Positions 1-64,000 of a stretch of DNA of 64,000 nucleotides are shown piece after piece (position 1 is the first letter of the stretch; each line of letters opens with the position of its first letter). A program made the position numbers and the translations under genes. The DNA comes from Streptomyces sp. ISL-10 (GTDB lineage: Bacteria; Actinomycetota; Actinomycetes; Streptomycetales; Streptomycetaceae). A model generated the notes under the pieces. The model had not been told where the DNA came from, did no database searches, and saw only the letters and a list, made by a program, of their open reading frames with translations. The stretch is taken from NCBI RefSeq assembly GCF_018614575.1, contig NZ_JAGGOJ010000003.1:744001-808000 (forward strand), written 5' to 3'.

Positions 1-1
1 C

Positions 2-220
2 CGGCTGCTGCCCATGCTCGACCGCCGCAGCGGCGCCTGCGTCGCCGCCATGGCCGGCATCTACCGCCGGCTGCTCGACCGCATCGAGCGCGACCCCGAT
101 GGGGTGCTGCGCGGCCGGGTCTCCCTGCCGGGTCGCGAGAAGGCCTACGTCGCGGTCCGCGGCCTCTCGGGCCTCGACGCCCGCACCATCGGCCGCCGCA
201 CCCTGGGAGGACGCGCGTGA
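2..220 (+). CDS. hpnD: Presqualene diphosphate synthase HpnD, C-terminal end
   Basis: This is the last 72 codons of a gene that begins before the window. The visible tail, with the stretch ACVAAMAGIYRRLLDRIE, fits the C-terminal helix of the HpnD branch of squalene/phytoene synthases. HpnD condenses two farnesyl diphosphates into presqualene diphosphate for hopanoid synthesis. The catalytic Asp-rich motifs lie outside the window. The call therefore rests on the tail plus the downstream hpnE and shc genes. The stop codon overlaps the next start as TGATG, so the two genes are probably translationally coupled. Confidence 0.8.
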   Translation, partial: RLLPMLDRRSGACVAAMAGIYRRLLDRIERDPDGVLRGRVSLPGREKAYVAVRGLSGLDARTIGRRTLGGRA

Positions 221-798
221 TGCGGACCGCTGCCCGCACCACGCGCGGCCCCGCCCTGTGCCCGCCGCGGCCGCCCGCCGGGCCGACGGCCCACCCGCAG
301 GTCGCACGCGCCCGCGCGGCGATGCCCGGGCCCGTCACGCGGGCGATGGAGCCGGGCGGGCTGTGGCCGCAGAGGCCGTGCGCGGGTCGCCGGGTCAGGG
401 GTGGCGTGCCGCTCGGGCCGGTGCGCGCCCGCGTGGGGGTACCGCAGGTCGGACGCGTGCTGGGCATCCAGCTGCCCGGTCCCGCGGCGGAGCCCGGCGG
501 GTCGCGGCCGCAGCGACTGCGCACGCTTCGCTCGCTCACAGGTGGCGCGCCGCTCGGGACGGTGCGCCCCCCGGCGACGGAGCCGCAGGCCGTGCCCGGG
601 TCCCACGTGCCCGCGCGCGTGGTGGAGCCGGGCGGGCGGCCGCGCACAGCGGGGGCGGCCGCCCGCCCCGGCGGAGCGCGTCACCGCGTGGCCGAGCCCG
701 GAGGGGCGCCGTCTACCCGGATGCGCCGAGCCGCCTCCCGCGCGGTGACGGACGCGGGAGGCATGTCCGTGGCGCGCCCGAGGAGGGAGAGCCGATGA
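220..798 (+). CDS. Small repeat-rich protein of unknown function between hpnD and hpnE
   Basis: A 192-residue reading frame that I do not recognise as a family. Its start overlaps the hpnD stop (TGATG) and its stop overlaps the hpnE start (ATGA), as expected for a coupled operon gene. Third codon positions are almost all G or C over the whole length, like the neighbours. The protein is rich in Pro, Gly, Arg and Ala and has no evident membrane helix or signal peptide. It carries degenerate copies of an EPGG-containing unit near residues 43, 90, 135 and 158. The first two extend to a shared pattern: EPGG, then PQR, then GG-x-PLG-x-VR. Function is unknown. A translated but low-complexity filler is possible. 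Short poorly conserved ORFs do occur at this place in other Streptomyces hopanoid operons. Confidence 0.55.
   Translation: MRTAARTTRGPALCPPRPPAGPTAHPQVARARAAMPGPVTRAMEPGGLWPQRPCAGRRVRGGVPLGPVRARVGVPQVGRVLGIQLPGPAAEPGGSRPQRLRTLRSLTGGAPLGTVRPPATEPQAVPGSHVPARVVEPGGRPRTAGAAARPGGARHRVAEPGGAPSTRMRRAASRAVTDAGGMSVARPRRESR
346..705 (+). repeat. Degenerate in-frame tandem repeat (EPGG units)
   Basis: Units begin at about 346, 487, 622 and 691. The first two are 141 bases apart and align over about 80 bases (GAGCC-GGCGG, then GGCCGCAG, then CCGCTCGGG-CGGTGCG). The later units keep only the GAGCC-GG-GGG core. Spacings are multiples of three, so the repeats stay in the reading frame of the small ORF. Confidence 0.55.
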
Positions 799-2180
799 CG
801 GGCGACGACCCCCTCGCCCCGCACGCCGTGGTCGTCGGCGGCGGAATCGCCGGCGTCACCGCCGCGCTGGAACTCGCCGACGCCGGACTCGAGGTCACCC
901 TCCTGGAGGGACGGCCGCGTCTCGGCGGACTCGCGTTCTCCTTCCGCCGCGGCGACCTCACCGTCGACAACGGCCAGCACGTATACCTGCGCTGCTGCAC
1001 CGCCTACCGCTGGTTCCTCGACCGGATCGACGCCGCCGGCCTCGCGCCCGTACAGGACCGGCTGGACGTGCCCGTGCTGGACGTGGCGGCCCCCGGAGGG
1101 CCGCGGCTCGGCCGGCTGCGGCGCACCGCGCTGCCCGTGCCGCTGCACCTCGCGGGCGGCCTCGCCGCCTACCCGCACCTCTCGCTCGCCGAGCGCGCCG
1201 GTGTCGCACGCGCCGCGATGGCCCTGAACAGGATCGATCCGGCCGACCCCGCGCTGGACGGCATCGACTTCGCCACCTGGCTCGGCCGCCACGGCCAGTC
1301 CCCGCGCGCCGTCGCCGCCCTGTGGGACCTCGTCGGCGTGGCCACGCTCAACGCCCGTGCGCCCCACGCCTCCATGGCGCTCGCCGCCATGGTCTTCAGG
1401 ACGGGACTGCTCTCCGAGCCCGGAGCCGCCGACATCGGCTGGGCGCGCGTCCCCCTCGGCGAACTGCACGACACCCTCGCCCGCAAGGCTCTCGACTCGG
1501 CAGGCGTACGCACCGAACTGTCCACCCGAGTACGGGGGATCACCCGCGCCGAAGGCGGACGCTGGCAGGTGTCGGCCGGCGGCGAGACGCTCCACGCCGA
1601 CGCGGTCGTCCTCGCCGTGGCGCAGCGCGAGGCCCATGCGCTGCTGCCGGAGGGGGCGATGGAGGACCGCGACCGGCTGCTGGACATCGGTACCGCACCC
1701 ATCCTCAACGTCCATGTCCTGTACGACCGCAAGGTGCTGCGCCGCCCGTTCTTCGCCGCACTAGGCACGCCCGTCCAGTGGGTCTTCGACCGCACCGAGG
1801 CCTCCGGATTCTCGGGCGGCCAGTACCTGGCCCTGTCCCAGTCTGCCGCCGAGGACGAGATCGACGACCCGGTCGCCGTTCTGCGCGCACGGTATCTGCC
1901 GGAACTGCAGCGGCTGTTGCCCGCGGCCCGCGGCGCACGGGTACACGATTTCTTCGTCACCCGGGAGCGGACGGCGACTTTCGCCCCCGCTCCCGGCGTC
2001 GGCCGTCTGCGGCCGGGTGCGCGAACGTGCGCCCCCGGCCTGTACCTTGCTGGCGCGTGGACTGCCACCGGCTGGCCCGCGACCATGGAGGGCGCCGTGC
2101 GCAGCGGGTTCAGTGCCGCCGGTGCTGCGCTCTTCGCGCTCGGCCGCCGCCATGAACATCCGCTCAAGGAGGCGGCGTGA
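795..2180 (+). CDS. hpnE: Squalene-forming flavin oxidoreductase HpnE
   Basis: A 461-residue FAD-dependent amine oxidase/phytoene desaturase-like protein. The dinucleotide-binding fold is at the N terminus (VVVGGGIAGVTAALE, about residues 12-26, followed by the acidic end of strand 2 at LLEGR). The C-terminal FAD segment includes GLYLAGAWTATGWPATMEGA. In hopanoid bacteria HpnC, HpnD and HpnE make squalene from farnesyl diphosphate, with HpnE reducing hydroxysqualene. The ATG at 795 is preceded by GGAGGGAGA and starts the Rossmann fold directly. The same frame is open further upstream, but that part lacks similarity to the family. The stop overlaps the next GTG start (GTGA). Confidence 0.93.
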   Translation: MTGDDPLAPHAVVVGGGIAGVTAALELADAGLEVTLLEGRPRLGGLAFSFRRGDLTVDNGQHVYLRCCTAYRWFLDRIDAAGLAPVQDRLDVPVLDVAAPGGPRLGRLRRTALPVPLHLAGGLAAYPHLSLAERAGVARAAMALNRIDPADPALDGIDFATWLGRHGQSPRAVAALWDLVGVATLNARAPHASMALAAMVFRTGLLSEPGAADIGWARVPLGELHDTLARKALDSAGVRTELSTRVRGITRAEGGRWQVSAGGETLHADAVVLAVAQREAHALLPEGAMEDRDRLLDIGTAPILNVHVLYDRKVLRRPFFAALGTPVQWVFDRTEASGFSGGQYLALSQSAAEDEIDDPVAVLRARYLPELQRLLPAARGARVHDFFVTRERTATFAPAPGVGRLRPGARTCAPGLYLAGAWTATGWPATMEGAVRSGFSAAGAALFALGRRHEHPLKEAA

Positions 2181-3304
2181 GCACCAGTACTGGAACCAGA
2201 GGAGTAAGCGTGCCGACAGTGCCCTCGGCGAACCCGGCTGAAGACACCGCACAGACCGCCAGGACCGCGCACGACACGGACATCGCCGCGCTGCTGGAGC
2301 GCGGTCGCACCCTGTCCACGCCCGTGCTGCGCGCGGCCGTGAACCGGCTCGCCCCGCCCATGGACACCGTGGCCGCCTACCACTTCGGCTGGATCGACGC
2401 CGAGGGCCGCCCCTCGGACGGCGACGGCGGCAAGGCGGTGCGCCCCGCGCTCGCGCTGCTGTCCGCGGAGGCGGCCGGCGCGGCGCCGGAGGTCGGGATC
2501 CCCGGCGCTGTCGCGGTCGAGCTCGTGCACAACTTCTCGCTCCTGCACGACGACCTGATGGACGGCGACGAGCAGCGCAGGCACCGCGACACGGTGTGGA
2601 AGGTGCACGGCCCCGCACAGGCCATCCTCGTGGGCGACGCCCTCTTCGCCCTGGCCAATGAACTCCTGCTGGAGATGGGCACGGTGGAGGCGGGCCGCGC
2701 CACCCGCCGCCTGACCACCGCGACGCGCAAGCTCATCGACGGCCAGGCCCAGGACATCTCCTACGAGCACCGCGAGCGGGTCACCGTCGAGGAGTGCCTG
2801 GAGATGGAGGGCAACAAGACCGGCGCACTGCTGGCCTGCGCCGTCTCCATCGGCGCCGTTCTCGGCGGGGCCGACGACCGTACCGCCGACACCCTGGAGG
2901 CGTACGGCTACCACCTCGGCCTGGCCTTCCAGGCGGTGGATGATCTGCTCGGCATCTGGGGCGACCCCGTCGCCACCGGAAAGCAGACCTGGAGCGACCT
3001 GCGCCAGCGCAAGAAGTCCCTGCCGGTCGTCGCCGCGCTCGCCGCCGGCGGCCCGGCCTCGCAGCGCCTCGGCACACTGCTGGCGGCCGACGCCAAGAGC
3101 AACGACTTCGACAGCTTCTCCGAGGAGGAGTTCGCCATCAGGGCGGCCCTGATCGAGGAGGCGGGCGGCCGTGAGTGGACCTCCCAGGAGGCCCGCCGCC
3201 AGCACGGAACCGCGATCGAGGCCCTCGACGGTGTGGACATGCCGGAAACGGTTCGGGCGCAGCTCGTCGCGCTCGCGGACTTCGTCGTCGTACGAAAGAG
3301 ATGA
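2177..3304 (+). CDS. Polyprenyl (farnesyl-type) diphosphate synthase
   Basis: A 375-residue trans-isoprenyl diphosphate synthase. The first Asp-rich motif DDLMD is at residues 125-129 and the second, DDLLGIWGD, at 255-263. These bind the magnesium ions that activate the allylic diphosphate. In a hopanoid operon the likely product is farnesyl diphosphate, the squalene precursor. The GTG at 2177 overlaps the hpnE stop and has AAGGAGG four bases upstream. A second GTG at 2210, also behind a good GGAG, is a possible start that would remove 11 residues outside the catalytic fold. Chain length cannot be settled from sequence alone. Confidence 0.9.
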   Translation: MSTSTGTRGVSVPTVPSANPAEDTAQTARTAHDTDIAALLERGRTLSTPVLRAAVNRLAPPMDTVAAYHFGWIDAEGRPSDGDGGKAVRPALALLSAEAAGAAPEVGIPGAVAVELVHNFSLLHDDLMDGDEQRRHRDTVWKVHGPAQAILVGDALFALANELLLEMGTVEAGRATRRLTTATRKLIDGQAQDISYEHRERVTVEECLEMEGNKTGALLACAVSIGAVLGGADDRTADTLEAYGYHLGLAFQAVDDLLGIWGDPVATGKQTWSDLRQRKKSLPVVAALAAGGPASQRLGTLLAADAKSNDFDSFSEEEFAIRAALIEEAGGREWTSQEARRQHGTAIEALDGVDMPETVRAQLVALADFVVVRKR

Positions 3305-3361
3305 TCACCATCACACGCCGCACCGGGCGGAGTATCAGCCGCACCATATGAAGCGCGTCGC

Positions 3362-3389
3362 CGGCCGGTGACCTCACAGTCACCGGCCG
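3362..3389 (+). other. Strong hairpin between polyprenyl synthase gene and shc
   Basis: CGGCCGGTGAC and its exact complement GTCACCGGCCG face each other across a 6-base loop (CTCACA). There is no T-run after it and shc starts only about 50 bases downstream. It may therefore be an attenuator, an RNA-processing or stability element, or a weak terminator inside the operon. Confidence 0.5.
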
Positions 3390-3437
3390 ACGTCAGACCC
3401 CAGCTCAGCAGAGAACCACTGCAACGAAGGGGAAGCC

Positions 3438-5468
3438 ATGACAGCGACGACCGACGGAAGCGGCCGACCCCTGCGGGCCTCCGCCGCCACTGCCGTCAGC
3501 ACCACCGACACCACTGCCACCACTGCCGCGGGAGCCAAGAGCGCGGCCGACGTTCGCGAGGCCGCCGGGAAAGCCGTGGAACGGGCGGTCGACCATCTGC
3601 TCAAACGCCAGGACGCCCAGGGCTGGTGGAAGGGCGATCTCGAGACCAATGTGACGATGGACGCGGAGGACCTGCTGCTGCGGCAGTTCCTCGGCATCCA
3701 GGACGAGCGGACCACTGCGGCATCCGCCCGCTTCGTACGCGGCCGGCAGCGCGAGGACGGCACCTGGGCCACTTTCCACGGCGGTCCCGGCGAGCTGTCC
3801 ACCACCATCGAGGCGTACGTCGCCCTGCGCCTGGCCGGGGACCGTCCCGACGACCCGCACATGCAGCGCGCGGCGGCCTGGATCCGCGGCCAGGGCGGCA
3901 TCGCCGCCGCCCGCGTCTTCACCAGGATCTGGCTCGCGCTGTTCGGCTGGTGGAAGTGGGAGGACCTGCCCGAACTCCCGCCGGAACTGATCTTCCTGCC
4001 GAAGTGGTTCCCGCTGAACATCTACGACTTCGGCCAATGGGCACGGCAGACCGTCGTCCCGCTCACCGTCGTCTCCGCCAAGCGGCCCGTGCGTCCGGCG
4101 CCGTTCGCGCTGGACGAGCTGCACACCGACCCCGACAACCCCAAGCCGGCCAAAGCGCTTGCCCCCGCGTCGAGTTGGGACGGTTTCTTCCAGCGCGCCG
4201 ACAAGGCCCTGCACCTCTACCACAAGGTCGCGCCGCGCCGTCTGCGCCGTACCGCCATGAACAGCGCGGCCCGCTGGATCATCGAGCGGCAGGAGAACGA
4301 CGGCTGCTGGGGCGGCATCCAGCCGCCCGCCGTGTACTCCGTGATCGCGCTGTACCTGCTCGGCTACGACCTCCAACACCCGGTGATGCGGGCCGGCCTG
4401 GAGTCGCTGGACCGGTTCGCCGTCTGGCACGAGGAGGACGGGGTGGCCGTCCGCATGATCGAGGCGTGCCAGTCGCCCGTGTGGGACACCTGTCTCGCCA
4501 CCATCGCGCTGGCCGACGCGGGCCTGCCCGCCGACCATCCGGCGCTGGTCAAGGCCGCCGACTGGATGCTCAGCGAGCAGGTCGTGCGGCCCGGCGACTG
4601 GGCCGTGCGCAGGCCCGGACTCACGCCCGGCGGCTGGGCGTTCGAGTTCCACAACGACAACTACCCCGACATCGACGACACCGCCGAGGTGATCCTCGCC
4701 CTGCGCAGGGCCGGTCACCCCGATCAGGAGCGCCTGGAGGCGGCCGTCCAGCGCGGCGCCCGCTGGACCCTCGGCATGCAGTCCCGCAACGGCGCCTGGG
4801 GCGCGTTCGACGCCGACAACACCAGCGCGTTCCCCAACCGGCTGCCCTTCTGCGATTTCGGCGAGGTGATCGACCCGCCGTCCGCGGACGTCACCGCGCA
4901 CGTCGTGGAGATGCTGGCGTACGAGGGCAAGGCCGGCCACCCGCGGACCCGCCGTGCCATCGAATGGCTGCTCGCCGAACAGGAGCAGAACGGTGCCTGG
5001 TTCGGCCGCTGGGGCGTCAACTACCTCTACGGAACAGGGTCCGTAGTCCCCGCGCTGACCGCCGCAGGACTGCCCGTGTCCCACCCGGCCGTCCGCCGGG
5101 CTGTCTCTTGGCTCGAGTCCGTGCAGAACGAGGACGGCGGCTGGGGCGAGGACCTGAGGTCCTACCGGGAGGAGAAGTGGATCGGACACGGCCCCTCCAC
5201 CGCCTCCCAGACCGCCTGGGCGCTGCTCGCGCTGATTGCGGCGGGGGAGCAGGAGGGCAGGGCCGTCCAGCGGGGCATCGCCTGGCTCGCCGGCACCCAG
5301 CGCCCGGACGGCTCCTGGGACGAGCCGCAGTTCACGGGCACCGGCTTCCCGTGGGACTTCTCCATCAACTACCACCTCTACCGGCAGGTCTTCCCGCTCA
5401 CCGCGCTGGGCCGCTTCGTGCACGGCGAACCGCTCGCCGCCCGCGCGCACGCTCGCAAGGGGGGCTGA
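3438..5468 (+). CDS. shc: Squalene-hopene cyclase
   Basis: A 676-residue type II triterpene cyclase, the length expected for the family. The catalytic acid motif DIDDTA (DXDDTA) is at residues 411-416. Several QW repeats are visible (for example Q-DAQGWW near the N terminus, GAWGAFD, EDGGWGED, DGSWDEPQ). The enzyme cyclises squalene to hopene/hopanol and is a monotopic membrane protein. The N-terminal 40 residues are rich in Ala and Thr and precede the conserved fold. The start ATG has GAAGGGGAAG upstream. It lies 133 bases after the polyprenyl synthase gene, with a hairpin between, and its stop overlaps the next start (TGATG). Confidence 0.97.
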   Translation: MTATTDGSGRPLRASAATAVSTTDTTATTAAGAKSAADVREAAGKAVERAVDHLLKRQDAQGWWKGDLETNVTMDAEDLLLRQFLGIQDERTTAASARFVRGRQREDGTWATFHGGPGELSTTIEAYVALRLAGDRPDDPHMQRAAAWIRGQGGIAAARVFTRIWLALFGWWKWEDLPELPPELIFLPKWFPLNIYDFGQWARQTVVPLTVVSAKRPVRPAPFALDELHTDPDNPKPAKALAPASSWDGFFQRADKALHLYHKVAPRRLRRTAMNSAARWIIERQENDGCWGGIQPPAVYSVIALYLLGYDLQHPVMRAGLESLDRFAVWHEEDGVAVRMIEACQSPVWDTCLATIALADAGLPADHPALVKAADWMLSEQVVRPGDWAVRRPGLTPGGWAFEFHNDNYPDIDDTAEVILALRRAGHPDQERLEAAVQRGARWTLGMQSRNGAWGAFDADNTSAFPNRLPFCDFGEVIDPPSADVTAHVVEMLAYEGKAGHPRTRRAIEWLLAEQEQNGAWFGRWGVNYLYGTGSVVPALTAAGLPVSHPAVRRAVSWLESVQNEDGGWGEDLRSYREEKWIGHGPSTASQTAWALLALIAAGEQEGRAVQRGIAWLAGTQRPDGSWDEPQFTGTGFPWDFSINYHLYRQVFPLTALGRFVHGEPLAARAHARKGG

Positions 5469-6133
5469 TGGGCCGTCCCCCGGAGCCGTCCGGCTCCGCT
5501 GCCCGGCTGCTCGTCGCCTGTGCGCTCGGCATCGAGAAGGCCGCCCTGCGCAGCGGTGTCCGCGCCCTCGACCAGGAGGGCCGGACCGGCGAGGTCACGG
5601 TGCTGCGCACCGGGATGGGGCCGGTCAACGCGGCACGGGCCGTGCTCGCCGCCTGCGCGAGCGGCCCGCTGCGCGAAGCCGCCGTCGTCGCCTCCGGCTT
5701 CTGCGCGGGGCTGGCTCCGGGCATGCACCCGGGTGACCTCGTCGTCGCGGACGAGACACGCATCGACGAGGTCACCACCGCGTGCACCGGTTCCCAGCTG
5801 CTGCGCAGGGCGGTGGCCAGGGCCGTACCGGGGCGCACCGTGCACGGGGGCCTGCTGACGGGCGCCGACCACGTGGTGCGGGGGCCCGAGCGGGCCAGGC
5901 TGGAGGCGACCGGCGCGATCGCCGTCGACATGGAGTCGGCGGTCACCCTGAGCAGCGCGTTGCGCGCCGGTCCCCGTCCGGTTGCGGCCGTCCGGGTGGT
6001 CGTGGACGCTCCGGAGCACGAACTGGTCCGAATCGGCACGGTACGCGGTGGAATATCAGCTTTCCGTGTTCTGCGTGCCGTCCTTCCCGCTTTCTATGAA
6101 TGGCACCGTTCTTTGCTGCTCCCCAGGAGGTGA
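5468..6133 (+). CDS. hpnG: Hopanoid nucleosidase/phosphorylase HpnG
   Basis: A 221-residue protein of the purine nucleoside phosphorylase/MTA-SAH nucleosidase family. Visible hallmarks are the early Gly-rich GMGPVNAARAV segment, GFCAGLAPGMHPGDLVVAD, and the VDMESA motif near residue 157, which normally contacts the ribose. In hopanoid clusters HpnG removes adenine from adenosylhopane to give ribosylhopane (or its phosphate). The ATG overlaps the shc stop. The gene continues to TGA at 6133, just before hpnH. Confidence 0.9.
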   Translation: MGRPPEPSGSAARLLVACALGIEKAALRSGVRALDQEGRTGEVTVLRTGMGPVNAARAVLAACASGPLREAAVVASGFCAGLAPGMHPGDLVVADETRIDEVTTACTGSQLLRRAVARAVPGRTVHGGLLTGADHVVRGPERARLEATGAIAVDMESAVTLSSALRAGPRPVAAVRVVVDAPEHELVRIGTVRGGISAFRVLRAVLPAFYEWHRSLLLPRR

Positions 6134-6138
6134 GCCAG

Positions 6139-7158
6139 ATGGCCATGCCGCTCCGCCAGACCATCAGGGTCGGGACCTATCTCTTCGAACAGAAGCTTCG
6201 CGGGCGTGAGAAGTTCCCGCTGATCGTGGAGCTCGAACCACTGTTCGCCTGCAATCTCGCGTGCGAGGGGTGCGGGAAGATCCAGCACCCCGCCGGCGTG
6301 CTCAAGCAGCGGATGCCGGTGGCGCAGGCCGTCGGGGCGGTGTTGGAGTCCGGGGCGCCGATGGTCTCGATCGCCGGCGGCGAGCCACTGATGCATCCCC
6401 AGATTCATGAAATCGTCCGCCAGTTGGTGAGCAAGAAGAAGTACGTCTTCCTGTGCACCAATGCGCTGCTGCTGCGCAAGAAGATCGAGAACTTCACGCC
6501 GTCCCCGTACTTCGCCTTCGCCGTGCACATCGACGGACTGCGTGAGCGGCACGACGAGTCGGTTGCCAAGGAGGGCGTCTTCGACGAGGCCGTGGAGGCG
6601 ATCAAGGAGGCCAAGCGCCGCGGCTTCCGGGTCACCACCAACTCGACCTTCTTCAACACCGACACACCCCAGACCGTCATCGAGGTCCTCAACTACCTCA
6701 ACGACGACCTCAAGGTCGACGAGTTGATGATCTCGCCCGCCTACGCCTACGAGAAGGCTCCCGATCAGGAGCACTTCCTCGGCGTGGAACAGACCCGCGA
6801 GCTGTTCAGGAAGGCGTTCGCGGGCGGCAACCGGCGGCGCTGGCGGCTCAACCACTCTCCGCTCTTCCTCGACTTCCTCGAAGGCAAGGCCGACTTCCCC
6901 TGCACGGCCTGGGCCATCCCCAACTACTCGCTCTTCGGCTGGCAGCGTCCCTGCTACCTGATGAGCGACGGCTACGTCCCCACCTACCGCGAGCTCATCG
7001 AGGAGACCGACTGGAGCAAGTACGGCCGCGGCAAGGACCCGCGCTGCGCCAACTGCATGGCGCACTGCGGCTACGAACCGACCGCCGTGCTCGCCACCAT
7101 GGGCTCGCTCAAGGAGTCCCTGCGCGCGGCCCGCGAGACGGTCAGCGGCAGCCGGTGA
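6139..7158 (+). CDS. hpnH: Adenosylhopane synthase HpnH, radical SAM enzyme
   Basis: A 339-residue radical SAM protein. The [4Fe-4S] cysteines are in CNLACEGC (C38, C42, C45), followed by the GGEP motif (SIAGGEPLM). A C-terminal Cys-rich patch (DPRCANCMAHCGYEP) fits HpnH. The enzyme joins a 5-deoxyadenosyl group to diploptene, giving adenosylhopane, the first step of side-chain elongation. The ATG at 6139 has a perfect AGGAGG eight bases upstream. A further in-frame ATG at 6100 overlaps hpnG and adds residues foreign to the family, so I reject it. Confidence 0.96.
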   Translation: MAMPLRQTIRVGTYLFEQKLRGREKFPLIVELEPLFACNLACEGCGKIQHPAGVLKQRMPVAQAVGAVLESGAPMVSIAGGEPLMHPQIHEIVRQLVSKKKYVFLCTNALLLRKKIENFTPSPYFAFAVHIDGLRERHDESVAKEGVFDEAVEAIKEAKRRGFRVTTNSTFFNTDTPQTVIEVLNYLNDDLKVDELMISPAYAYEKAPDQEHFLGVEQTRELFRKAFAGGNRRRWRLNHSPLFLDFLEGKADFPCTAWAIPNYSLFGWQRPCYLMSDGYVPTYRELIEETDWSKYGRGKDPRCANCMAHCGYEPTAVLATMGSLKESLRAARETVSGSR

Positions 7159-7242
7159 CCTGACGGTGGCGACGCGCGGGCGGACCCGCCCGGGGGCCCG
7201 TCGTCCGCCGCCGAGTCGTTCTGCATGCGAAGGGGGCTGGAC

Positions 7243-7623
7243 ATGACGCTTCTCGAACCCATCCGGGGGCCGCGGGACCTGAAGGCGCTGACCCGGCCCG
7301 AGCCCGGCCGACTCACGGCGGAGATCCGTCAGTTCCCGATCCATGCGGTGGCCCGAACCGGCGGGCACCTCGGTCCCAACCCGGGCGTGGTCGAGCTCAC
7401 CATCGCGCTCCACCGGGTCTTTGCAGCCCCGACCGTGGTCACCTCGCCACGGAGCCGGCGGCCGAGGCGATCGGGTCGACGGGACGGATCGGCCGGACGG
7501 ACGTCCTGCACCGGGACGAGGCCGCCGCTCGCGGCGCGGCACCGCATGGTCGCCGTCGTTACGGACAACAGCCGCGGCGGCGCCCAGGACCGGCCCGCCA
7601 CGGGCCCAGGCAAGGAGGACTGA
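7243..7623 (+). pseudogene. dxs: Internally deleted dxs remnant
   Basis: The first 55 or so residues match the start of 1-deoxy-D-xylulose-5-phosphate synthase ([14 protein letters not shown], then [20 protein letters not shown]). Similarity then stops at FAAP. About 35 residues later the frame ends with [14 protein letters not shown], which resembles the C-terminal transketolase-type strand (VVVEDN-R-GG) of the same enzyme. Intact DXS is above 600 residues; this frame has 126. The thiamine-binding and catalytic parts are gone, so this is a deletion relic that kept its RBS (AAGGGGG) and its place before hpnO. The ispG gene that usually sits between hpnH and dxs in Streptomyces is absent: only 84 bases separate hpnH from this frame. 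Confidence 0.8.
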
Positions 7624-7626
7624 GCG

Positions 7627-9021
7627 ATGACCGAGGCGTCCAAGGGCTTCGACCTGGCGACACTGCTGGCCCGGCGCGGGGCCGAGCGCTATGAACTGCA
7701 CGGCCTCCATCTCAACCACCAGCTCCCGCGCATGCTGCACACCATCGGCTTCGACAAGGTCTACGAGCGGGCCGAGGGCGCCTACTTCTGGGACGCCGAC
7801 GGCAACGACTACCTCGACATGCTGGCCGGCTTCGGCGTCATGGCCCTCGGGCGCCACCATCCGGTCGTACGCAAGGCCCTGCACGACGTGCTCGACGCCT
7901 CGCTCCCCGATCTCACCCGCTTCGACTGCGCCCCGCTGCCGGGGCTGCTGGCGGAGAAGCTGCTCCTGCACACGCCGCATCTGGACCGGGTGTTCTTCGG
8001 CAACAGCGGGACGGAGGCGGTGGAGGCGGCGCTGAAGTTCGCCCGGTGCGCCACCGGCCGGCCGAGGATGCTGTACTGCTCGCACGCCTTCCACGGGCTG
8101 ACCACGGGCTCCCTATCGGTCAACGGCGAGGCCGGATTCCGCGACGGCTTCGCCCCGCTGCTGCCGGACTCGGCGATCGAACTCGGCGATCTGGACGCAC
8201 TGGAGCGGGAGTTGCTGCGCGGCGACGTCGCCGCCCTCATCGTCGAACCCGTCCAGGGCAAGGGAGTGGTGCCGAGCCCGCCGGGATTCCTGCGGGCCGC
8301 GCAGGAGCTCCTGCACCGGCACAAGGCGCTGCTCATCGCCGACGAGGTGCAGACGGGTCTCGGGCGGACGGGGGATTTCTACGCTTTCCAGTACGAAGCG
8401 GGCGTGGAGCCCGACCTGATCTGCGTCGCCAAGGCCCTGTCCGGTGGGTACATCCCCGTCGGCGCGACGCTCGGCAAGGACTGGATCTTCAAGAAGGTCT
8501 TCTCGTCCATGGACCGAGTGCTGGTGCACTCCGCCAGTTTCGGCTCCAACGCCCAGGCCATGGCCGCCGGGCTCGCCGTCCTGTCGGTGCTGGAGGACGA
8601 ACAGGTCATCGCGAACGCCAGGGTGACCGGCGAGCTGCTGCGGGCGAGGCTCGCCGCGCTCGTGGACCGCTACGAACTGCTGAGGGACGTCCGCGGTCGC
8701 GGGCTGATGATCGGCATCGAGTTCGGCCGCCCCGAGTCGATCAGGCTGCGGAGCCGGTGGGCGATGCTGCAGGCCGCCCGGAAGGGACTGTTCGCCCAGA
8801 TGGTCGTCGTACCGCTGCTGCAGAGGCATCGGATCCTCACACAGGTCTCCGGCGACCACATGGAAGTGATCAAGTTGATCCCGCCGCTGATCATCGGCGA
8901 ACGCGAGGTGGACCGATTCGTAGAGGCGTTCACGGCCGTGATGGACGACGCACACAACGGCGGCGGGCTGATGTGGGACTTCGGCAAGACGCTGGTGAAA
9001 CAGGCCATGGCGAACCGCTGA
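7627..9021 (+). CDS. hpnO: Class III PLP aminotransferase, HpnO-like
   Basis: A 464-residue class III (ornithine/acetylornithine type) aminotransferase. Fold landmarks are NSGTEA at 126-131 for the cofactor phosphate, ADEVQTGLGRTG around 238-248, and the PLP lysine K269 in CVAKALSGGY. In hopanoid loci HpnO converts the ribosylhopane-derived aldehyde to aminobacteriohopanetriol. The start has AAGGAGG upstream, inside the end of the dxs relic. The stop is followed by the palindrome in front of the XRE-cupin gene. Placement at the end of the hopanoid genes supports the role; substrate is inferred. Confidence 0.9.
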   Translation: MTEASKGFDLATLLARRGAERYELHGLHLNHQLPRMLHTIGFDKVYERAEGAYFWDADGNDYLDMLAGFGVMALGRHHPVVRKALHDVLDASLPDLTRFDCAPLPGLLAEKLLLHTPHLDRVFFGNSGTEAVEAALKFARCATGRPRMLYCSHAFHGLTTGSLSVNGEAGFRDGFAPLLPDSAIELGDLDALERELLRGDVAALIVEPVQGKGVVPSPPGFLRAAQELLHRHKALLIADEVQTGLGRTGDFYAFQYEAGVEPDLICVAKALSGGYIPVGATLGKDWIFKKVFSSMDRVLVHSASFGSNAQAMAAGLAVLSVLEDEQVIANARVTGELLRARLAALVDRYELLRDVRGRGLMIGIEFGRPESIRLRSRWAMLQAARKGLFAQMVVVPLLQRHRILTQVSGDHMEVIKLIPPLIIGEREVDRFVEAFTAVMDDAHNGGGLMWDFGKTLVKQAMANR

Positions 9022-9027
9022 GCCGCT

Positions 9028-9062
9028 TTGCCACAGAGGCAAGAAACTTGCCTCTCGGGCAA
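9028..9062. promoter_or_regulatory. Nested palindrome, probable operator of the XRE-cupin gene
   Basis: A perfect 19-base inverted repeat, GAGGCAAGAAACTTGCCTC (9036-9054), is flanked at equal 3-base distance by TTGCC (9028-9032) and GGCAA (9058-9062). This gives four TTGCC half-sites in dyad symmetry, suited to binding two dimers. It lies between the hpnO stop and the regulator start at 9083. A weak -35/-10 pair (TTGCCT, CGCAAT, 17-base spacer) would overlap it. Autoregulation is inferred. A terminator for hpnO is less likely because no T-run follows. Confidence 0.6.
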
Positions 9063-9082
9063 TGGGCTGGCGCAATGGACGC

Positions 9083-9670
9083 ATGACCACTTCCGCCGCA
9101 CCGACGGGCGAGGGGCTGCACCACGTCGCGCCCCGGTTGCGCGATCTGCGCCGCCGCCGCGGACTGACCCTCGAGGCCGCCGCCCAGCGCGCCGGGCTCT
9201 CCCCGGCCCATCTCTCCCGGCTGGAGACCGGAAACCGACAGCCCTCGCTGCCGATGCTTCTCGCCCTCGCCCGGATCTACGGTACGACGGTCGCCGAGGT
9301 GCTGGGCGAGCTCCCGCCCGAGCGCGAGCCCGTCATCCGGGCCGGCCGCCGTGAGCCCGCGACCGCCGACGGCTGGACGTACCACCAGGTCGGCGCCCCG
9401 GGCCGGGCCATGCAGGCCCTGCGGGTGGTCGTCCCGTACGGCGCCCAGGGCGATCTGGTCCGGGTGCACCCCGGCGAGGAGTGGCTGTATGTCGTCGGTG
9501 GACGGCTGCGCCTCGCTCTCGGGGATGCGGTCCACGAGCTGGCCCCGGGGGACAGCGCGCACTTCGACTCGCTCACGCCGCACCGCATCGCGGCCGCCTC
9601 GCCCGAAGGCGCCGAACTGCTCTTCGTGCACACCCTGCTGCAGAGCCCCGATCTCCTTCCGCACGCCTGA
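9083..9670 (+). CDS. XRE-family regulator with C-terminal cupin domain
   Basis: A 195-residue protein with a helix-turn-helix of XRE type at about residues 17-75 (LRDLRRRRGLTLEAAAQRAG, then SPAHLSRLETG). A small cupin barrel follows at about 110-185 (HPGEEWLYVVGG, then PGDSAHFDSLTPHR). Such proteins bind DNA as dimers and sense a small ligand in the cupin. ATG 9083 is chosen over an in-frame ATG at 9062 because the latter overlaps the palindrome and adds non-family residues. No clear ribosome-binding site precedes 9083, so a leaderless message is possible. Its position after hpnO suggests control of itself, the next small gene, or the hopanoid operon. The ligand is unknown. Confidence 0.9.
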   Translation: MTTSAAPTGEGLHHVAPRLRDLRRRRGLTLEAAAQRAGLSPAHLSRLETGNRQPSLPMLLALARIYGTTVAEVLGELPPEREPVIRAGRREPATADGWTYHQVGAPGRAMQALRVVVPYGAQGDLVRVHPGEEWLYVVGGRLRLALGDAVHELAPGDSAHFDSLTPHRIAAASPEGAELLFVHTLLQSPDLLPHA

Positions 9671-9680
9671 CCCGAAGGTC

Positions 9681-9857
9681 GTGATCACGCACATGTGGGA
9701 CCCCCTGGACAAGCCCCTGCCGGACACGCCCGAGAACAGGCGGGAGGAGCGCTTCCCGCGCGGCCTCGTCATCCGGCTGTTCGCCTACCTCGTGGCGGGG
9801 CACCTCATCGCCGCGTTCCTCTACCTGCTGTTCCTGGTGGGCGGCCAGAACCAGTAG
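9681..9857 (+). CDS. Small single-helix membrane protein
   Basis: A 58-residue protein with a charged N-terminal half (PENRREERFPR) and one hydrophobic helix at the C-terminal end (LVIRLFAYLVAGHLIAAFLYLLFLVGG). I recall similar short proteins (DUF6126-like) next to XRE-cupin regulators in Streptomyces, but could not check. GTG 9681 has a weak GAAGG upstream. ATG 9693 is an alternative start, four codons later. It probably forms an operon with the regulator 10 bases upstream. Function unknown. Confidence 0.75.
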   Translation: MITHMWDPLDKPLPDTPENRREERFPRGLVIRLFAYLVAGHLIAAFLYLLFLVGGQNQ

Positions 9858-9877
9858 GCACCCGCCGGGGCGACGGC

Positions 9878-10690
9878 TCAGCTCCCGTCGACGAGCCGTT
9901 CGCGCAGCCGCTCACGGGTCTCGGCGGAGAGCCCCAGCCCCTTCGACAGGTACTTCTCGGTGCCGCCCCAGGTCTCCTCGATCGTCTCGAACGCGGCGGA
10001 CAGATAGGCGGCACGGGCGTCGAACAGCGGACTGAGCAGCTCCATGACCTCGGCGGACATGGCCTCGGGGGAGTCGTCACCGCGCTTGACCTTGTACCGG
10101 CGGTGCGGGTCGTTGGACTTCAGGTAGTCCGCCTCGATCGCGTCGCGCTCCACGCCCACGGCCAGCAGCGTCACCGCGATCGACAGGCCGGCGCGGTCCT
10201 TGCCCGCCGCACAGTGCATCAGCGCCGGGACGCTGTCCTCGGCCAGTGCGTGCAGGACGCGGCTGTGCTCGGCGGTCCGCTCCTTGATGATCATCCGGTA
10301 GGAGGCGATCATGCGCCCGGCGCCCTTGCCGTCGGCCAGGATCGACTTCAGCTGGTCGAGGTTGCCGTCCCGGACCATCTTCCAGAACTCCGCCCCGTCG
10401 GCCGGGTCGCTCAGCGGCAGGTTCACATTGCGCACGCCCGGAAGCTCGACGTCCGGGCCCTCCAGCCGCTGGTCCGCCGCGTTGCGGAAGTCGAAGATCG
10501 TGTGCAGCCCGAGCGAGGCGAGGAAGGCGGCGTCGCTCTCGGTCGCGTGCGCGAGGTGCCCGCTGCGGAAGAGCCGGCCGTGCCGCACCTGACCGCCGTC
10601 CACGGTCGGCAGTCCGCCCACGTCCCGGAAGTTTCGCACTCCGGCGAGCCGGGGTTCGGTCGACGGGGCCTGGGGCAGCTGCTGCGTCAC
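9878..10690 (-). CDS. Tyrosine-protein phosphatase, DSP-like family
   Basis: A 270-residue protein with the CX5R phosphatase loop HCAAGKDRAG (Cys160, Arg166) and the N-terminal signature of the bacterial Tyr phosphatase_3 family (GVRNFRDVGGLPTVDGGQVR, then LFRSGHLAHAT). Members dephosphorylate phosphotyrosine or phosphoinositides. No signal peptide is visible, so it is probably cytoplasmic. It stands alone on the - strand, converging with the small membrane protein gene 20 bases away. Substrate unknown. Confidence 0.92.
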   Translation of the reverse strand: MTQQLPQAPSTEPRLAGVRNFRDVGGLPTVDGGQVRHGRLFRSGHLAHATESDAAFLASLGLHTIFDFRNAADQRLEGPDVELPGVRNVNLPLSDPADGAEFWKMVRDGNLDQLKSILADGKGAGRMIASYRMIIKERTAEHSRVLHALAEDSVPALMHCAAGKDRAGLSIAVTLLAVGVERDAIEADYLKSNDPHRRYKVKRGDDSPEAMSAEVMELLSPLFDARAAYLSAAFETIEETWGGTEKYLSKGLGLSAETRERLRERLVDGS

Positions 10691-11431
10691 GTGGACTCCT
10701 TCAGGTGACTGCTGTCGGCGCCGGTCGCCGACGATGGCGCGATCCGACGATACGGCACATGTTCATCGGCCAATCATCTCGCGAGCGCCGGTGCGTGCGG
10801 CAGGCGTCTCTGCCCAGCCGCGCCCCGGCTGCGGGGGCGCGCGGGGTCATGTGGGTCGCCCGGGGTGCGGCGAGGCGCCGCCCCCACTGGAGTCCATTCC
10901 GGAGCTCATTACGGGTTCTCCGCGCCCCATTTGACCTCCGGGGTGACGAGCGTGCCGAGTGATCAGGCTGCGAAGGGTATGGCCGCCGGGACCGATTCCC
11001 TTTGCGAGAGAGGGAGCTGCCGCCTTTCGCCGCGTGTTCCTGAAGGCGGCGGGCCGGTGAATTCACGGGGACGGGCAGGACGGCGGGGGACTGTGTCAGG
11101 GCCGAGCGGCGGCACGGGACGAAGTCGGGCGTTGCGGACGGAGCTTGATGACCAACTGGATGGTTAGGCAACCTTTTGCCTCTTCTGTCCGAATTGAGTC
11201 TTTACAGCTAACGTGCCCCGTCTACAGGGGAGATGGGGCACGGTCCGTGAGCAGGATCATATCCGTGACGGAACGTGCCCGGTTTCCCCGTATCAATTCC
11301 CTTGCCGACGAGGGAATTGACCGTTTTCCCTCCACGGAGGGTGACGGGAAAAGCGCCCCGGAATCGCGCCCGGCGGAGATCGGGAGAATTCGCGGCTTGT
11401 TACCGCCCGGTGTGCTCGCCTACGGTCACGC
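10691..11431. other. Long non-coding region upstream of the riboswitch
   Basis: About 740 bases without a credible gene; open frames here lack codon bias and family resemblance. Two hairpins stand out. TCAATTCCCT and AGGGAATTGA (11293-11302 and 11311-11320) form perfect 10-base arms with an 8-base loop. A second, at about 11323-11353, combines CCCTCC/GGAGGG inside TTTTCCC/GGGAAAA. The promoter of the M23 peptidase transcript and of the divergent phosphatase gene should lie here, but I could not place them. Confidence 0.4.
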
Positions 11432-11614
11432 TCAATCCGGACGGATCGCCAAATCCTGCCGCCGACCGGAGCTCGAACCCACCCACGTGTGGCAGGAGCG
11501 GGGGACCCAGGTAGTACGCCGTATCGGAAATTTCGGACGGCTTGGGGTTAATTCGCGCAACCAGCGCGAACGGGCATCTCCAGCCCGAACCCGACAGCTC
11601 ACCTCGCAGGCGCC
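11432..11614 (+). ncRNA. c-di-AMP riboswitch (ydaO-yuaA type)
   Basis: The leader shows the conserved blocks of the ydaO class in order: GGATCGCCAAATCCTG near 11443, GGGGGACCCAGGTA near 11502, CTTGGGGTTAATTCGCGC near 11541, and the 3-prime block CCGAACCCGACAGCTCACC followed by TCGCAGGCG (11584-11612). It ends about 17 bases before the ATG of a LysM-M23 peptidase gene. In actinobacteria this class precedes cell-wall hydrolase genes such as rpfA and turns expression off when cyclic di-AMP is high. The match is by eye against remembered consensus, but several separate blocks agree. Confidence 0.88.
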
Positions 11615-11629
11615 GGAGAGGAATGCGTC

Positions 11630-12565
11630 ATGCCCGGAAAGGGTAAGCACCGCCGTCCCAAGGCCAACCCCCTCACTCGCGGCTTCGTCGCCGCCGGTAC
11701 GGGTGGTGCCGTCATAGCCCTGCCGCTGATCGGCGCCACCAGCGCCAACGCCGCGCCCGCCTCGGCCCCCGAAGCGGCTCCGCAGAAGGCCGCCGCCTCG
11801 GCACCGGCCTTCGCCGCCGCGGGCGCTCCGGCCGGCAAGAAGGCGCCGAAGACGTACACCGTCGTCGCCGGCGACTACCTGGCGAAGATCGCCGACGAGC
11901 AGGACGTCCGAGGCGGCTGGAAGCGTCTCTACAACGACAACCGTCGCGCCATCGGCGCCGACCCCGCGCTGATCCACCCGGGTCTCGAACTGACCATCGG
12001 CGCGAAGTCCACGGCGAAGAACGACCCGGAGCCGCGCGACGAGTCCAAGGCACGTTCCTCGCGCGACGCCTCGCGGACCGCCGCTCCGGCGCCGAAGGCC
12101 CCCACCAAGAAGGCCCCCGCCAAGAAGGCGTCGACCGAGAAGGCCGCCACCCCGGCCTCCTCCGGCTGGACCGCCCCGGTCGGGGGCGGCATCTCCACGC
12201 CGTACCGCGCCTCCGGTGCCATGTGGTCCAGTGGCTACCACACCGGCGTCGACTTCATCGCCGGAAGCGGCACCAGCGTGAAGTCCGTCGGCCCGGGTAC
12301 CGTCGTCTCGGCCGGCTGGAGCGGTTCGTACGGCAACGAGGTCGTCATCCAGCACGGTGACGGCACCTACTCGCAGTACGCCCACCTCTCCTCCCTGTCC
12401 GTCTCCAGCGGTCAGAGCGTCTCGGGCGGCGAGCAGATAGGTCTGTCCGGTTCCACCGGCAACTCCACCGGTCCCCACCTGCACTTCGAGATCCGTACCA
12501 GCCCCTCGTACGGCTCGGACATCGACCCGGTGGCCTACCTGCGCCAGCACGGCGTCTCTGTCTGA
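11630..12565 (+). CDS. Secreted LysM and M23 family peptidoglycan endopeptidase
   Basis: A 311-residue exported protein. A basic N-terminus and hydrophobic stretch (FVAAGTGGAVIALPLIGA) end in SANAAPA, a likely signal peptidase site near residue 41. A LysM domain covers about 75-124 (YTVVAGDYLAKIADEQ). A Lys/Ala/Pro linker follows, then an M23/lysostaphin-type zinc peptidase with HTGVD (H204, D208) and GPHLHFE (H283, H285). It should bind peptidoglycan and cut cross-bridges. GGAGAGG sits eight bases before the ATG. Expression is probably controlled by the c-di-AMP riboswitch directly upstream, linking turgor signalling to wall remodelling. Confidence 0.95.
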   Translation: MPGKGKHRRPKANPLTRGFVAAGTGGAVIALPLIGATSANAAPASAPEAAPQKAAASAPAFAAAGAPAGKKAPKTYTVVAGDYLAKIADEQDVRGGWKRLYNDNRRAIGADPALIHPGLELTIGAKSTAKNDPEPRDESKARSSRDASRTAAPAPKAPTKKAPAKKASTEKAATPASSGWTAPVGGGISTPYRASGAMWSSGYHTGVDFIAGSGTSVKSVGPGTVVSAGWSGSYGNEVVIQHGDGTYSQYAHLSSLSVSSGQSVSGGEQIGLSGSTGNSTGPHLHFEIRTSPSYGSDIDPVAYLRQHGVSV

Positions 12566-12723
12566 CCCGCAGTCAGGCGCGTGTCCCTCGTTCCGTCCGG
12601 CGGCGGAGCGGGGGATTCCGCGTATTCCGGCCCGGTCGAACGTCGACGGTGGCAAAGATCACTCCCCGTCAACCCCTCCTTACGGTCGCGTAGGTCACAT
12701 CCGTGAAGGAAAGATGTGCTCTC

Positions 12724-13515
12724 GTGGCAGACGATTCGAGAACAGAGAACAAGGGCGCATTCGGGTCGTACGCGGCGATCGGTGACAGCTTCACCGAAGG
12801 CGTGGGAGACCCTGGTCCCGACGGGACGTACGTCGGCTGGGCGGACCGGTTCGCGGTGCTGCTCGCCGACCTCATGCCGGAGAACACCTTCCGGTACGCC
12901 AACCTCGCCGTACGAGGCCGTCTCCTCGACCAGATCGTCGAGGAGCAGGTCCCGAGGGCCAAGGAACTCGCCCCGGACCTGGTGACGTTCTGCGCCGGAG
13001 GCAATGACATCATCCGGCCGGGCAGCGACCCCGACGATGTGGCCGAGCGGTTCGAGCGGGCCGTCGCCGACCTCACGAGGTCGGTCGGCACCGTCATGGT
13101 GACCACCGGCTTCGACACGCGGGACGTGCCTGTCCTGCGCCATCTGCGCGGAAAGATCGCCACGTACACCGCGCACGTACGGGCCATCGCCGACCGCCAC
13201 GACTGCCCCGTCCTCGACCTGTGGTCGCTCAAGTCCGTCCAGGACCGGCGCGCCTGGGACGCGGACCGTCTGCATCTGTCAGCCGAGGGCCACACCCGCG
13301 TCGCCCTGCGCGCCGCCCAGGTGCTCGGCCTCGATGTGCCCGCCGACCCCGACCAGGCCTGGCCGCCGCTGCCGCCGCGCGGCGCCCTCGAGGTGCGGCG
13401 CGACGACATCAACTGGGCGCGCGAGTACCTGGTGCCGTGGATCGGCCGGCGCCTGCGGGGCGAGAGCTCCGGCGACCACGTGGCGGCCAAGCGTCCGGAC
13501 CTGCTGCCGCTCTGA
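12724..13515 (+). CDS. SGNH/GDSL hydrolase
   Basis: A 263-residue esterase-fold protein with the SGNH blocks: GDSFTEG at about 20-26 (nucleophile Ser), N in the NLAVRG segment, GGND in FCAGGNDII, and the catalytic Asp/His pair in DRLHLSAEGH. No signal peptide is visible, so it is probably cytoplasmic. GTG 12724 is chosen because AAGGAAAG lies upstream. An in-frame GTG at 12703 would add seven residues of no family character. It acts on an ester substrate that cannot be named from sequence. It stands alone and converges with the tetR-like gene. Confidence 0.9.
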   Translation: MADDSRTENKGAFGSYAAIGDSFTEGVGDPGPDGTYVGWADRFAVLLADLMPENTFRYANLAVRGRLLDQIVEEQVPRAKELAPDLVTFCAGGNDIIRPGSDPDDVAERFERAVADLTRSVGTVMVTTGFDTRDVPVLRHLRGKIATYTAHVRAIADRHDCPVLDLWSLKSVQDRRAWDADRLHLSAEGHTRVALRAAQVLGLDVPADPDQAWPPLPPRGALEVRRDDINWAREYLVPWIGRRLRGESSGDHVAAKRPDLLPL

Positions 13516-13620
13516 AGGGCACGCCGAAGACCCGTCCCGAGACGGTACTGCGACCCAGCACGAGCAGGCCGAGTTCGCCGCACCGGTGGGACACACAAAG
13601 CCCGTGAAGTCCGCGGCGTG

Positions 13621-14250
13621 TCAGTGGGCCGTCGCCGTGAGCGCCGCGCGGTCCAAGCCCAGCTCGCGGGCCAGCGCCTCGTCCGTCCACTGCAGCATCG
13701 CCGCGCGGGTCAGCGAGCCCGCGTACGAGGTCATCTGCACGGCGAGCCCGTCGAGGAACGCCGTCAGACGCCAGGCCGCCGCCGCGGGGTCCTCGCACGG
13801 GAATTCCCCGGCCGCCGCGCCCTCCGCTATCACCTCGGTCAGCGCCGCCTTCCACTGCTGGTCGAGGGCGCGGGCGACCTCCCGCAGGGCCGGATCACGC
13901 AGCGACGCGGCCCAGGCGTCGATCCACAGCCGCCAGCCCTTGGCCTGCCCGGTCGGCGCGTACCACCGCACGGCGGCCCGCAGCCGGCGCAGCGCGGACG
14001 TGCGACGGCCCAGCAGTTTGCGCAGATGGGCCAGATCGGCATCGGCGGCGTGGGTGAACGCCGCAGCGACGAGCTGTTCCTTGGACGAGAAGTGGTAGAG
14101 CACCAGGGCGCTTGAGACGCCGAGTGAAGAGGCGACATCGGCGATCCGCACGGCCGCCACACCACGCTGTTCGATCTGCGCGACAGCCGCGTTCAGCAGT
14201 TCCTCACGCCGCTCCTGCACGCTCAACCGAATCCTGGCCACGGGCGTCAC
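13621..14250 (-). CDS. TetR/BetI-like transcriptional regulator
   Basis: A 209-residue regulator. The TetR helix-turn-helix is at the N terminus (RREELLNAAVAQIEQRG, then IADVASSLGVSSALVLYHF-SKEQL). A helical ligand domain follows, containing a BetI-like W-R-LWIDAWAASLRDP stretch. The ATG at 14250 or a GTG four codons later could start it. Its target is unknown. The gene lies just downstream of the AhpD-like gene on the same strand, 69 bases apart, so the two may form one transcript. The divergent promoter region near 15.1 kb is a candidate binding site. Confidence 0.9.
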   Translation of the reverse strand: MTPVARIRLSVQERREELLNAAVAQIEQRGVAAVRIADVASSLGVSSALVLYHFSSKEQLVAAAFTHAADADLAHLRKLLGRRTSALRRLRAAVRWYAPTGQAKGWRLWIDAWAASLRDPALREVARALDQQWKAALTEVIAEGAAAGEFPCEDPAAAAWRLTAFLDGLAVQMTSYAGSLTRAAMLQWTDEALARELGLDRAALTATAH

Positions 14251-14319
14251 CCTACACAGCCGATCTTGGGCGAGATCGCTGCTTTACCGCACGGAACTCG
14301 CCCTGTTCGGCTCCGCCTC

Positions 14320-14898
14320 TCAGGCCGTCGTGCGGGCGGTTGGCGGCAGTGCGGCCGGGACCTCGCACTGGTCCTTGAAACCCTGGCTGGTCAGCCCCAG
14401 CGCCGAGTTGATGCGCGAGCGCAGGTTCTCGACGGCCACCATCGCCGTCAGCTCCACGTACGCCTCCTCGCCCAGTGCCGTGCACAGCCGCTCGGCCAGC
14501 TCGTCGGTGACCTCCGGCGGATTGGCGGTCATGGCTTCGGCGTACTCCAGGACGTCCCGCTCCAGCGGGGAGTAGGCATCGCTCTCGCGCCACACCGGCA
14601 CATCGTGGAGTTTGCGTGCGTCCATCCCGCGCGTCCGGTTCTGCCAGTGGCCGAAGTCCAGGCACCAGCTGCAGCCGATCGACGCCGCGGCCGCCATGGT
14701 GGCGAGCGCCTTGAGGTCCTCGTCGAGCGCCTTCCACTTGGCGACCGACGTCTCCAGGCGCAGATCGGTGAAGAGCACCCGCCGGTGGTGTCCGAGCGCC
14801 CGGACCGGGTCGAGCGCCTTGCCGTACGTGCGCCTGGTGTACCACTCGATCGCACGCAGGAACAGGGAGCGGCGCGGTTCGAGGGAGATACGGGCCAT
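14320..14898 (-). CDS. Carboxymuconolactone decarboxylase/AhpD-like protein
   Basis: A 192-residue all-helical protein with the redox CxxC motif in GCSWCLDFGH, typical of the AhpD-like branch of the carboxymuconolactone decarboxylase fold. Such proteins act as peroxidase partners or thiol oxidoreductases. A perfect AGGAGG lies eight bases before ATG 14898. An upstream in-frame ATG at 15003 is rejected because it adds unrelated residues and lacks that site. It lies upstream of the tetR-like gene and is divergent from the metallohydrolase gene. Confidence 0.9.
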   Translation of the reverse strand: MARISLEPRRSLFLRAIEWYTRRTYGKALDPVRALGHHRRVLFTDLRLETSVAKWKALDEDLKALATMAAAASIGCSWCLDFGHWQNRTRGMDARKLHDVPVWRESDAYSPLERDVLEYAEAMTANPPEVTDELAERLCTALGEEAYVELTAMVAVENLRSRINSALGLTSQGFKDQCEVPAALPPTARTTA

Positions 14899-15117
14899 GT
14901 CGGGCCTCCTGGGGTCGTCGTACGCGTCGTGGTCCACGCCGTCGTACGGGCCTTCGCGGTGTCCTTCACGGATACGACGGAGCCGCACACCGAGATGTGA
15001 CATCGCGCTTCCGCACCGATTCCCATGGGAACCGGGACACGCGTCAGGAACACCTGCGCCGGGGCGCGCGTTGCCCGGTCATGACGGATCGGACGCACAG
15101 CAGGACACCCGGCGTGA

Positions 15118-15137
15118 TGTGCGCGCCCGCACATAAT
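15118..15137 (+). promoter_or_regulatory. Candidate -10 box with overlapping palindrome
   Basis: CATAAT (15132-15137) is a good -10 hexamer for the metallohydrolase gene that starts 30 bases downstream behind AGGAGG. The palindrome TGTGCG-CGCC-CGCACA (15118-15133) overlaps it and could be a repressor operator. No convincing -35 is visible. Confidence 0.35.
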
Positions 15138-15166
15138 GGACAGAGCCTCGAACATCAGGAGGTGTC

Positions 15167-16411
15167 GTGACCGGCGCTGCTTCTCCCCACTCGCTGAGAG
15201 CCCGGATGCGTTCGCTCAGACCGCCCGCCTTCGGAGCCGACCCGGCCGGAGAGCGGATGGCCCGAATCCGCCGCTCCCCGAACTTCGCCGACGGTGTCTT
15301 CCGTAACCCGGAGGGCGCCCGGACCAGGCCCTCCGGCGGTTCCATGGTCGAATTCGCCAAGATCTACTTCCAGAAGGAGGCACGGGCCCGCCGGTCACCG
15401 CTCGGCGAAGTGCCCGTGCACCCCACGACCGTCGCCGACCTGGCCGCACCGCCCGCCTCCGGGCTGAGGCTGACCTGGACAGGCCACTCCAGCGTCCTCG
15501 CGGAGATCGACGGCCGCCGGGTGCTGTTCGACCCCGTCTGGGGCGAGCGCTGCTCCCCCTTCACCTTCGTCGGTCCCAAGCGGCTGCATCCCGTGCCCGC
15601 GCCGCTCGCGGCCCTCGGCACCGTCGACGTCGTGGTGATCTCCCACGACCACTACGACCACCTCGACCTCCCCACGATCCGGGCACTGGCCGGCACCGAC
15701 ACCGTCTTCGCCGTCCCGCTCGGGGTGGGAGCGCACCTGGAGCGCTGGGGTGTGGCTCCCGACCGGCTGCGCGAGCTGGACTGGAACGAGTCGGCCGATG
15801 TGCACGGCATCCGGCTGACCGCGACGCCGGCCCGCCACTTCTGCGGCCGCGGACTGCGCAACCAGCAGCACACCCTCTGGGCGTCCTGGGCGGTCGCGGG
15901 CCCCGAGCACCGGATCTACCACAGTGGCGACACGGGCTACTTCACCGGATTCCAGGACATCGGCGCGGAGCACGGGCCATTCGACGCGACCATGATCCAG
16001 ATCGGCGCGTACTCCGAGTACTGGCCCGACATCCACATGACACCGGCCGAGGGCATGCGGGCCCACTTGGACCTCCAGGGCGGTACGCCGTCCGGTGTGA
16101 TGCTGCCGATCCACTGGGGCACATTCAACCTGGCTCCTCACCCGTGGGCCGAGCCGGCCGAGGGGACGGTCACCGCCGCGGCCGGGGCGGGCGCGACGGT
16201 CGCGCTGCCCCGCCCGGGCGAGCCCTTCGAGCCGACGTCCGGATTCCTGCCGTCCGCGCCGTGGTGGCGCGCGGTTGCGCCGGCCCCGGCGGGCGGCTGG
16301 ACCGCGTCGTCGGACGCGGCCGGGGCCACGGCACACGCCGTCACGGCACCGCAGGCGCCCTCGCCCCGGGACGAGGACACCGGCACCCCGGAGGCGGCGC
16401 CGTCCCGCTGA
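15167..16411 (+). CDS. NAPE-PLD-like MBL-fold metallohydrolase
   Basis: A 414-residue metallo-beta-lactamase-fold protein related to N-acyl-phosphatidylethanolamine phospholipase D and UlaG. The metal motif HDHYDH is at residues 160-165. Further ligands are likely in YHSGDTGY and in PIHWGTF near the C-terminal part of the fold. The last 60 residues are Ala/Pro/Thr-rich and probably disordered. The GTG start has CAGGAGG at proper distance. Substrate unknown: a phospholipid or other phosphoester is plausible. It is divergent from the AhpD-like gene. Confidence 0.92.
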   Translation: MTGAASPHSLRARMRSLRPPAFGADPAGERMARIRRSPNFADGVFRNPEGARTRPSGGSMVEFAKIYFQKEARARRSPLGEVPVHPTTVADLAAPPASGLRLTWTGHSSVLAEIDGRRVLFDPVWGERCSPFTFVGPKRLHPVPAPLAALGTVDVVVISHDHYDHLDLPTIRALAGTDTVFAVPLGVGAHLERWGVAPDRLRELDWNESADVHGIRLTATPARHFCGRGLRNQQHTLWASWAVAGPEHRIYHSGDTGYFTGFQDIGAEHGPFDATMIQIGAYSEYWPDIHMTPAEGMRAHLDLQGGTPSGVMLPIHWGTFNLAPHPWAEPAEGTVTAAAGAGATVALPRPGEPFEPTSGFLPSAPWWRAVAPAPAGGWTASSDAAGATAHAVTAPQAPSPRDEDTGTPEAAPSR

Positions 16412-16432
16412 CGCAGAGTGTGCGCCGTGCAA

Positions 16433-16467
16433 GAGCGAGGCCCCCGCGGGCAGGGCGGGGGCCGCTC
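16433..16467 (+). terminator. Hairpin terminator after the metallohydrolase gene
   Basis: GGCCCCCGC (16439-16447) pairs with GCGGGGGCC (16455-16463), and the outer GAGC/GCTC extends the stem. It lies 22 bases after the stop. There is no T-run, which is common for actinobacterial terminators. Confidence 0.6.
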
Positions 16468-17174
16468 CACTCGTAGGTGATCACGAGGAGTAGGAGCACG
16501 AGAGGCAGTCTTAGGGCCCGGCCACCCGGATCCCCCCGTCCCGCCCCTGGAGCCGGCCAGTCCTCCCCGGAGTCGAAGCCGCAGGCCTCGACTCCGCTCC
16601 CCGGACGAGGGGATCTCCGCGGCTCACGGTGTGGGACGCAGATCGTGACGTCTCGACACAGCGGACATGCCGGCTGGGGCAGCCCTGAACTCCGGTTCTG
16701 CACGCTGCCGGTGAGGGCGGTGCCGCCGCGTGCATCGGTGAACACATCGAAGATGCAGGTCGTCCGCCCGGAGCCTAAAGATCAGGACCGACATCTTCCC
16801 TGATGCGGATGCGGATGCGGATGCGGATGCGGATGCGGAAGCAGGGCAGCGGCTGTCTCCCTTCGAGGCGCGTTCGATCCCAGGTCAGGTGCCGGGCAGG
16901 CCGCCATGAAGCGGCGGGTGCCATCGGCCACCTCGTCCGGGACGGGGACCGCTTCATACTCCGTTGTCGGGCCGGCGTACGAGCCCTCATACCAGAACGG
17001 GACCAACTGCGGGGAAGTTTCTCAACTGCCCGCCGTACGTGTCCGCACGGCGACTACCGTGTGTGGCCGGTGATCCACAGTGGGCTCTCTTTCGTGTGCC
17101 CTCGGCCCGCCGTGCACCGACGTCGCCCAACCGCAGTACGCCGATTTCTGGGGACCCACGCACCAAGGACGCTG
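16468..17174. other. Non-coding region before the conservon
   Basis: About 700 bases with no credible gene. It holds a hairpin at 16569-16595 (GGAGTCGA paired with TCGACTCC, with an inner GCC/GGC) and a hexanucleotide repeat at 16802-16837. A frame opens from the repeat into the conservon kinase gene, but its first 124 codons lack family similarity. The conservon promoter must lie here but I could not fix it. Confidence 0.4.
16802..16837 (+). repeat. Six perfect copies of GATGCG
   Basis: A 36-base simple repeat made of six identical hexamers, lying 338 bases upstream of the conservon start. Slippage could change copy number without changing reading frame, but the repeat does not appear to be translated. 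Confidence 0.9.
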
Positions 17175-19076
17175 ATGTCTCAACTACGCGCACCCGCCGC
17201 GCGGTCCGACCGCCGAGAGGGCGGACGTCACGGCCGGCCAGGCGCCCGCCACCTGTCGTCACCGGGGCGGGGGCAGACCTTCCCGGCGCCGCCGGAAGCT
17301 CGCATACGACCCCAACTCCTGCGCGCCGCGGTCCTGCCCACCGTGGTCGCCGCACTCAGCGGCACCGCAGCGGTGCTGTTCACCCTGCGCAGCGCGTCCC
17401 CCGAGCCGACCCTCGCCCTGTGGGTCGTGCTCCTGGGCATGGCCGCACTCGCCATGACGGCCGTGGCAGCCGCCGCCGTGGGCGCCGACCGCACGGCCAG
17501 GTCCCTGCTCGACCGCGCCTCCGCGCTGCGCCGCACGACCGCGCGCGGACAGGCCGAACTGCGTACCGTCGTCGACGGACTCCGCCGCGGCGAAGGGCCC
17601 CCGCCCCGCTGCAACCCCGTGCCGCCGATACCGGGCGCGGACGAATTCGACCTTCTGGCCGAGGAATTGAGCCGCTCGCACGACGCCGCCGTCGCGGCCG
17701 TCGTTCAGGCCGCCCGGCTGTCCAGCAGCGTCGGAAACGAGCAGAAGGTCGAGGTCTTCGTCAACCTCGCCCGGCGGCTCCAGTCGCTCGTCCACCGTGA
17801 GATCCAGTTGCTCGACGAGCTGGAGAACGAGGTCGAGGATCCCGAGCTGCTCAAGGGCCTGTTCCACGTCGACCACCTGGCGACCCGCATCCGCCGGCAC
17901 GCCGAGAATCTCGCCGTCCTCGGCGGCGCCATCTCCCGCCGTCAGTGGTCCAACCCGGTCACCATGACCGAGGTGCTCAGGTCGGCGATCGCCGAGGTCG
18001 AGCAGTATCCGCGGGTCAAGCTGGTGCCGCCGGTCGACGGCACCCTGCGCGGGCACGCGGTCGCCGATGTGATCCATCTGCTGGCCGAACTCGTCGAGAA
18101 CGCCACCCTGTTCTCGGCGCCGCACACCCAGGTCCTGCTGCGCGCCCAGCACGTAACGGCCGGGCTCGCCGTCGAGGTGGAGGACCGCGGCCTGGGCATG
18201 CCGCTCGGTGAGCAGGACAAGATGAACGCCCTTCTCACCGACCCCGACCAGGTCAACGTCGCGCATCTGCTGCAGGACGGGCGGATCGGCCTGTTCGTCG
18301 TCTCCGCGCTCGCCCGCCGGCACGGCATCGCCGTACGGCTCCAGTCCAACATCTACGGCGGTGTGCAGGCCGTTCTGGTCCTGCCGCAGAGCCTGCTCGG
18401 CTCCGATTCGAGCACGCTCGCCCAGAACGACGGCGAGCAGGCTTCGGCGGGGCGTATCGCGGCCACCGCACCGCCCCAGCTGCCGCAGACTCCGGCGGCC
18501 GCTCAGCCGCCGGTCCCGTCGCAGCCGCTCCCGGATGCACAGCCGCAGCCGTACCAGCAACCGCAACCGCAGCCGCACCACCAGCCGCAGCCGTACCAGC
18601 AACCGCAGCCCGACCGTGCTGACGCCCGCCCGCAGCCCGGGGCACAGCGCCAGCCGCGGTCGCTGCCCGGCCAGCGCGAACCCGTCCGCGTCTCGGACCG
18701 GCTTGCGCCCCTCCCCGTACGCGGCGAACACGGCGACCGGCCCAACCCGGCCGCCATGCAGCCCGGTTACGGCACCCAGGCTCATCACGACACAGCCGCC
18801 GGCTCCCGGCAGCCCGTCGGGGACCCGCTGCGGCCGCATGCCGCGGGCGACACCACGGGCCGGCCTCAGCTCCCCAAGCGCCGCAGCCAGGAGCACCTGG
18901 TGCCGCAGCTGCGCGACGCCCCCGCGCCCCGCAGGGACGACGACCAGGCCCTGCATGACCCGGGACTCATGGCCGCCTTCCAGCGCGGTATCGGCCTCGC
19001 CGCGTCGCAGCCGCCGGCCGAACCGCCCCCCGCACGATCCGACCTGCATCCCCAGGACACCACCATCAAGGAGTAG
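17175..19076 (+). CDS. cvnA: Conservon histidine-kinase-like protein (CvnA)
   Basis: A 633-residue membrane sensor. Two hydrophobic segments lie at about 49-71 and 79-103. A helical dimerisation region follows (about 165-255), then a GHKL ATPase domain with the N box ELVENA (305-310) and G box DRGLGMP (337-343). The C-terminal 200 residues are Pro/Gln-rich with repeated QPQPYQQPQP and probably disordered. AAGGAC lies just before ATG 17175. CvnA is the first gene of Streptomyces conservons, where CvnA-D form a membrane-associated switch resembling G-protein-coupled signalling. The input signal is unknown. Confidence 0.93.
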   Translation: MSQLRAPAARSDRREGGRHGRPGARHLSSPGRGQTFPAPPEARIRPQLLRAAVLPTVVAALSGTAAVLFTLRSASPEPTLALWVVLLGMAALAMTAVAAAAVGADRTARSLLDRASALRRTTARGQAELRTVVDGLRRGEGPPPRCNPVPPIPGADEFDLLAEELSRSHDAAVAAVVQAARLSSSVGNEQKVEVFVNLARRLQSLVHREIQLLDELENEVEDPELLKGLFHVDHLATRIRRHAENLAVLGGAISRRQWSNPVTMTEVLRSAIAEVEQYPRVKLVPPVDGTLRGHAVADVIHLLAELVENATLFSAPHTQVLLRAQHVTAGLAVEVEDRGLGMPLGEQDKMNALLTDPDQVNVAHLLQDGRIGLFVVSALARRHGIAVRLQSNIYGGVQAVLVLPQSLLGSDSSTLAQNDGEQASAGRIAATAPPQLPQTPAAAQPPVPSQPLPDAQPQPYQQPQPQPHHQPQPYQQPQPDRADARPQPGAQRQPRSLPGQREPVRVSDRLAPLPVRGEHGDRPNPAAMQPGYGTQAHHDTAAGSRQPVGDPLRPHAAGDTTGRPQLPKRRSQEHLVPQLRDAPAPRRDDDQALHDPGLMAAFQRGIGLAASQPPAEPPPARSDLHPQDTTIKE

Positions 19077-19083
19077 ATGCACC

Positions 19084-19518
19084 ATGGCGAGCGATGTGCC
19101 GTCCGGCCATGTCTCGGACCTCGACTGGCTGCTCAGCGGCCTCGTACAGCGTGTGCCCTACACACGCAACGCTGTACTGCTCTCCTCCGACGGCCTGGTG
19201 AAATCCGTGCACGGCTTGGACAACGACAGCGCGGACCACATGGCCGCCCTCGCCTCCGGCCTCTACTCGCTGGGCCGCAGCGCCGGAGCCCGTTTCGGCG
19301 ACGGCGGCGAGGTGCGCCAGGTGGTCGTCGAGCTCGACTCCACTCTACTGTTCGTCTCCACGGCCGGCTCGGGCACCTGTCTGGCCGTGCTCGCCGGACG
19401 TGAGGCCGACGCCGCCGTGCTCGGATACGAGATGGCGATGCTGGTCAAGAGCGTACGGCCGTACCTGACCACGCCGGCCAGAGCGGCCGCGGGGACGCCG
19501 AGCGCTGCGGGGCAGTGA
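19084..19518 (+). CDS. cvnB: Conservon roadblock/LC7 protein (CvnB)
   Basis: A 144-residue protein of the roadblock/LC7 fold (LDWLLSGLVQRVPYTRNAVL, then SSDGLVKSVHGL, later TCLAVLAG-EADAAVLGYEMA). These proteins act as regulators of the small GTPase encoded in the same conservon. It starts seven bases after cvnA and is followed one base later by cvnC. Confidence 0.94.
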   Translation: MASDVPSGHVSDLDWLLSGLVQRVPYTRNAVLLSSDGLVKSVHGLDNDSADHMAALASGLYSLGRSAGARFGDGGEVRQVVVELDSTLLFVSTAGSGTCLAVLAGREADAAVLGYEMAMLVKSVRPYLTTPARAAAGTPSAAGQ

Positions 19519-19519
19519 C

Positions 19520-19891
19520 ATGCCGGAGCCCAAGGACGGGCCGCTGCTGGACGACGCGGCCGGGCGGCTGATCCGTCCCTACACGGTCAGCGGCGGCCGC
19601 ACCCGTCCGACGGCAGCGCTGGATCTGCTCAGCCTGGTGATGGCCACCGGATCGGTCCCGCAGGGACAACTCGGCCCCGAACACTCCGTGGCGCTCGGAC
19701 TGTGCCACGGCCCCACCTCGGTCGCCGAGATCTCCGCGCACTTACGACTGCCGGCCATCGTCACCAAGGTGCTCCTGTCCGACCTCGTGGACTGCGGTGC
19801 CGTCACCGCGCGGGCACCGCGCACCCATGACACACCTACGGACCGTTCGCTGCTGGAGGCGGTGCTCGATGGCCTACGACGACGGCTCTGA
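19520..19891 (+). CDS. cvnC: Conservon DUF742 protein (CvnC), with a TTA codon
   Basis: A 123-residue DUF742 protein (RPYTVSGGRTRPTAALDLLS is the family start; the second half is winged-helix-like, with VAEISAHLRLPAIVTKVLLSDL). It is the third component of the conservon. The codon at 19742-19744, for the Leu in AHLRL, is TTA. In Streptomyces that codon is read only by the bldA tRNA, so full expression would be tied to development. The gene overlaps cvnD by 23 bases. Confidence 0.94.
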   Translation: MPEPKDGPLLDDAAGRLIRPYTVSGGRTRPTAALDLLSLVMATGSVPQGQLGPEHSVALGLCHGPTSVAEISAHLRLPAIVTKVLLSDLVDCGAVTARAPRTHDTPTDRSLLEAVLDGLRRRL

Positions 19892-20483
19892 AGCCGCTGA
19901 CCTGTTTCCGACCGCGCTGAAGATCCTCGTCGCGGGCGGCTTCGGAGTGGGTAAGACGACGTTCGTCGGAGCGGTCAGCGAGATCGACCCGCTCAGCACG
20001 GAGGAACTCCTCACCCAGGTCAGCGCCGCCACCGACCGGCTGGACGGCATTGAGTCCAAGACGACGACCACCGTTGCCATGGACTTCGGCCGGATCACCC
20101 TGGACGCCCGTCATGTGCTCTACCTCTTCGGCACACCGGGCCAGGAGCGCTTCTGGTTCATGTGGGACGAGCTGTCCGAGGGCGCGCTCGGAGCGGTCGT
20201 CCTCGCGGACACCCGCCGACTGGAGGAGTCGTTTTCCGCGGTGGACTTCTTCGAACGGCGCGGCATCGGATTCGTCGTCGCCGTCAACGAGTTCGACGGG
20301 GCGTACCACTACGAGCCCGACGAGGTGCGCGCGGCGATCGACCTCAGGCCGGAGGTGCCGGTGGTGCTGTGCGACGCGCGGATCGCCGGCTCCGGGATCA
20401 CGACCCTGGTCACTCTCGTCCAGCATCTGCTCACCACCATCCCTCAGCCCGCCCCGGCACCGAGCTATGGAGCACCGACATGA
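19869..20483 (+). CDS. cvnD: Conservon small GTPase (CvnD)
   Basis: A 204-residue Ras-like GTPase of the MglA-related conservon type. The P-loop is GGFGVGKTT near residues 23-31. The switch II region FGTPGQERF carries the Gly-Gln pair, and VNEFDGAY supplies the base-recognition motif in the degenerate form usual for CvnD. ATG 19869 lies inside the end of cvnC. Its stop overlaps the next ATG (ATGA). It is probably controlled by the roadblock protein CvnB. Confidence 0.95.
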   Translation: MAYDDGSEAADLFPTALKILVAGGFGVGKTTFVGAVSEIDPLSTEELLTQVSAATDRLDGIESKTTTTVAMDFGRITLDARHVLYLFGTPGQERFWFMWDELSEGALGAVVLADTRRLEESFSAVDFFERRGIGFVVAVNEFDGAYHYEPDEVRAAIDLRPEVPVVLCDARIAGSGITTLVTLVQHLLTTIPQPAPAPSYGAPT

Positions 20484-21043
20484 CGTACGACCCCACCGGC
20501 CATCTGCTGCTGACCCCGGTCGACCGTGAGGCACCCGCCCGGGTGCGGCGGCTGCGCCAGCTCGGTTTCGGAGAACGGCCCGACCCGGCCTTCGACGACT
20601 TCGCCCACAAGCTCGCGGAGGTGACCGGCGCACCGTACTCGATGGTCAACTTCATCGACGAGAACCAGCAGTTCTTCGCCGGACTGCACACGCCGACCGG
20701 CACACACAGCGGCGGTGCCCCGGGCGCGGCAGGCGGTGAGGTCAGCCGCTTCATGGCCCGCGACCACGGCTACTGCCCCCACGTGGTCGTACGGCGCAAG
20801 GCGCTGGTGCTGGAGGACGTCTGCGACTACCCGCGCTTCGCCGGCAATCCAGTCGTCGACGAGATCGGCATCCGGTCCTATCTGGGGGCGCCGCTGATCG
20901 ACCGCACGGGGATCGCCCTGGGCACGATCTGTGTGGTGGACACCGAGCCGCGGCCGTGGGGCAGGGCGGGGCTCGAGACCATCAAGTCCCTGGCCGCTGA
21001 GCTGATCGAGCAGATCCACCGGCGGGAGGACGGACGCATCTGA
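20480..21043 (+). CDS. GAF-domain protein at the end of the conservon
   Basis: A 187-residue single GAF domain, with typical segments APYSMVNFIDENQQFFAG, then YCPHVVVRRKALVLEDV, RSYLGAPLIDRTGIALGTIC and VVDTEPRPW. GAF domains bind small ligands such as nucleotides or haem. The gene is translationally coupled to cvnD, so it probably serves the same pathway as sensor or effector. Some conservons end with a cytochrome P450 gene instead. Ligand unknown. Confidence 0.92.
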   Translation: MTYDPTGHLLLTPVDREAPARVRRLRQLGFGERPDPAFDDFAHKLAEVTGAPYSMVNFIDENQQFFAGLHTPTGTHSGGAPGAAGGEVSRFMARDHGYCPHVVVRRKALVLEDVCDYPRFAGNPVVDEIGIRSYLGAPLIDRTGIALGTICVVDTEPRPWGRAGLETIKSLAAELIEQIHRREDGRI

Positions 21044-21052
21044 GGAGCCGGG

Positions 21053-21079
21053 CCCCGGGGTGCACGCTGCTCCCCGGGG
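21053..21079. terminator. Hairpin between convergent conservon and acyl-CoA dehydrogenase genes
   Basis: CCCCGGGG occurs at 21053-21060 and again at 21072-21079 with 11 bases between. Because the octamer is self-complementary, the copies can pair into a stem ten bases after the GAF gene stop. The remaining 225 bases to the next gene contain nothing I can support. Confidence 0.5.
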
Positions 21080-21304
21080 TGACGTGTCTTCGGCGACCTC
21101 GCACCGCCGAGGCCTTCGCCGCCCGGCCGCGCAAGCTTTCGTCGGTCGACCCCCCTGCCGCCTTCACCAGTCGACCACCCAGTCCAACCGGCCGCGCAGC
21201 CCTTCGCCGGGCGCAGCAGGCGACAGCCTCTGCTCCCGGCCGCGGCCACCACCGCCGCCGAGCTCGTGTGCGGGGGCTGTTCTCGCGGCAGCGCTCCGGC
21301 TGCC

Positions 21305-22501
21305 TCAGCCGGTGGGCGTCATGCGTACGGCATCGGACAGCCGCTGCGACCACTGGCCCCTCGCCGTGCCGAGCGCGACCTCGGCCAGGCGGAGCAGTTG
21401 TACGTCGGAGGTTCCCGCGGGCGCGAACATGTGCAGCGCGTCCCGCATGTAGCGCTCGATCGGCCGGTCCGTGAACAGCCCGGCCGCGGCATGGATCTCC
21501 ATGGCGTTGCGGGCCGAGTCGATCGCCGACTCCACATTGACCAGCTTGGCGTTCATCAGCTCCGCGTCGCACGGCATGCCCGCGTCGAGCAGATGCACCG
21601 CGTGGTAGGCGGCGAGCCTCGATGTCATCAGCCGTGACTGCATCGTGCCCAGCTTGAGCTTCACCGACGGCAGTTCGTGCAGCGGTTTGCCGTAGCGCCG
21701 GCGCTGTTCGCAGAACCGGGTGGTCTCCTCCAGGATCGCCCGGTGGATGCCGAGGGACACCGCAGTGAGGTTGGCACGTCCGTACAGAACGCTTGAGGAG
21801 TACGCCACGGACAGTCCGTCGCCCTCGTCGGCGAGGCGATTGGCGGCCGGGACACGGCAGTTGTCGAAGGAGAGCTCGCCGAAGCTGAAGCCGTGCAGCC
21901 CCATGGTGGGTTTCTGCTCGCCGATGCGGAAGCCCGGCCGGTCCGACTCGACGAGGAAGGCGGTCAGTCCGCGGGAGCCGGGACCGGTCCGGACCACGAC
22001 GCCGTGGAGATCGCCGACGTGGCTGTTCCCCACGTACACCTTTCGGCCATTGAGGAGGTAGTCGTCGCCGTCGCGCACCGCGGTGGCGCTCATGCCGAGC
22101 ACATGCCCGCCGGAGTCCGGCTCGGTGACGGCGATGGTCGGCAGGCATTCGCCGGCGGCTATCGCCGGCAGCCAGGTCTTCTTCTGCTCGTCGTTGCCGA
22201 AATGGACAATCTTGGCGACGCCCAACTGCGACGCCTGGACCATGGCGCCCATCGCCCCGCTGACCCGGGACAGCTCCTCGATGATGATGGTCTTGGCGAG
22301 GTGCCCGAGGGCCATCCCGCCGAAGTCGGCACCTATGGTGGCGCCGAGCCAGCCCTGCCGGGCAATCAACAGGGAGAGGTCCCGATCGACCGCGCGCGCC
22401 GCTTCCATGGCCGGAATACGCGGCCGCACCTCCCGCTCGGCGAAATCCCTTACCTGAGCGCGCAGCTGGTGATGCAGTCGACTGGCGAAGTAACCGTCCA
22501 T
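21305..22501 (-). CDS. Acyl-CoA dehydrogenase family protein lacking the usual catalytic Glu
   Basis: A 398-residue acyl-CoA dehydrogenase-fold flavoprotein. The N-terminal helical domain, the mid beta domain (TIAVTEPDSGGHVLG, which binds FAD) and the C-terminal helices (RRRYGKPLHELPSVKLKLG) are all present. Where most members have IYEGTSEIQ with the catalytic base Glu, this protein has APAGTSDVQ, so the Glu is Ala. It may act on an unusual substrate, use a base elsewhere as some subfamilies do, or be inactive. Relatives with altered sites occur in natural-product pathways. It is monocistronic on the - strand; the start has GGGGAG upstream. Confidence 0.88.
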   Translation of the reverse strand: MDGYFASRLHHQLRAQVRDFAEREVRPRIPAMEAARAVDRDLSLLIARQGWLGATIGADFGGMALGHLAKTIIIEELSRVSGAMGAMVQASQLGVAKIVHFGNDEQKKTWLPAIAAGECLPTIAVTEPDSGGHVLGMSATAVRDGDDYLLNGRKVYVGNSHVGDLHGVVVRTGPGSRGLTAFLVESDRPGFRIGEQKPTMGLHGFSFGELSFDNCRVPAANRLADEGDGLSVAYSSSVLYGRANLTAVSLGIHRAILEETTRFCEQRRRYGKPLHELPSVKLKLGTMQSRLMTSRLAAYHAVHLLDAGMPCDAELMNAKLVNVESAIDSARNAMEIHAAAGLFTDRPIERYMRDALHMFAPAGTSDVQLLRLAEVALGTARGQWSQRLSDAVRMTPTG

Positions 22502-23029
22502 CGCGAGCTCCCCTCCGCGTTACGCCTGTTCGCGCAGTTGTGCGAGCAGGTGGTGCATCGGCAGTGATCCCGTCCCGAACAGGCCGACACTTCAGCCTGT
22601 TGACCCTTCCCGACCGGAACAAGCTCGATGCCAACTTTGGCCGAAATCCAGAGCGCAGACGTTTGATTGAGGATATGGGCCGGGTGGGTACCACCCGTGT
22701 TCATGCCTGCCCGGGACCATTCCCCGTGGATCTCCTTCCGCCACATGCCAACGGCAAAAGGTGCGTCGGCATATGGCGGAGGAGGTTGGGGGATCGCCTC
22801 AGATGTATACAAGAGTGCCATCGGAGAACATCTGCAGGATCGATACAGCATCCAACTGGAACGAAAACAACTGTTCCTGATCGGTGCCGGACGAGTCGGC
22901 CCGGCGCATGGAGGCGGCGCACGGCGCACGGCCCCGGGAAGGCCCCTCATGGGCGCACGCCCCCGCGCGTACAGAACCGGACACTCCTGGAAGGTCATGC
23001 GCGCGGCCCGGCCGGAGGGGAGACCGCCG
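22502..23029. other. Intergenic region of lower GC
   Basis: About 530 bases without a supported gene. The stretch from 22600 to 22880 has visibly lower GC than its surroundings and includes GTATACAAGAGTGCCATC near 22805, which may be promoter-like. I see no gene family in any frame. It separates the acyl-CoA dehydrogenase gene from a LacI remnant and may be a deletion scar. Confidence 0.3.
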
Positions 23030-23350
23030 GGGGAGGGGAGACGCTTCCCGCAGCACGACCTCCCCGCCGATCCGCAGCACACGGGACCGCGGCCACCGTG
23101 GCTCACGCAGCGCGAGCGCCATCACCCCGCTGTCCCGTCCCGGCGAGCGGAAGGGCGACCGTGGCGAGCGCGGGGGACAGCTCCCGCACGAGCGGGACGT
23201 CGTCGAAGCCCGCGAGCGAGACGTCCTCGGGCACCCGTACGCCCTCCTCCCGGAAGGCCGCGAGCGCACCCACGGCCATCACATCGGTCACCGCGAACAC
23301 GCGGGTGGGCAGCGGTCCCCGGGCCGGCGGCGCACGGGCGGCGGCGGTGT
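23030..23350 (-). pseudogene. LacI-family regulator, C-terminal fragment
   Basis: The minus strand encodes FAVTDVMAVGALAAFREEG followed by VRVPEDVSLAGFDDVPL, the hallmark of the LacI/GalR ligand domain. After VALPLAG the frame breaks, and another frame continues with MALALREP and SRVLRIGGEVVLRE, the usual end of these proteins. The DNA-binding domain and the first half of the sensor domain are missing, so at least one frameshift and a large 5-prime deletion have destroyed it. Confidence 0.8.
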
Positions 23351-23351
23351 G

Positions 23352-23363
23352 GAAAGCGTTTTC
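23352..23363. promoter_or_regulatory. LacI-type operator-like site
   Basis: GAAAGCGTTTTC resembles the palindromic operator of LacI/GalR proteins (central CG, AAA/TTT flanks). It abuts the truncated end of the LacI remnant, as if a deletion joined an operator region to the end of the regulator gene. No intact target gene is adjacent. Confidence 0.4.
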
Positions 23364-23497
23364 TGAATCCGCGGGACAGCGAGGGTTCCGCTCCCACGGA
23401 GGGGCGATGGGCCGGAAGCGCCCACCATGTCGCGGCAGTTGGCGTGCGGCGGCCTGCTGCTGTGACTGCGGGCCTCAGGAGGCGCGGCGGCGGCGCG

Positions 23498-23578
23498 GGG
23501 TGGCGCGTCGCAGGTCGCGGGGAGCGTCAGTGGCGCGTCGTACGGGTCGCGGGCGAGTGTCAGTGGCGCGTCGTACGG
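23498..23578 (+). repeat. Degenerate 30-33 base tandem repeat before the YjbR-like gene
   Basis: GTCAGTGGCGCGTCGTACGG occurs at 23526-23545 and 23559-23578 (33-base period). A third, more diverged copy starts near 23498 (GTGGCGCGTCGCAGGTCGCG). The last copy ends eight bases before the start codon, so the repeat overlaps the promoter and ribosome-binding region. Confidence 0.75.
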
Positions 23579-23585
23579 TCGCTGT

Positions 23586-23954
23586 ATGGCCACTGCCGAC
23601 GACGTACGAAAAATCGCGCTGGCGCTGCCGGGCGCGATGGAGAAGCTGTCCTGGGGGATGCCCACCTTCCGGCTGGAGGCGGGCGGGCGGATCTTCGCCT
23701 CGCTGGACGACGACGACCGGGTGATGGGTGTGAAGTGCCCCAAGGAGGACCGGGAGGAGCTGATCACTGCCGAGCCGGAGAAGTTCTTCCTGCGCGCGGG
23801 CCACGACGACAACTACGCCTGGATCCGGGTGCGTCTGGGCGCGCTGGAGGACGAGGCCGAGCTGAGCGCGATCCTTCGGGACGCGTGGCGCCAGGCGGCC
23901 CCGCGCAAACTCCTCGACGCGCACCCGGAGCTCGCGGCACCTCCAAGGGGCTGA
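23586..23954 (+). CDS. MmcQ/YjbR family protein
   Basis: A 122-residue protein of the MmcQ/YjbR (CyaY-like fold) family: DDVRKIALALPGAMEKLSWG at the start, FRLEAGGRIFASLDDD in the middle and WIRVRLGALEDEAELSAILR near the end. The length is normal for the family. Members are small predicted DNA-binding or nucleic-acid-associated proteins of undefined role. The gene stands alone, close behind a tandem repeat, and converges with the next gene. Confidence 0.9.
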   Translation: MATADDVRKIALALPGAMEKLSWGMPTFRLEAGGRIFASLDDDDRVMGVKCPKEDREELITAEPEKFFLRAGHDDNYAWIRVRLGALEDEAELSAILRDAWRQAAPRKLLDAHPELAAPPRG

Positions 23955-23988
23955 ACGGCTGGGCGGCCGTCGCCGCGCGGGTGCGCTT

Positions 23989-24435
23989 TTACGGGGCAGC
24001 GCTCAAGGGTCCCCCTGCCTTGGTTCGCACTTCCCAGGTCTCGCTGTCCGAGATGTAAAGAGAGATGGGGCGTTCGAACCATGTGGAGGCTTCGGGCAGG
24101 TCGCGGATCAATGCCGGGATCTCCGGCTCGAACCTCAGCAGGGCCAGAGTCTTCCAGCCGTGATGGATCACGTCCCATGCGACGCCGAACTGCTGGGTCA
24201 CGGCTACGACGGTGGTCGCAACCCAGACGACGTCCCTCTCGTCTGCGCGTCGGAAGCAGCAGTCGAAGCGCCTTCCCACCGGCACATCGGCGTAGTTGTA
24301 CGAGAGGAAGAGGGCTTGCTCGTTCGCGGATCGGGGTGGGAAAGCCCGACCGAGAGCCGCGAGAGCACCCTCGCCCGCGCGACTCTCCACCAGCAGAATG
24401 CGTTCAGTGACCGCGGTGTCCTCTTCCGTCCTCAT
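23989..24435 (-). CDS. Hypothetical protein
   Basis: A 148-residue protein I do not recognise. It is soluble in appearance, with no signal peptide or helix long enough for a membrane. Composition is balanced and codon bias is normal, supporting a real gene. A hydrophobic core (DVVWVATTVVAVTQQFGVAWDV) and a Trp/Tyr-rich end are visible. ATG 24435 is chosen because the frame upstream overlaps the transketolase gene deeply and looks non-coding. The start lies 32 bases inside the end of the transketolase C-subunit gene, suggesting cotranscription. Confidence 0.6.
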   Translation of the reverse strand: MRTEEDTAVTERILLVESRAGEGALAALGRAFPPRSANEQALFLSYNYADVPVGRRFDCCFRRADERDVVWVATTVVAVTQQFGVAWDVIHHGWKTLALLRFEPEIPALIRDLPEASTWFERPISLYISDSETWEVRTKAGGPLSAAP

Positions 24436-25411
24436 GCCGCCATTCTCGCGGCCTCCGCCGGCCGCCATCGGCCCCCTTGCCGGGACCTTCGCGTCGCCCC
24501 ACGCGGTTCGGGAGATCACCCCTGATGAAGGAGACGATCCGCGCCCGCAGGCCCGCTGCGTCCAGCCCGTGGGCCGTCAGGTGTTCCTCGATCGTGCCGT
24601 ACCTGCGCAGCTCGTGGCGGGCGACTCCGAGCCCCAGCACGCGGTGCGACACCTCCGCCAGGGCCTCGGCCGCCGATGCCGTGGACGTGCCCGCGAGATA
24701 CGGCTCGACGATCACCACGTCTGCCGCGTCCCGCCGGACGGCCGACCGCAGTGTCGCGCCGTCGAAGGGGCGCACGGTCGTGGCGTACAGCACGGTGACG
24801 TCGAGGCCCTCCGTCGCCGCGAGCACGTTGTCGAGCATCGGGCCCACCGCGATCACGACCCCGCCCCGGCCCTCCCGTACGCTCAGGAAACCCCCGCCCG
24901 GCACCGGCCGGGGCTGAGCGTTGGACTGGTTCGACAGGCGGACGTACACCCGGTCGTCGCCCGCCACGGCCCTGCGCAGCAGCGCCTCCGCCTCGTCGGG
25001 GTGGCCGGGGACATGGACCGTCCAGCCCTCCAGGGTGTCCAGGAGCGCGACATCGCCGGGCGACATGTGCGTGAAGCCGCCGGCCGGCCAGTCGTACGAC
25101 GCACCGGCGCTCACCAGCACGCCGCCCGCCCCTTGGTGGCCGAGGTCCAGCTTCACCTGCTCGAAGGGGCGCTCGACCAGAAAGCTCGCGAACGTGTGCA
25201 TGATCGGCCGCATCCCGGTGAGCGCGATGCCGGCGCCGGCCCCGATGAGGAGCTGCTCGCGGATGCCGACATTGATCACCCGGTCCGGGTGGCGCCGCTG
25301 CGCGGCGTCGAAACCGTCCCGGCTGATCTCCGCGAGGACGAGCGCGAGCCGCGGGTCCTCGTCCAGCAGTCGCGTCGTGGTGGAGATGAAGCGGTCGCGC
25401 ATCGTGTCCAT
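24404..25411 (-). CDS. Transketolase C-terminal subunit
   Basis: A 335-residue protein matching the pyrimidine-binding and C-terminal domains of transketolase-like enzymes. RVINVGIREQLLIGAGAGIAL carries the catalytic Glu of the pyrimidine domain, and the C-terminal part has VTVLYATTVRPFDGATL. With the N-terminal subunit encoded upstream it should form a split thiamine-diphosphate enzyme transferring two-carbon units. The GTG/ATG region at 25411 has an in-frame second Met three codons later. Substrate is uncertain: split transketolases also occur in secondary pathways. Exact start moderately sure. Confidence 0.9.
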   Translation of the reverse strand: MDTMRDRFISTTTRLLDEDPRLALVLAEISRDGFDAAQRRHPDRVINVGIREQLLIGAGAGIALTGMRPIMHTFASFLVERPFEQVKLDLGHQGAGGVLVSAGASYDWPAGGFTHMSPGDVALLDTLEGWTVHVPGHPDEAEALLRRAVAGDDRVYVRLSNQSNAQPRPVPGGGFLSVREGRGGVVIAVGPMLDNVLAATEGLDVTVLYATTVRPFDGATLRSAVRRDAADVVIVEPYLAGTSTASAAEALAEVSHRVLGLGVARHELRRYGTIEEHLTAHGLDAAGLRARIVSFIRGDLPNRVGRREGPGKGADGGRRRPREWRHEDGRGHRGH

Positions 25412-25455
25412 CGTGGTGGTTCCCCTCGTGAAAGCGGTTGGAAGGCCGTGGGGCC

Positions 25456-26160
25456 TTAGGCGTTCTTGGGCTCGACCCGGGCGACGACGACCCTCGGCCG
25501 GCCGGGATGCTGTGCGGTGAAGGCCGTGTGCAGCGCCTCGTGGTCGCGGCCGTCGACCGTCGCGGCCGACCAGCCGGCCGCCTCGAAACGGGAGACGATG
25601 CCGCCCGGCCGGCCGTACGTCGCGGACGAGTTGTCGATCACCAGCGTGTGCAGCTGCTCCAGGCCGGCCGGTCCCGCATAGGCGATCGCCTCGTGGTTGC
25701 TGCCCTCGTCGAGTTCGGCGTCGCCGATCAGCACCCACACCCGCGGGTCGGTCAGGCCCTGCGCCCGCAGGCCCAGCGCGGTGCCGACGGCGAGCGGGAG
25801 TCCGTGGCCCAGGGAGCCGCTGCCGATCTCGGCGCCGGGCACGAGTGTGCGGTCGGGGTGGTGCCCGAGCGGGGAGTCGTACGAGCCGAAGCCCGGCAGC
25901 CACTCCTCGGGAAGGAAGCCCTTGGCCGCGAGCACGGCGTAGTACGCCATGGGGCCGTGCCCCTTCGAGAGCAGGAAACGGTCGCGGGCGGGGTCGTCGG
26001 CGGTCTGGGGCGTCACCCGCAGTACGCGGTCGTACAGGACCCACAGGGCGTCGAGGGTGGAGGTCGCGGCGGGACCGTGCTTCTCGTCGCCGGTCATCAG
26101 GGCCATGAGGCGGTTCAGGTCGCGGAAGCCGGCTGCCGGGACGGTGCGTGTCGTCGTCAT
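25456..26160 (-). CDS. Transketolase N-terminal subunit
   Basis: A 234-residue protein matching the pyrophosphate-binding domain of transketolase. The thiamine diphosphate motif runs from GDAELDEGSNHEA to DNSSATYG; SKGHGPMAYYAVLA and GSLGHGLPLAVG are also typical. It pairs with the C-terminal subunit encoded 44 bases downstream. ATG 26160 begins seven bases after the predicted -10 box, so the message may be leaderless; no Shine-Dalgarno is visible. A longer open frame upstream runs through the promoter and is rejected. Confidence 0.92.
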   Translation of the reverse strand: MTTTRTVPAAGFRDLNRLMALMTGDEKHGPAATSTLDALWVLYDRVLRVTPQTADDPARDRFLLSKGHGPMAYYAVLAAKGFLPEEWLPGFGSYDSPLGHHPDRTLVPGAEIGSGSLGHGLPLAVGTALGLRAQGLTDPRVWVLIGDAELDEGSNHEAIAYAGPAGLEQLHTLVIDNSSATYGRPGGIVSRFEAAGWSAATVDGRDHEALHTAFTAQHPGRPRVVVARVEPKNA

Positions 26161-26167
26161 GACCACC

Positions 26168-26198
26168 ACCGTGCAACCTGAAGTTTGGTTGAGGTCAA
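26168..26198 (-). promoter_or_regulatory. MerR-type promoter of the split transketolase operon
   Basis: Read on the - strand, TTGACC is followed by a 19-base spacer and CACGGT. The spacer region holds the imperfect dyad ACCTCAA...TTCAGGT. A 19-base spacer with an ACCTSAA dyad between -35 and -10 is the architecture activated by MerR-family regulators. The -10 ends seven bases before the ATG, implying a leaderless transcript. No merR gene is close by. Confidence 0.55.
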
Positions 26199-26310
26199 CC
26201 ATGTCGCGATCGGGCGGGAACGGCGCAATACGGGTTCGTGACCACCGGGCCGAGTGCGGTATTGTTCTCATGCGCGTGCAGCCGGGGGAAATCCCAGGTC
26301 ACACGGGCAC

Positions 26311-26384
<74 letters not shown>

Positions 26385-26405
26385 CTTGAAAAAGTCGCAG
26401 GTCAG

Positions 26406-26435
26406 GGGCCGTTTCAGAGCAATCTGAAACGGCCC
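26406..26435 (+). terminator. Rho-independent-like terminator after tRNA-Pro
   Basis: GGGCCGTTTCAGA and TCTGAAACGGCCC form a perfect 13-base stem with a GCAA tetraloop, followed by TTTGG. Confidence 0.85.
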
Positions 26436-26439
26436 TTTG

Positions 26440-26646
26440 GTCATCCTTGGGGACCCGTCGGAGCCGGCCTGTTCGACCGCGTCGGGTGACGGCGGCGATC
26501 TGCACCGTAGCGAGCGTGGGGCCGCAGCGTGCCGATGTGGGCGGAGGACCGGCTCCGGCAGCTGTGATCTTGTGGACGCCGGGGGACAGGCAGCGTCGGG
26601 TGGTCCTCAGCGAACCGTGCCCGGTGATCTTGCGCAGCGCATACAC
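26440..26646 (-). pseudogene. Tyrosine integrase C-terminal fragment
   Basis: The minus strand encodes ALRKITGHGSLRTTRRCLSP then GVHKITAAGA, matching the end of tyrosine integrases (LGH-S--TT-RYLHPD). The nucleophilic Tyr position reads Cys, the frame degrades afterwards, and the rest of the gene is missing. It faces the 3-prime end of tRNA-Pro, the usual arrangement of an integrase next to its attL. This suggests an old integrative element was lost or eroded here. Confidence 0.6.
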
Positions 26647-27044
26647 CTGGACCCGGCCTCGGTGAACCAGGTCAGGCCCAGACCACGGTGCGTCCCGATG
26701 CCAGCCCGCACCTCGTGCCCGTCGGTGTCACCGTTGACTCCGAACGCCGAATTCGATCGTGTCTCGCCCGCAAGTCAGAGAGAAAATCGCCAATTCCCTT
26801 GGCCACATCCGACTCAGACGCAGCGGCGTAGCAACAGTGTCCAATAATGCGGGGGGACACCTCATTCCGCACTCGTGCGACCAGCCTGGACAGCCGGGCT
26901 CTCTGGTGGGACTCCCCGGCTCTTGGGCGTCGGCTGGGACACATTCGCCGGTGGTCTCGCGAGAGTTCTGTACTCGTTCCTGCTGGAAGTTGGGCTTGAT
27001 CCGCTTTGTCGGACATCTGAGATCAGGGGTTCTGCCCCGGGAGG

Positions 27045-27362
27045 ATGTCCATCATGGAGAGCATGGGGAAGAAGAAGCCTCGGCCTCGTCGTTCGTTCAC
27101 GCCGGAGTTCAAGGCCGAGATCGTCGAGCTGTGCCGACGCGGTGACCGCTCGGTCGGTCAGATCGCCAAGGACTTCGATCTGACTGAGACCGCGGTGCGG
27201 CTGTGGGTCAGCCAGGCCGAGGTCGACGCGGGCGAGCGGGACGGCCTGACCAGCGGTGAACGCGAGGAACTGGCAGCCCTGCGACGGGAGAACCGCCGTC
27301 TGCGCGAGGATGTCGAGGTCCTCAAGCGTGCGACGGCTTTCTTCGCGAAGGAGACCCGGTGA
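27045..27362 (+). CDS. IS3-family transposase OrfA
   Basis: A 105-residue helix-turn-helix protein (RRSFTPEFKAEIVELCRRGD, then SVGQIAKDFDLTETAVRLWV) with a C-terminal leucine-rich coil (LAALRRENRRLREDVEVLK). It binds the IS ends. It overlaps orfB by four bases (GTGA), which permits coupling; a programmed frameshift to make OrfAB is usual in the family but no slippery A-run is visible. Confidence 0.93.
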   Translation: MSIMESMGKKKPRPRRSFTPEFKAEIVELCRRGDRSVGQIAKDFDLTETAVRLWVSQAEVDAGERDGLTSGEREELAALRRENRRLREDVEVLKRATAFFAKETR

Positions 27363-28231
27363 CGGTCCACCCGTTCATCGAGGCGGAGAAGCGTGCAGGT
27401 CACAACGTCAAACGGGCGTGTGAGCTGCTGAAGGTCTCCCGGACCGCCTTCTATGCCCGCCGCACCGGCACGCCCGGTCCACGCGCGGTCCGTGATGCCG
27501 AACTGGCGGCACAGATCACCGACGTCCACACACGATCGCGGGGAACCTATGGTGCCCCGCGCGTCCATGCCGTGCTCAAGCGGGCGGGTGCCGGGTGCGG
27601 GCGGCGCCGGGTCGCGCGGCTGATGCGGGCAGCCGGCCTGCAAGGCAGGCATCGCAGACGGCGGCACCTGACGACGGTCCCCGATCCACGAGCTGCCCTG
27701 CGGCCCGATCTCATCGTCCGCGACTTCCAGCCCGACCCCAACGGGCTGAATACCCGCTGGTGCGGCGACATCACCTACATCGCCACGGACGAGGGCTGGC
27801 TCTACCTGGCCACCGTCATCGACATCGCCTCCCGCCGCGTGGTCGGCTGGGCAACGGCTGATCACTTGCGGACCGATCTGGTCGCCGATGCCCTCACGGC
27901 CGCCTGCCGACAACGTCGCCCCATCGATCCGGTGATCTTCCACTCGGACCGCGGCTGCCAATACACCAGTCAGCAACTCGCCTCACTGGCAGGCTAGTTG
28001 GTGGTCCGCCTGTCGGTCGGCCGCACCGGCCAATGCTGGGACAACGCACTCGCCGAGTCGTTCTTCGCCACTATCAAACGCGAGTTGCTCGACACCACCG
28101 CCTGGCCCAGCCGGGCCACCGCCCGCACCGCGATCTTCGATTTCATCGAGGGCTGGTACAACTTGCATCGTCTGCACAGCAGCCTCGGCTATCGCAGTCC
28201 CGCCGAATACGAGACCGCACTCGCAGCCTGA
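27359..28231 (+). pseudogene. IS3-family transposase OrfB interrupted by an amber codon
   Basis: The rve-type DDE integrase core is present: CGDITYI carries the first Asp, FHSDRGCQY the second, and NALAESFF the Glu. After SLAG an in-frame TAG at 27995-27997 separates the second Asp from the Glu; the frame then continues without shift to AEYETALAA. Homologues have a sense codon there, so a single substitution such as CAG to TAG explains it. Unless suppressed, this copy is inactive. Confidence 0.9.
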
Positions 28232-28266
28232 CCACCACACCAATGGTGTCCGTCAAAGCGGAACAA

Positions 28267-28968
28267 ACTCAAAGTTCCACTCCATCGTTTGCACCGCGCC
28301 GTGCGGGTCCCTCGAATTCATCCGCTTCTCCTGCTCGGGGTTTCTGCCGGTACTTGCCGCCTTCGATCTGAGCACCGCTGGCCAGCTGTTCTGCGCGCTG
28401 GTGGTGCTTCCCTGGCTCGTCCTGCTCGGTGCAAAGCCCGAGCCGCAGGGGGCACGGCCTGTCTGTGCAGCAGAGCGGACTCGCCTCCTACGCGGTGTAC
28501 GCCCTGCACAAGAGGCTGACCGCATGCATGCATCGTGCAGATGCGGATCACTGGCCACATGAGTACTCATGCTCACCCTCACCCGGAGGGGGCGAGGAGA
28601 CGGGCGCTCCGCGGGATCGCCGCACTGCCTCGCCGCGCCAGCGGCGACACACGACGGACCACAGCAGATCCGGGCCGCGATCGCGATCGGTGAGGGCCAC
28701 ACGAGTGCAACTCGTACACCGTCCTGACGAGCCTCGTGCCGCGCCTGTTTCGGCGGAGCCGTCCACGTCTATGGATCCGGTGCTTGGACGGCAGACGTCA
28801 TGTGTGCCTTCGAATGCGAACACAGACCGGGTCGGTGTCCGGAATACACGGCCACGGCGGGAAACGGACACGGCAGACAGCTCTGTCCTGCAACGCGGTT
28901 CGAACCTCCATATCGACAACAAGACATTCAACTCTGAAATCAAGCGTCGTCCGAAGGAGCCCAAAACC
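28267..28968. other. Gap between the IS3 element and the LAKTG protein gene
   Basis: About 700 bases without a full gene. A plus-strand frame at about 28310-28430 encodes a hydrophobic stretch (CSGFLPVLAAFDLSTAGQLF) that could be the end of a broken membrane protein cut by the IS. I see no family. The last 230 bases are the leader of the LAKTG gene, part of which is repeated near 31.7 kb. Confidence 0.35.
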
Positions 28969-29883
28969 ATGCCCAGACGCTCCGGATGGCGAGTCGCCCT
29001 GGCCGCCTCCACCGTAGGCCTCGTTGCCGCAGCTCCCTTCATCGCTGCGGAGCCGGCGCTCGCTCAGTACCCACCAGCCCCAAGCCTTACGCTCGATGAC
29101 GTCACCCTCGCTCCCGGCGATGAGGTCGACTTCGTCGCGACCGGCTTCGATCCGAACGAAGAGGTCGAATCAAGTCTCGTCCCCGACGGAGACGGAGACG
29201 GCGCCGCCGGATCGGTGAACACGGCCGCACTGAGAGGAACCCCCGCATTCCCGGCGCCCCTTTCGGTCGTACGCGCCGACGACGGCGACAAGGGTGACAA
29301 AGGCGACGACGACGGCCACGACGACGGCGACGACGACGGCGACGACGGCCTGGCGGTCGTGCCACTCGGTACCCACTTCGCGGACGGGAATGGCCGCGTG
29401 GCCGATTCGGTCACCATTCCCGAGGACACCAAGCCCGGCGACTACGACTTCACTCTCGAAGGTCTTGAGTCGGGTCTCGTACTGACCGCCGCGGTGACCA
29501 TCGAAGGTGACGACGACGGCGACCACGGTGACGACGGCGACCACGGTGACGACGGCGACCACGGCCGACCCGGCCACGGTGACGACGACCACGGCGACGA
29601 CGACCACGGCCGCGGTGACGACGACCACGGCCGCGGTGACGACGACCACGGCCGACCCGGATCCGACGACAACAGCCACGACGATTCCCATGACCAGAAG
29701 GGGAACCACGACGACTCGGGCAGCGGCGGCAAGTCGTCCGATCACGACGGCTCCTCGCTCGCCAAGACCGGCTCATCGGACCAAACGGTGGCCATGCTCG
29801 CCGCGGCAAGCGGCCTCGTGCTGCTCGGCGGAGGATCTCTGGTCCTCGTGAAGCGTCGGCGTTCGGCGGCTCAGCAGAAGTAA
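28969..29883 (+). CDS. Secreted Asp/His/Gly-rich protein with LAKTG sortase signal
   Basis: A 304-residue wall protein. The N terminus (MPRRSGWRVALAAS...) is a signal peptide, cleaved probably after ALA near residue 32. Two acidic repeat tracts follow at about 103-126 (DGDKGDKGDDDGHDDG) and 181-258 (units DDGDHG and DDDHGRG). The C terminus has LAKTG at 264-268, a hydrophobic helix (AMLAAASGLVLLGGGSLVLV) and a KRRR tail, the layout of a class E sortase substrate. The tracts may bind Ca, Zn or other metals, or simply give a charged surface; this is inference. The domain between them (about 36-100 and 127-180) looks like a beta-sandwich. GAAGGAG precedes ATG 28969. Confidence 0.85.
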   Translation: MPRRSGWRVALAASTVGLVAAAPFIAAEPALAQYPPAPSLTLDDVTLAPGDEVDFVATGFDPNEEVESSLVPDGDGDGAAGSVNTAALRGTPAFPAPLSVVRADDGDKGDKGDDDGHDDGDDDGDDGLAVVPLGTHFADGNGRVADSVTIPEDTKPGDYDFTLEGLESGLVLTAAVTIEGDDDGDHGDDGDHGDDGDHGRPGHGDDDHGDDDHGRGDDDHGRGDDDHGRPGSDDNSHDDSHDQKGNHDDSGSGGKSSDHDGSSLAKTGSSDQTVAMLAAASGLVLLGGGSLVLVKRRRSAAQQK

Positions 29884-29908
29884 GTCGAATTCCTGCGCGT
29901 GACATCGG

Positions 29909-29945
29909 CAGAATCTCGGACAGCACACAGCTGTCCGAGATTCTG
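29909..29945 (+). terminator. Terminator of the LAKTG protein gene
   Basis: CAGAATCTCGGACAG and CTGTCCGAGATTCTG form a perfect 15-base stem with a seven-base loop (CACACAG), 26 bases after the stop. Confidence 0.85.
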
Positions 29946-30444
29946 TCTGCCTGACGCGACGAGCCATACCGAGCGGCCAACGCGAGGGCTGTTCGCTGCC
30001 GATGACCCGCTTCTCCAGCGCCGCTGACGTGGCCGAGCCAACGAGCGGTGTGCTGTGAGACATGGCGTGATACGCGAGTGTCAAACGCCAGAGCCCTGCT
30101 GGAGCCGCTCGAGGAAGTGCGCCTAGCTACGGCGGGTGGCCCACGCACCGTTGCCTCCGAGCCGCCGCGCACACGGAGCGAGTGGCCATTGCGGCAGGAG
30201 AGCCAACGTTGCCATCTCCTCGGTCCCGCTGCGGCCATACAAGCTGGCCGTGTTGCGCTCCTGGTCGGCACGCGATGCTGGGATCACGCGTGGCGCAGCG
30301 CCAGCAGCGAGGTGGCCCCCGGATGGCATCGCGCAGGCGGCGAGAGCAAACACGCCGACAAGACTGTGACGCACTCCGCGCGGAGCGCCGGTCGGAATGA
30401 TCCGACACTGCCTCCCACGTTCTTCCGGCGTTCTGGTCAGTGTT
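29946..30444. other. Gap without supported gene
   Basis: Roughly 500 bases between the terminator and the end of the methyltransferase gene. Open frames on both strands lack codon bias and family features. I see no repeats or RNA signals. Confidence 0.4.
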
Positions 30445-31431
30445 CTACTTCGTGCCCCGGATGACATAGAGGCCGCGAATGCGCTCGATGGTGAAATCGC
30501 TCAGGTCGAGCTCGGTGCACCAGCGCTCGAGTCGGCGTCGCGGCTGAGGCCGCTCGAACTGGGGCGACAGCCAGTCGAAGGTGTCCAGGATCGACCAGGT
30601 GCGCAGGGTTTCGGCGTCCGTCAACCCGAGGTGGCGGTGATTGGCGACGGGAACCAGTCTCGTCAGGTAGTCGCCCACTCGTGGGACCGCGCTGAGACGC
30701 ATGGACAGTGGCAGCAGCCGCGGAGCAGCGGACTGGACGGCGCTGTACAGCTTGGGGGGAGGAATTCGCTTGGTGACGGGCCGCAGCAGGTGCCGGAGAT
30801 GCGGATAGGCGACGATCGCTGCGTACACGTCGACGCAGAATTTTCCACCGGGCCGCAGGTAACGCATGAGCGTCTTGAAAGTCCGCTCGACATCAGGCGT
30901 GTGCTGGATCACCCCGATGCAGACAAGGTAGTCGAACGACTCCTCCATCAGCGGCAGGTCATAAATGCTTGCCTGGAACAGTCGTAGATCGGTAAACCGG
31001 GAATTGGACGCGGCGTTGGCATCCACCGCGTTGGAGATATCGAAGGAGGTGACGACAGCGCCGGTCTGGCAGAGCACCTCAGTGAACCGTCCGGCGCCGC
31101 TTCCACACTCGAGGACTTCGCGGCCCTCGAGCTCGTCGGCGCTCCAGCCGCTCTCCCGCAGTAGTCGGTCTCTGGAGATCGGGAGTCCCACATGCGAGTC
31201 GAGCTGGGTAAGTCGATGCAGATTCCACTGGTATCCGAACGACTTGCCATAGTTTTCCTCAGGGACGAACCTCGGGATCCCATCCCGCACCGGATAGGTA
31301 CGTCCGCACCCCTCACAGATCAGCGCAGTCTCTCTATGAAGCTGCATGAGGCAGTTAGGGCAACGAAGCGCCTCGAACCAGCGACAGTCCCGATTATGTT
31401 CCGGGAGGCTGTCAGTCAATTTCATGGACAT
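30445..31431 (-). CDS. SAM methyltransferase with N-terminal zinc ribbon
   Basis: A 328-residue protein. Residues 24-42 form a Trm112-like zinc ribbon (CPNC and CEGC), ending in TYPVRDGIPRFV. A class I methyltransferase follows with the SAM motif ECGSGAG at 108-114, the acidic strand end FDIS, and PGGKFCVDVYA. This architecture is frequent in glycan and lipid loci, where it methylates sugars or lipid-linked intermediates. It is close to other surface-polysaccharide genes but transcribed alone on the - strand. Substrate unknown. Confidence 0.88.
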   Translation of the reverse strand: MSMKLTDSLPEHNRDCRWFEALRCPNCLMQLHRETALICEGCGRTYPVRDGIPRFVPEENYGKSFGYQWNLHRLTQLDSHVGLPISRDRLLRESGWSADELEGREVLECGSGAGRFTEVLCQTGAVVTSFDISNAVDANAASNSRFTDLRLFQASIYDLPLMEESFDYLVCIGVIQHTPDVERTFKTLMRYLRPGGKFCVDVYAAIVAYPHLRHLLRPVTKRIPPPKLYSAVQSAAPRLLPLSMRLSAVPRVGDYLTRLVPVANHRHLGLTDAETLRTWSILDTFDWLSPQFERPQPRRRLERWCTELDLSDFTIERIRGLYVIRGTK

Positions 31432-31689
31432 GTGGAACAGGCTAAGTGATCCCCCGCTTTTGTGTGGGCAAGTACTCGGGTGTTTCGTTATCGCCGGAGA
31501 AAGTCGGTGACGATTCGGCAGGACTCCCGGTGGTGGGCGAGGGGTTGCTCGGCGACCAACCGCCTCCGCGACGCGGCCCTTCGCGGCCCTGAGCCGGTTG
31601 ATGCGTCCGGCATGCGCGGCGAGCGCGGAGTGCCTGACTGCTTGCCAGACGGGTTTACGAGCGCCCCCGTCCTGTTGATGAGTTCCGCA

Positions 31690-31890
31690 GACCTTGTTTG
31701 GCCGGAAACGTCACCGTCTATGGATCCCCGTATCGGATTTCGGTCGGTCCAGGCCATGGGCCACCGGCTACCAGCTGTCCGGCCACGGGTGCTCGGCACT
31801 CCAAGCCGACAACCGCTCATTCCCCGGTCGCGCGTCTGCTGAAGGAGCCCTAAGAATGCCTAGACGTCCTGGATGGCGGGTGCCCCTTGC
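31690..31890 (+). pseudogene. Truncated copy of the LAKTG gene leader and start
   Basis: At 31838-31893 the sequence GAAGGAGCCC...ATGCC-AGACG-CC-GGATGGCG repeats the ribosome-binding site and first codons of the LAKTG gene, encoding MPRRPGWRVPLAAAPG against MPRRSGWRVALAAST. Upstream, GTCTATGGATCC is also shared (28771 and 31718). After about 14 codons the similarity ends and no repeat tracts or LAKTG signal follow. It is a partial duplication that has lost its coding body. The rest of 31432-32078 shows nothing else I can support. Confidence 0.65.
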
Positions 31891-32078
31891 CGCCGCCCCC
31901 GGCCACGACGGCGTATTCTCCGGTCACGTTGAGGAGGGCCGTGGGCCGGCACACCCCAATGCCTCGGGCAGCCCGGTCTCTTTGGCTGCCGCCGCAGACG
32001 GTTTGCTCTTCGCCGGCGGTTCGCGGGTGGTCGCCGGCTGCCGATGTGCCCGCACCGGATGCGGTTGAGAGACCGACG

Positions 32079-33908
32079 ATGCCGTCAATGCCTCGCATCA
32101 AGCCGGCCGCCTTCATGACATCCATCCGTCGGACCAAGCTGTGGATCTGGGGGGCGGCAGCCTTCCTCGTCGCCGGCGCGGGTTGGGTGCTGGTCACGGG
32201 TCTGTACGCCCGCAGCGAGCTGCTTGCGGCGCAAAAGGACCTGGAATCGCTGCGGAACACAGTGACGGCGCCCCCGCAGGAGGCGGCCGCGGGAGACGTC
32301 GAGGGCCGCTGGGCCCGGGCCGAATCGCCGGCCCGGTCTGCCGCGGCGCACGCGGCTCGGGCACGGCGGCTGACCACCGGACCGGCGTGGTTCGTGGCCG
32401 CGCATGTCCCCGTGCTTGGGGGCCCTTTCGAGACCGTGCGCGGGACGGCCAATGCCCTCGACCAGCTGACCGGCAAAGTCCTGCCGGCGGTTGTACGAAC
32501 GGCAGGCGACCTCACCGAGAGTGCCGGCGCCGACGGCGGCCACCTCAACCTCTCCGTGCTGCGCAGGGCCGCGCCGGCTCTTGAGGAGGCGTCGCGCAGG
32601 GTCGTCGCGGTTCGTTCCGAGACGCGCGGACTGCCGCGCCAGACCTGGCTGCCCGCCACCGACGAGGCCCGGGCGCGCCTGCTCGAGGGGCTGGACCGGA
32701 TGGTGCCCCTCGTGGACGACGCCGCAACCGGAGCCCGGCTCCTGCCGGCGATGCTGGGGGAGGACGGTCCGCGGCGTTACTTCCTGGTGTTCCAGAATCC
32801 TGCGGAAGCCCGAGGAACCGGCGGAATGCCAGGTGCCCACGCCATGCTGACGGCCGACAGGGGGGCGCTGGCACTGACGAGCTTCGGGCACGACGGAGAG
32901 ATGGTGACCGCCCGGCCCAAGGTCGACCTCGGTGCCGAGTTCAACGCTATGTACGCAGTGGCCGACCCGGTGAACACATGGCCCAACTCCAACATGAGCC
33001 CGCACTTCCCCTACGCGGCGCGCATCTGGTCGGCCGCCTGGCTGGACAGAAGCGGCGAGCGTGTCGATGGCGTGCTCTCCGTGGATCCGGCTGTCCTCGC
33101 CCGCCTGCTGGCGGCTTCGGGGCCAGCGCAGACCAGCGACGGAACGGTGGTCTCTGCGGACACCGTCGTGGAGATCAGCGAGCGCACCAACTACGTGACG
33201 TACGCGGACCCGCTGCAGCGCAAGGCATTCCTCCTCGAGGTGGCACGGGCCGCCGCAGGGCGGTTGCTGACCGCGGCCGAGGACCCGCGGCTTCGGCCCG
33301 GCCTGCTGACAGCCCTGTACGAGGTGCTGGGCAACGGGCAGATCAATGCCTGGAGCACCCGCCCCGACGAGCAGCGGGAACTGGAGTCACGGCCCGTCGG
33401 CGGCTCCCTGCCGCACGGGCCGGAGCCCTACGCAGGACTGGTGGTCAACAACGCAGCCGGCACCAAACTGGACTACTACTTGGACCGCACCCTGGACTGG
33501 CACGTCGGCCGGTGCACCGCCGCGGGCCGCGAGGTGACCGTGAAGGCAGTGCTCACCAACCGTGCGCCGTCCTCCGGACTTCCCTCCTACGTCACTCACC
33601 GCATGGACAAGACCCCCTACGCGACGCGCAGGGGTGACAACCGGCTGCTGGTGTCCTACTACGCGACCTCCGGAGCGAGGCTCAAGAAGGCGACCGTGGA
33701 CGGGCGGCCCACTCTGCTGTCATCCGGCCGCGAACGAGGACACCCGGTGTACACGCTCGATGTAGAAGTCCCTGCTGGTGGCAGCCGTACGGTGATGCTG
33801 CGTCTGCTGGAGCCTCCGACCGACCGGTCGCCCGCGGTGCTGCACCAGCTGCTGCCCCGCCCCCTGAAGGCCACCGTGCACCCTTTCCCGCCCTGCCCCG
33901 CAACCTGA
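32079..33908 (+). CDS. DUF4012 membrane-anchored protein
   Basis: A 609-residue protein with one N-terminal membrane helix (about 21-43, LWIWGAAAFLVAGAGWVLVT) and a large extracytoplasmic part. The region with RRYFLVFQNPAEARGTGGMP and HFPYAARIWSAAW is characteristic of DUF4012 proteins. These occur in actinobacterial and other exopolysaccharide loci, where a role in chain attachment or assembly has been suggested; the activity is not established. ATG 32079 has no strong ribosome-binding site, and ATG 32088 is an alternative. It is followed 57 bases later by a low-molecular-weight phosphatase gene. Confidence 0.85.
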   Translation: MPSMPRIKPAAFMTSIRRTKLWIWGAAAFLVAGAGWVLVTGLYARSELLAAQKDLESLRNTVTAPPQEAAAGDVEGRWARAESPARSAAAHAARARRLTTGPAWFVAAHVPVLGGPFETVRGTANALDQLTGKVLPAVVRTAGDLTESAGADGGHLNLSVLRRAAPALEEASRRVVAVRSETRGLPRQTWLPATDEARARLLEGLDRMVPLVDDAATGARLLPAMLGEDGPRRYFLVFQNPAEARGTGGMPGAHAMLTADRGALALTSFGHDGEMVTARPKVDLGAEFNAMYAVADPVNTWPNSNMSPHFPYAARIWSAAWLDRSGERVDGVLSVDPAVLARLLAASGPAQTSDGTVVSADTVVEISERTNYVTYADPLQRKAFLLEVARAAAGRLLTAAEDPRLRPGLLTALYEVLGNGQINAWSTRPDEQRELESRPVGGSLPHGPEPYAGLVVNNAAGTKLDYYLDRTLDWHVGRCTAAGREVTVKAVLTNRAPSSGLPSYVTHRMDKTPYATRRGDNRLLVSYYATSGARLKKATVDGRPTLLSSGRERGHPVYTLDVEVPAGGSRTVMLRLLEPPTDRSPAVLHQLLPRPLKATVHPFPPCPAT

Positions 33909-33965
33909 GTGCCTCGTCGGCGGTGGGGGGCGGGTCCTGAGGCTTCTGGGGTGGATACTGACGTC

Positions 33966-34556
33966 ATGCCTGACTCATCCCTCCCCGCGGCGCACCAGGC
34001 CCGGTTCCGGGTGCTGACCGTCTGCACGGGCAACCTCTACCGGTCACCCGTCGCCGAGTGCCTTCTGAGACGGCGGCTGGCTCCCCTGTTGGAGGCGATC
34101 CACGTGAGCAGCGCGGGCACGGCCGCGACCCCAGGGGTGCCGGTCGCTGCCACCGCTGCGTCCCTGCTCGGAATGGCTGCGGACCTGCCGGGTACGGTCA
34201 CCCGCCGATTGACGGCAGGGTTGGTCGAGAGTGCCGATCTCGTGCTCGGAGCCGCCACCGAACACCGCGAGGCCGCTGTACGGCTTTCTCCCGTACGGGC
34301 GTTGTCCCGGGCCTTCAGTCTGCGCGAGTTCGCGCGGCTGGTGCGGGCCGAGGACGCGGCCGGGCTGGTGGACCCGGCGGCGCGGCTCACTGCACTGGTG
34401 AAGGGAGCGGCGGCTCGCCGCGGTTCGGCCGGGGCGGACGTGAGCGATGACGATGTGGCCGATCCCCTCGGCGCGAGGCCCCCGGAGGTGCGGGAGGTTT
34501 TCCGGAGGATCGAGGAGTCGGTTGACCGGATCGCAGCCGTGCTGCTGTCACGCTGA
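33966..34556 (+). CDS. Low-molecular-weight protein tyrosine phosphatase (Wzb-like)
   Basis: A 196-residue protein with the P-loop CTGNLYRSP (Cys20, Arg26), HVSSAGTAA, and the acid Asp in the late DVADPLG loop. It belongs to the low-molecular-weight PTP family. In polysaccharide loci such enzymes dephosphorylate the Tyr kinase that controls chain length. No kinase is in the window. ATG 33966 begins the fold; the same frame extends upstream without family similarity. Longer than the usual 150 residues, mainly in the middle. Confidence 0.9.
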   Translation: MPDSSLPAAHQARFRVLTVCTGNLYRSPVAECLLRRRLAPLLEAIHVSSAGTAATPGVPVAATAASLLGMAADLPGTVTRRLTAGLVESADLVLGAATEHREAAVRLSPVRALSRAFSLREFARLVRAEDAAGLVDPAARLTALVKGAAARRGSAGADVSDDDVADPLGARPPEVREVFRRIEESVDRIAAVLLSR

Positions 34557-34639
34557 GGCATACAGTCGTTACCCGTCCGCCGTCACTCGTGCGCATGGGC
34601 GCCTGTCTCGGCCGAGCGCCGGTCACCCGCGCCTACCGG

Positions 34640-35300
34640 GCTGTAGGCCGACGTCCGACGTGCGGCTTCCTGAGGCACCCGGAGGCACGCGTAGACCGTG
34701 ATGGCCGCCCGTGTGATGCAGTAGCGGGATGGCGGCGCCGTGCATGAGCGAAAGGCAGCCGAGTGAGACCCAGATGGGCGCCGTCACCACGATGTTCCCA
34801 AGGTCGTTGGCGAACGGAATCTCCAGCGCGTAGGTCGGACACAGCGACTGGAGCACCGCCCGGACCGGGGCGTGGCGCCGGCTTGAAGGAATTCGGCGAC
34901 GCCCGCGCCCGTGCCGGCGGCGCAGCACGTGACGGAACGAGGGCTCGGAGGAGCGACCGTGGAAGTCGCCAGGGCGCCGAGCCCCGTCAAGAGGCAGGCG
35001 AGGTCGGCCCACGACCGCTCCGATGTCTGCGCACCTGAGGCATGAGAAGCTCCACACGACCACGAAAGCAGTGGGCATGATGAGCACGAAGTGCACGCGC
35101 GGCCGGAAACCGGTCCGTGTCATACGGAACAGAACGCCCCATGGCTGTGGGGGCAAGGAGCGGAGCCGTCGCGCCACCGGGATCGACGGTGGCGGCGGTC
35201 GGCACGCTCGCCAGCACTGCCACGAGCGCCAAGTCGGGCCGCGGCAGGGCCATCAGCGCGAGACACAGGACGACGACGGCAGCAAGGAAAGGGAGATTCC
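34640..35300 (-). pseudogene. O-antigen ligase-like membrane protein, broken
   Basis: Three minus-strand frames together give the first half of a polytopic protein: LPFLAAVVVLCLALMALP and LALVAVLASVPTAATVD, then FRPRVHFVLIMPTAFVVVWS, then LTGLGALATS, then PTYALEIPFANDLGNIVV and APIWVSLGCLSLMHG. This order and character fit O-antigen ligase/Wzy-type proteins. At least three frameshifts are needed and the second half is absent. The relic begins right after the end of the methyltransferase gene at 35307, with which it was probably cotranscribed. Confidence 0.6.
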
Positions 35301-35306
35301 AGTCGC

Positions 35307-36077
35307 CTACGCCTTGCGAGCGAGCACAACGCGCGTGTGGAAGCCTCGGTAGAACGACTCGACCGTGGGCCATGAGATCACCGGTGCCAGGAGTCCGGAT
35401 ACACGGCTCACTTTTCGCGTCGCCCGGACGAACTCGCGTTCGGCGAACTCCACGTGTGCGAAGTGGCGGCCGAATGACCGTGAGATTTCCCGCCTGGTCG
35501 GGTAGTTGATTCCGGTCCTGCTGTATTCCACGTTTCGAGCAGCGGTCTCGGCGGCACTGAGCCCTCGCTGGAAGGAGTTGCGGATGCCGAGCCTTGCCCA
35601 CAGGGAAATGAATGCGGGCTGCTGGAACCGTCCACCGAAGGGTGTGAAAATATGGGGCTCGACCGGGCGCCAACGAGCCGGGAAGATGTGCAGGGTCCAG
35701 GCGCCCGGTTTCAGGACCCGGGCGATTTCACCGATTGCCTTGTCGTAGTCCATCACATGCTCGAAGACGGAGGTGGAGTAGCAGAAGTCGAAGGAATCCG
35801 AGGGAAAAGGAAACCTTCCCTCCGAGTCCGAGAAGTGGATCTTCTCCCTGCGCTCCGCCGGAAGCTCCTCCCACCCTGCGAGTACTTTCTCCACAGGCCG
35901 GTCCACACCTACCGCCTCGTAGCCGGCGGTGGAGAATTCACGCAAATGACGGCCCGAGCCGCATCCGAAATCCAGGACGCGCTGTCCGCGGACGAGCCCG
36001 CCACGGCGCGCCAGCACCGCCTGGCAGGTCGAAGTCATCGCCTGGTTCCCGAGTGCTTCAGCGGTGTCGATTGCCAT
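35307..36077 (-). CDS. Class I SAM-dependent methyltransferase
   Basis: A 256-residue methyltransferase. The SAM motif DFGCGSG is at 36-42 (VLDFGCGSGRHLREF), followed by VGVDRP, a DFCYSTSVFEHVMD strand and the PGAWTLHIFPARW segment. The fold is the type-11 methyltransferase common in polysaccharide and lipid modification. GGGAG lies eight bases before ATG 36077; a longer upstream frame overlaps the divergent asparagine synthase gene and is rejected. It shares a 297-base divergent promoter region with that gene. Confidence 0.9.
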   Translation of the reverse strand: MAIDTAEALGNQAMTSTCQAVLARRGGLVRGQRVLDFGCGSGRHLREFSTAGYEAVGVDRPVEKVLAGWEELPAERREKIHFSDSEGRFPFPSDSFDFCYSTSVFEHVMDYDKAIGEIARVLKPGAWTLHIFPARWRPVEPHIFTPFGGRFQQPAFISLWARLGIRNSFQRGLSAAETAARNVEYSRTGINYPTRREISRSFGRHFAHVEFAEREFVRATRKVSRVSGLLAPVISWPTVESFYRGFHTRVVLARKA

Positions 36078-36374
36078 ATGGGCTCCCAAGTAAAGACCAC
36101 CGGTCAGGGCTTGGCGACCATAACCCGGAGTGTGCGCCCTGCGGCGACTTTCCGGGGACTGCGCGGGGGAGGTCACCGGATCAGAGCACACGGCTGATCT
36201 CTTGCGGACCGAAAGCGGCCCCAGCCAGGCGGGGTGCCGGGGAATGAGTATATCCGTGTGGTATGAATCTGCCAGCTTTTGGTGGTCGGTCGGACTGATG
36301 AGCTGCGCCGACGAGCCGGAGTGATGATGTCGGGCGGACTCGTCATCGGCGATCCGTGGCAAATGGGAGTCTTC

Positions 36375-38294
36375 ATGTGCGGTGTAGCCGGGATCGTGTC
36401 CACCAGCTCTCCCGACCCGGAACAGGTGCGCGCGATGTGCCGGGTCATCGCCCACCGGGGGCCGGACGGAGAGGGATACCACGTCGACGACCGGGCGGCC
36501 CTCGGAATGCGCCGGCTCGCCATCATCGACGTTGCGGGCGGGGACCAACCGGTCTACAACGAGGACCGCACCGTCGCTGCCGTCTTCAACGGCGAGATCT
36601 ACAACTTCCGTGAACTGCGCGCACAGTTGACTGCACGCGGGCACCGGTTCACCACCGACGGCGACACCGAGGTGCTCGTCCACTTGTACGAGGAATACGG
36701 CGAGGACCTCGTCGGTCACCTGCGCGGGATGTTCGCCTTCGCGGTGTGGGACACCGCGCGGCGGCGACTCCTCCTCGCGCGGGACCGGGTGGGCAAGAAG
36801 CCGCTGTACTACCGGCAGGCCGGGCCCTCACTGGCGTTCGCGTCCGAGCTCAAGGCTCTGATGGCCGATCCGTCGGTGTCAAGGGAGGTGGACCCGGTAG
36901 CCCTGCACCATTACCTCACCTACCAGTACGTGCCAGCTCCGTGGTCGATCTACCGCGGTGTCCGCAAGGTTCCCCCCGGACATCTGCTGGTGTGGGAGGA
37001 GGGCGAGGCGCGTCTGAGGCGCTATTGGAAGCTGGACTTCACACCACGCCCGGTCGGCAGCGAGGAGGAAGCGGCAGAACAGGTAAGGCAGTTGGTTTTG
37101 GATGCCACACGGGTCCGCATGGTCAGCGAGCGGCCCCTGGGCGCGTTCCTGTCCGGCGGCATCGACTCCTCCGCCGTGGTGGCCGCCATGGCCCGTCTCA
37201 GCGACCGACCCGTCAAGACGTTCTGCATCGGTTTCGACGACCCGCGCTACGACGAGCGGGCTTACGCGGCCTCCGTGGCGCGCCGCTACGGGACGGACCA
37301 TCACGAGTTCGTGGTGGCCGGGTCGTCGGCGCTGGACGTCCTGCCCCGCGTAACCCGGCAGTTCGACGAGCCGTTCGCCGATTCCTCCTCCATTCCCAGT
37401 TTCTTCGTTGCCGAACTGAGCCGTCGCCACGTGACGGTGGTACTCAACGGAGACGGGGGAGATGAGTGCTTCGGCGGGTACCGCCGCTATGCGTTCATGA
37501 ACAGAGTGGGACGGATCGAGCCCCCGAGCGTTCTCCGCGGCACGCTGCACCGCGTCGGGTCCGCGCTGATGAGGGCGGATGCCAGGTCGCGGCTTCGCAG
37601 GGTGGGCCGCGGCATGCAGGTGCTGGCCGAGACGCCCCAGCGCCGCTACGCCAGCCTCATGGCCTACTTCACCAGCGAGGCCAAGGACACCCTCTACACC
37701 GAGGAGATGCACGAGCAGGTGGCCGGCGTCGATAGCTATGAGCTGATCCGGCAGGTCTTCAACTCCTCACGTGCCGACGAGGACGTCAACCGGTTGCTGG
37801 ACGTGGACGTCAACACCTACCTGCCCGGAGACCTGCTCGTAAAGGTGGACATCAGCACTATGGCCCACTCACTGGAGGCCCGCTCGCCGTTCCTCGATCA
37901 CCATCTGATGGAGTGGGCCGCAGGTTTGCCGGGCCGGTGGAAGGTCGACGGCCAGGTGACCAAGGCGCTGTTGAAGAAGGCGATGGCTCCGTGGCTGCCG
38001 TCTGATCTGATCACCAGACCGAAAGCAGGATTTGGGGTGCCGCTGGCCGAGTGGCTGCGCGGCGAGCTTCGGCCACTCGCTTTCGATCTCCTGGTCGACC
38101 ACACAGCACGCTCTCGTGGCCTGTTCAAACCCGATGTCGTCCGGCGACTGCTGAAGGACCACGTCGAGGGGCGGGACCGAGCCGACCAACTATGGGCGCT
38201 GCTGCAGTTCGAGCTGTGGCAGCGCACGTGCGAAGACCAGTCCTGGGACGTCACGGCCGCGACGCCCGGCCGGGCCCAGGAGTGCTGTGGCTGA
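36375..38294 (+). CDS. Asparagine synthase (glutamine-hydrolysing)-like protein
   Basis: A 639-residue class II amidotransferase. The N-terminal nucleophile Cys2 (MCGVAGI) and glutaminase motifs AHRGPDG, FNGEIYNF and GDTEVL are intact. The synthetase domain has the PP-loop LSGGIDSS and later NGDGGDECFGGYRRY. It may make asparagine, or amidate a sugar acid or cell-wall component, as relatives in surface-glycan loci do. ATG 36375 is chosen because Cys must be residue 2. The stop overlaps the flippase gene start by eight bases. Confidence 0.95.
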   Translation: MCGVAGIVSTSSPDPEQVRAMCRVIAHRGPDGEGYHVDDRAALGMRRLAIIDVAGGDQPVYNEDRTVAAVFNGEIYNFRELRAQLTARGHRFTTDGDTEVLVHLYEEYGEDLVGHLRGMFAFAVWDTARRRLLLARDRVGKKPLYYRQAGPSLAFASELKALMADPSVSREVDPVALHHYLTYQYVPAPWSIYRGVRKVPPGHLLVWEEGEARLRRYWKLDFTPRPVGSEEEAAEQVRQLVLDATRVRMVSERPLGAFLSGGIDSSAVVAAMARLSDRPVKTFCIGFDDPRYDERAYAASVARRYGTDHHEFVVAGSSALDVLPRVTRQFDEPFADSSSIPSFFVAELSRRHVTVVLNGDGGDECFGGYRRYAFMNRVGRIEPPSVLRGTLHRVGSALMRADARSRLRRVGRGMQVLAETPQRRYASLMAYFTSEAKDTLYTEEMHEQVAGVDSYELIRQVFNSSRADEDVNRLLDVDVNTYLPGDLLVKVDISTMAHSLEARSPFLDHHLMEWAAGLPGRWKVDGQVTKALLKKAMAPWLPSDLITRPKAGFGVPLAEWLRGELRPLAFDLLVDHTARSRGLFKPDVVRRLLKDHVEGRDRADQLWALLQFELWQRTCEDQSWDVTAATPGRAQECCG

Positions 38295-39639
38295 CAGTGC
38301 GCGGCAGGCCGTCGGCATGCTGGGCAGCAGGGGCGCGTGCCTCGTTCTCTCCGCCGTGACCAGCGCCATCATCGCGCGGGCCTTGGAGCCGGAAGGCCGA
38401 GGGATCTACTACATGGCGGTTACCGTCGCCGCCACGGCCACCGCGCTGGCGCAGCTGTCGGTCGAACAGGCGCAGAGCGCTCTCTGGACGGACGCCGAGC
38501 GCCGAGAGGCGCTGACGGGCAATAGCGTACCGCTGGCCCTGTCGCTTGGGACGGTGGGCGGACTCGCCGGTACGGCCTGTGTTGCCATGATCGGCCCCGA
38601 TGCACTGCACCTGCCCGGCCTGTCGATCGTGGCGCTGGCGTGCCTCGGCGTGCCGCTGGGCGTCGCGGTGAACTACGCGAACAACATCACGCTCCTGCAC
38701 GGAGCGCCGCATGTGGCCTCCAGGGCCCTGCTGGCCCGTGCATTCGTGCAGTGCGGGCTTCTGCTGGTGCTGGCCGCGGCAGGCGGGCTGTCGCCCATAG
38801 CGGTGGTGCTGGTCTGGGTCGCCTCCGAGACCGTTCCGTTGCTCGCGCTCGTGGTCGGGGGCGGCATGCCGGTGCGCCGTCCGAACCTGAGGCTGGCACG
38901 TACGACGGTGATCACCGGTGCCCGCTACCACCCGGGACCCACGGCGATCTTCCTCTTGCAGTACGCCGACATCATTCTTCTGGGCGCCTACGCAGGTGCT
39001 GAGGACGTGGGCATCTATTCTTTGGCGGTGATCCTGGCCGGATACGGTCGCATCCTGATCGATGCTCTCTCACAGGTCATGATGAACCGTCAACTCGACT
39101 CGAATTCAAATGAGTCCGTCGAAGTCACCGTCCGGAACACACGGATCGCGATCCTGCTGGCCGTCGCCTCGGGACTGCTCGTGGTGCTGGGAGCCCCGCT
39201 GATCGTTGTCGCCGTGTACGGCGAGGCATTCGCCGCCGCGGTACCGCTCGTGGCCCTGCTGGCTCCCGGCGCGCTGGCTCTGGGCGCGAGCCGGATGCCG
39301 AGCACGTACCTGCTGAGGCTGCGCCGTCCGCTCCTGGTCGTCACGCCGAGCGTGGTAGCTCTGGCCATCAACATCGCGATGAACCTGGTGCTCATTCCCG
39401 AATGGGGCGCCATCGGTTGCGCGGTGGCCTGTTCGGTGTCGTACCTGCTGTTGGCCGCCTGGCAGACACGCCTGTTCCTGCGCGAAGCCCGAATCCCCGC
39501 CAGGGAGCTGTTGCCAACGTCGGCCGACCTCCGCGTACTGCTCACGGCACTGCGTCGCTGCGGTCCGGTTGGCCGGCCCATGCCGGCCCCTTCAGGGCAG
39601 CCGACCCGTGGTCCGAGCAGCCGACCGGGTGACGCCTGA
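38287..39639 (+). CDS. Wzx-like polysaccharide flippase
   Basis: A 450-residue polytopic protein with about 12 hydrophobic segments, starting with the usual amphipathic helix and SAVTSAIIARALEPEGRGIY, typical of the MATE/oligosaccharide-flippase (Wzx, RfbX) superfamily. It should move lipid-linked oligosaccharide units across the membrane. The GTG start lies inside the end of the asparagine synthase-like gene, so the two are coupled. The C-terminal 40 residues are Pro/Ser-rich and cytosolic. Confidence 0.88.
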   Translation: MADSARQAVGMLGSRGACLVLSAVTSAIIARALEPEGRGIYYMAVTVAATATALAQLSVEQAQSALWTDAERREALTGNSVPLALSLGTVGGLAGTACVAMIGPDALHLPGLSIVALACLGVPLGVAVNYANNITLLHGAPHVASRALLARAFVQCGLLLVLAAAGGLSPIAVVLVWVASETVPLLALVVGGGMPVRRPNLRLARTTVITGARYHPGPTAIFLLQYADIILLGAYAGAEDVGIYSLAVILAGYGRILIDALSQVMMNRQLDSNSNESVEVTVRNTRIAILLAVASGLLVVLGAPLIVVAVYGEAFAAAVPLVALLAPGALALGASRMPSTYLLRLRRPLLVVTPSVVALAINIAMNLVLIPEWGAIGCAVACSVSYLLLAAWQTRLFLREARIPARELLPTSADLRVLLTALRRCGPVGRPMPAPSGQPTRGPSSRPGDA

Positions 39640-39699
39640 TTCCGCAACTGCCTTTGGTGTGACATTACGCCAGGTCGGACTGGACGGTTGTTGAGGAGG

Positions 39700-40460
39700 C
39701 GGGACACGGGGCCCGGGTCGGATACAGCGGCTGCTGAAGACTTGCCACTCAGACGTCGACGGGGTGCTGGATGACGTGCGGGAGCACATGATCGAGTATC
39801 TCGGCGACCCGAGCGGGGTGCTGATCGTGGATGTCACCAGCTATATGAATAGGGGCACTCGATCGGTCAGGGTTCAGCGGCAGCACTCCGGAACCGCGGG
39901 CAGGACGGTGAAGTTGCAGGCGTGGCGTCCTCCTCGCATACGCCACGCTGCGCGGGTGCACGCTGATCGACCGGGACCTGTACCTGCCGAGGTCATGAAG
40001 GAGGACCATCGGCGATACCGGGCCGCAGGCATCGTCGACCAGATCGAGTTCGCGACGAAGTTGCAGATGACCGAGGTGATGGTGGACCGCGCCATCACCG
40101 ACCGCGTTCTGTCTTGACCAGAGCGTCAACGAACTGATCGCCGTTCTGCCTCGGCAGAAGTGGAAACGCCGAACCTGCAGAGCCGGAGCCGGAGTCCACG
40201 GCCCTATGACTGGCCCCGCGCTGAGGTGAGGCCCTTGCATCGGCCGGACGGTCGGCACTGGGTCCCAGCCTGTCTCAGCAGCACCGCCCGGCACGAGATG
40301 GCCCCCGCATAGCCTGCGCTCCCGCCAAGGCCACCCTCCACAAGCTCGTCGCCGTCGCCGGCACCGGCTGGGTCGTCGAGGAATGCTTCCCGAGCGCCGC
40401 AGGTGAATGAGGCCTCGACCCGTATCCGGTCCGCCGCTACGAGGGCTTGCACCGGCATAC
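39700..40460 (+). pseudogene. IS701-family transposase remnant
   Basis: Plus-strand fragments in shifting frames match IS701/IS4-like transposases: MLDDVREHMIEYLGDPSGVL and IVDVTSY, then RSVRVQRQHSGTAGRTVK, then YRAAGIVDQIEFATKLQMTE, and near 40370 GWVVEECFPSAAGE followed after a stop by GLDPYPVRRYEGLHRHT. Several frameshifts and stops are present and no terminal repeats are recognisable, so this is an old relic. The 200 bases to the next gene hold nothing else. Confidence 0.8.
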
Positions 40461-40661
40461 CGCCGAAGACAGGGTAGGGAGCCCGTCACAGCCGCTACAA
40501 ACGACGAGGTGCCCTTGGAGCGGTGACCTCGTCGCCCCAAACCCAGTTGCAGTGCAAGGATCACCCGGTCGACAAGGCGTTGCGATCGGCTGTCGGGCGA
40601 ACAGGTTGAGAGGCTGAGCCGGAAGAGAAGCACGCTGTGTCACGCGAGGACCGCGGGCGGG

Positions 40662-41873
40662 ATGGAGTTGGTATCAGTGGCTGCGTTCCCCGGCACTACG
40701 GAATTCTCGACCAGCTACCGTGCCCGGTGCGGCCCCGAACTGTCCCGAGTGTGTCTCATGATCGGCCAACTGGGGCTGGGCGGTGCGGAGAAGCAGATCG
40801 TCATGCTCGCCCGCGGCCTCGCCGCTCGCGGAATCGACACCACCTTGCTGCTGCTGTCCGAACGGGGGCCGCGGGAGGCGGAACTGGCCGGGTCCGGAGT
40901 GAAGGTGGTCTGCCTCGGATACAAAGGAATCCGGCCCTGGGTCGACCCCTGGACCGCGATCAGAAGGACCGCCCTCGGCGCCCGAGCATACGCCCGTCTG
41001 CTCGGGCATCTGCGCCAGACCCGGCCGCAGATCCTGCACGCCTACTTGTTCCACTGCTACGTGGCGGCGGCGCCCGCAGCCCGCCTGGCACGGGTACCGG
41101 TCTGCGTGGCCGGCCGGCGGAGTCTGGGTGCTCCCAGGCAGGGGGGCCGGGCACGGCTCGCCGTGGAACGGATCGCCACCGGCATGACGGACTTCGTCGT
41201 GGCAAATGCGCAGGCCGTCGCGGACGAGGCCCGGTGCCGGGAGGGCCTGCCGGCACACAAGATCGCCGTCATCCGCAACGGGATGGAAGAGAGGGACTTC
41301 GAGCCCGTTGGCCCCGCCGTGCTCGACACATCGTTCCCCGTAGTCGTGTGTGTAGCCAACCTGCACGTCTACAAGGGGCACCGATACCTCCTGGACGCTG
41401 TGGGCCTGATGCAGCGGCGGGGGCAGCGCTGCACCCTCGTGCTCATCGGAGAAGGCGCGGCTCGTACGGCTCTGCAACAACAAGCGGACCGGCTGGGCCT
41501 CGACGTTCGGTTTCTCGGGCACCGCACGGATGTCGCTTCTTTCCTCTCCCGGGCCGACGTCGTCGTCCTTCCTTCGCTGGAGGAGGGCCTGAGCAACGCC
41601 GTCATGGAGGCCATGGCGGTCGGCCGGCCCGTGGTGGCCACGACTGTGGGTGGTATCCCCGAACTGTTGCAGGACCGCGGCGTGCTGGTACCTCCGGCGG
41701 ATGCCGAGGCTCTCGCTCAGGGACTGCAGTGGATGCTCGCGGACGGCCCCGCCGCCGCACGCCTCGGGAAAGCGGCGCGGGAGTGGGCCCTTGAGCACCT
41801 GAGTGCCAAATCCATGGTGGAGCGGCACCTCACGCTGTACCGCGGGCTGCTGGACCGCAGAGCCGCCAGGTGA
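40662..41873 (+). CDS. GT4-family glycosyltransferase
   Basis: A 403-residue GT-B glycosyltransferase. N-terminal domain: MIGQLGLGGAEKQIVMLARG is the acceptor-side glycine loop of the GT4 family. C-terminal domain: VCVANLHVYKGHRYLLDAVG and the E-x7-E type region SLEEGLSNAVMEAMAVGRPV, which binds the nucleotide sugar. It retains configuration at the anomeric carbon and probably extends a lipid-linked glycan. The start is uncertain: residues 1-28 precede the fold, and ATG 40662 has only GGGCGGG upstream. Donor and acceptor unknown. Confidence 0.92.
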   Translation: MELVSVAAFPGTTEFSTSYRARCGPELSRVCLMIGQLGLGGAEKQIVMLARGLAARGIDTTLLLLSERGPREAELAGSGVKVVCLGYKGIRPWVDPWTAIRRTALGARAYARLLGHLRQTRPQILHAYLFHCYVAAAPAARLARVPVCVAGRRSLGAPRQGGRARLAVERIATGMTDFVVANAQAVADEARCREGLPAHKIAVIRNGMEERDFEPVGPAVLDTSFPVVVCVANLHVYKGHRYLLDAVGLMQRRGQRCTLVLIGEGAARTALQQQADRLGLDVRFLGHRTDVASFLSRADVVVLPSLEEGLSNAVMEAMAVGRPVVATTVGGIPELLQDRGVLVPPADAEALAQGLQWMLADGPAAARLGKAAREWALEHLSAKSMVERHLTLYRGLLDRRAAR

Positions 41874-42010
41874 TCCCGGGAGGGGCCGATCCGGCAGCTG
41901 CTGCATGTCCCGCTGGGGCGACGGTCGGGCACTGAGCCCCACGGCGGCGCCGACCGGCTTGCAGCACGTAATGCCTGCAGCAGGGAGGCGGCGCCGCCGT
42001 CCCGTATCCG

Positions 42011-42898
42011 TCAAGCCACAGCCGTCACCCTGCGGGACGCGCCCGAGGACTTCGCGGGGCCGAGATCGGCGCACGAAGCGAAGACGTACTCGTTGCACCC
42101 CAGGCCCCCTCGGCAGGTCTTGAGGTGACGCAGTTCCAAGCCGTGGTGCCGGCCGACACGGAAGACCTCTTCCGGAGTGGCGACTTCGAAGGGGTAGCCA
42201 CCGACCCAGTCGACGAGGTCGTACCGGGCGGACATGCCTCGGGCGCGACGGGCCTGCCCGTTGACGGGAGCCCGTCCGGACGTGACGGACCTCGCCACCG
42301 CGAGCGCACGTTCGGGAACGGTCAGGAACATCCCGCTGCCGGTCACCAGCAAGCTCTGCGTCAGCGGGCCCGAGGAGTTGTACTTTCGCTTGATCCGCCT
42401 CCACACGCGGCTCTGCAGACCCTGATCGTTGTAGACCGACACGTACAGCAGCCCGCCCGGGGCGACCATGCGGCAGGCGGTGTCCAGGGCTTCCCACAGG
42501 CCCCCGGTGTGGTGGAGCACTCCCCAGGAGTAGACGACGTCGAATCTTCCCAGGCAGGAGACCAGAGAAGTGTCCAGCACCGAACCCTGCTCCACCTGCC
42601 AGTCACTGTCGGGCGCGTACCGTTCCCGCAGCCGAATGGTCGTCGCCACCGCGTCGGGATCGTAGTCGAAGGAGTGCACCCTGGCGCCGAGCCGGACCGC
42701 GGCCAGCGAGAACAGCCCGCTGCCGCAGCCGATGTCCACGAACGTGCGGCCTTGGAGGTCGTCGATCGCCAGGGCGGACACGAGGGACTCCTGCGCGGCG
42801 GCGATACGGTCCTCGTCCACCAGCCTGCTGAAGTTCTGCCAGTTACGGCCGAAGGCGAAGCGCTTACCTCGCTCCACCTCGCTGGTGCAGTCGGTCAT
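42011..42898 (-). CDS. Class I SAM-dependent methyltransferase
   Basis: A 295-residue methyltransferase with the SAM motif DIGCGSGLFS near residues 55-64, the acidic FDYDPDAV, and the FDVVYSWGVLHHTG strand. The C-terminal 130 residues form an extra helical domain (DLVDWVGGYPFEVATPEEVF). A decayed relative lies 0.7 kb to the right, so the gene was duplicated. It is convergent with the GT4 gene. Probably modifies a sugar or glycolipid of the same locus. Confidence 0.9.
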   Translation of the reverse strand: MTDCTSEVERGKRFAFGRNWQNFSRLVDEDRIAAAQESLVSALAIDDLQGRTFVDIGCGSGLFSLAAVRLGARVHSFDYDPDAVATTIRLRERYAPDSDWQVEQGSVLDTSLVSCLGRFDVVYSWGVLHHTGGLWEALDTACRMVAPGGLLYVSVYNDQGLQSRVWRRIKRKYNSSGPLTQSLLVTGSGMFLTVPERALAVARSVTSGRAPVNGQARRARGMSARYDLVDWVGGYPFEVATPEEVFRVGRHHGLELRHLKTCRGGLGCNEYVFASCADLGPAKSSGASRRVTAVA

Positions 42899-43570
42899 CT
42901 GGGGTCTCCCTTCATTGTGCTCATGTTCCGCCTACTGACGCGGATATATCAGACGTCCGGCACAAAGGGATCCAACCTGCGCCAGCTTCCGCAAGATATA
43001 GACCGGATGCCGAACCCCGGGAGGTTCTTCGCGGATTCGCGAAATAGGCGGGTGAGGCCATTTGGGCGGCGCGCACATTGATTTCGCGCCCTTGAGGGAT
43101 ACGGGGTCGCCTCGACACGGCGCTGACAGTGGCGGTCTTGTGAATGTGCACAAGTGCCAGTGCAGATGTTGTCCGTCACATGACCGAGGAGATCCGGCTG
43201 AGGACGTGATTCTCGGCAGTGGTACCCACAGGCAGGTTTACGTCGCCGTCGTGATCACCGTGTATGGCGCGTTCTTGTCGCCCCAGAAGTCCCCCGGCGA
43301 CCGCCGTCGCATACCATCAACTTCTTTCCTGGAAACGCCTCTTCGGCGTCCTCCACCGTGCAGCACTGTAGTGCACAGATTCCTGCGGGGCCGCCCTCGC
43401 ACGGTCCTTGAGCCGCAAGCACTTCCATGTCAACCAACTCGATCGGGCCACGCGCCGCAAGACCGGTGCCGTTGAGGTGGACACCGCCGCCGGTGTGCTC
43501 TCCGGACGCGCAGCCGTCATGCCCAAGACGTTCGAGCCCGCCGGTCGGCGGGCAGCACGGTCGCGTCGCC
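42899..43570. other. Gap between the methyltransferase and its decayed copy
   Basis: About 670 bases. I see a small hairpin (TTCGCG-GATT-CGCGAA, 43028-43043) and several short open frames, none with a recognisable family. It should contain the promoter of the minus-strand methyltransferase near 42.95 kb (GGATATATCAGACG is AT-rich there). Confidence 0.35.
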
Positions 43571-44090
43571 GACCGGAATCCGTCAGGCCAATGCCGTGAC
43601 CTGCTGGCAGCCGGCCGACGGTGCCGCAACGCCAGGATCAGTCTTCGATACGAACACGTACTCGTTGCAGCCCAGGCCCCCCTCCGCAGGTCTTGAGGCG
43701 GCGGAGTTCGAACCCGTAGCGCCGCCCAACACGGAAGAACCCCTTCCGGAGCTGCGACGTCAAATGGATAGCCGCCGACCCAGTCGATGCGGTCGTAATG
43801 GGCGGACATGCCGCGTGTCCGCGCGGTTGGGGTCAGCGGTCGCTCATCCGGACCTGGAGGACCGCACCAGCGCCGAGCGCACGCCGGGAGCGGTGAGGTA
43901 CATCTTGCTGCCGGTGACCAATATGACTCCGTGTCAACGACCCGGAGGAGTTGCAGTTTTGTTTGATCCGCCTCGACACGCGGCTCTGAAGACCTTGGTT
44001 GTCGTAGACCGACACGTACATCAGCCCTTTCGGGGGCAATCATGCGACAGGTGGTGTCCAGGGCTTCCCGCAGAGCATCCGTGTGGTGGT
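43571..44090 (-). pseudogene. Decayed C-terminal copy of the neighbouring methyltransferase
   Basis: Segments of three frames mirror the gene at 42011-42898: REALDTTCRMIAPE against WEALDTACRMVAPG, RGMSAHYDRIDWVGGYPFDV against RGMSARYDLVDWVGGYPFEV, and the end LRRLKTCGGGLGCNEYV. At DNA level 43575-44090 parallels 42004-42530 with many indels. The 5-prime half with the SAM site is gone, cut where IS256-type sequence begins. Confidence 0.85.
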
Positions 44091-44092
44091 CT

Positions 44093-44690
44093 GTCAAATG
44101 AGCGGCGTAACCAGGGTGGTTGGTTACTGACGTGCGGCGGAGCCGTCGAAGGTGATGTCGAAGGCGTTCAGCGCGGTCTTCCATAGCATGTTCCAGCGGT
44201 CCTGGCCTTTGTCTGTGGGATCGAGCGACATGATGGCCTTTAGACGCACTTCAGGGCGGCCTGCTCGTTGGGGAAGTGTCCGCAGGCTTTGACCGCTCGC
44301 CGGATACGGGCATTCACGGATTGGATCGTGTTCGCGGTTCAGACGATGCGGCGGATTTCGGTGTCGAAGCGCAGGAACGGGTAACTCCTCCCAGGCGTGC
44401 TCTCATAGCTTCACGATCGCCGGGTACTTCCTGCCCCAGGCGTCGGCGAACTCGGCGAACCGGTCCAGGGCGGCCTCCTCGGTCGGTGCCGTGTAGACGG
44501 GCTTGAAGAGTTTGGCAGGATCCCGGCGTCCGGCCGCTCCCTGCGGAACTGATCGACCAGGCCGGTGGGTGATCTGCCGCAGCCGGATGCCGGCGCCGCA
44601 GGAGAGTACGAGTGCTTTCACTGGACCTGACCCGTCGGTGGTGGTGAGGGCGCTGAGGAATTCCCGACAGGTAGTGAATCAGTGCCGCAC
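44093..44690 (-). pseudogene. IS256 (mutator) family transposase remnant
   Basis: The minus strand encodes KLFKPVYTAPTEEAALDRFA and EFADAWGRKYPAIVKL, then in other frames the TNAIES-type region and the usual end RWNMLWKTALNAFDITFDGS. These are the C-terminal parts of IS256 transposases. Frameshifts occur near 44.29 and 44.39 kb and the N-terminal half is missing. Confidence 0.85.
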
Positions 44691-44839
44691 GCGGTCCATT
44701 ACTTTTCCCCGAGGGGCCATTCGCGTGATTCCGCGCAGGTCCCGTGGTGCGAGAACTCCGAGGGCCGGAGCTGTATTTCGGCTTAGTGTGGTTATAGGTT
44801 CGTCGCGTATCGGGGGACAGGTTGCTACGTTGTGCCGTC

Positions 44840-46114
44840 ATGAACCTGCGAAGATTCTCGCACCCTTGGGATCTGTCGAGAGCCAGAGCCGTCGTCATCG
44901 CCGTAGCGGCGATCGCTTTCGTCGCGAAGATGGCACTGGCGGCGAGCACCCGCGGTCCGGTCGACGTGCGGTATTTCGAGAGCTTTTCCCAGGCTGTGGC
45001 CCAGTACGGCACCCTGTACATCTACGAGCAGGCGCTCGGCGACCTGCCGGTATACAATCATCCGCCGCTGACCAGTTGGATGCTCCTCGGCCTCCGTGAA
45101 ATCGCCGCATGGGGAATCCCGTTCAGCACGCTCATCAGAACGCCGGCATGTCTGGCCGATTTCGTCACCTGCATTCTGGTCTTCGAGATCCTGCGCCGTC
45201 GCACCTCGCTGTGCACCGCCGTGCTCTGTGCCGTCGGCGCGGCGCTGTGTCCCCTGCTCGTGGCCACCTCCGGGTACCACGGCAACACTGACACGATCGC
45301 CGTGATGTTTGCCTTCGCCGCGGCGCACCTGCTCCTGGATCGCGCGAGCCCCGCCCTGGCGGGCTGCGCCGTCGTCCTGTCGTTCAGCGTCAAACTCCCC
45401 CCGGTCGTGGCCGTGCCGCTGTTCTTCCTCGCGGCCTGGCGCCTCGGCGGACGAGCGGCGCTGCTCCGGTTCGGCGCCGCCTTCACCGCACTGGTCCTTG
45501 CGGTCTGGGGGCCGGTCCTCGTGACCGTACCCGGCCCGCTGAGAGAGAACGTCCTGGAATACGGCGGCGGCCACTGGCGGATGTGGGGGCTGATCCGGTT
45601 CGCCGAATGGGCCCGGGTGCCGGAGCCCGTCATCGCCTTCGCCCAAGGGGATGGTCATTTCCTGTTCGTCCTCGTCTGCGCCGCCACCGGAATGTGGCTC
45701 GTGTGGCGGCGTCCCGCTGCCCTGCACATCGTGCTCGCCACGACGCTGGGACTGCTGCTGCTGCTCAGCACCGCGTCGGGTCTGCAGTACCTCGCCTGGC
45801 CCGCCGCCGGGCTGTTCGTCATCGGCCTGCGGGAGGGGCTGTCCTACGGCGTCGTCAGCGGCGCCCTCGCCGCCCCCCTCTACGCGTTCACGACCGGGGG
45901 CCTCTTCTACTCCGCGATGCTGGCGGTCGGCATCGCCGCATGGCTGGTCCTCGCCTTCGGCGTCCTCTCCGGCATCCGCGCCGTCCTCGGCGCGGCCGCG
46001 CCCGATACCGGTCTCCCGGCCGGCGGCATTCGGCGCGCCGGGACACAGTCCGCCTTCGCCGCGGCCCGGCCCGGCACCTCGACCCCCGCGAGCAAGAGTG
46101 GAGAAGCCACGTGA
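44840..46114 (+). CDS. GT-C type membrane glycosyltransferase
   Basis: A 424-residue polytopic protein with about ten hydrophobic helices. The first luminal loop has VDVRYFESFSQAVAQYG followed by LPVYNHPPLTSWML, the pattern of GT87/GT39-like transferases that use polyprenyl-phosphate sugars. It should work outside the membrane. ATG 44840 has no Shine-Dalgarno, and TTG 44822 in frame is possible. The stop overlaps the next start (GTGA), and the third gene is an SMR-like flippase, so the three form an operon for making, flipping and using a lipid-linked sugar. Confidence 0.85.
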   Translation: MNLRRFSHPWDLSRARAVVIAVAAIAFVAKMALAASTRGPVDVRYFESFSQAVAQYGTLYIYEQALGDLPVYNHPPLTSWMLLGLREIAAWGIPFSTLIRTPACLADFVTCILVFEILRRRTSLCTAVLCAVGAALCPLLVATSGYHGNTDTIAVMFAFAAAHLLLDRASPALAGCAVVLSFSVKLPPVVAVPLFFLAAWRLGGRAALLRFGAAFTALVLAVWGPVLVTVPGPLRENVLEYGGGHWRMWGLIRFAEWARVPEPVIAFAQGDGHFLFVLVCAATGMWLVWRRPAALHIVLATTLGLLLLLSTASGLQYLAWPAAGLFVIGLREGLSYGVVSGALAAPLYAFTTGGLFYSAMLAVGIAAWLVLAFGVLSGIRAVLGAAAPDTGLPAGGIRRAGTQSAFAAARPGTSTPASKSGEAT

Positions 46115-47640
46115 CGGAAGGTCAGCGTCCCAGAATCGGCATCCTCGTGGTGGCGTACAACGCGGAATCGACGCTGGAGCGGACACTCGACCGCATTCCG
46201 GCGGACTTCCGTTCCCGGATCGCCGAGATCCTCATCCTCGACGACGCCAGCCACGACGCCACCTTCACCGCCGGATGCCGCTGGTCGCAGTTGGACGGCA
46301 GGCCGCCGACCGTCGTCATGCGGCACACCAAGAACCTCGGGTACGGCGGAAACCAGAAAGCCGGATACGCCCTCGCGGTAGAACGCGGACTGGACATCGT
46401 CGCACTGTTGCACGGGGACGGCCAGTACGCCCCGGAATTTCTGCCACAGATGGTCGAACCGCTGGAACGCGGCGAATGCGATGCCGTGTTCGGCTCCCGC
46501 ATGATGAATCCCAGGGATGCCCTCACCGGCGGAATGCCCCCTTACAAGTGGATCGGCAACCGGATCCTGACCCATGTCGAGAACAACCTGCTCGGCTCGG
46601 AACTCACCGAATTCCATTCCGGCTATCGCGCCTACAGCGTCGATGCCCTGTGCAAGATCCCCTTCGAGCGCAATACGGACGGCTTCGACTTCGACACCCA
46701 GATCATCGTCCAGCTCCTCGACGCCGGAATGCGGATCAAGGAAATTCCGATCCCCACCTACTACGGCGACGAGATCTGCTATGTCAACGGCATGCGCTAT
46801 GCCAAGGACGTCGTCAAGGACGTCCTCGCCTACCGCCTCGCGGTCAAGGGATTCGGCACCTGCGACTGGATCCCCAAGCCCGTCGAATACTCCTTCAAGG
46901 AGGGCGACGGCTCGTCGCACTCCGTCATCCTCGACATGATGCGCGGAATGCCGCCGGGCCGCGTTCTGGACCTGGGATGCTCGGGCGGACTGTTCGCCGA
47001 GCGCCTCGAAGCCCTCGGTCACGAGGTGACCGGCGTGGACTGCGTCGAGGTGCCGGGGGTGCGTGATCGGTGCTCGCAGTTCCACCTGGCTGACCTGGAG
47101 GAGGGTCTTCCGGAGGGCATCGGCGACCGGTACGACTACGTGGTCGCCGCGGACGTCGTCGAACACCTCTCCCGCCCCGAGCGGATCCTCACCCAGCTGC
47201 CCGCGATCCTGCGCCCGGACGGCCGCGTCCTGCTCTCCGTACCGAACTTCGGACACTGGTACTCGCGGCTGCGGGTCGCGCTCGGGATCTTCGATTACGA
47301 CCGCCGCGGCATCCTCGACGAGACGCACCTGCGATTCTTCAGCCGGGCCAGCCTGCGCCGCACCGTCCGCTCCGCCGGCTTCGACGTCTTGTCGATCGCT
47401 GCGACCGGCGCTCCCTTCTGGTCGGTGCTGGATGGGCACCCCGCCGCGAAGTCGCTCGGCGGCCTGTCGCGGCTGCTGACCCGGATCAGGCCGACCGTCT
47501 TCGGCTACCAGTACGTCGCACTGCTCACCCCGCATGCGGCGCAGACGATCGTCGCTGGGGAGCACATCCATGTCCAGGACATCCTCAACCGCCAGCTCGT
47601 CCCGAGGGACGAGCACGCTTCCGACCGCAGGCGCGTCTGA
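46111..47640 (+). CDS. Fusion of GT2 glycosyltransferase and SAM methyltransferase
   Basis: A 509-residue two-domain protein. Residues about 8-245: a GT-A fold of dolichol-phosphate-mannose-synthase type (ILVVAYNAESTLERTL, LDDASHDAT, LHGDGQYAPEF with the metal Asp, then FHSGYRAYS). Residues about 275-480: a class I methyltransferase (VLDLGCSGGLFAERL, VTGVDC, DYVVAADVVEHLSRPERIL). Such fusions could transfer a sugar to polyprenyl phosphate and methylate the glycan, but that is inference. GTG 46111 overlaps the upstream stop. No membrane helices are seen. Confidence 0.92.
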   Translation: MTEGQRPRIGILVVAYNAESTLERTLDRIPADFRSRIAEILILDDASHDATFTAGCRWSQLDGRPPTVVMRHTKNLGYGGNQKAGYALAVERGLDIVALLHGDGQYAPEFLPQMVEPLERGECDAVFGSRMMNPRDALTGGMPPYKWIGNRILTHVENNLLGSELTEFHSGYRAYSVDALCKIPFERNTDGFDFDTQIIVQLLDAGMRIKEIPIPTYYGDEICYVNGMRYAKDVVKDVLAYRLAVKGFGTCDWIPKPVEYSFKEGDGSSHSVILDMMRGMPPGRVLDLGCSGGLFAERLEALGHEVTGVDCVEVPGVRDRCSQFHLADLEEGLPEGIGDRYDYVVAADVVEHLSRPERILTQLPAILRPDGRVLLSVPNFGHWYSRLRVALGIFDYDRRGILDETHLRFFSRASLRRTVRSAGFDVLSIAATGAPFWSVLDGHPAAKSLGGLSRLLTRIRPTVFGYQYVALLTPHAAQTIVAGEHIHVQDILNRQLVPRDEHASDRRRV

Positions 47641-47674
47641 CGGCGTTCCCGCGCAAGTCGGCAGGAGACGGAAC

Positions 47675-48049
47675 GTGACCCTCCCCAGTCTGATGCTGCT
47701 GCTGTTCGCGGTGTTCTCCGCCGCGGCCGGCCAGGTCATGCTCAAGCACGGTATGCGGGCGGCGGCTCTCGCCGCCGAGCGGGATGGCGGCTCACTCGCC
47801 ACGCGCGCCGTCACGAGTCCCTGGGTGGTGCTCGGCCTGGTCGTGTTCGCGGTGTCCGCGGTCGCATGGCTGTCGACTCTCGCCCGGGTCCCACTGAGCG
47901 TCGCCTACCCCTTCAACGCCCTCGGCTATCTGCTGATCGTGCTGGCCAGTTCGACGCTGCTGCACGAGCGGACCTCGCTCTGGACCTGGGTCGGCTCACT
48001 ATTGGTGGTGACCGGTCTGCTGACCGTCTTCGCAGGCCAGAGCGGCTGA
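47675..48049 (+). CDS. SMR/EamA-like four-helix transporter (ArnE/F-like)
   Basis: A 124-residue protein with four hydrophobic helices (LMLLLFAVFSAAAGQVMLKH; then WVVLGLVVFAVSAVAWLSTL; then VAYPFNALGYLLIVLASSTL; then WVGSLLVVTGLLTVFAG). The AAGQVMLKHG and LSVAYPFNALGY motifs fit the EmrE/ArnE-ArnF family. Next to a GT2 and a GT-C transferase, the likely job is flipping a polyprenyl-phosphate-linked sugar. AGGAG lies seven bases before GTG 47675. Confidence 0.88.
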   Translation: MTLPSLMLLLFAVFSAAAGQVMLKHGMRAAALAAERDGGSLATRAVTSPWVVLGLVVFAVSAVAWLSTLARVPLSVAYPFNALGYLLIVLASSTLLHERTSLWTWVGSLLVVTGLLTVFAGQSG

Positions 48050-48218
48050 CCCGGCCAGCGGTGTCGCCCGGGCGCGACACGAGGCGGACCCGGCCGTCGG
48101 AGGACACCGCCGCGGTGGGCCGGTCCAGGGCCGTCGGCGTGACGACGGTCGACGGCGCGGTCCGTCGTGCCGCAGTCTCGGCCTCCACTCGGCCCGACCG
48201 GGCCGAACGGAGGCCCAT

Positions 48219-48940
48219 ATGCCCGCGATATCGCTCCGCAAGATGGCAGAGAGAGCTCCCGGCCACCGTCCCCCTCTACAAGAGCGCCGGGGTCTCGCTC
48301 CGGAAACGCGGCCTCGACGGCTGGCGCGCCGCCGTCTACCTCGTCGTGGACTACTCCGGCTCGATGAAGCCCTATTACAAGGACGGCAGCGGCCAGGCGC
48401 TCGCCGAACGGGTCCTGGGACTCGCCGCCCACCTCGACGACGACGGCACGTGCCGGCGGTCTTCTTCTCCACGGACGTCGACGCCGCCACCGACTTCTCC
48501 CTGGACGACCGCCGCGACCGCCGCGACCGGGGCGACCGCAGTGTGGCCAGCCTCGGGCATATGGGCAGGACCAGTCACCACCTCGCCATGGACGCGGTCA
48601 TGACCACTACCTGGACAGCGGTGCCACCGCACTCGCGCTCGTCGTCTTCCAGACCGACGGCGGCCCCATCAACCGGCTCGCCGCGGAACGCCACCTCTGC
48701 GAGGCCGCGAAACTCCCGCCGTTCTGGCAGTTCATCGGCTTCGGCGATGCCACGAGCAAGCAGTTCGACTTCTTCCGCCGCCTCGACACCCTCGCCGTGA
48801 TCGGCGAGCGCCCGGTGGACAACGCGGGCTTCCTCCACGCCGGTGCAGACCCGCGCCGCCTCCCGGACGCCGAGCGCTAGACCGGCTGGTCGCGGAGTTC
48901 CCGGCCTGGCTGACGGCGGGCCCGGGCGGCGGGGATCACG
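48219..48940 (+). pseudogene. VWA-domain protein, multiply frameshifted
   Basis: Fragments in successive frames read as one protein: VPLYKSAGVSLRKRGLDGWR and AAVYLVVDYSGSMKPYYKDG (the MIDAS DxSGS), then PAVFFSTDVDAATDFSLDD, then GHMGRTSHHLAMDAV, then ALALVVFQTDGGPINRLAAE and FWQFIGFGDATSKQFDF, ending ERPVDNAGFLHAGADPRRLP. This resembles VWA proteins of tellurite-resistance/stress operons. At least four frameshifts break it. Confidence 0.85.
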
Positions 48941-49044
48941 GCGGGGCAGGGACGGTCACGGCTTCACCGAGCCGATGGTGCTCCTCAACGAACTCGCCCA
49001 GGAGCTGCGCCCGATGGAGGAGGGCCCGCCTGGTTCACCGGTCA

Positions 49045-49322
49045 CCGAGCTCGGCACGCCTGCGGCGGATCGTGTCGCCGGCGCCCAAGGCACCTCACCG
49101 GAGGCCCGGTGGCCCCGGGAAGCCTTCGGCGCGATCTGCATCCACCGAGCGAAGTCTGGCGCGTCCATGCGTGTCACCCGATCCCACGCGACGCCCCATC
49201 CGGACAGGAACCTTCTCTGCACTATGTCAAGCAGCGTGGCCAGCAGCAGGCCGGTCACCGCCCGCTGCCGAGCCGCCTCCTCGTGCAACTGCTTCAACAG
49301 CGCCAGGCCGATGACCTCGTGA
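49045..49322 (-). pseudogene. Tyrosine recombinase N-terminal fragment
   Basis: The minus strand encodes LLLATLLDIVQRRFLSGWGV then AWDRVTRMDAPDFARWMQIA and GEVPWAPATRS, resembling the N-terminal core-binding domain of Streptomyces site-specific integrases (a D-x-FA-W segment, a linker, then YAPATRAH). No catalytic domain follows, and coding similarity ends near 49045. Confidence 0.5.
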
Positions 49323-49739
49323 GTGAAGTCCATCGCGAGGGGGCGAGGCATGAGGGGCGCGAGTGCCGCAAGACATCAAGGGCATGCTGGCACATTCGTT
49401 GCGCATCAGGGCCCGCTCCGAGGAGAACTGGCGGGCCGGCTCCGGGGCGATCCGCAAGATCCTTCATCGCTCCCGGCCGACCACCGCCTGCGCATCAGGG
49501 GACGCGCCAGACGTGTTGTACATCCCTGGGCCGAGTTCGGTCGCGGAGAGCGCCGTCGTGTGCGCGACGTACGCCCGGCGGCACATCGGGCGGTGTATGG
49601 GCCGCGGGCCGCGGTGGACAAGACGATCAAGGGGGCGCGCGCGGATGCATCCGTGAGCGCGTTGCGGGAGGCAGAGTTGCCTGTCAGGCTGAGTGCGGTC
49701 GCTGGTGAGTGCGGCCGTACCGCTACGGGGGACAGGACG
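49323..49739. other. Gap before the STAND NTPase gene
   Basis: About 400 bases. A frame continuous with the STAND gene is open throughout but lacks family character until ATG 49740. A second plus-strand frame (49363-49656) is open too, with no recognisable domain. Nothing else supported. Confidence 0.3.
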
Positions 49740-52118
49740 ATGCAACCGCGAAGAAGTGCTCTGCTCGGGGCCGTCACGGCTGGAGCGGCTGCGGCGGTGA
49801 GCATTCTACTCGGGCCCGTCACCAACTACGCCAGTGCGACGGTCCCGGCCTGGGCCCGCAACCCGGGCGTCGTCTGGGCGGTCTTCGTTCTCCTTGCCAC
49901 CTTCAGCGTCGGGCTCCTCCTGCTGAGCCGCCGCCTCGACCAGACGTCCGGCGCGGTCGGTGCTCCCCGCGGGGTGGACTCGGTGACCGGCACGACGCTC
50001 AGCACCGTGCGGGCCACCTCCTTACGGCCGCCGCACGTCGATCTTCCGCTGGTGCGCGGGCGCGCATCCGAACTCGAGCGGTTGTCGGCACTGCTGACCC
50101 GGCCCCCGGACGGTTTCGCAGTGGTGTGCGGAGCCGGAGGTTTCGGCAAGACGACACTGGCAGCGGCGCTGGCCAAGCAGGCGGAGAAGGACGGGTTCAC
50201 CGTCTTCTGGATCCGCTGGCAGGACAGGGACTCCTTCGTCCTGCAGATGACACAGGTCGCCGTCGCGTGCGGACTGACCGAGGCGGAGCTGCAGGATGCC
50301 CGGACCGAGCTCGTCCCGCTGCCCGATGTCGTCTGGTGCCGCCTGGGCAGCGTGCGCAACTGGCTTCTGGTCATCGACAACGTGGATCTGGCCGACCAGC
50401 TCAGCCTCGATCAGGGTGCCACCGGTGACTACCGGGGATGGGTGCGGCCCGAGGGGAACGGCCTGCTGCTTCTCACGAGCCGGGATACCAGCCGGGAGAC
50501 TTGGGGCCCGCGGGCGCATATCGTCGAACTCTCCTCGCTAGACACCCGGGCGGGTGCTCAGGTCCTCTGCGACGCGGCACCTCAGGCAGGTTCACCTGAG
50601 GACGCGGAGAAGCTGTCGGAGCGGCTCGGCGGCCTGCCGCTGGCGCTCCGCTCGGCCGCTGCCTATCTCTCCAGGCCGAGCAGCCGCTATCGGTCATTCA
50701 ACGACTACCGCAGCGCCCTCGACCATGAGCTTCCCGCGCTGATGGGCGCAACGGGACCTGTGCAGCGGGACTCCGACGCGCGTCAAGTGGTGAGGCACAC
50801 CTGGGAGTTGTCGCTCGACCAGTTGGAAAGCTCGGGCTATCCGGTGGCGCGTCCCTTGATGCGCATGCTGGCCCTTGCAGCGGACGCGCCGATTCCACGC
50901 GAGTGGATGACGGTCGGCATGCTCAGGTCGGTCACGGGCCTGCGCGTCCGAGGACGGGACGTGGAGGCCGCGCTGTTGGGACTGCACCAGTACGGCCTCC
51001 TCGCGTTCAGCGACGGGACACGGCGAGCGCAGGCTGGTGCTCTGCAGATCCACTCTCTCGTACGTGAGATCAACGAGCTCCTCCTCGGCACGACGGCGGG
51101 GGTCGATCCGAGGCTCTGGCAGCGTGCGGCGCTGTTGCGCACCACTGAGCTGGCTGAGCGGATCACGACGGACAGCGTCGACTGGCCGCTGGCCCGCACG
51201 CTGGCGCCGCATGTGGAGTTGCTGCTCCGCCCGGGGGCTCCAGCACCTGCGGACAGGGTCGACAATGCCAGGAGCCGGATCCTGAAGAGCCTCTTCGCGG
51301 CAGGGGAGTATGCGCTCGCCGCCTCCTTGGCCAGGGCGGCGTACGAAGCCGACGTAGCGACGTTCGGAATGGACCACATCCGCACGGACAAGAGGCGGCA
51401 CGCTCTCGCCGCGGCGCTCAATCATCTGGGCCTGCACGCCGAAGCCGTCGAACTCCTGCGCCAGACCCTCGCACACCGCGGCCGCGCGCTGGGAGAGGCG
51501 CACTACTTCACCTTGCAGACCAAGATCAGTCTGGGGATGGCGCTCAGCCATCTCGGACAGCACCACGAGGCCATAGCTCTGCTGCGGGAGACGGTCGACC
51601 AACGTGCGCACATCCTGGGACCGAACCACTCCCTGACGCTTGTCAGCAGCAACAGTCTGGCCAACGCACTTAACGGTGCGGGCCGCTACGCCGAGGCCGC
51701 ACAGATCCACCGGCAGACGTTCGAGGTGCGGCTCGCCGCATTCGATCCCGACCATGCGTCGGTCCTGCAGAGCAAGAACAACCTGGCCAGTGCCCTCGAC
51801 GGGATGGGGCAGTACAACGAGGCAGCCGCGATGTTCCGCGAGACGCTGCGGCAGCGTGAAAGTGTCCTCGGCCCCGACCATCCACGCACCCTCGACACTC
51901 GTCAGAACCTTGCCCGTGCCCTCTTCCACCTGGGACAGCAAGCCGAACCTGCCGCCCTGCTGCGGCAGACCCTGGAAGGGCGTGAGCGTGCCTTCGGTCC
52001 CGACCACACAGCGACGCTCGCGACACGCGAATTCCTCGCGACGGTCGAGTCCGGCCCTACGTTAGGCGTCTTCCGAAGGTGGCGACGACGACCGGACCGC
52101 GCGACGCCCAATCCATGA
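49740..52118 (+). CDS. Membrane-anchored STAND NTPase with TPR repeats
   Basis: A 792-residue protein. Two N-terminal hydrophobic helices (about 8-26 and 43-62) anchor it. The NB-ARC-like ATPase follows: Walker A GAGGFGKTT 131-139, Walker B WLLVIDNVD 208-216, LLLLTSRD and GLPLAL at 298-303. Then a winged-helix-like region (about 345-450) and five or so kinesin-light-chain type TPRs of 42 residues (about 545-770; each with LG-DHP-TL). STAND proteins switch on ligand binding and oligomerise; in bacteria they serve regulation or phage defence. Leu95 is a TTA codon (50022-50024), implying bldA-dependent translation. It is flanked on both sides by broken recombinases. Confidence 0.9.
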   Translation: MQPRRSALLGAVTAGAAAAVSILLGPVTNYASATVPAWARNPGVVWAVFVLLATFSVGLLLLSRRLDQTSGAVGAPRGVDSVTGTTLSTVRATSLRPPHVDLPLVRGRASELERLSALLTRPPDGFAVVCGAGGFGKTTLAAALAKQAEKDGFTVFWIRWQDRDSFVLQMTQVAVACGLTEAELQDARTELVPLPDVVWCRLGSVRNWLLVIDNVDLADQLSLDQGATGDYRGWVRPEGNGLLLLTSRDTSRETWGPRAHIVELSSLDTRAGAQVLCDAAPQAGSPEDAEKLSERLGGLPLALRSAAAYLSRPSSRYRSFNDYRSALDHELPALMGATGPVQRDSDARQVVRHTWELSLDQLESSGYPVARPLMRMLALAADAPIPREWMTVGMLRSVTGLRVRGRDVEAALLGLHQYGLLAFSDGTRRAQAGALQIHSLVREINELLLGTTAGVDPRLWQRAALLRTTELAERITTDSVDWPLARTLAPHVELLLRPGAPAPADRVDNARSRILKSLFAAGEYALAASLARAAYEADVATFGMDHIRTDKRRHALAAALNHLGLHAEAVELLRQTLAHRGRALGEAHYFTLQTKISLGMALSHLGQHHEAIALLRETVDQRAHILGPNHSLTLVSSNSLANALNGAGRYAEAAQIHRQTFEVRLAAFDPDHASVLQSKNNLASALDGMGQYNEAAAMFRETLRQRESVLGPDHPRTLDTRQNLARALFHLGQQAEPAALLRQTLEGRERAFGPDHTATLATREFLATVESGPTLGVFRRWRRRPDRATPNP

Positions 52119-52185
52119 CTGGCGCGGTGACGACGGGCCTGCTCCTGTCGGGATCCTCACCCACAAGACGCCGTGCAGCTGCAGG

Positions 52186-54590
52186 TCACAGCATTTCGTC
52201 GGTGGCCCGGAGACCAGGCATGCCGAGATTGACCGGCGCAATGTGAGCCAGCCGCTGGCTCTCTTCGCGTTTCTGACCGAGGAAGGCGAGGGTGAGCTCG
52301 ATGCCCTCGATCTCTCCGAGCCAGCCCTCCTGCTCGGCACGGGCCCGGCGGGCCACGAGATCGGTCTCAATCTCGTCGAGGCGAGGCAACATGTTGGGGT
52401 TGATGTTGAGCATGGGACATCGCAAACAAGCGTGTTCATGCTGGCAAGGGGTGCTGTAGGGCCGAGCGCACCCGCCCAGCTCAACCTTTCGGTGGTCGAA
52501 GTGCTCTTCAAACCCGAGCCACTCGGTGTCAGTGACCGGACGGTACTCACCTGTGGGGCGAGCCTGCCGGCGCCGGTCGAGAAAGCCCTGATAGTGGCGG
52601 ACGACGTCTTCGTTGAACACAGCGACGTAGCCACGAGTTGTTTGCACATTCAAGTGGCCGAGTAGGGCAGCGCCGATGTGGATTGGGAGACCATGGTTCA
52701 CCAGGTCCGTGGCGAGGAGTCGACGGAAGTCATGCGGGGTGAAGTCGGCGGCGTGGAAGGCGGGCTGGTGTTCCGCGAGCTCGTCGCAACGTCGTTTGAG
52801 CATGTTGACTACGGTGGTGTCGGAGATGACCTCGTGGTTCGTGCCGATCCGTCGTTGGAACAGGAACGGCATGGGTGCGCTGCTGCGGCGCTCGTGAGGG
52901 TCGTAGCGTGGCAGCAGTGGGATCGTGCGGCCGTCCCGCGTGTGGCGCCGGATGATGGACGCGATGACACCGAACAGTTCCGCGGACATGGGGATGAGGC
53001 GTTCCCGGTCACTTTTGGATGGAGCGACCACGAGTAGGGCAATGACTTCCCCGCCTGGCCGTTGGTATTGGCGGATGCTGAGGTGGGTGAGTTCGAGTGC
53101 CTCTTCGATGCGGACGCCCGAGTGACGGAGAACTTCGACGATCGCCCACTCCCAGAAAGCGACGTCCTCGGCTGCCGTGACGTTGATGGACTTACCGCTG
53201 ATTTGGTCGCGGACACGAACGTTCGCGTTTCCTCCGAGCCTGACGCGTCGTTCATCAGCCCGGCTCCACAGCCTCTGGTAGATACGGCCGTCGAGGGCGA
53301 TGGTCGCTCCGCCGGCAGCGTCAGCGGCTTGTTCCAAGAGCGCGTGGAGGTGGCTGTACCGGTACTCCATGTGCTCCACGAGGGTGCTCAGCAGGGGTTG
53401 ACGTCGCCGGGTGCGATCATCCATACGCTCCTTGACTCGCTTCCGTAGCCGCGGACGTCCGTGTCGGAGATGGGGCAGGGAGCGACCAGACCGCCCACTG
53501 CTCGGGCTCTGCGGCGGCCCAGGCTTGCAGATCGGTGTAGAACGCCCGGACTGCCCTCAAGATCGGATCGAAGTCGCGCGCGCCCTTGCCGTCGGAGCGC
53601 ACCGCCACCCGATCGCGCCATCGTTGGTAGAGCTCGCTGTCCAACCGCAGGTCTGGTTGGTCGGGTGCGAGATCTTCAATCGTGGACCAGAAGTGGCTGG
53701 CGAGGTGCCGGGAGAGACTGTCCAGCGTCGAGTAGTCCAGCTCGGGCTTGCGCCGGTCCAGGTAAGCGGTGAGCAACTGCCGGACGCCGGCGTGCCGGAT
53801 CTCGTAGCGGTCGACCATCTCCTCGCACCGTCAGCCGTCCCGTCAGCAACGCAGCCTTCAGCGTCGCGGGCCCGTGAGAGGGGAAGTGGCCCATCTCATG
53901 GAGCACTTGCCAGGCGAGGTGTCCAGGGAACCGGCCTCCGGCGCCGCGTTGGCCGAGCACCAGCCCCTTGCGGCGGCACTCCCACGCGTAGTGCAGGAAT
54001 GCCGACGGCGTTAGGTCTCCCAGCGCGATGCCTTGGGTGGTGAGGGCCACGGTGACGTCGAACAGTGCGACGCCATGGTGGACCGGGTTCACCGGTTTGT
54101 CGTGGACTGCGGCCCAGAATTTGTCGAGCAGCGGGTCGTTCTGGGCGGTCAGGAAGCGCTGGCCGTAGTACAAGAACGTATTCGAGCGAAAGGCTTCAAG
54201 GGACGGCTGGATGACCCGCAGGCAGAACAGGCAGGCCGTGCCCACCCCGATCTGGCTCTTCTCCTTGCGTGTCGATTGCAGATCGGCGACAGGGCGCCCG
54301 CGCTCGTTGAAGCCGCTGGCGTCCCACCGCTGCTGCCAACTGTCGCCGGGGAAGGCTCTTAGATGCCGGAGGAGGTCTCGGGCGCCGCGGCTTCGGCGCC
54401 AACGATTATCCGCCGAGTTCGTCGGCCACGTCGCGCGTATCGCCGCAGCTACTTCCTCTATGGAGGCGCAAGAGAGATCACCTTGAGGTCGTGGAGGAAA
54501 GGCCGGGTCCGGTGCCGGGGCCGCGTTCAGGCTGACGAAGCGGCTGCCTCCCTTCTTGCTCTGACGGAGCGCGGAGCCGGGCTCAGCCAC
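52186..54590 (-). pseudogene. Large tyrosine recombinase split by frameshifts
   Basis: Three minus-strand frames align end to end as one protein of about 800 residues. Piece 1 (from GTG 54590 to about 53826): GDLSCASIEEVAAAIRATWP, then TACLFCLRVIQPSLEAFRSN, to LLTGRLTV. Piece 2 (53818 to about 53500): MVDRYEIRHAGVRQLLTAYL, then EPEQWAVW. Piece 3 (52186-53424, 412 codons, intact): catalytic Arg in RHSGVRIEEAL, HDFRRL, LLGHLNVQTT and Tyr in RGYVAVF, then a Cys/His cluster (CARPYSTPCQHEHACLRCPM). Joining them needs an indel near 53826 and two more near 53500 and 53440. Piece 3 alone keeps the catalytic residues but not the DNA-binding half. Confidence 0.85.
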
Positions 54591-55787
54591 CGAACACCGT
54601 CTTGATGTCGTCGGGGTTGTAACCGGTGGCGTAGGTGCGCTGCGGGGCGGGGCCGCGTGTAGTGCTCTTGCAGCTTGTCGTGCATGTCTTCAACCCGCGC
54701 GGTCAGGTAGCGGCCTGTCGTGTCGAGATGCGCGTGCCGCAAGATCGTCTGTACCTCGGCGAGGGTGAGCCGGTCGTCCCCGGCCATCCGAGTCGCGGCT
54801 GTGTGCCTGGCGTCGTGCAGGCTCCAGTTCGTGCCAAGCTTGGCGTTGGCCCGCTGGAGGATGCGCCGCATCGCCCAGTAGGTCAAAGGTCGAGACTCAC
54901 CACGGCGGGTACGCCATACTGGCTGGTCTGGCGTCGGCAATCCGTCGGTGGCGAGGTAGCTGCCGAGATAGCGGAAGGCGTTCGGGGACGCCGGCACGGC
55001 TTGACGGATACGTGTGCCTTTGCTGATCACATAGATGAGCTGCCCCAGCCAGTCAACATCGCCAAGACCCACCGCCAGCAGCTCGCTCGCCCTGGCCCCG
55101 GAAGAGACGTAGAACTCCAGCAGAGCACGGTCGCGGTCACAGCCCATCGTGGCGAATAGTTCATCCCACAGGTGATCCGGGATCGCCCGCGGAGCCTGGA
55201 CAGGCACCTTCTGCCGCAGCCGGCCCCGGCGGAAAGGCGGAGTCGGCTCCAGCGGGGAGCTGATGTGCGAGCGCTTGCCTGCGCTCTCTCGACGCCGGAA
55301 CCGGATTGGTCACCGGGCCGACGCCGAAGCGGGCGTGAAAGGCGTAGAAGCCACTGATCACAGTCAGGTAATGGTTGATCGTTCTGGGCGCGTAGTCCTC
55401 CCGCAGCGACGGTTTCCCGGTCTTCACGTTCACCGACCCCGGCGGCGGCGAGCCGTTCCGCTTACGGAGCCGCTGTGGGTTACGGGCTTCTCTCAGCCAG
55501 CAGACAAGCAGCGCGATCTCGGCCTCGGTGGCAATCTCCCACGACGTCTGCAAGATCCACAGCAGCCGGTGGTACCGCAACAGGTCATACCCGTAGCTCC
55601 GGCACGTCAGCGGACTGACGTCCCCCAGCATCAAGTCCCGCAAGTAGACGCTGACTGGCTCAACCTCCCTGCCGTCACCGTCCACCACGACGAACGGAAG
55701 GTGAGGCGAGGCCCCCGTGACCACCGTGCCAACCTCTGGAACCGAGTGCTTTCCCTCCATCAGGGCACGTCTCACGTCTTCCACCAC
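54583..55787 (-). pseudogene. Second tyrosine recombinase, frameshifted
   Basis: The N-terminal core-binding part (55787 to about 55260) includes PLTCRSYGYDLLRYHRLLWI and YAPRTINHYLTVISGFYAFH. The catalytic part (about 55260-54640) has SGARASELLAVG (Arg), HDARHTAAT, LRHAHLDTTGRYL (His, Tyr). One indel near 55260 separates them, and a second near 54640 changes the end, which in another frame reads QRTYATGYNPDDIKTVFGG. That restored stop (54583) overlaps the GTG start of the next recombinase, so the two were an operon. Confidence 0.85.
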
Positions 55788-55829
55788 ACCACGCTCCTGG
55801 AGAGACCAAGCGATCCGCTTGGTTCACGA

Positions 55830-56110
55830 TCAAGACATGGTGCAGTTAACAGGTCGAAACCACCGCAGCAGGCCCATCCCGTAGGAGCGGATCGTCGTCG
55901 CCGGACTCGAGCACGCCTGGAGCTCCGCGAAGAACGCCGCCACCGGGGCGACGATGGGCCGTCCGCATCAAGCAGCACGTACGGCTGAACCAGCACCTCC
56001 ACCACGGTCCTGACCAGCGACACGCACCTCATGCCGTACCGACCGGCAACCAACTGACCCGGCTCACCAGCAAAAACGTCAGCACCAGATCGGCATGCAG
56101 CCGAGTCACC
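55830..56110 (-). pseudogene. Third recombinase, N-terminal remnant
   Basis: The minus strand reads SLVRTVVEVLVQPYVLLDAD then, in another frame, APVAAFFAELQACSSPATTI and RSYGMGLLRWFRPVNCT. This matches the opening of the core-binding domain seen in tandem Streptomyces recombinases (compare PLTCRSYGYDLLRYHRLLW in the neighbour). The rest is missing. The 250 bases to the membrane protein gene hold nothing supported. Confidence 0.6.
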
Positions 56111-56376
56111 CACGACACCCCGTCAACAGCGGAAACCGCTACCTACCGCAGTGACATCAGATCGCCGAACCACCACCGACAAACACTCGCGCATCATCAG
56201 AACTCGCGGTGTGCTCTGATTCGGTGACCTTTTCGTCCCCCCACTGTTGGCATGATGGTCGGGCATGAAAGGCGGGTTATGGTCGCGGAGATCGGCCCCA
56301 TGGCCGTACTCGGTGCTCGACTCCGGGGCTGGCTTCGTCACCGCGAAACGTTTGCGCGCAGGAGCGGCGCACAGGC

Positions 56377-57723
56377 ATGCACCCCGAGAAAAGATCGGAA
56401 GAGGCTGGCTCATTGACTTTGCTCAGGAGACCAGACGGTGCACGTCCCCGCACCTCGGAGAAGCGGATTGCCTCGGCCGCGGATACTCTCGTGGTATTCG
56501 CCGTTGCGGCGCTTCTCCATGTGTGTGTGGTGCTGCTAGTTCATTCGCAGACCTACGGCCACGCCCTGTTTCCCGATGCCTGGGGATACGAATTGGCGAG
56601 CGACCGGATCGTCATGGCCTGGCGTGGCGACAGCCCGTTGGAGACCCGCAGTCTGTCGTCCCTGGTCGGCTCGGCGATGTGGGGCTACCCGGCGATCATA
56701 GCGGTGTGCAGATTCGTCACCGATGGCGGCTGGCTCGCTGCTAAGACCGTGCTGGCCCTGCTGGCAGCCACTGGCGCGGTGGCGGCGTACAAGTTGGCTC
56801 TCGTATCAGGGCGGGGGTTGAAACGGGCCACCGCTGCGGGGCTGCTGGTGGGCACGAGTCCGTCCCTCTTGCTCTGGGACGCCTGGGGCCTGAAGGACGG
56901 GCTGCTCACCAGCCTCGTCCTGTGGTCTCTGCTCTTTCAGGTTCGGGCGCGCTTCTCGCTGGCCTGCGTCGCCACGGTGCTGAGCATCTGCACATGTCTG
57001 TACATCAGACCCGCCACGGCGCTTCTCCTCGCGGCCGCCCTGCTCGCCCGGGCCAGGTTCCGACGCGAGTACCTGTTGGGTTCGTTGATCATCGCAGGGG
57101 CCACCGCAGTCTTCATTCTCCCCCGGCTGCTTCCCCTCATCGGGCTCCTGGACGTTCTGGAGATCAAGGAAGGGACCCCTCTGGACTTCACCGGCGGATA
57201 CGGCTCCCAGAATCTGCTGAGCAACCCTCAGTACCTGGTGACCCTGCTGTTGGGGCCGTTCCCTTGGATGTACGGCCCGGGAACGGCCAGCCCGGAACGC
57301 TGGCTTTATCTGGGCACCGTCATCTGGATCGCGTCCCTTGCTCTTGCGCCCACCGCCTTGCGCAAGGCGTGGGCGGACACCACCGGCGTGGGCCGCGCCG
57401 CCGTGGTGGGTGCGTCCGCCTACGCCGCCATGTATATCGCTACCTTCGGTAGCTCCTTTTATCGGCAGCGCTCCCTTCTCGAATGCATGCTGCTGCTCCT
57501 GGTGGTGCTATACCTCCCCCTCTCCCCGGCCCGGGCCATGATGCGGGTCCATGTGTGGCTAGGCCTCATCGCGGCCGTGGCCGTTGTGCACAGTCCGCAC
57601 CTCACACCCACGCCGTGGAGCAAATGGCTGGCTGTGGGTGCCATGGGCCTGGCTCTGACCGTGGTCTTGGTCTACGGCTTCCGACAGGGCGCTGCACATC
57701 GACCGCGTGACCACCGTACGTAA
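56377..57723 (+). CDS. Polytopic membrane protein, possible Wzy polymerase or GT-C
   Basis: A 448-residue protein with about ten hydrophobic helices after a 35-residue basic N terminus. An early outer loop has LFPDAWGYELASDRI, and another segment LLLWDAWGLKDGLLTSLVLW recalls the ligase/polymerase or GT-C proteins of polysaccharide loci. I cannot assign it to a family. It could replace the broken O-antigen ligase-like gene at 34.6 kb. ATG 56377 has AGGAG 12 bases upstream; TTG 56413 is a possible later start. It follows the recombinase remnants and precedes another decayed patch. Confidence 0.7.
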   Translation: MHPEKRSEEAGSLTLLRRPDGARPRTSEKRIASAADTLVVFAVAALLHVCVVLLVHSQTYGHALFPDAWGYELASDRIVMAWRGDSPLETRSLSSLVGSAMWGYPAIIAVCRFVTDGGWLAAKTVLALLAATGAVAAYKLALVSGRGLKRATAAGLLVGTSPSLLLWDAWGLKDGLLTSLVLWSLLFQVRARFSLACVATVLSICTCLYIRPATALLLAAALLARARFRREYLLGSLIIAGATAVFILPRLLPLIGLLDVLEIKEGTPLDFTGGYGSQNLLSNPQYLVTLLLGPFPWMYGPGTASPERWLYLGTVIWIASLALAPTALRKAWADTTGVGRAAVVGASAYAAMYIATFGSSFYRQRSLLECMLLLLVVLYLPLSPARAMMRVHVWLGLIAAVAVVHSPHLTPTPWSKWLAVGAMGLALTVVLVYGFRQGAAHRPRDHRT

Positions 57724-57749
57724 GCACGCTCACGGAAGCACGGCCCGGT

Positions 57750-58058
57750 GACCGAATCACCGCGATTCCTTGCCCTCCCTGCGATGGCGGGCGTACCAGG
57801 AGCACTGAGCTGCTCGTGCCGCAATGCCGTCACGACCGGCATGTCGTCAAGGGGCGTTTCACGGCCCGGGGCGAGCACAAGCACACAATGTTGGCTGTCC
57901 TCCGCCGCCGTGGGTGACGCGGTGACCCACGGGCGACCGACGGGCGCACCGTTTCGTGTGCTCGTGGTCTGCCCGGCGGTCACGCTGGTGAGTGTGTAGA
58001 CGTTATCGCCGGTCGTGCGGTCGGTGCGTCGGTGCTTGATATGGAGGGCCTGCCGGGC
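57750..58058 (-). pseudogene. ISAs1-type transposase fragment
   Basis: The minus strand encodes RQALHIKHRRTDRTTGDNVY then TLTSVTAGQ, close to the conserved segment of ISAs1-family transposases (R-TD--T--T-YAITSLTA-QA). Further down only traces such as AAEDSQH (compare FAEDASQ) remain, with frame changes. Both ends of the element are lost. Confidence 0.55.
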
Positions 58059-58094
58059 TCGGGGAAGAGGAGGCTGTTCTCGGTGACGACCTTG

Positions 58095-58427
58095 ATCCGG
58101 GGGGAATGTCAGAGCGCTCCGGCAGCGGCTGGAAGCGGGTGAAGATTTCCTCGCCGGCACCTCCGCCGATGAATCGGTCAACGGGACGTAAACAGCGCTT
58201 CATGAAGGTCATGGCCTCGAAGTCCGGCAGGTCGCCGAAATAGAGTAGGTGGCCCACCTGAGTGCTGTCAGGATGGGCCAGGAACCGCATGCTGTCGTAG
58301 ATCTCCAGGTCGAAGGGCCTGCCAACCAGGCGTTTATGCGTCTCCGAAAGCGCCATGCGCGCGTAGGCCCCATGCGGTGGCCCCGGCCGGCCGGGTGGTT
58401 CCAGATCAGTATGAGTACTTCCTGCAC
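58095..58427 (-). pseudogene. FkbM-family methyltransferase, N-terminal fragment
   Basis: Minus-strand frames give ILIWNHPAGRGHRMG, then after a one-base shift near 58375 MALSETHKRLVGRPFDLEIY and DSMRFLAHPDSTQVGHLLYF, then GDLPDFEAMTFMKRCLRPVD and RFIGGGAGEEIFT. This is the start of an FkbM-type methyltransferase up to the SAM site (usually DGGANEG, here GGGAGEE). The remaining two thirds are replaced by ISAs1-type sequence. Confidence 0.75.
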
Positions 58428-58563
58428 GGTAGTCGGCGGGCTCCTGCGTCCGACGAAAATGGCAGCGCTTTGCCGCCCGTCACCTGAACGAGAAACGCTC
58501 GGTTGGATCTGTGCCGCTCATATCCGGCGCGAACCAGGCGCGCCACGCGGGCTTCCCGTGCCC

Positions 58564-58596
58564 TTGACGGACAGTTGACTGCGCTCCGCCTAATAT
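58564..58596 (+). promoter_or_regulatory. Candidate promoter of the GT4 gene
   Basis: TAATAT (58591-58596), a near-consensus -10, ends seven bases before ATG 58604, implying a leaderless mRNA. TTGAC occurs twice upstream (58564 and 58575), but at 21 and 10 bases from the -10, so the -35 assignment is unclear and the repeat may be an activator site. Confidence 0.45.
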
Positions 58597-58603
58597 CGGT
58601 CAC

Positions 58604-59803
58604 ATGTCGACCGCCCCGCAGCGAACCAGCGGTTCCGGAATTCCTCGCCTGCGCGTGATGAGGGTGATCGCGCGAATGAACATCGGTGGTCCGGCCGTCC
58701 AGGTCTCGGCACTCATGCGTGGCATGGATCCCGAGCGATTCGAGCACCGCTTGGTCACCGGTTTCGTGGGTCCTGGAGAGGCCGACCATCTGGATCAGCG
58801 TGCGCCCGGCCTCCCGGTGCACCGGATCAACGGCCTGGGACGTGCTGTGCGGCCCACGGACGACGCACGCTGCCTCGCCGAACTCGTGGCGGCCATGCGT
58901 CGGTTCCGGCCCCACATCGTTCATACGCATACGGCGAAAGCCGGCGCGCTCGGCCGGACCGCCGCCGTGCTGGCCCGGGTGCCCGCAAGAGTGCACACCT
59001 TTCACGGCCATCTCCTGCACGGCTATTTCCCCCCGGCGAAGACCAAGGTCGTGGTGGCCGCCGAACGAGGGCTCGCGGCCCTCACGGACCGTTTGGTCGC
59101 CGTGGGTGGGCGGGTACGCGACGATCTCGTCGCCGCGGGTATCGGAAAGGCCGCTCAGTACACGGTGGTTCCGCCCGGCACCAGTCTCGCCCCCGCGCCC
59201 GACCCCGCGAAGGCCAGGAGCATGCTGGGACTCCCGCAGGGGTGCCCGGTGGTCGCGTACGTCGGGCGCATCACTGCGATCAAGCGTCCCGACCGCCTCC
59301 TCGCCGTTGCCCGCGAGGTCCACCGCGCCGTACCGGAAGCGCACTTCGTGGTGTGCGGAGCAGGCGACCTCCTCCCGGATCCCGAAGCGGTCGCCGAACT
59401 CGGCGACTCGCTGCATCAGCTGGGCTGGCGCGCGGACGTCGAGACCGTGTACGCCGCGGCCGACATGGTGCTGCTGACGTCGGACAACGAAGGCATGCCG
59501 GTGAGTCTGATCGAAGCCGGCCTCGCCGGACTGCCGACCGTGGCCACCGACGTCGGAAGTGTCGCGGAGGTCGTGCAGGACGGAACGACAGGACTCCTGG
59601 CCGCACCACGGACCGCCGATATCGCACGCCACACGGTGACTCTTCTGCGCGACGCGCAGCTGCGCCGGGAGATGGGGGCACGGGCGCGTGCGTTCGCCAC
59701 CCGGCGCTTCGGCGAGGAGCGCCTGGTGGCCGACACACAGGCCCTCTACACCTCCATCGCCGTCGCCCGCGGCTGGTGGACCGCACCCTCGTCCGAAAGG
59801 TGA
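58604..59803 (+). CDS. GT4-family glycosyltransferase
   Basis: A 399-residue GT-B glycosyltransferase. The N-terminal acceptor domain has VMRVIARMNIGGPAVQVSAL and HTHTAKAGALGR. The donor domain has VAYVGRITAIKRPDRLLAV and the phosphate/ribose-binding stretch LLTSDNEGMPVSLIEAGLAG, with the two Glu of the E-x7-E motif. Relatives add GalNAc, GlcNAc or other hexoses early in O-antigen or capsule assembly. The GTG of the downstream epimerase overlaps its stop, so the two genes are coupled and may act on the same sugar. Confidence 0.94.
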   Translation: MSTAPQRTSGSGIPRLRVMRVIARMNIGGPAVQVSALMRGMDPERFEHRLVTGFVGPGEADHLDQRAPGLPVHRINGLGRAVRPTDDARCLAELVAAMRRFRPHIVHTHTAKAGALGRTAAVLARVPARVHTFHGHLLHGYFPPAKTKVVVAAERGLAALTDRLVAVGGRVRDDLVAAGIGKAAQYTVVPPGTSLAPAPDPAKARSMLGLPQGCPVVAYVGRITAIKRPDRLLAVAREVHRAVPEAHFVVCGAGDLLPDPEAVAELGDSLHQLGWRADVETVYAAADMVLLTSDNEGMPVSLIEAGLAGLPTVATDVGSVAEVVQDGTTGLLAAPRTADIARHTVTLLRDAQLRREMGARARAFATRRFGEERLVADTQALYTSIAVARGWWTAPSSER

Positions 59804-60786
59804 GCACAGTGAACGTCCTTGTTACCGGAGGTGCCGGGTTCATCGGCGCCAACCTGTGCCGAGAGCTCGTGGAGCGTCCGAACGTGGGCAAGGTCATCGC
59901 AGTGGACGACCTGAGCACGGGCTCCGCGGCCAACCTCGCGGGAACCGACGTGGAACTGGTCGAGGGCAGCATCCTCGACCCCGGACTCCTCGACAATTAC
60001 GTGCCCGGAATGGACGCCGTCGTGCATCTCGCGGCACGCCCGTCCGTACCTCGCTCGCTGGCCGACCCGGTCGCCAGCCATCACGTCAACGCGACTGGCA
60101 CGGTCACCGTCCTCGAGGCATGCCGGCGCGCGGGCGTCCCCGTGGTCGCCGCCTCGTCCTCCTCGGTCTACGGAGCCACCGAGGTCCTGCCGAAGCACGA
60201 GGATCTGGCGACCCGGCCACTGAGCCCCTACGCCGCGAGCAAGCTCGCCACGGAGGCGTACGTCCTCGCCTACGGCACCTCGTTCGGCCTGCCCACCCTG
60301 GCGTTCCGCTTCTTCAACGTCTACGGGCCGCTGCAGCCGGCCGGCCATGCGTACGCCGCCGTGGTCCCGGCCTTCATCGACGCCATGCTGCGCGGCACAC
60401 CCGTGCGGATCTTCGGCGACGGACTGCAGAGCCGGGACTTCACCTATGTCGGAACCGTGGTCCGCGTGCTGGCCGACGCGGTGATGCGCAAGGTCTCCTG
60501 CGACCGTCCGGTGAACCTCGCCTTCGGCACCCGGGTCACCGTTCTCGACCTCGCCCGGGACCTCATGGACATCACCGGACTGCCGGCCGACATCCGGCAT
60601 GAGCAGCCGAGGGCGGGGGACGTCCGTGATTCCCAGGCGGCGGACGACCTGCTGCGCGAACTCTTCCCCGACATCGTCCAGGTGCCTCTGGAGCAGGGAC
60701 TCGCGAAGACGGTGAGCTGGTTCCGCACGCTCCCCGACTATGCGGTGCGGCAGCCCGCCGAGCCCGTTCCGGTGGACGTGGGCTGA
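59800..60786 (+). CDS. NAD-dependent nucleotide-sugar epimerase/dehydratase
   Basis: A 328-residue extended short-chain dehydrogenase. VLVTGGAGFIGANL binds NAD, SSSSVYG supplies the catalytic Ser/Thr and YAASK (Tyr-x3-Lys) the catalytic pair. RFFNVYGP and the Arg-rich DGLQSRDFTYV site bind the UDP- or dTDP-sugar. Most likely a UDP-glucose or UDP-GlcNAc 4-epimerase-like enzyme, but substrate cannot be fixed. GTG 59800 overlaps the GT4 stop; GTG 59809 is an alternative start closer to the fold. Confidence 0.94.
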   Translation: MSTVNVLVTGGAGFIGANLCRELVERPNVGKVIAVDDLSTGSAANLAGTDVELVEGSILDPGLLDNYVPGMDAVVHLAARPSVPRSLADPVASHHVNATGTVTVLEACRRAGVPVVAASSSSVYGATEVLPKHEDLATRPLSPYAASKLATEAYVLAYGTSFGLPTLAFRFFNVYGPLQPAGHAYAAVVPAFIDAMLRGTPVRIFGDGLQSRDFTYVGTVVRVLADAVMRKVSCDRPVNLAFGTRVTVLDLARDLMDITGLPADIRHEQPRAGDVRDSQAADDLLRELFPDIVQVPLEQGLAKTVSWFRTLPDYAVRQPAEPVPVDVG

Positions 60787-60852
60787 CGGGCGGCGCGGAG
60801 GATCTGCTTTTTCCTCGCCGCGGTTCTTGTACGACTCAGGCGATGACCGCGG

Positions 60853-61390
60853 TCACGACCTCGCCGACGGCTCCAGCTCCGGCGGGGAGCCTTTCCGGCC
60901 GGCGGAAAGCAGGTGTCCGATCCCGACCAGCGTTGGGAGCGAGGGTGCCGACTTCGTTACCGCCGCGGTGCGGCCCGGTTCGTGCTCGGTGGTGAGGTAG
61001 GAGGCGATCGCTGCCGTCGCTTGCGTCGGTACGGGACGCCGGTCGGCATGGTCCGACGAAGCGGGGCGCGCACGTCCTCCCGGGACGTGACGAGACCGAC
61101 GATCGCCACGGCCACCGACCCGAACAGGTCCGCCAGGGCGCCGGCGACGCTGCCGACCCTGGCGGACTCGCGCAGGGCGGCGGCCTGGTTGTCGATCCGG
61201 CGATGCGCTCCGCACGAGCTCGCCGAAGAAGGCGTCGAAGCCGGCGAAGTGCCGGTGCAGGACGCCCTTGGCGCAGCCTGCCTCCGTGGTGACCGACCGG
61301 CCGGTCAGCGCGCTCGGCCCGTCCCGGAGCAGGACACGCTCGGCGGCGTCGGACAGCCGCTCGCGCACGTCGCGGACGCTACCCCGTCGG
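60853..61390 (-). pseudogene. TetR-family regulator, frameshifted
   Basis: The minus strand begins SVRDVRERLSDAAERVLLRD then SALTGRSVTTEAGCAKGVLH and RHFAGFDAFFGELV, a clear TetR DNA-binding domain. The ligand domain then continues in another frame (QAAALRESARVGSVAGALAD, LFGSVAVAIVGLVTSREDVR) and returns to the first for ATAAIASYLTTEHEPGR and VGIGHLLSAGRKG. Two roughly compensating indels therefore scramble about 75 residues of the ligand domain. Confidence 0.8.
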
Positions 61391-61439
61391 CACGGTGCAC
61401 CTTCGCTCGGACCTCCGACCTGGCACGCGGCACGGACTC

Positions 61440-61960
61440 GAAGCCGGGGCGGCGACGTTCGAAGAAGCCTGGGGCCCGGCCGGCCGGAGTTCGATGCGGT
61501 CGTCTCCGGCAAAGCCTGGCACCGGGTGAACCCGGCGGCGGGAGCGGCCAAGGCGACGTGGGCGCTACGGCCCGGTGGCAGGCCAGCTGTGTTCTGGAAC
61601 GTGGGCCGACCCTTGCCCGGACCGGCGCGGTCCTTCGCCGAGGTCGGTCGCCGGGTGACGCCCGCCCCGCTCGCTGCCCGCCAATGGACGACGCCGGCTG
61701 TGCACGGCTACTCGGTGCCACCAGGGCGGCCGACGGGATACGGGAGCAGGCGTGTTCGGCGAGCCGGAGCAGTGGCGATTGGACGGGGAACGGTCCTGCA
61801 CCCGGAACGCGTAGCTGGACCACTGCCCACGACCGGCGGGCAACCCCCGGCTCCCGCCGACCGAGCTGGAAGAGGTGCTGCGGGCATCGGCGCCGCCACC
61901 GACGCGGCGGGAGGGGCAGGTTCACGATGCGCTACGCCACGTGGGGGTAACTGCGGCCGC
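61440..61960 (+). pseudogene. SAM methyltransferase, truncated and frameshifted
   Basis: The plus strand reads EFDAVVSGKAWHRVNPAAGA then ATWALRPGGRPAVFWNVG, SFAEVGRRVTPAPLAARQWT and TPAVHGYS, then in other frames AADGIRE, LPTTGG, and GRFTMRYAT. This is the second half of a type-11 methyltransferase; the SAM-motif half is missing. It lies divergent from the broken tetR-like gene, a pairing often seen with intact genes. Confidence 0.8.
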
Positions 61961-62058
61961 GGGCCGACCCGGCGACACGGTCCGTCTGACTGGGGCCTGC
62001 GGGCCACCTCCTCGTCGTCGCCGACGTGGGTGGTGGCCCCGGGCCGCCACTGAGGCCG

Positions 62059-63117
62059 TCACGCCACCTTGCTGTGGCTGCCCTCAGCGCTGTTCGTCGG
62101 AATCGCGCTGTAGACGGGGACTCGCAGAAGCCGGAGCCAGACGACGGCGGTCACCGCGACAACACTGATCAGCACGACCGGCTGCGGGACCGTCTTGAGC
62201 ATGATCAGGACGGCCGTCAGGCTCGTCATCGCCGCGAAGCCTCCGATGGCGACGGCCACCTGTCGAACCGTCAGCCCGAGCTGCTGGAGCCGGTGTGCGA
62301 TGTGGTCCTTGCCGCCCTGCAGCACAGGCCGCCCTTCTCTGCGCCGCGCCACCATGACCAGGCCGGTGTCCGCGGTGACCACCAGCGTGATGAGCAGCAG
62401 ACTGCCGTACCCGGAGAGCGCGGTGCTGTCCTTGTGCAGGGTCATGCTTGCGGACGACACCAGGAAACCCACGAAGAGCGCGCCCGCGTCACCGAGAAAG
62501 ATGCGCGCAGGGTGCCAGTTGTGGAAGAGGAATCCGGCACAGGCCCCGGCCAGGGCGGCGGTGACCGCGGCGGTGCCGATCAGACCGGCGGACAGCGCGG
62601 CGCAGCAGAGGAATGCCGCGATGATCGCGGCCACCGTGGACACCACGCCGTCCATGTTGTCCAGCAGATTGAACGCATTGGTGGTGAAAAGGATCCACAT
62701 CACGGCGAGGACCGCGTCGAGCCACGTGCCGAAGAGCACGGGATGGCCGCACCACGTGACGACCACAAGCGCCGCGGCCGCCTCGACGGAGAGCCGCACC
62801 CGGATACTGAGCGGACGCAGGTCGTCGACGAGACCGAGCACGGCGATCACAGCGGCACATCCGAGTACGACGCCAAGGGTGGAGTCACTCCCGCCCGTAG
62901 CGAACATCACCAGACTCGCGGAGCCCGCCGTCGCCACTGCGACGGCCATACCGCCCAGATAGGGCGTGGGGGAGACATGCACCTTACGTGCCGCGGGCTG
63001 GTCGGTGTATCCCCGCCGCACGGCGAGGAGACGCAGGGGCTCGGTCAGCAGAGCGGCTACCGCCAGAGCCACCAGCCCCGCGAGCGCCGTCACCATCCAT
63101 GGACTCAGACCGGACAT
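62059..63117 (-). CDS. WecA/MraY-family polyprenyl-phosphate sugar-1-phosphate transferase
   Basis: A 352-residue polytopic protein with about ten helices. The family motifs are intact: GLVDDLRPLS (Asp pair), NAFNLLDNMDG (catalytic Asp and Asn), FLGDAG, and the late loop GGKDHIAHRL with the His motif of the WecA/TagO type. It transfers a sugar-1-phosphate, such as GlcNAc-1-P, from a UDP-sugar to undecaprenyl phosphate and so starts glycan assembly. The start lies 13 bases inside the end of the upstream epimerase gene on the same strand, so they are coupled. Confidence 0.93.
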   Translation of the reverse strand: MSGLSPWMVTALAGLVALAVAALLTEPLRLLAVRRGYTDQPAARKVHVSPTPYLGGMAVAVATAGSASLVMFATGGSDSTLGVVLGCAAVIAVLGLVDDLRPLSIRVRLSVEAAAALVVVTWCGHPVLFGTWLDAVLAVMWILFTTNAFNLLDNMDGVVSTVAAIIAAFLCCAALSAGLIGTAAVTAALAGACAGFLFHNWHPARIFLGDAGALFVGFLVSSASMTLHKDSTALSGYGSLLLITLVVTADTGLVMVARRREGRPVLQGGKDHIAHRLQQLGLTVRQVAVAIGGFAAMTSLTAVLIMLKTVPQPVVLISVVAVTAVVWLRLLRVPVYSAIPTNSAEGSHSKVA

Positions 63118-64000
63118 GGACTCAGCCCCACCGCCCGGCCGTCGGTGTCGCCGGTGTGTCCTTCGTCCGTGCGACCGGAAGCGGCCACGTGCTCGTGCTG
63201 CCGCATTTCGCCGCGGGCGTCCGCCACGGCGTCCGCGAGGATGTCGTCGAGGTTCCGCCGTGGTTGCCAGCCGGTGAGGGCCCTCAGTTTGGTCGTGTCC
63301 GGGACCCGGCGGTCCATGTCCTCGAATCCCGGTCCGTAGGCCTCGTTGTAGGAGACTCGCTCTACGGCCGACGCGCTCTTCGCATACGTGATGAGGCGTT
63401 CGGCGAGATCGAGAATGCTGATCTCCTCGTCGCTTCCGATGTTGAAGGTCTCTCCCTCGGCCTCCGGACGGTCGATCAGCGAGACGAGTGCCGCGACCAC
63501 GTCGGTGACATGGAGAAAACAGCGGCTCTGCCGACCGGTGCCGTAGACGCTGAGCGGCTCCCCCCGTACCGCCTGTCGGGCGAATCTCGGAATCACCATG
63601 CCGTAGGCCGGGCTCTGCCGGGGGCCGACCGTGTTGAAGAAGCGCACGATAGTGGCACGCAGTCCGTACTCCCGGCGGTACAGCTCGGCGAGGATCTCGT
63701 CCACCGCTTTGGCCGTGCTGTAGGACCATCGCGGCACGGATGGACTTCCCAGAATGCGGTCGGACATCTCGGTCAGCGGCCCCGAGGAGTTCTTGCCGTA
63801 GATCTCGGATGTGCTGGCCAGAATCACCGGCCGGCCATGGCGGTAAGCCGCTCCGATGACCGTTTCTGTTCCCTTGGTGTTAATGGTGAAGGATCTCAGT
63901 GGCTGCTCGACAATAAGCTTCACCCCAACTGCTGCCGCCAGGTGGACGACCCGGTCGCATTCACCTACCAGCTTGTCGACCAGCGGCGCATCCAGCACGG
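63105..64000 (-). CDS. NAD-dependent nucleotide-sugar epimerase/dehydratase, 5-prime end missing
   Basis: The last 298 residues of an extended short-chain dehydrogenase; the NAD-binding GxxGxxG start lies beyond the window edge. Visible are VVHLAAAVGVKLIVEQPL, ASTSEIYGKNS (catalytic Ser/Thr region), WSYSTAK (Tyr-x3-Lys) and RFFNTVGPRQSPAYGMVIPR. The pattern fits UDP-glucuronate decarboxylase or UDP-glucose epimerase types. It is coupled to the WecA-like gene by a 13-base overlap. The tail after residue 270 is His/Gly-rich and not conserved. Confidence 0.92.
   Translation of the reverse strand, partial: VLDAPLVDKLVGECDRVVHLAAAVGVKLIVEQPLRSFTINTKGTETVIGAAYRHGRPVILASTSEIYGKNSSGPLTEMSDRILGSPSVPRWSYSTAKAVDEILAELYRREYGLRATIVRFFNTVGPRQSPAYGMVIPRFARQAVRGEPLSVYGTGRQSRCFLHVTDVVAALVSLIDRPEAEGETFNIGSDEEISILDLAERLITYAKSASAVERVSYNEAYGPGFEDMDRRVPDTTKLRALTGWQPRRNLDDILADAVADARGEMRQHEHVAASGRTDEGHTGDTDGRAVGLSPCPV

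Follow-up and report, generated by a model that had tools for sequence, protein, structure and literature searches.

A STAND ATPase of Streptomyces sp. ISL-10 with TPRs and a predicted N-terminal membrane hairpin shared with HaaT

In the window, the 64,000-nucleotide stretch of Streptomyces sp. ISL-10 analysed here (contig NZ_JAGGOJ010000003.1, positions 744,001 to 808,000), the gene at 49740..52118 on the + strand encodes a STAND/NB-ARC ATPase of 792 amino acids with an N-terminal membrane hairpin and C-terminal TPRs; the protein probably works at the membrane in response to a partner that it senses. The reading we favour, tentatively and with somewhat less than an even chance of being right, is a solitary membrane-tethered switch of NLR type in which a ligand bound to the TPRs would lead to clustered hairpins giving a membrane output. 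The gene is no chance reading frame, as close relatives exist and purifying selection acts on it, and together with its relatives it is an orphan without a conserved partner gene.

Reading frame, domains and predicted fold

According to the ORF list and the translation the frame is open over 792 amino acids plus stop. The same frame is open further 5' and would give 931 amino acids if started from a GTG; we prefer the start at 49740 because hydropathy and alignment indicate that relatives share it. The domain order is hairpin, linker, SLRPPH junction, P-loop ATPase, a helical and winged-helix part and TPRs to about residue 770, with all coordinates on the + strand. In agreement with the initial annotation, which had proposed two N-terminal membrane helices, hydropathy places predicted transmembrane helices at residues 7-25 (49758..49814) and 44-62 (49869..49925); the AlphaFold model also has the second and gives the first as a helix of residues 4-28 at low pLDDT. 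The short segment between them (residues 26-43, 49815..49868, from the alignment of hairpins) contains GPVTNYAS with the VTN core, and a variable linker leads from helix 2 to the SLRPPH junction with the ATPase (residues 94-99, 50019..50036; S94 and P98 invariant). Codon 95, the leucine of this junction, is the in-frame TTA at 50022-50024 that had been pointed out before; a second in-frame TTA, codon 775 at 52062-52064, had been missed.

Walker A GAGGFGKTT (residues 131-139, 50130..50156) and Walker B WLLVIDNVD (residues 208-216, 50361..50387) were placed by alignment, and G133, G134, G136, K137, T138 and T139 of the former and V211, D213 and D216 of the latter are invariant in A1, an alignment of 23 sequences that includes L067 and L068. 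Further on lie GGLPLAL (residues 297-303, 50628..50648; G297, L299, P300, L301 and L303 invariant), presumably the motif of AP-ATPases, and a winged-helix region (residues 381-450, 50880..51089, approximate bounds set by eye) with the near-invariant H438, L440 and R442, which we take to be the MHD-like position. The TPR array, kinesin-light-chain-like by Pfam and structural matches, covers residues 541-770 (51360..52049, bounds likewise approximate and set by eye). Pfam cut-offs are passed by AAA_16 (34.1 bits, cut-off 32.6) and NB-ARC (23.8, cut-off 23.5), and TPR_12 matches five stretches with 142.5 bits. The previously claimed NB-ARC-like switch with intact Walker motifs and the TPRs as domains are thus borne out, and a receptor-like STAND switch is well supported by Pfam, the invariant motifs and the fold matches.

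An AlphaFold model of the 792-aa protein reached a mean pLDDT of 80.4 and a pTM of 0.71, with the hairpin at a pLDDT of 41-70, for which reason the structure of the hairpin is not taken as established. The best Foldseek match was 6mfv, a STAND-TPR protein. Plant and animal NLRs carry an N-terminal CARD or coiled coil and use LRR or WD40 as sensor. Realignment of model residues 93 to about 490 gave Z 24.3 for CED-4 (4m9s_B, rmsd 3.9, 329 aligned), Z 24.1 for NRC4 (9cc9_G, rmsd 3.6, 331 aligned) and Z 24.3 for a wheat resistosome (9h2l_A, rmsd 4.0, 336 aligned), and the modelled ATPase has an NB-ARC fold by its Z of about 24 to CED-4 and NRC4. The likeness to CED-4 and the NRC resistosomes extends over the NB-ARC, helical and winged-helix fold (about 330 residues), whereas the window protein is bacterial, with the hairpin in place of the CARD or coiled coil and the TPRs in place of LRR or WD40. 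The modelled TPRs match structures of kinesin light chain, APPBP2 and Rap/NprR; the entry titles name bound peptides for KLC1 (cargo peptides), APPBP2 (degron) and Rap (pheromones).

The VTN hairpin and its STAND chassis

V27, T28, N29 and P36 are invariant in 17 chosen hairpins from two STAND families. Within the window family V27, T28 and N29 are nearly invariant (at least 90%) in 21 hairpins, L048 and L050 being without VTN, and the core is absent from four family members, L048-L051. Profile A2 was built from the 21 rows of the window family only, and the combined profile A3 from the 17 rows, which were chosen for VTN with HaaT included and L048-L051 excluded, so HaaT scores under A3 are high by construction; independent evidence for the shared hairpin comes from the A2 search, BLASTP and hhalign. 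Weaker A2 matches (to about 1e-5) were read in 24 genomes. In 21 of them the match is the N-terminus of a protein from a second STAND family, about 925 residues long and with the hairpin motif GLVTN, and in three it is a truncated or broken hairpin of window-family type; nine further places had matches as well. Comparison of the two hairpin alignments by hhalign gave a probability of 97.3 (E 2.7e-11), and when the full-length window and HaaT proteins were compared by BLASTP, the hairpin scored best of all segments (E 0.004) and the ATPases did not match significantly.

The second family is HaaT, the TPR protein of cyclophane-containing RiPP biosynthesis (NF041717), as L126 scores 1559 bits on this model (cut-off 1125); among the NCBIfam matches of the window protein at E 0.01 the model is absent. 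Both proteins have the N-terminal VTN hairpin and the STAND and TPR layout, whereas HaaT has another ATPase and other TPRs, without a significant BLASTP match outside the hairpin, and its gene adjoins radical SAM and GNAT genes and a precursor-like ORF, none of which accompany the window gene. Radical SAM and GNAT genes follow the STAND gene in 18 of the 20 HaaT loci, and tblastn over these loci finds the radical SAM in 18 and the GNAT in 19. An NCBIfam scan of L126 (STAND), L121 (radical SAM) and L140 (GNAT) assigned the radical SAM to the FxsB family (434 bits vs 370) and the GNAT to HaaN (292 bits vs 250). A small ORF that ends in H-x-A-S-L-I plus a few residues lies just 3' of the HaaT gene in 17 of 18 loci scanned, the exception being L138; L151, HaaT-type with a short frame, is excluded from the set of 20, and the short frames L122 and L124 were kept for codon counts and not scanned for this pattern. 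In the 45 window-family loci (including L067-L072, L145 and L168-L170, some of them short with 7-11 kb) tblastn found neither the radical SAM nor the GNAT partner, the 18 and 19 of 20 HaaT loci serving as control. Among the open-access papers listed by literature searches, none had the VTN hairpin or HaaT in its title or abstract opening.

The remainder of the window protein resembles a third family. Residues 107-769, with ATPase and TPRs, align to NCBIfam NF040586 (FxsT, FxSxx-COOH system TPR protein) with 280.9 bits (E 2.6e-83), and since the equivalog cut-off is 300 bits we call the protein FxsT-like and not FxsT; all 23 A1 sequences match this model. Apart from the score, it differs from FxsT by the hairpin, which lies outside the matched part, and by having no linked FxsB gene. 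Its own genome holds no FxsB radical SAM gene over the cut-off (one weak match, 27.3 bits), and a search there for an FxSxx-COOH precursor gave no match, with the positive controls equally silent. FxsT and HaaT, the nearest named families, are annotated as components of RiPP systems and not as killers.

Homologous ATPase-TPR bodies, 27-35% identical over the matched part, carry other N-termini, among them a short segment resembling GQGRVFQTGGDQYIEEHHHH and a helix of the form GAELxTQTAAAAAGTM. The segment gives the impression of the amyloid signalling motifs that bacterial NLRs are described to have in PMC12261475, and AP-ATPase-TPR proteins with an N-terminal TIR domain figure among the FxSxx systems of Kaur et al. 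(PMC7159879). Because homologous bodies and FxSxx proteins differ at this end, it is the N-terminus that is exchanged, as happens in NLRs, and this speaks for an output function of the hairpin. The idea that the membrane segment itself may act, raised in the initial annotation, thereby gains some support at the sequence level, from the hairpin common to two STAND families and the differing N-termini of homologous bodies, but the rate at which the hairpin changes suits an anchor. The gene is under purifying selection, with dN/dS of 0.11-0.35 over five domains in comparison with L040 and L041, and diversifying selection in the TPRs, considered as well, was not seen in a domain-wise comparison of relatives. 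Hairpin vs ATPase identity is 82% vs 94% for L040 and 75% vs 85% for L046/L055, and the corresponding dN/dS is 0.35 vs 0.25 (L040) and 0.78 vs 0.45 (L046/L060); between the window protein and L046, about 45% identical overall, hairpin and ATPase are both at 54% and the TPRs at 44%. This faster change among close relatives would suit a plain anchor, and together with the four members without VTN it takes weight from a membrane output and adds it to a role as a peptide factor.

Distribution, gene surroundings and TTA codons

Matches at E 1e-60 occur in 70 of 392 Streptomyces genomes (own included), and 24 of the 72 places listed start within the first ten residues, the rest later, mostly at the ATPase. 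Strong A2 matches (E at most 1e-20) number 23 among 391 Streptomyces genomes, and A3 matches were found in 49 of 353. A whole-family draw gave A2 matches in 15 of 394 genomes from two genera and a class-wide draw A3 matches in 6 of 394, all Streptomyces (own genome included in both draws); the hairpin beyond Streptomyces is from Actinokineospora (L043). The closest relatives are those of S. indiaensis (L040, 91% identical), L041 (77%) and L042 (65%). Plasmids contribute 161 records with any match, 22 of them with a single place that spans 80% or more of the query, and in the three that were opened, all linear Streptomyces plasmids, the copies bear the hairpin and have genes for replication, partition or mobilisation around them. 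Where the contig reaches about 7 Mb or more, 10 of 15 members (G593, the broken L145, among them) lie within 15% of the contig end (p 0.004 vs 30%, relatedness ignored); for HaaT this holds for 3 of 13. A swap of the C-terminal sensor, considered for the many relatives matched only over about residues 2-503, was rejected, as full proteins align through the TPRs with different copy number and large gaps.

The window gene has a glycan gene cluster on one side and decayed sequence on the other. On its 5' side a 670-bp remnant (48273-48942) is 81% identical to a gene open in L195, which we take to be of von Willebrand type, and another of about 70 bp (49589-49659) corresponds to the terminal part of a gene that L191, L193 and L194 have as an open frame. 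Recombinase genes, among which the gene had been said to lie, are present, but they occupy one flank only (52186-55787, minus strand), with the remnants and then the glycan gene cluster upstream. They comprise, according to the ORF list and Pfam, an open RitC-like tyrosine recombinase of 412 amino acids (52186..53424), which is a neighbour outside the switch gene, and a RitA-like tyrosine recombinase split over two frames (54527..55787), and between them a RitB-like position (53417..54590), also split over two frames, without Pfam match and with an 8-bp overlap with the RitC-like gene. These three tandem genes resemble the recombinase trio of RIT elements as described in PMC3414803, in a decayed form with two genes split over frames in this assembly and the middle one without Pfam match. 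Comparable recombinases were found near only 2 of the 45 loci, the window and L060, and we rejected the idea that they had carried the gene; around the plasmid copy closest to the RitC-like gene (94%) no TPR/STAND gene is annotated within 7 kb. An empty-site comparison was also set aside: L171 and L172 also have the unit at 44.8-48.05 kb, with nearly the same end point, but none of the window's genes beyond it follows there, so the site is not clean. Rfam gave no match at gathering score over 44-58 kb of the window.

Comparison of the window with 40 loci (26 other hairpin-bearing relatives, one further a duplicate) gave 41 sets of surroundings in which, the STAND cluster aside, no neighbour family occurs in more than five; the earlier statement that no linked effector is seen is well supported by this comparison. 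Shared blocks are confined to the near-identical pairs L040/L044, L048/L049, L050/L051 and L064/L065 and to one block of three genes common to L056 and another part of the ISL-10 genome.

For the TTA codons 35 family members, window included, were counted; L048-L051 were kept although without VTN. Outside this count lie L044, which duplicates the record of L040; L067-L072, which have no hairpin of VTN type; the truncated or broken frames L145, L150 and L152; the truncated L103; and L168-L170 from plasmids, none of which has TTA. Of the 33 rows with leucine at the SLRPP position, 14 encode it by TTA, and every other TTA column is filled by one or two rows. The 14 rows fall into two distant clades: one is formed by the window and L040, and the other, which has 15 rows and is about 45% identical to the window, supplies the remaining 12. 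The nearer relatives L041 and L042 are without it, and four changes are required on a quick tree. Where the window gene and the 15-row clade share a residue, codon identity is about 0.4, so the junction TTA was either kept for long or gained twice. As 2 of 114 leucine codons of the window gene are TTA, two independent origins would fall on the same position by chance in about 2% of cases. HaaT has recurrent TTA codons at two columns elsewhere, in 8 of 17 and 7 of 19 rows with leucine.

This recurrence in two clades is suggestive of bldA control and no proof of it. TTA occurs in 24 of 35 genes of the window family and 16 of 20 of HaaT vs 20 of 545 neighbour genes (3 of 59 with at least 500 aa), the latter taken from a gene-calling script that relies on GC and has a preference for biased genes. 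We rejected this enrichment as proof, since the relaxed codon bias explains much of it and retention within the clade is ordinary: TTG makes up 398 of 4101 leucine codons in the window family and 666 of 15827 in neighbours, the codon bias of HaaT is likewise relaxed, and the ratio of TTA/(TTA+TTG) to CTA/CTN, worked by hand, is 2.6 for the window family, 3.8 for neighbours and 5.4 for HaaT. The TTA column of the 15-row clade has 12 TTA, 2 TTG and 1 CTA, a retention of 0.80 vs a mean of 0.75 for 11 TTG columns. The adpA gene is described with a TTA likewise between two domains (PMC4255298). PMC10327506 lists 11 conserved TTA codons from 213 Streptomyces genomes, and the junction TTA is not one of them, the comparison being of nucleotide positions and not of genes. 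Two patterns for the UUA tRNA, a bldA-like sequence and a looser form of it, both used without positive control, had no match in the own genome, a result that carries no weight either way. The bldA control proposed for this gene therefore keeps its footing in the recurrence at the junction and loses much of the enrichment to codon bias; we regard such gating as plausible, if still somewhat short of an even bet.

A proposed switch and competing explanations

In the favoured reading, the hairpin would insert into the membrane with both ends inside, as its charges suggest, leaving ATPase and TPRs in the cytoplasm, where the TPR superhelix may bind a protein or peptide ligand. Candidate triggers are proteins of phages or plasmids, modified peptides and kin signals. 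Binding would release an ADP-locked state by nucleotide exchange, after which ATP-bound subunits would assemble into oligomers by way of the NB-ARC domain. Clustering of the hairpins might then give a membrane output, most probably growth arrest by a pore or by depolarisation, with developmental gating possibly added through the TTA codons. A precedent for the layout is Cap1, in which a soluble sensor is joined to two TM helices and which, gated by cA4, is described to open a pore and depolarise the cell (PMC12642688); an output through two TM helices is thus feasible, although Cap1 is not a relative, its sensor being a CARF-like cyclic nucleotide sensor and not STAND, and the resemblance is one of layout only.

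Because the hairpin links the protein to HaaT, a peptide ligand has to be taken seriously as an alternative to phage defence. Like HaaT or FxsT, the protein could serve, tethered to the membrane, in the assembly or sensing of a modified peptide, with the RiPP coming from elsewhere in the cell or from neighbours and the hairpin serving for localisation only. The FxsT score, the match of all aligned sequences to that model, the hairpin held in common with HaaT next to its radical SAM, GNAT and precursor-like genes, and the faster hairpin change that suits an anchor all point this way, but the 45 window-family loci without radical SAM or GNAT gene and a genome without FxsB match over the cut-off speak against it, and we consider this role somewhat unlikely. 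An abortive-infection receptor against phages or plasmids, as the initial annotation had in mind, would agree with the receptor-like architecture and with the patchy occurrence in chromosome arms (the 10 of 15 places above) and on plasmids. The context gives no support: PADLOC models, which cover Avs and other known STAND defence proteins, matched the window protein with none of their families at E 0.01, and among 126 neighbours (up to three genes either side in 23 family loci, 138 being possible, with the window's own neighbours excluded) at E up to 1e-10 the 25 listed of 51 PADLOC families have at most three proteins each, mostly of PD-T4-6 models, and show no defence cluster; the gene surroundings compared above contain no conserved partner gene either. 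Pfam finds three protein kinases among these neighbours, in line with the PD-T4-6 matches, and, within 25 listed of 150 families, three integrases and transposase families with two to three proteins each. No relative was found in viral_contigs with the two patterns used, and in the phages collection the matches did not go beyond TPR level, all of them in three records of Wolbachia phage WO. Relatives in conserved non-island contexts, named earlier as a point against phage defence, are not seen for the window family, whose neighbours are unconserved, but are for HaaT with its conserved gene set. A role in phage defence is unproven and not supported by context, and we judge it unlikely.

The initial annotation had also offered developmental signalling. 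An AfsR-like protein of developmental or antibiotic regulation gated by bldA would fit the recurring TTA codons and the match of the HaaT L126 ATPase-TPR part to the AfsR model (333 bits, below the cut-off of 1430); as the Pfam matches of the window protein contain no DNA-binding domain, the occurrence is patchy (the 23 strong hairpin matches in 391 Streptomyces genomes) and neighbours are unconserved, it appears very improbable. A bolder idea extends the membrane switch favoured here: the VTN hairpin might be an undescribed membrane effector module that was fitted at least twice to different STAND chassis, once in the HaaT cyclophane system and once in a free, mobile single-gene system, both held by TTA to the developmental phase in which the UUA tRNA is present, so that the window protein would be a gated membrane-killing receptor for immunity or kin recognition. 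We offer this as speculation that is quite unlikely to hold in full.

The window protein brings together three things that are usually kept separate, namely bacterial NLR-like switches, RiPP-associated TPR proteins such as FxsT and HaaT, and a possible gating by bldA. With its short membrane module it also provides a handle on what proteins of the FxsT and HaaT type do.

Genes flanking the STAND gene

Two gene remnants lie directly upstream of the STAND gene. One (48273-48942) comes from a von Willebrand-type gene, of which the locus L195 holds an open copy; the other (49589-49659) is a piece from the end of a different conserved gene, with open copies in the loci L191, L193 and L194. Also upstream, a three-gene glycan unit (44822-48049) encodes a membrane protein, a GT2-methyltransferase fusion and a small EamA-like protein, and it recurs in L171 and, as a second copy, within the same genome (L172), with about 80% DNA identity across its last two genes. 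Downstream, on the minus strand, follow three tandem recombinase genes (52186-55787), which resemble a RIT element, a set of three adjacent overlapping tyrosine recombinase genes. Two of the three are broken across frames in this assembly, and genes similar to these recombinases are also found near the relative in L060.

HaaT gene sets sharing the hairpin

HaaT (NF041717), the second STAND family with the VTN hairpin, was found in gene sets (L121-L140, e.g. L126:4324-7095 and downstream) composed of the hairpin STAND gene, a small precursor-like ORF, a radical SAM gene and a GNAT gene. The ORF ends in H-x-A-S-L-I plus a few residues, and in the scanned examples the radical SAM protein belongs to the FxsB family and the GNAT is HaaN. 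Among 20 HaaT rows, TTA recurs at two columns, in 8 rows at one and in 7 at the other. The L126 hairpin (residues 8-68) gave a weak match, under the cut-off, to the Pfam model for actinobacterial holin-X (E 0.0026), a likeness that may reflect mere general membrane similarity.

Duplicated matches and other N-termini

In genome G464 from the family-wide hairpin-profile search, two hairpin STAND matches (C1:158275 and 9989001) probably sit within long terminal inverted repeats, as they have equal scores, lie about 158 kb from either contig end and are oppositely oriented. Other STAND homologues of the window protein (L075, L076, L174, L175, L177-L180 and L182) have at their N-terminus a short motif resembling GQGRVFQTGGDQYIEEHHHHY, which may be one for amyloid signalling.
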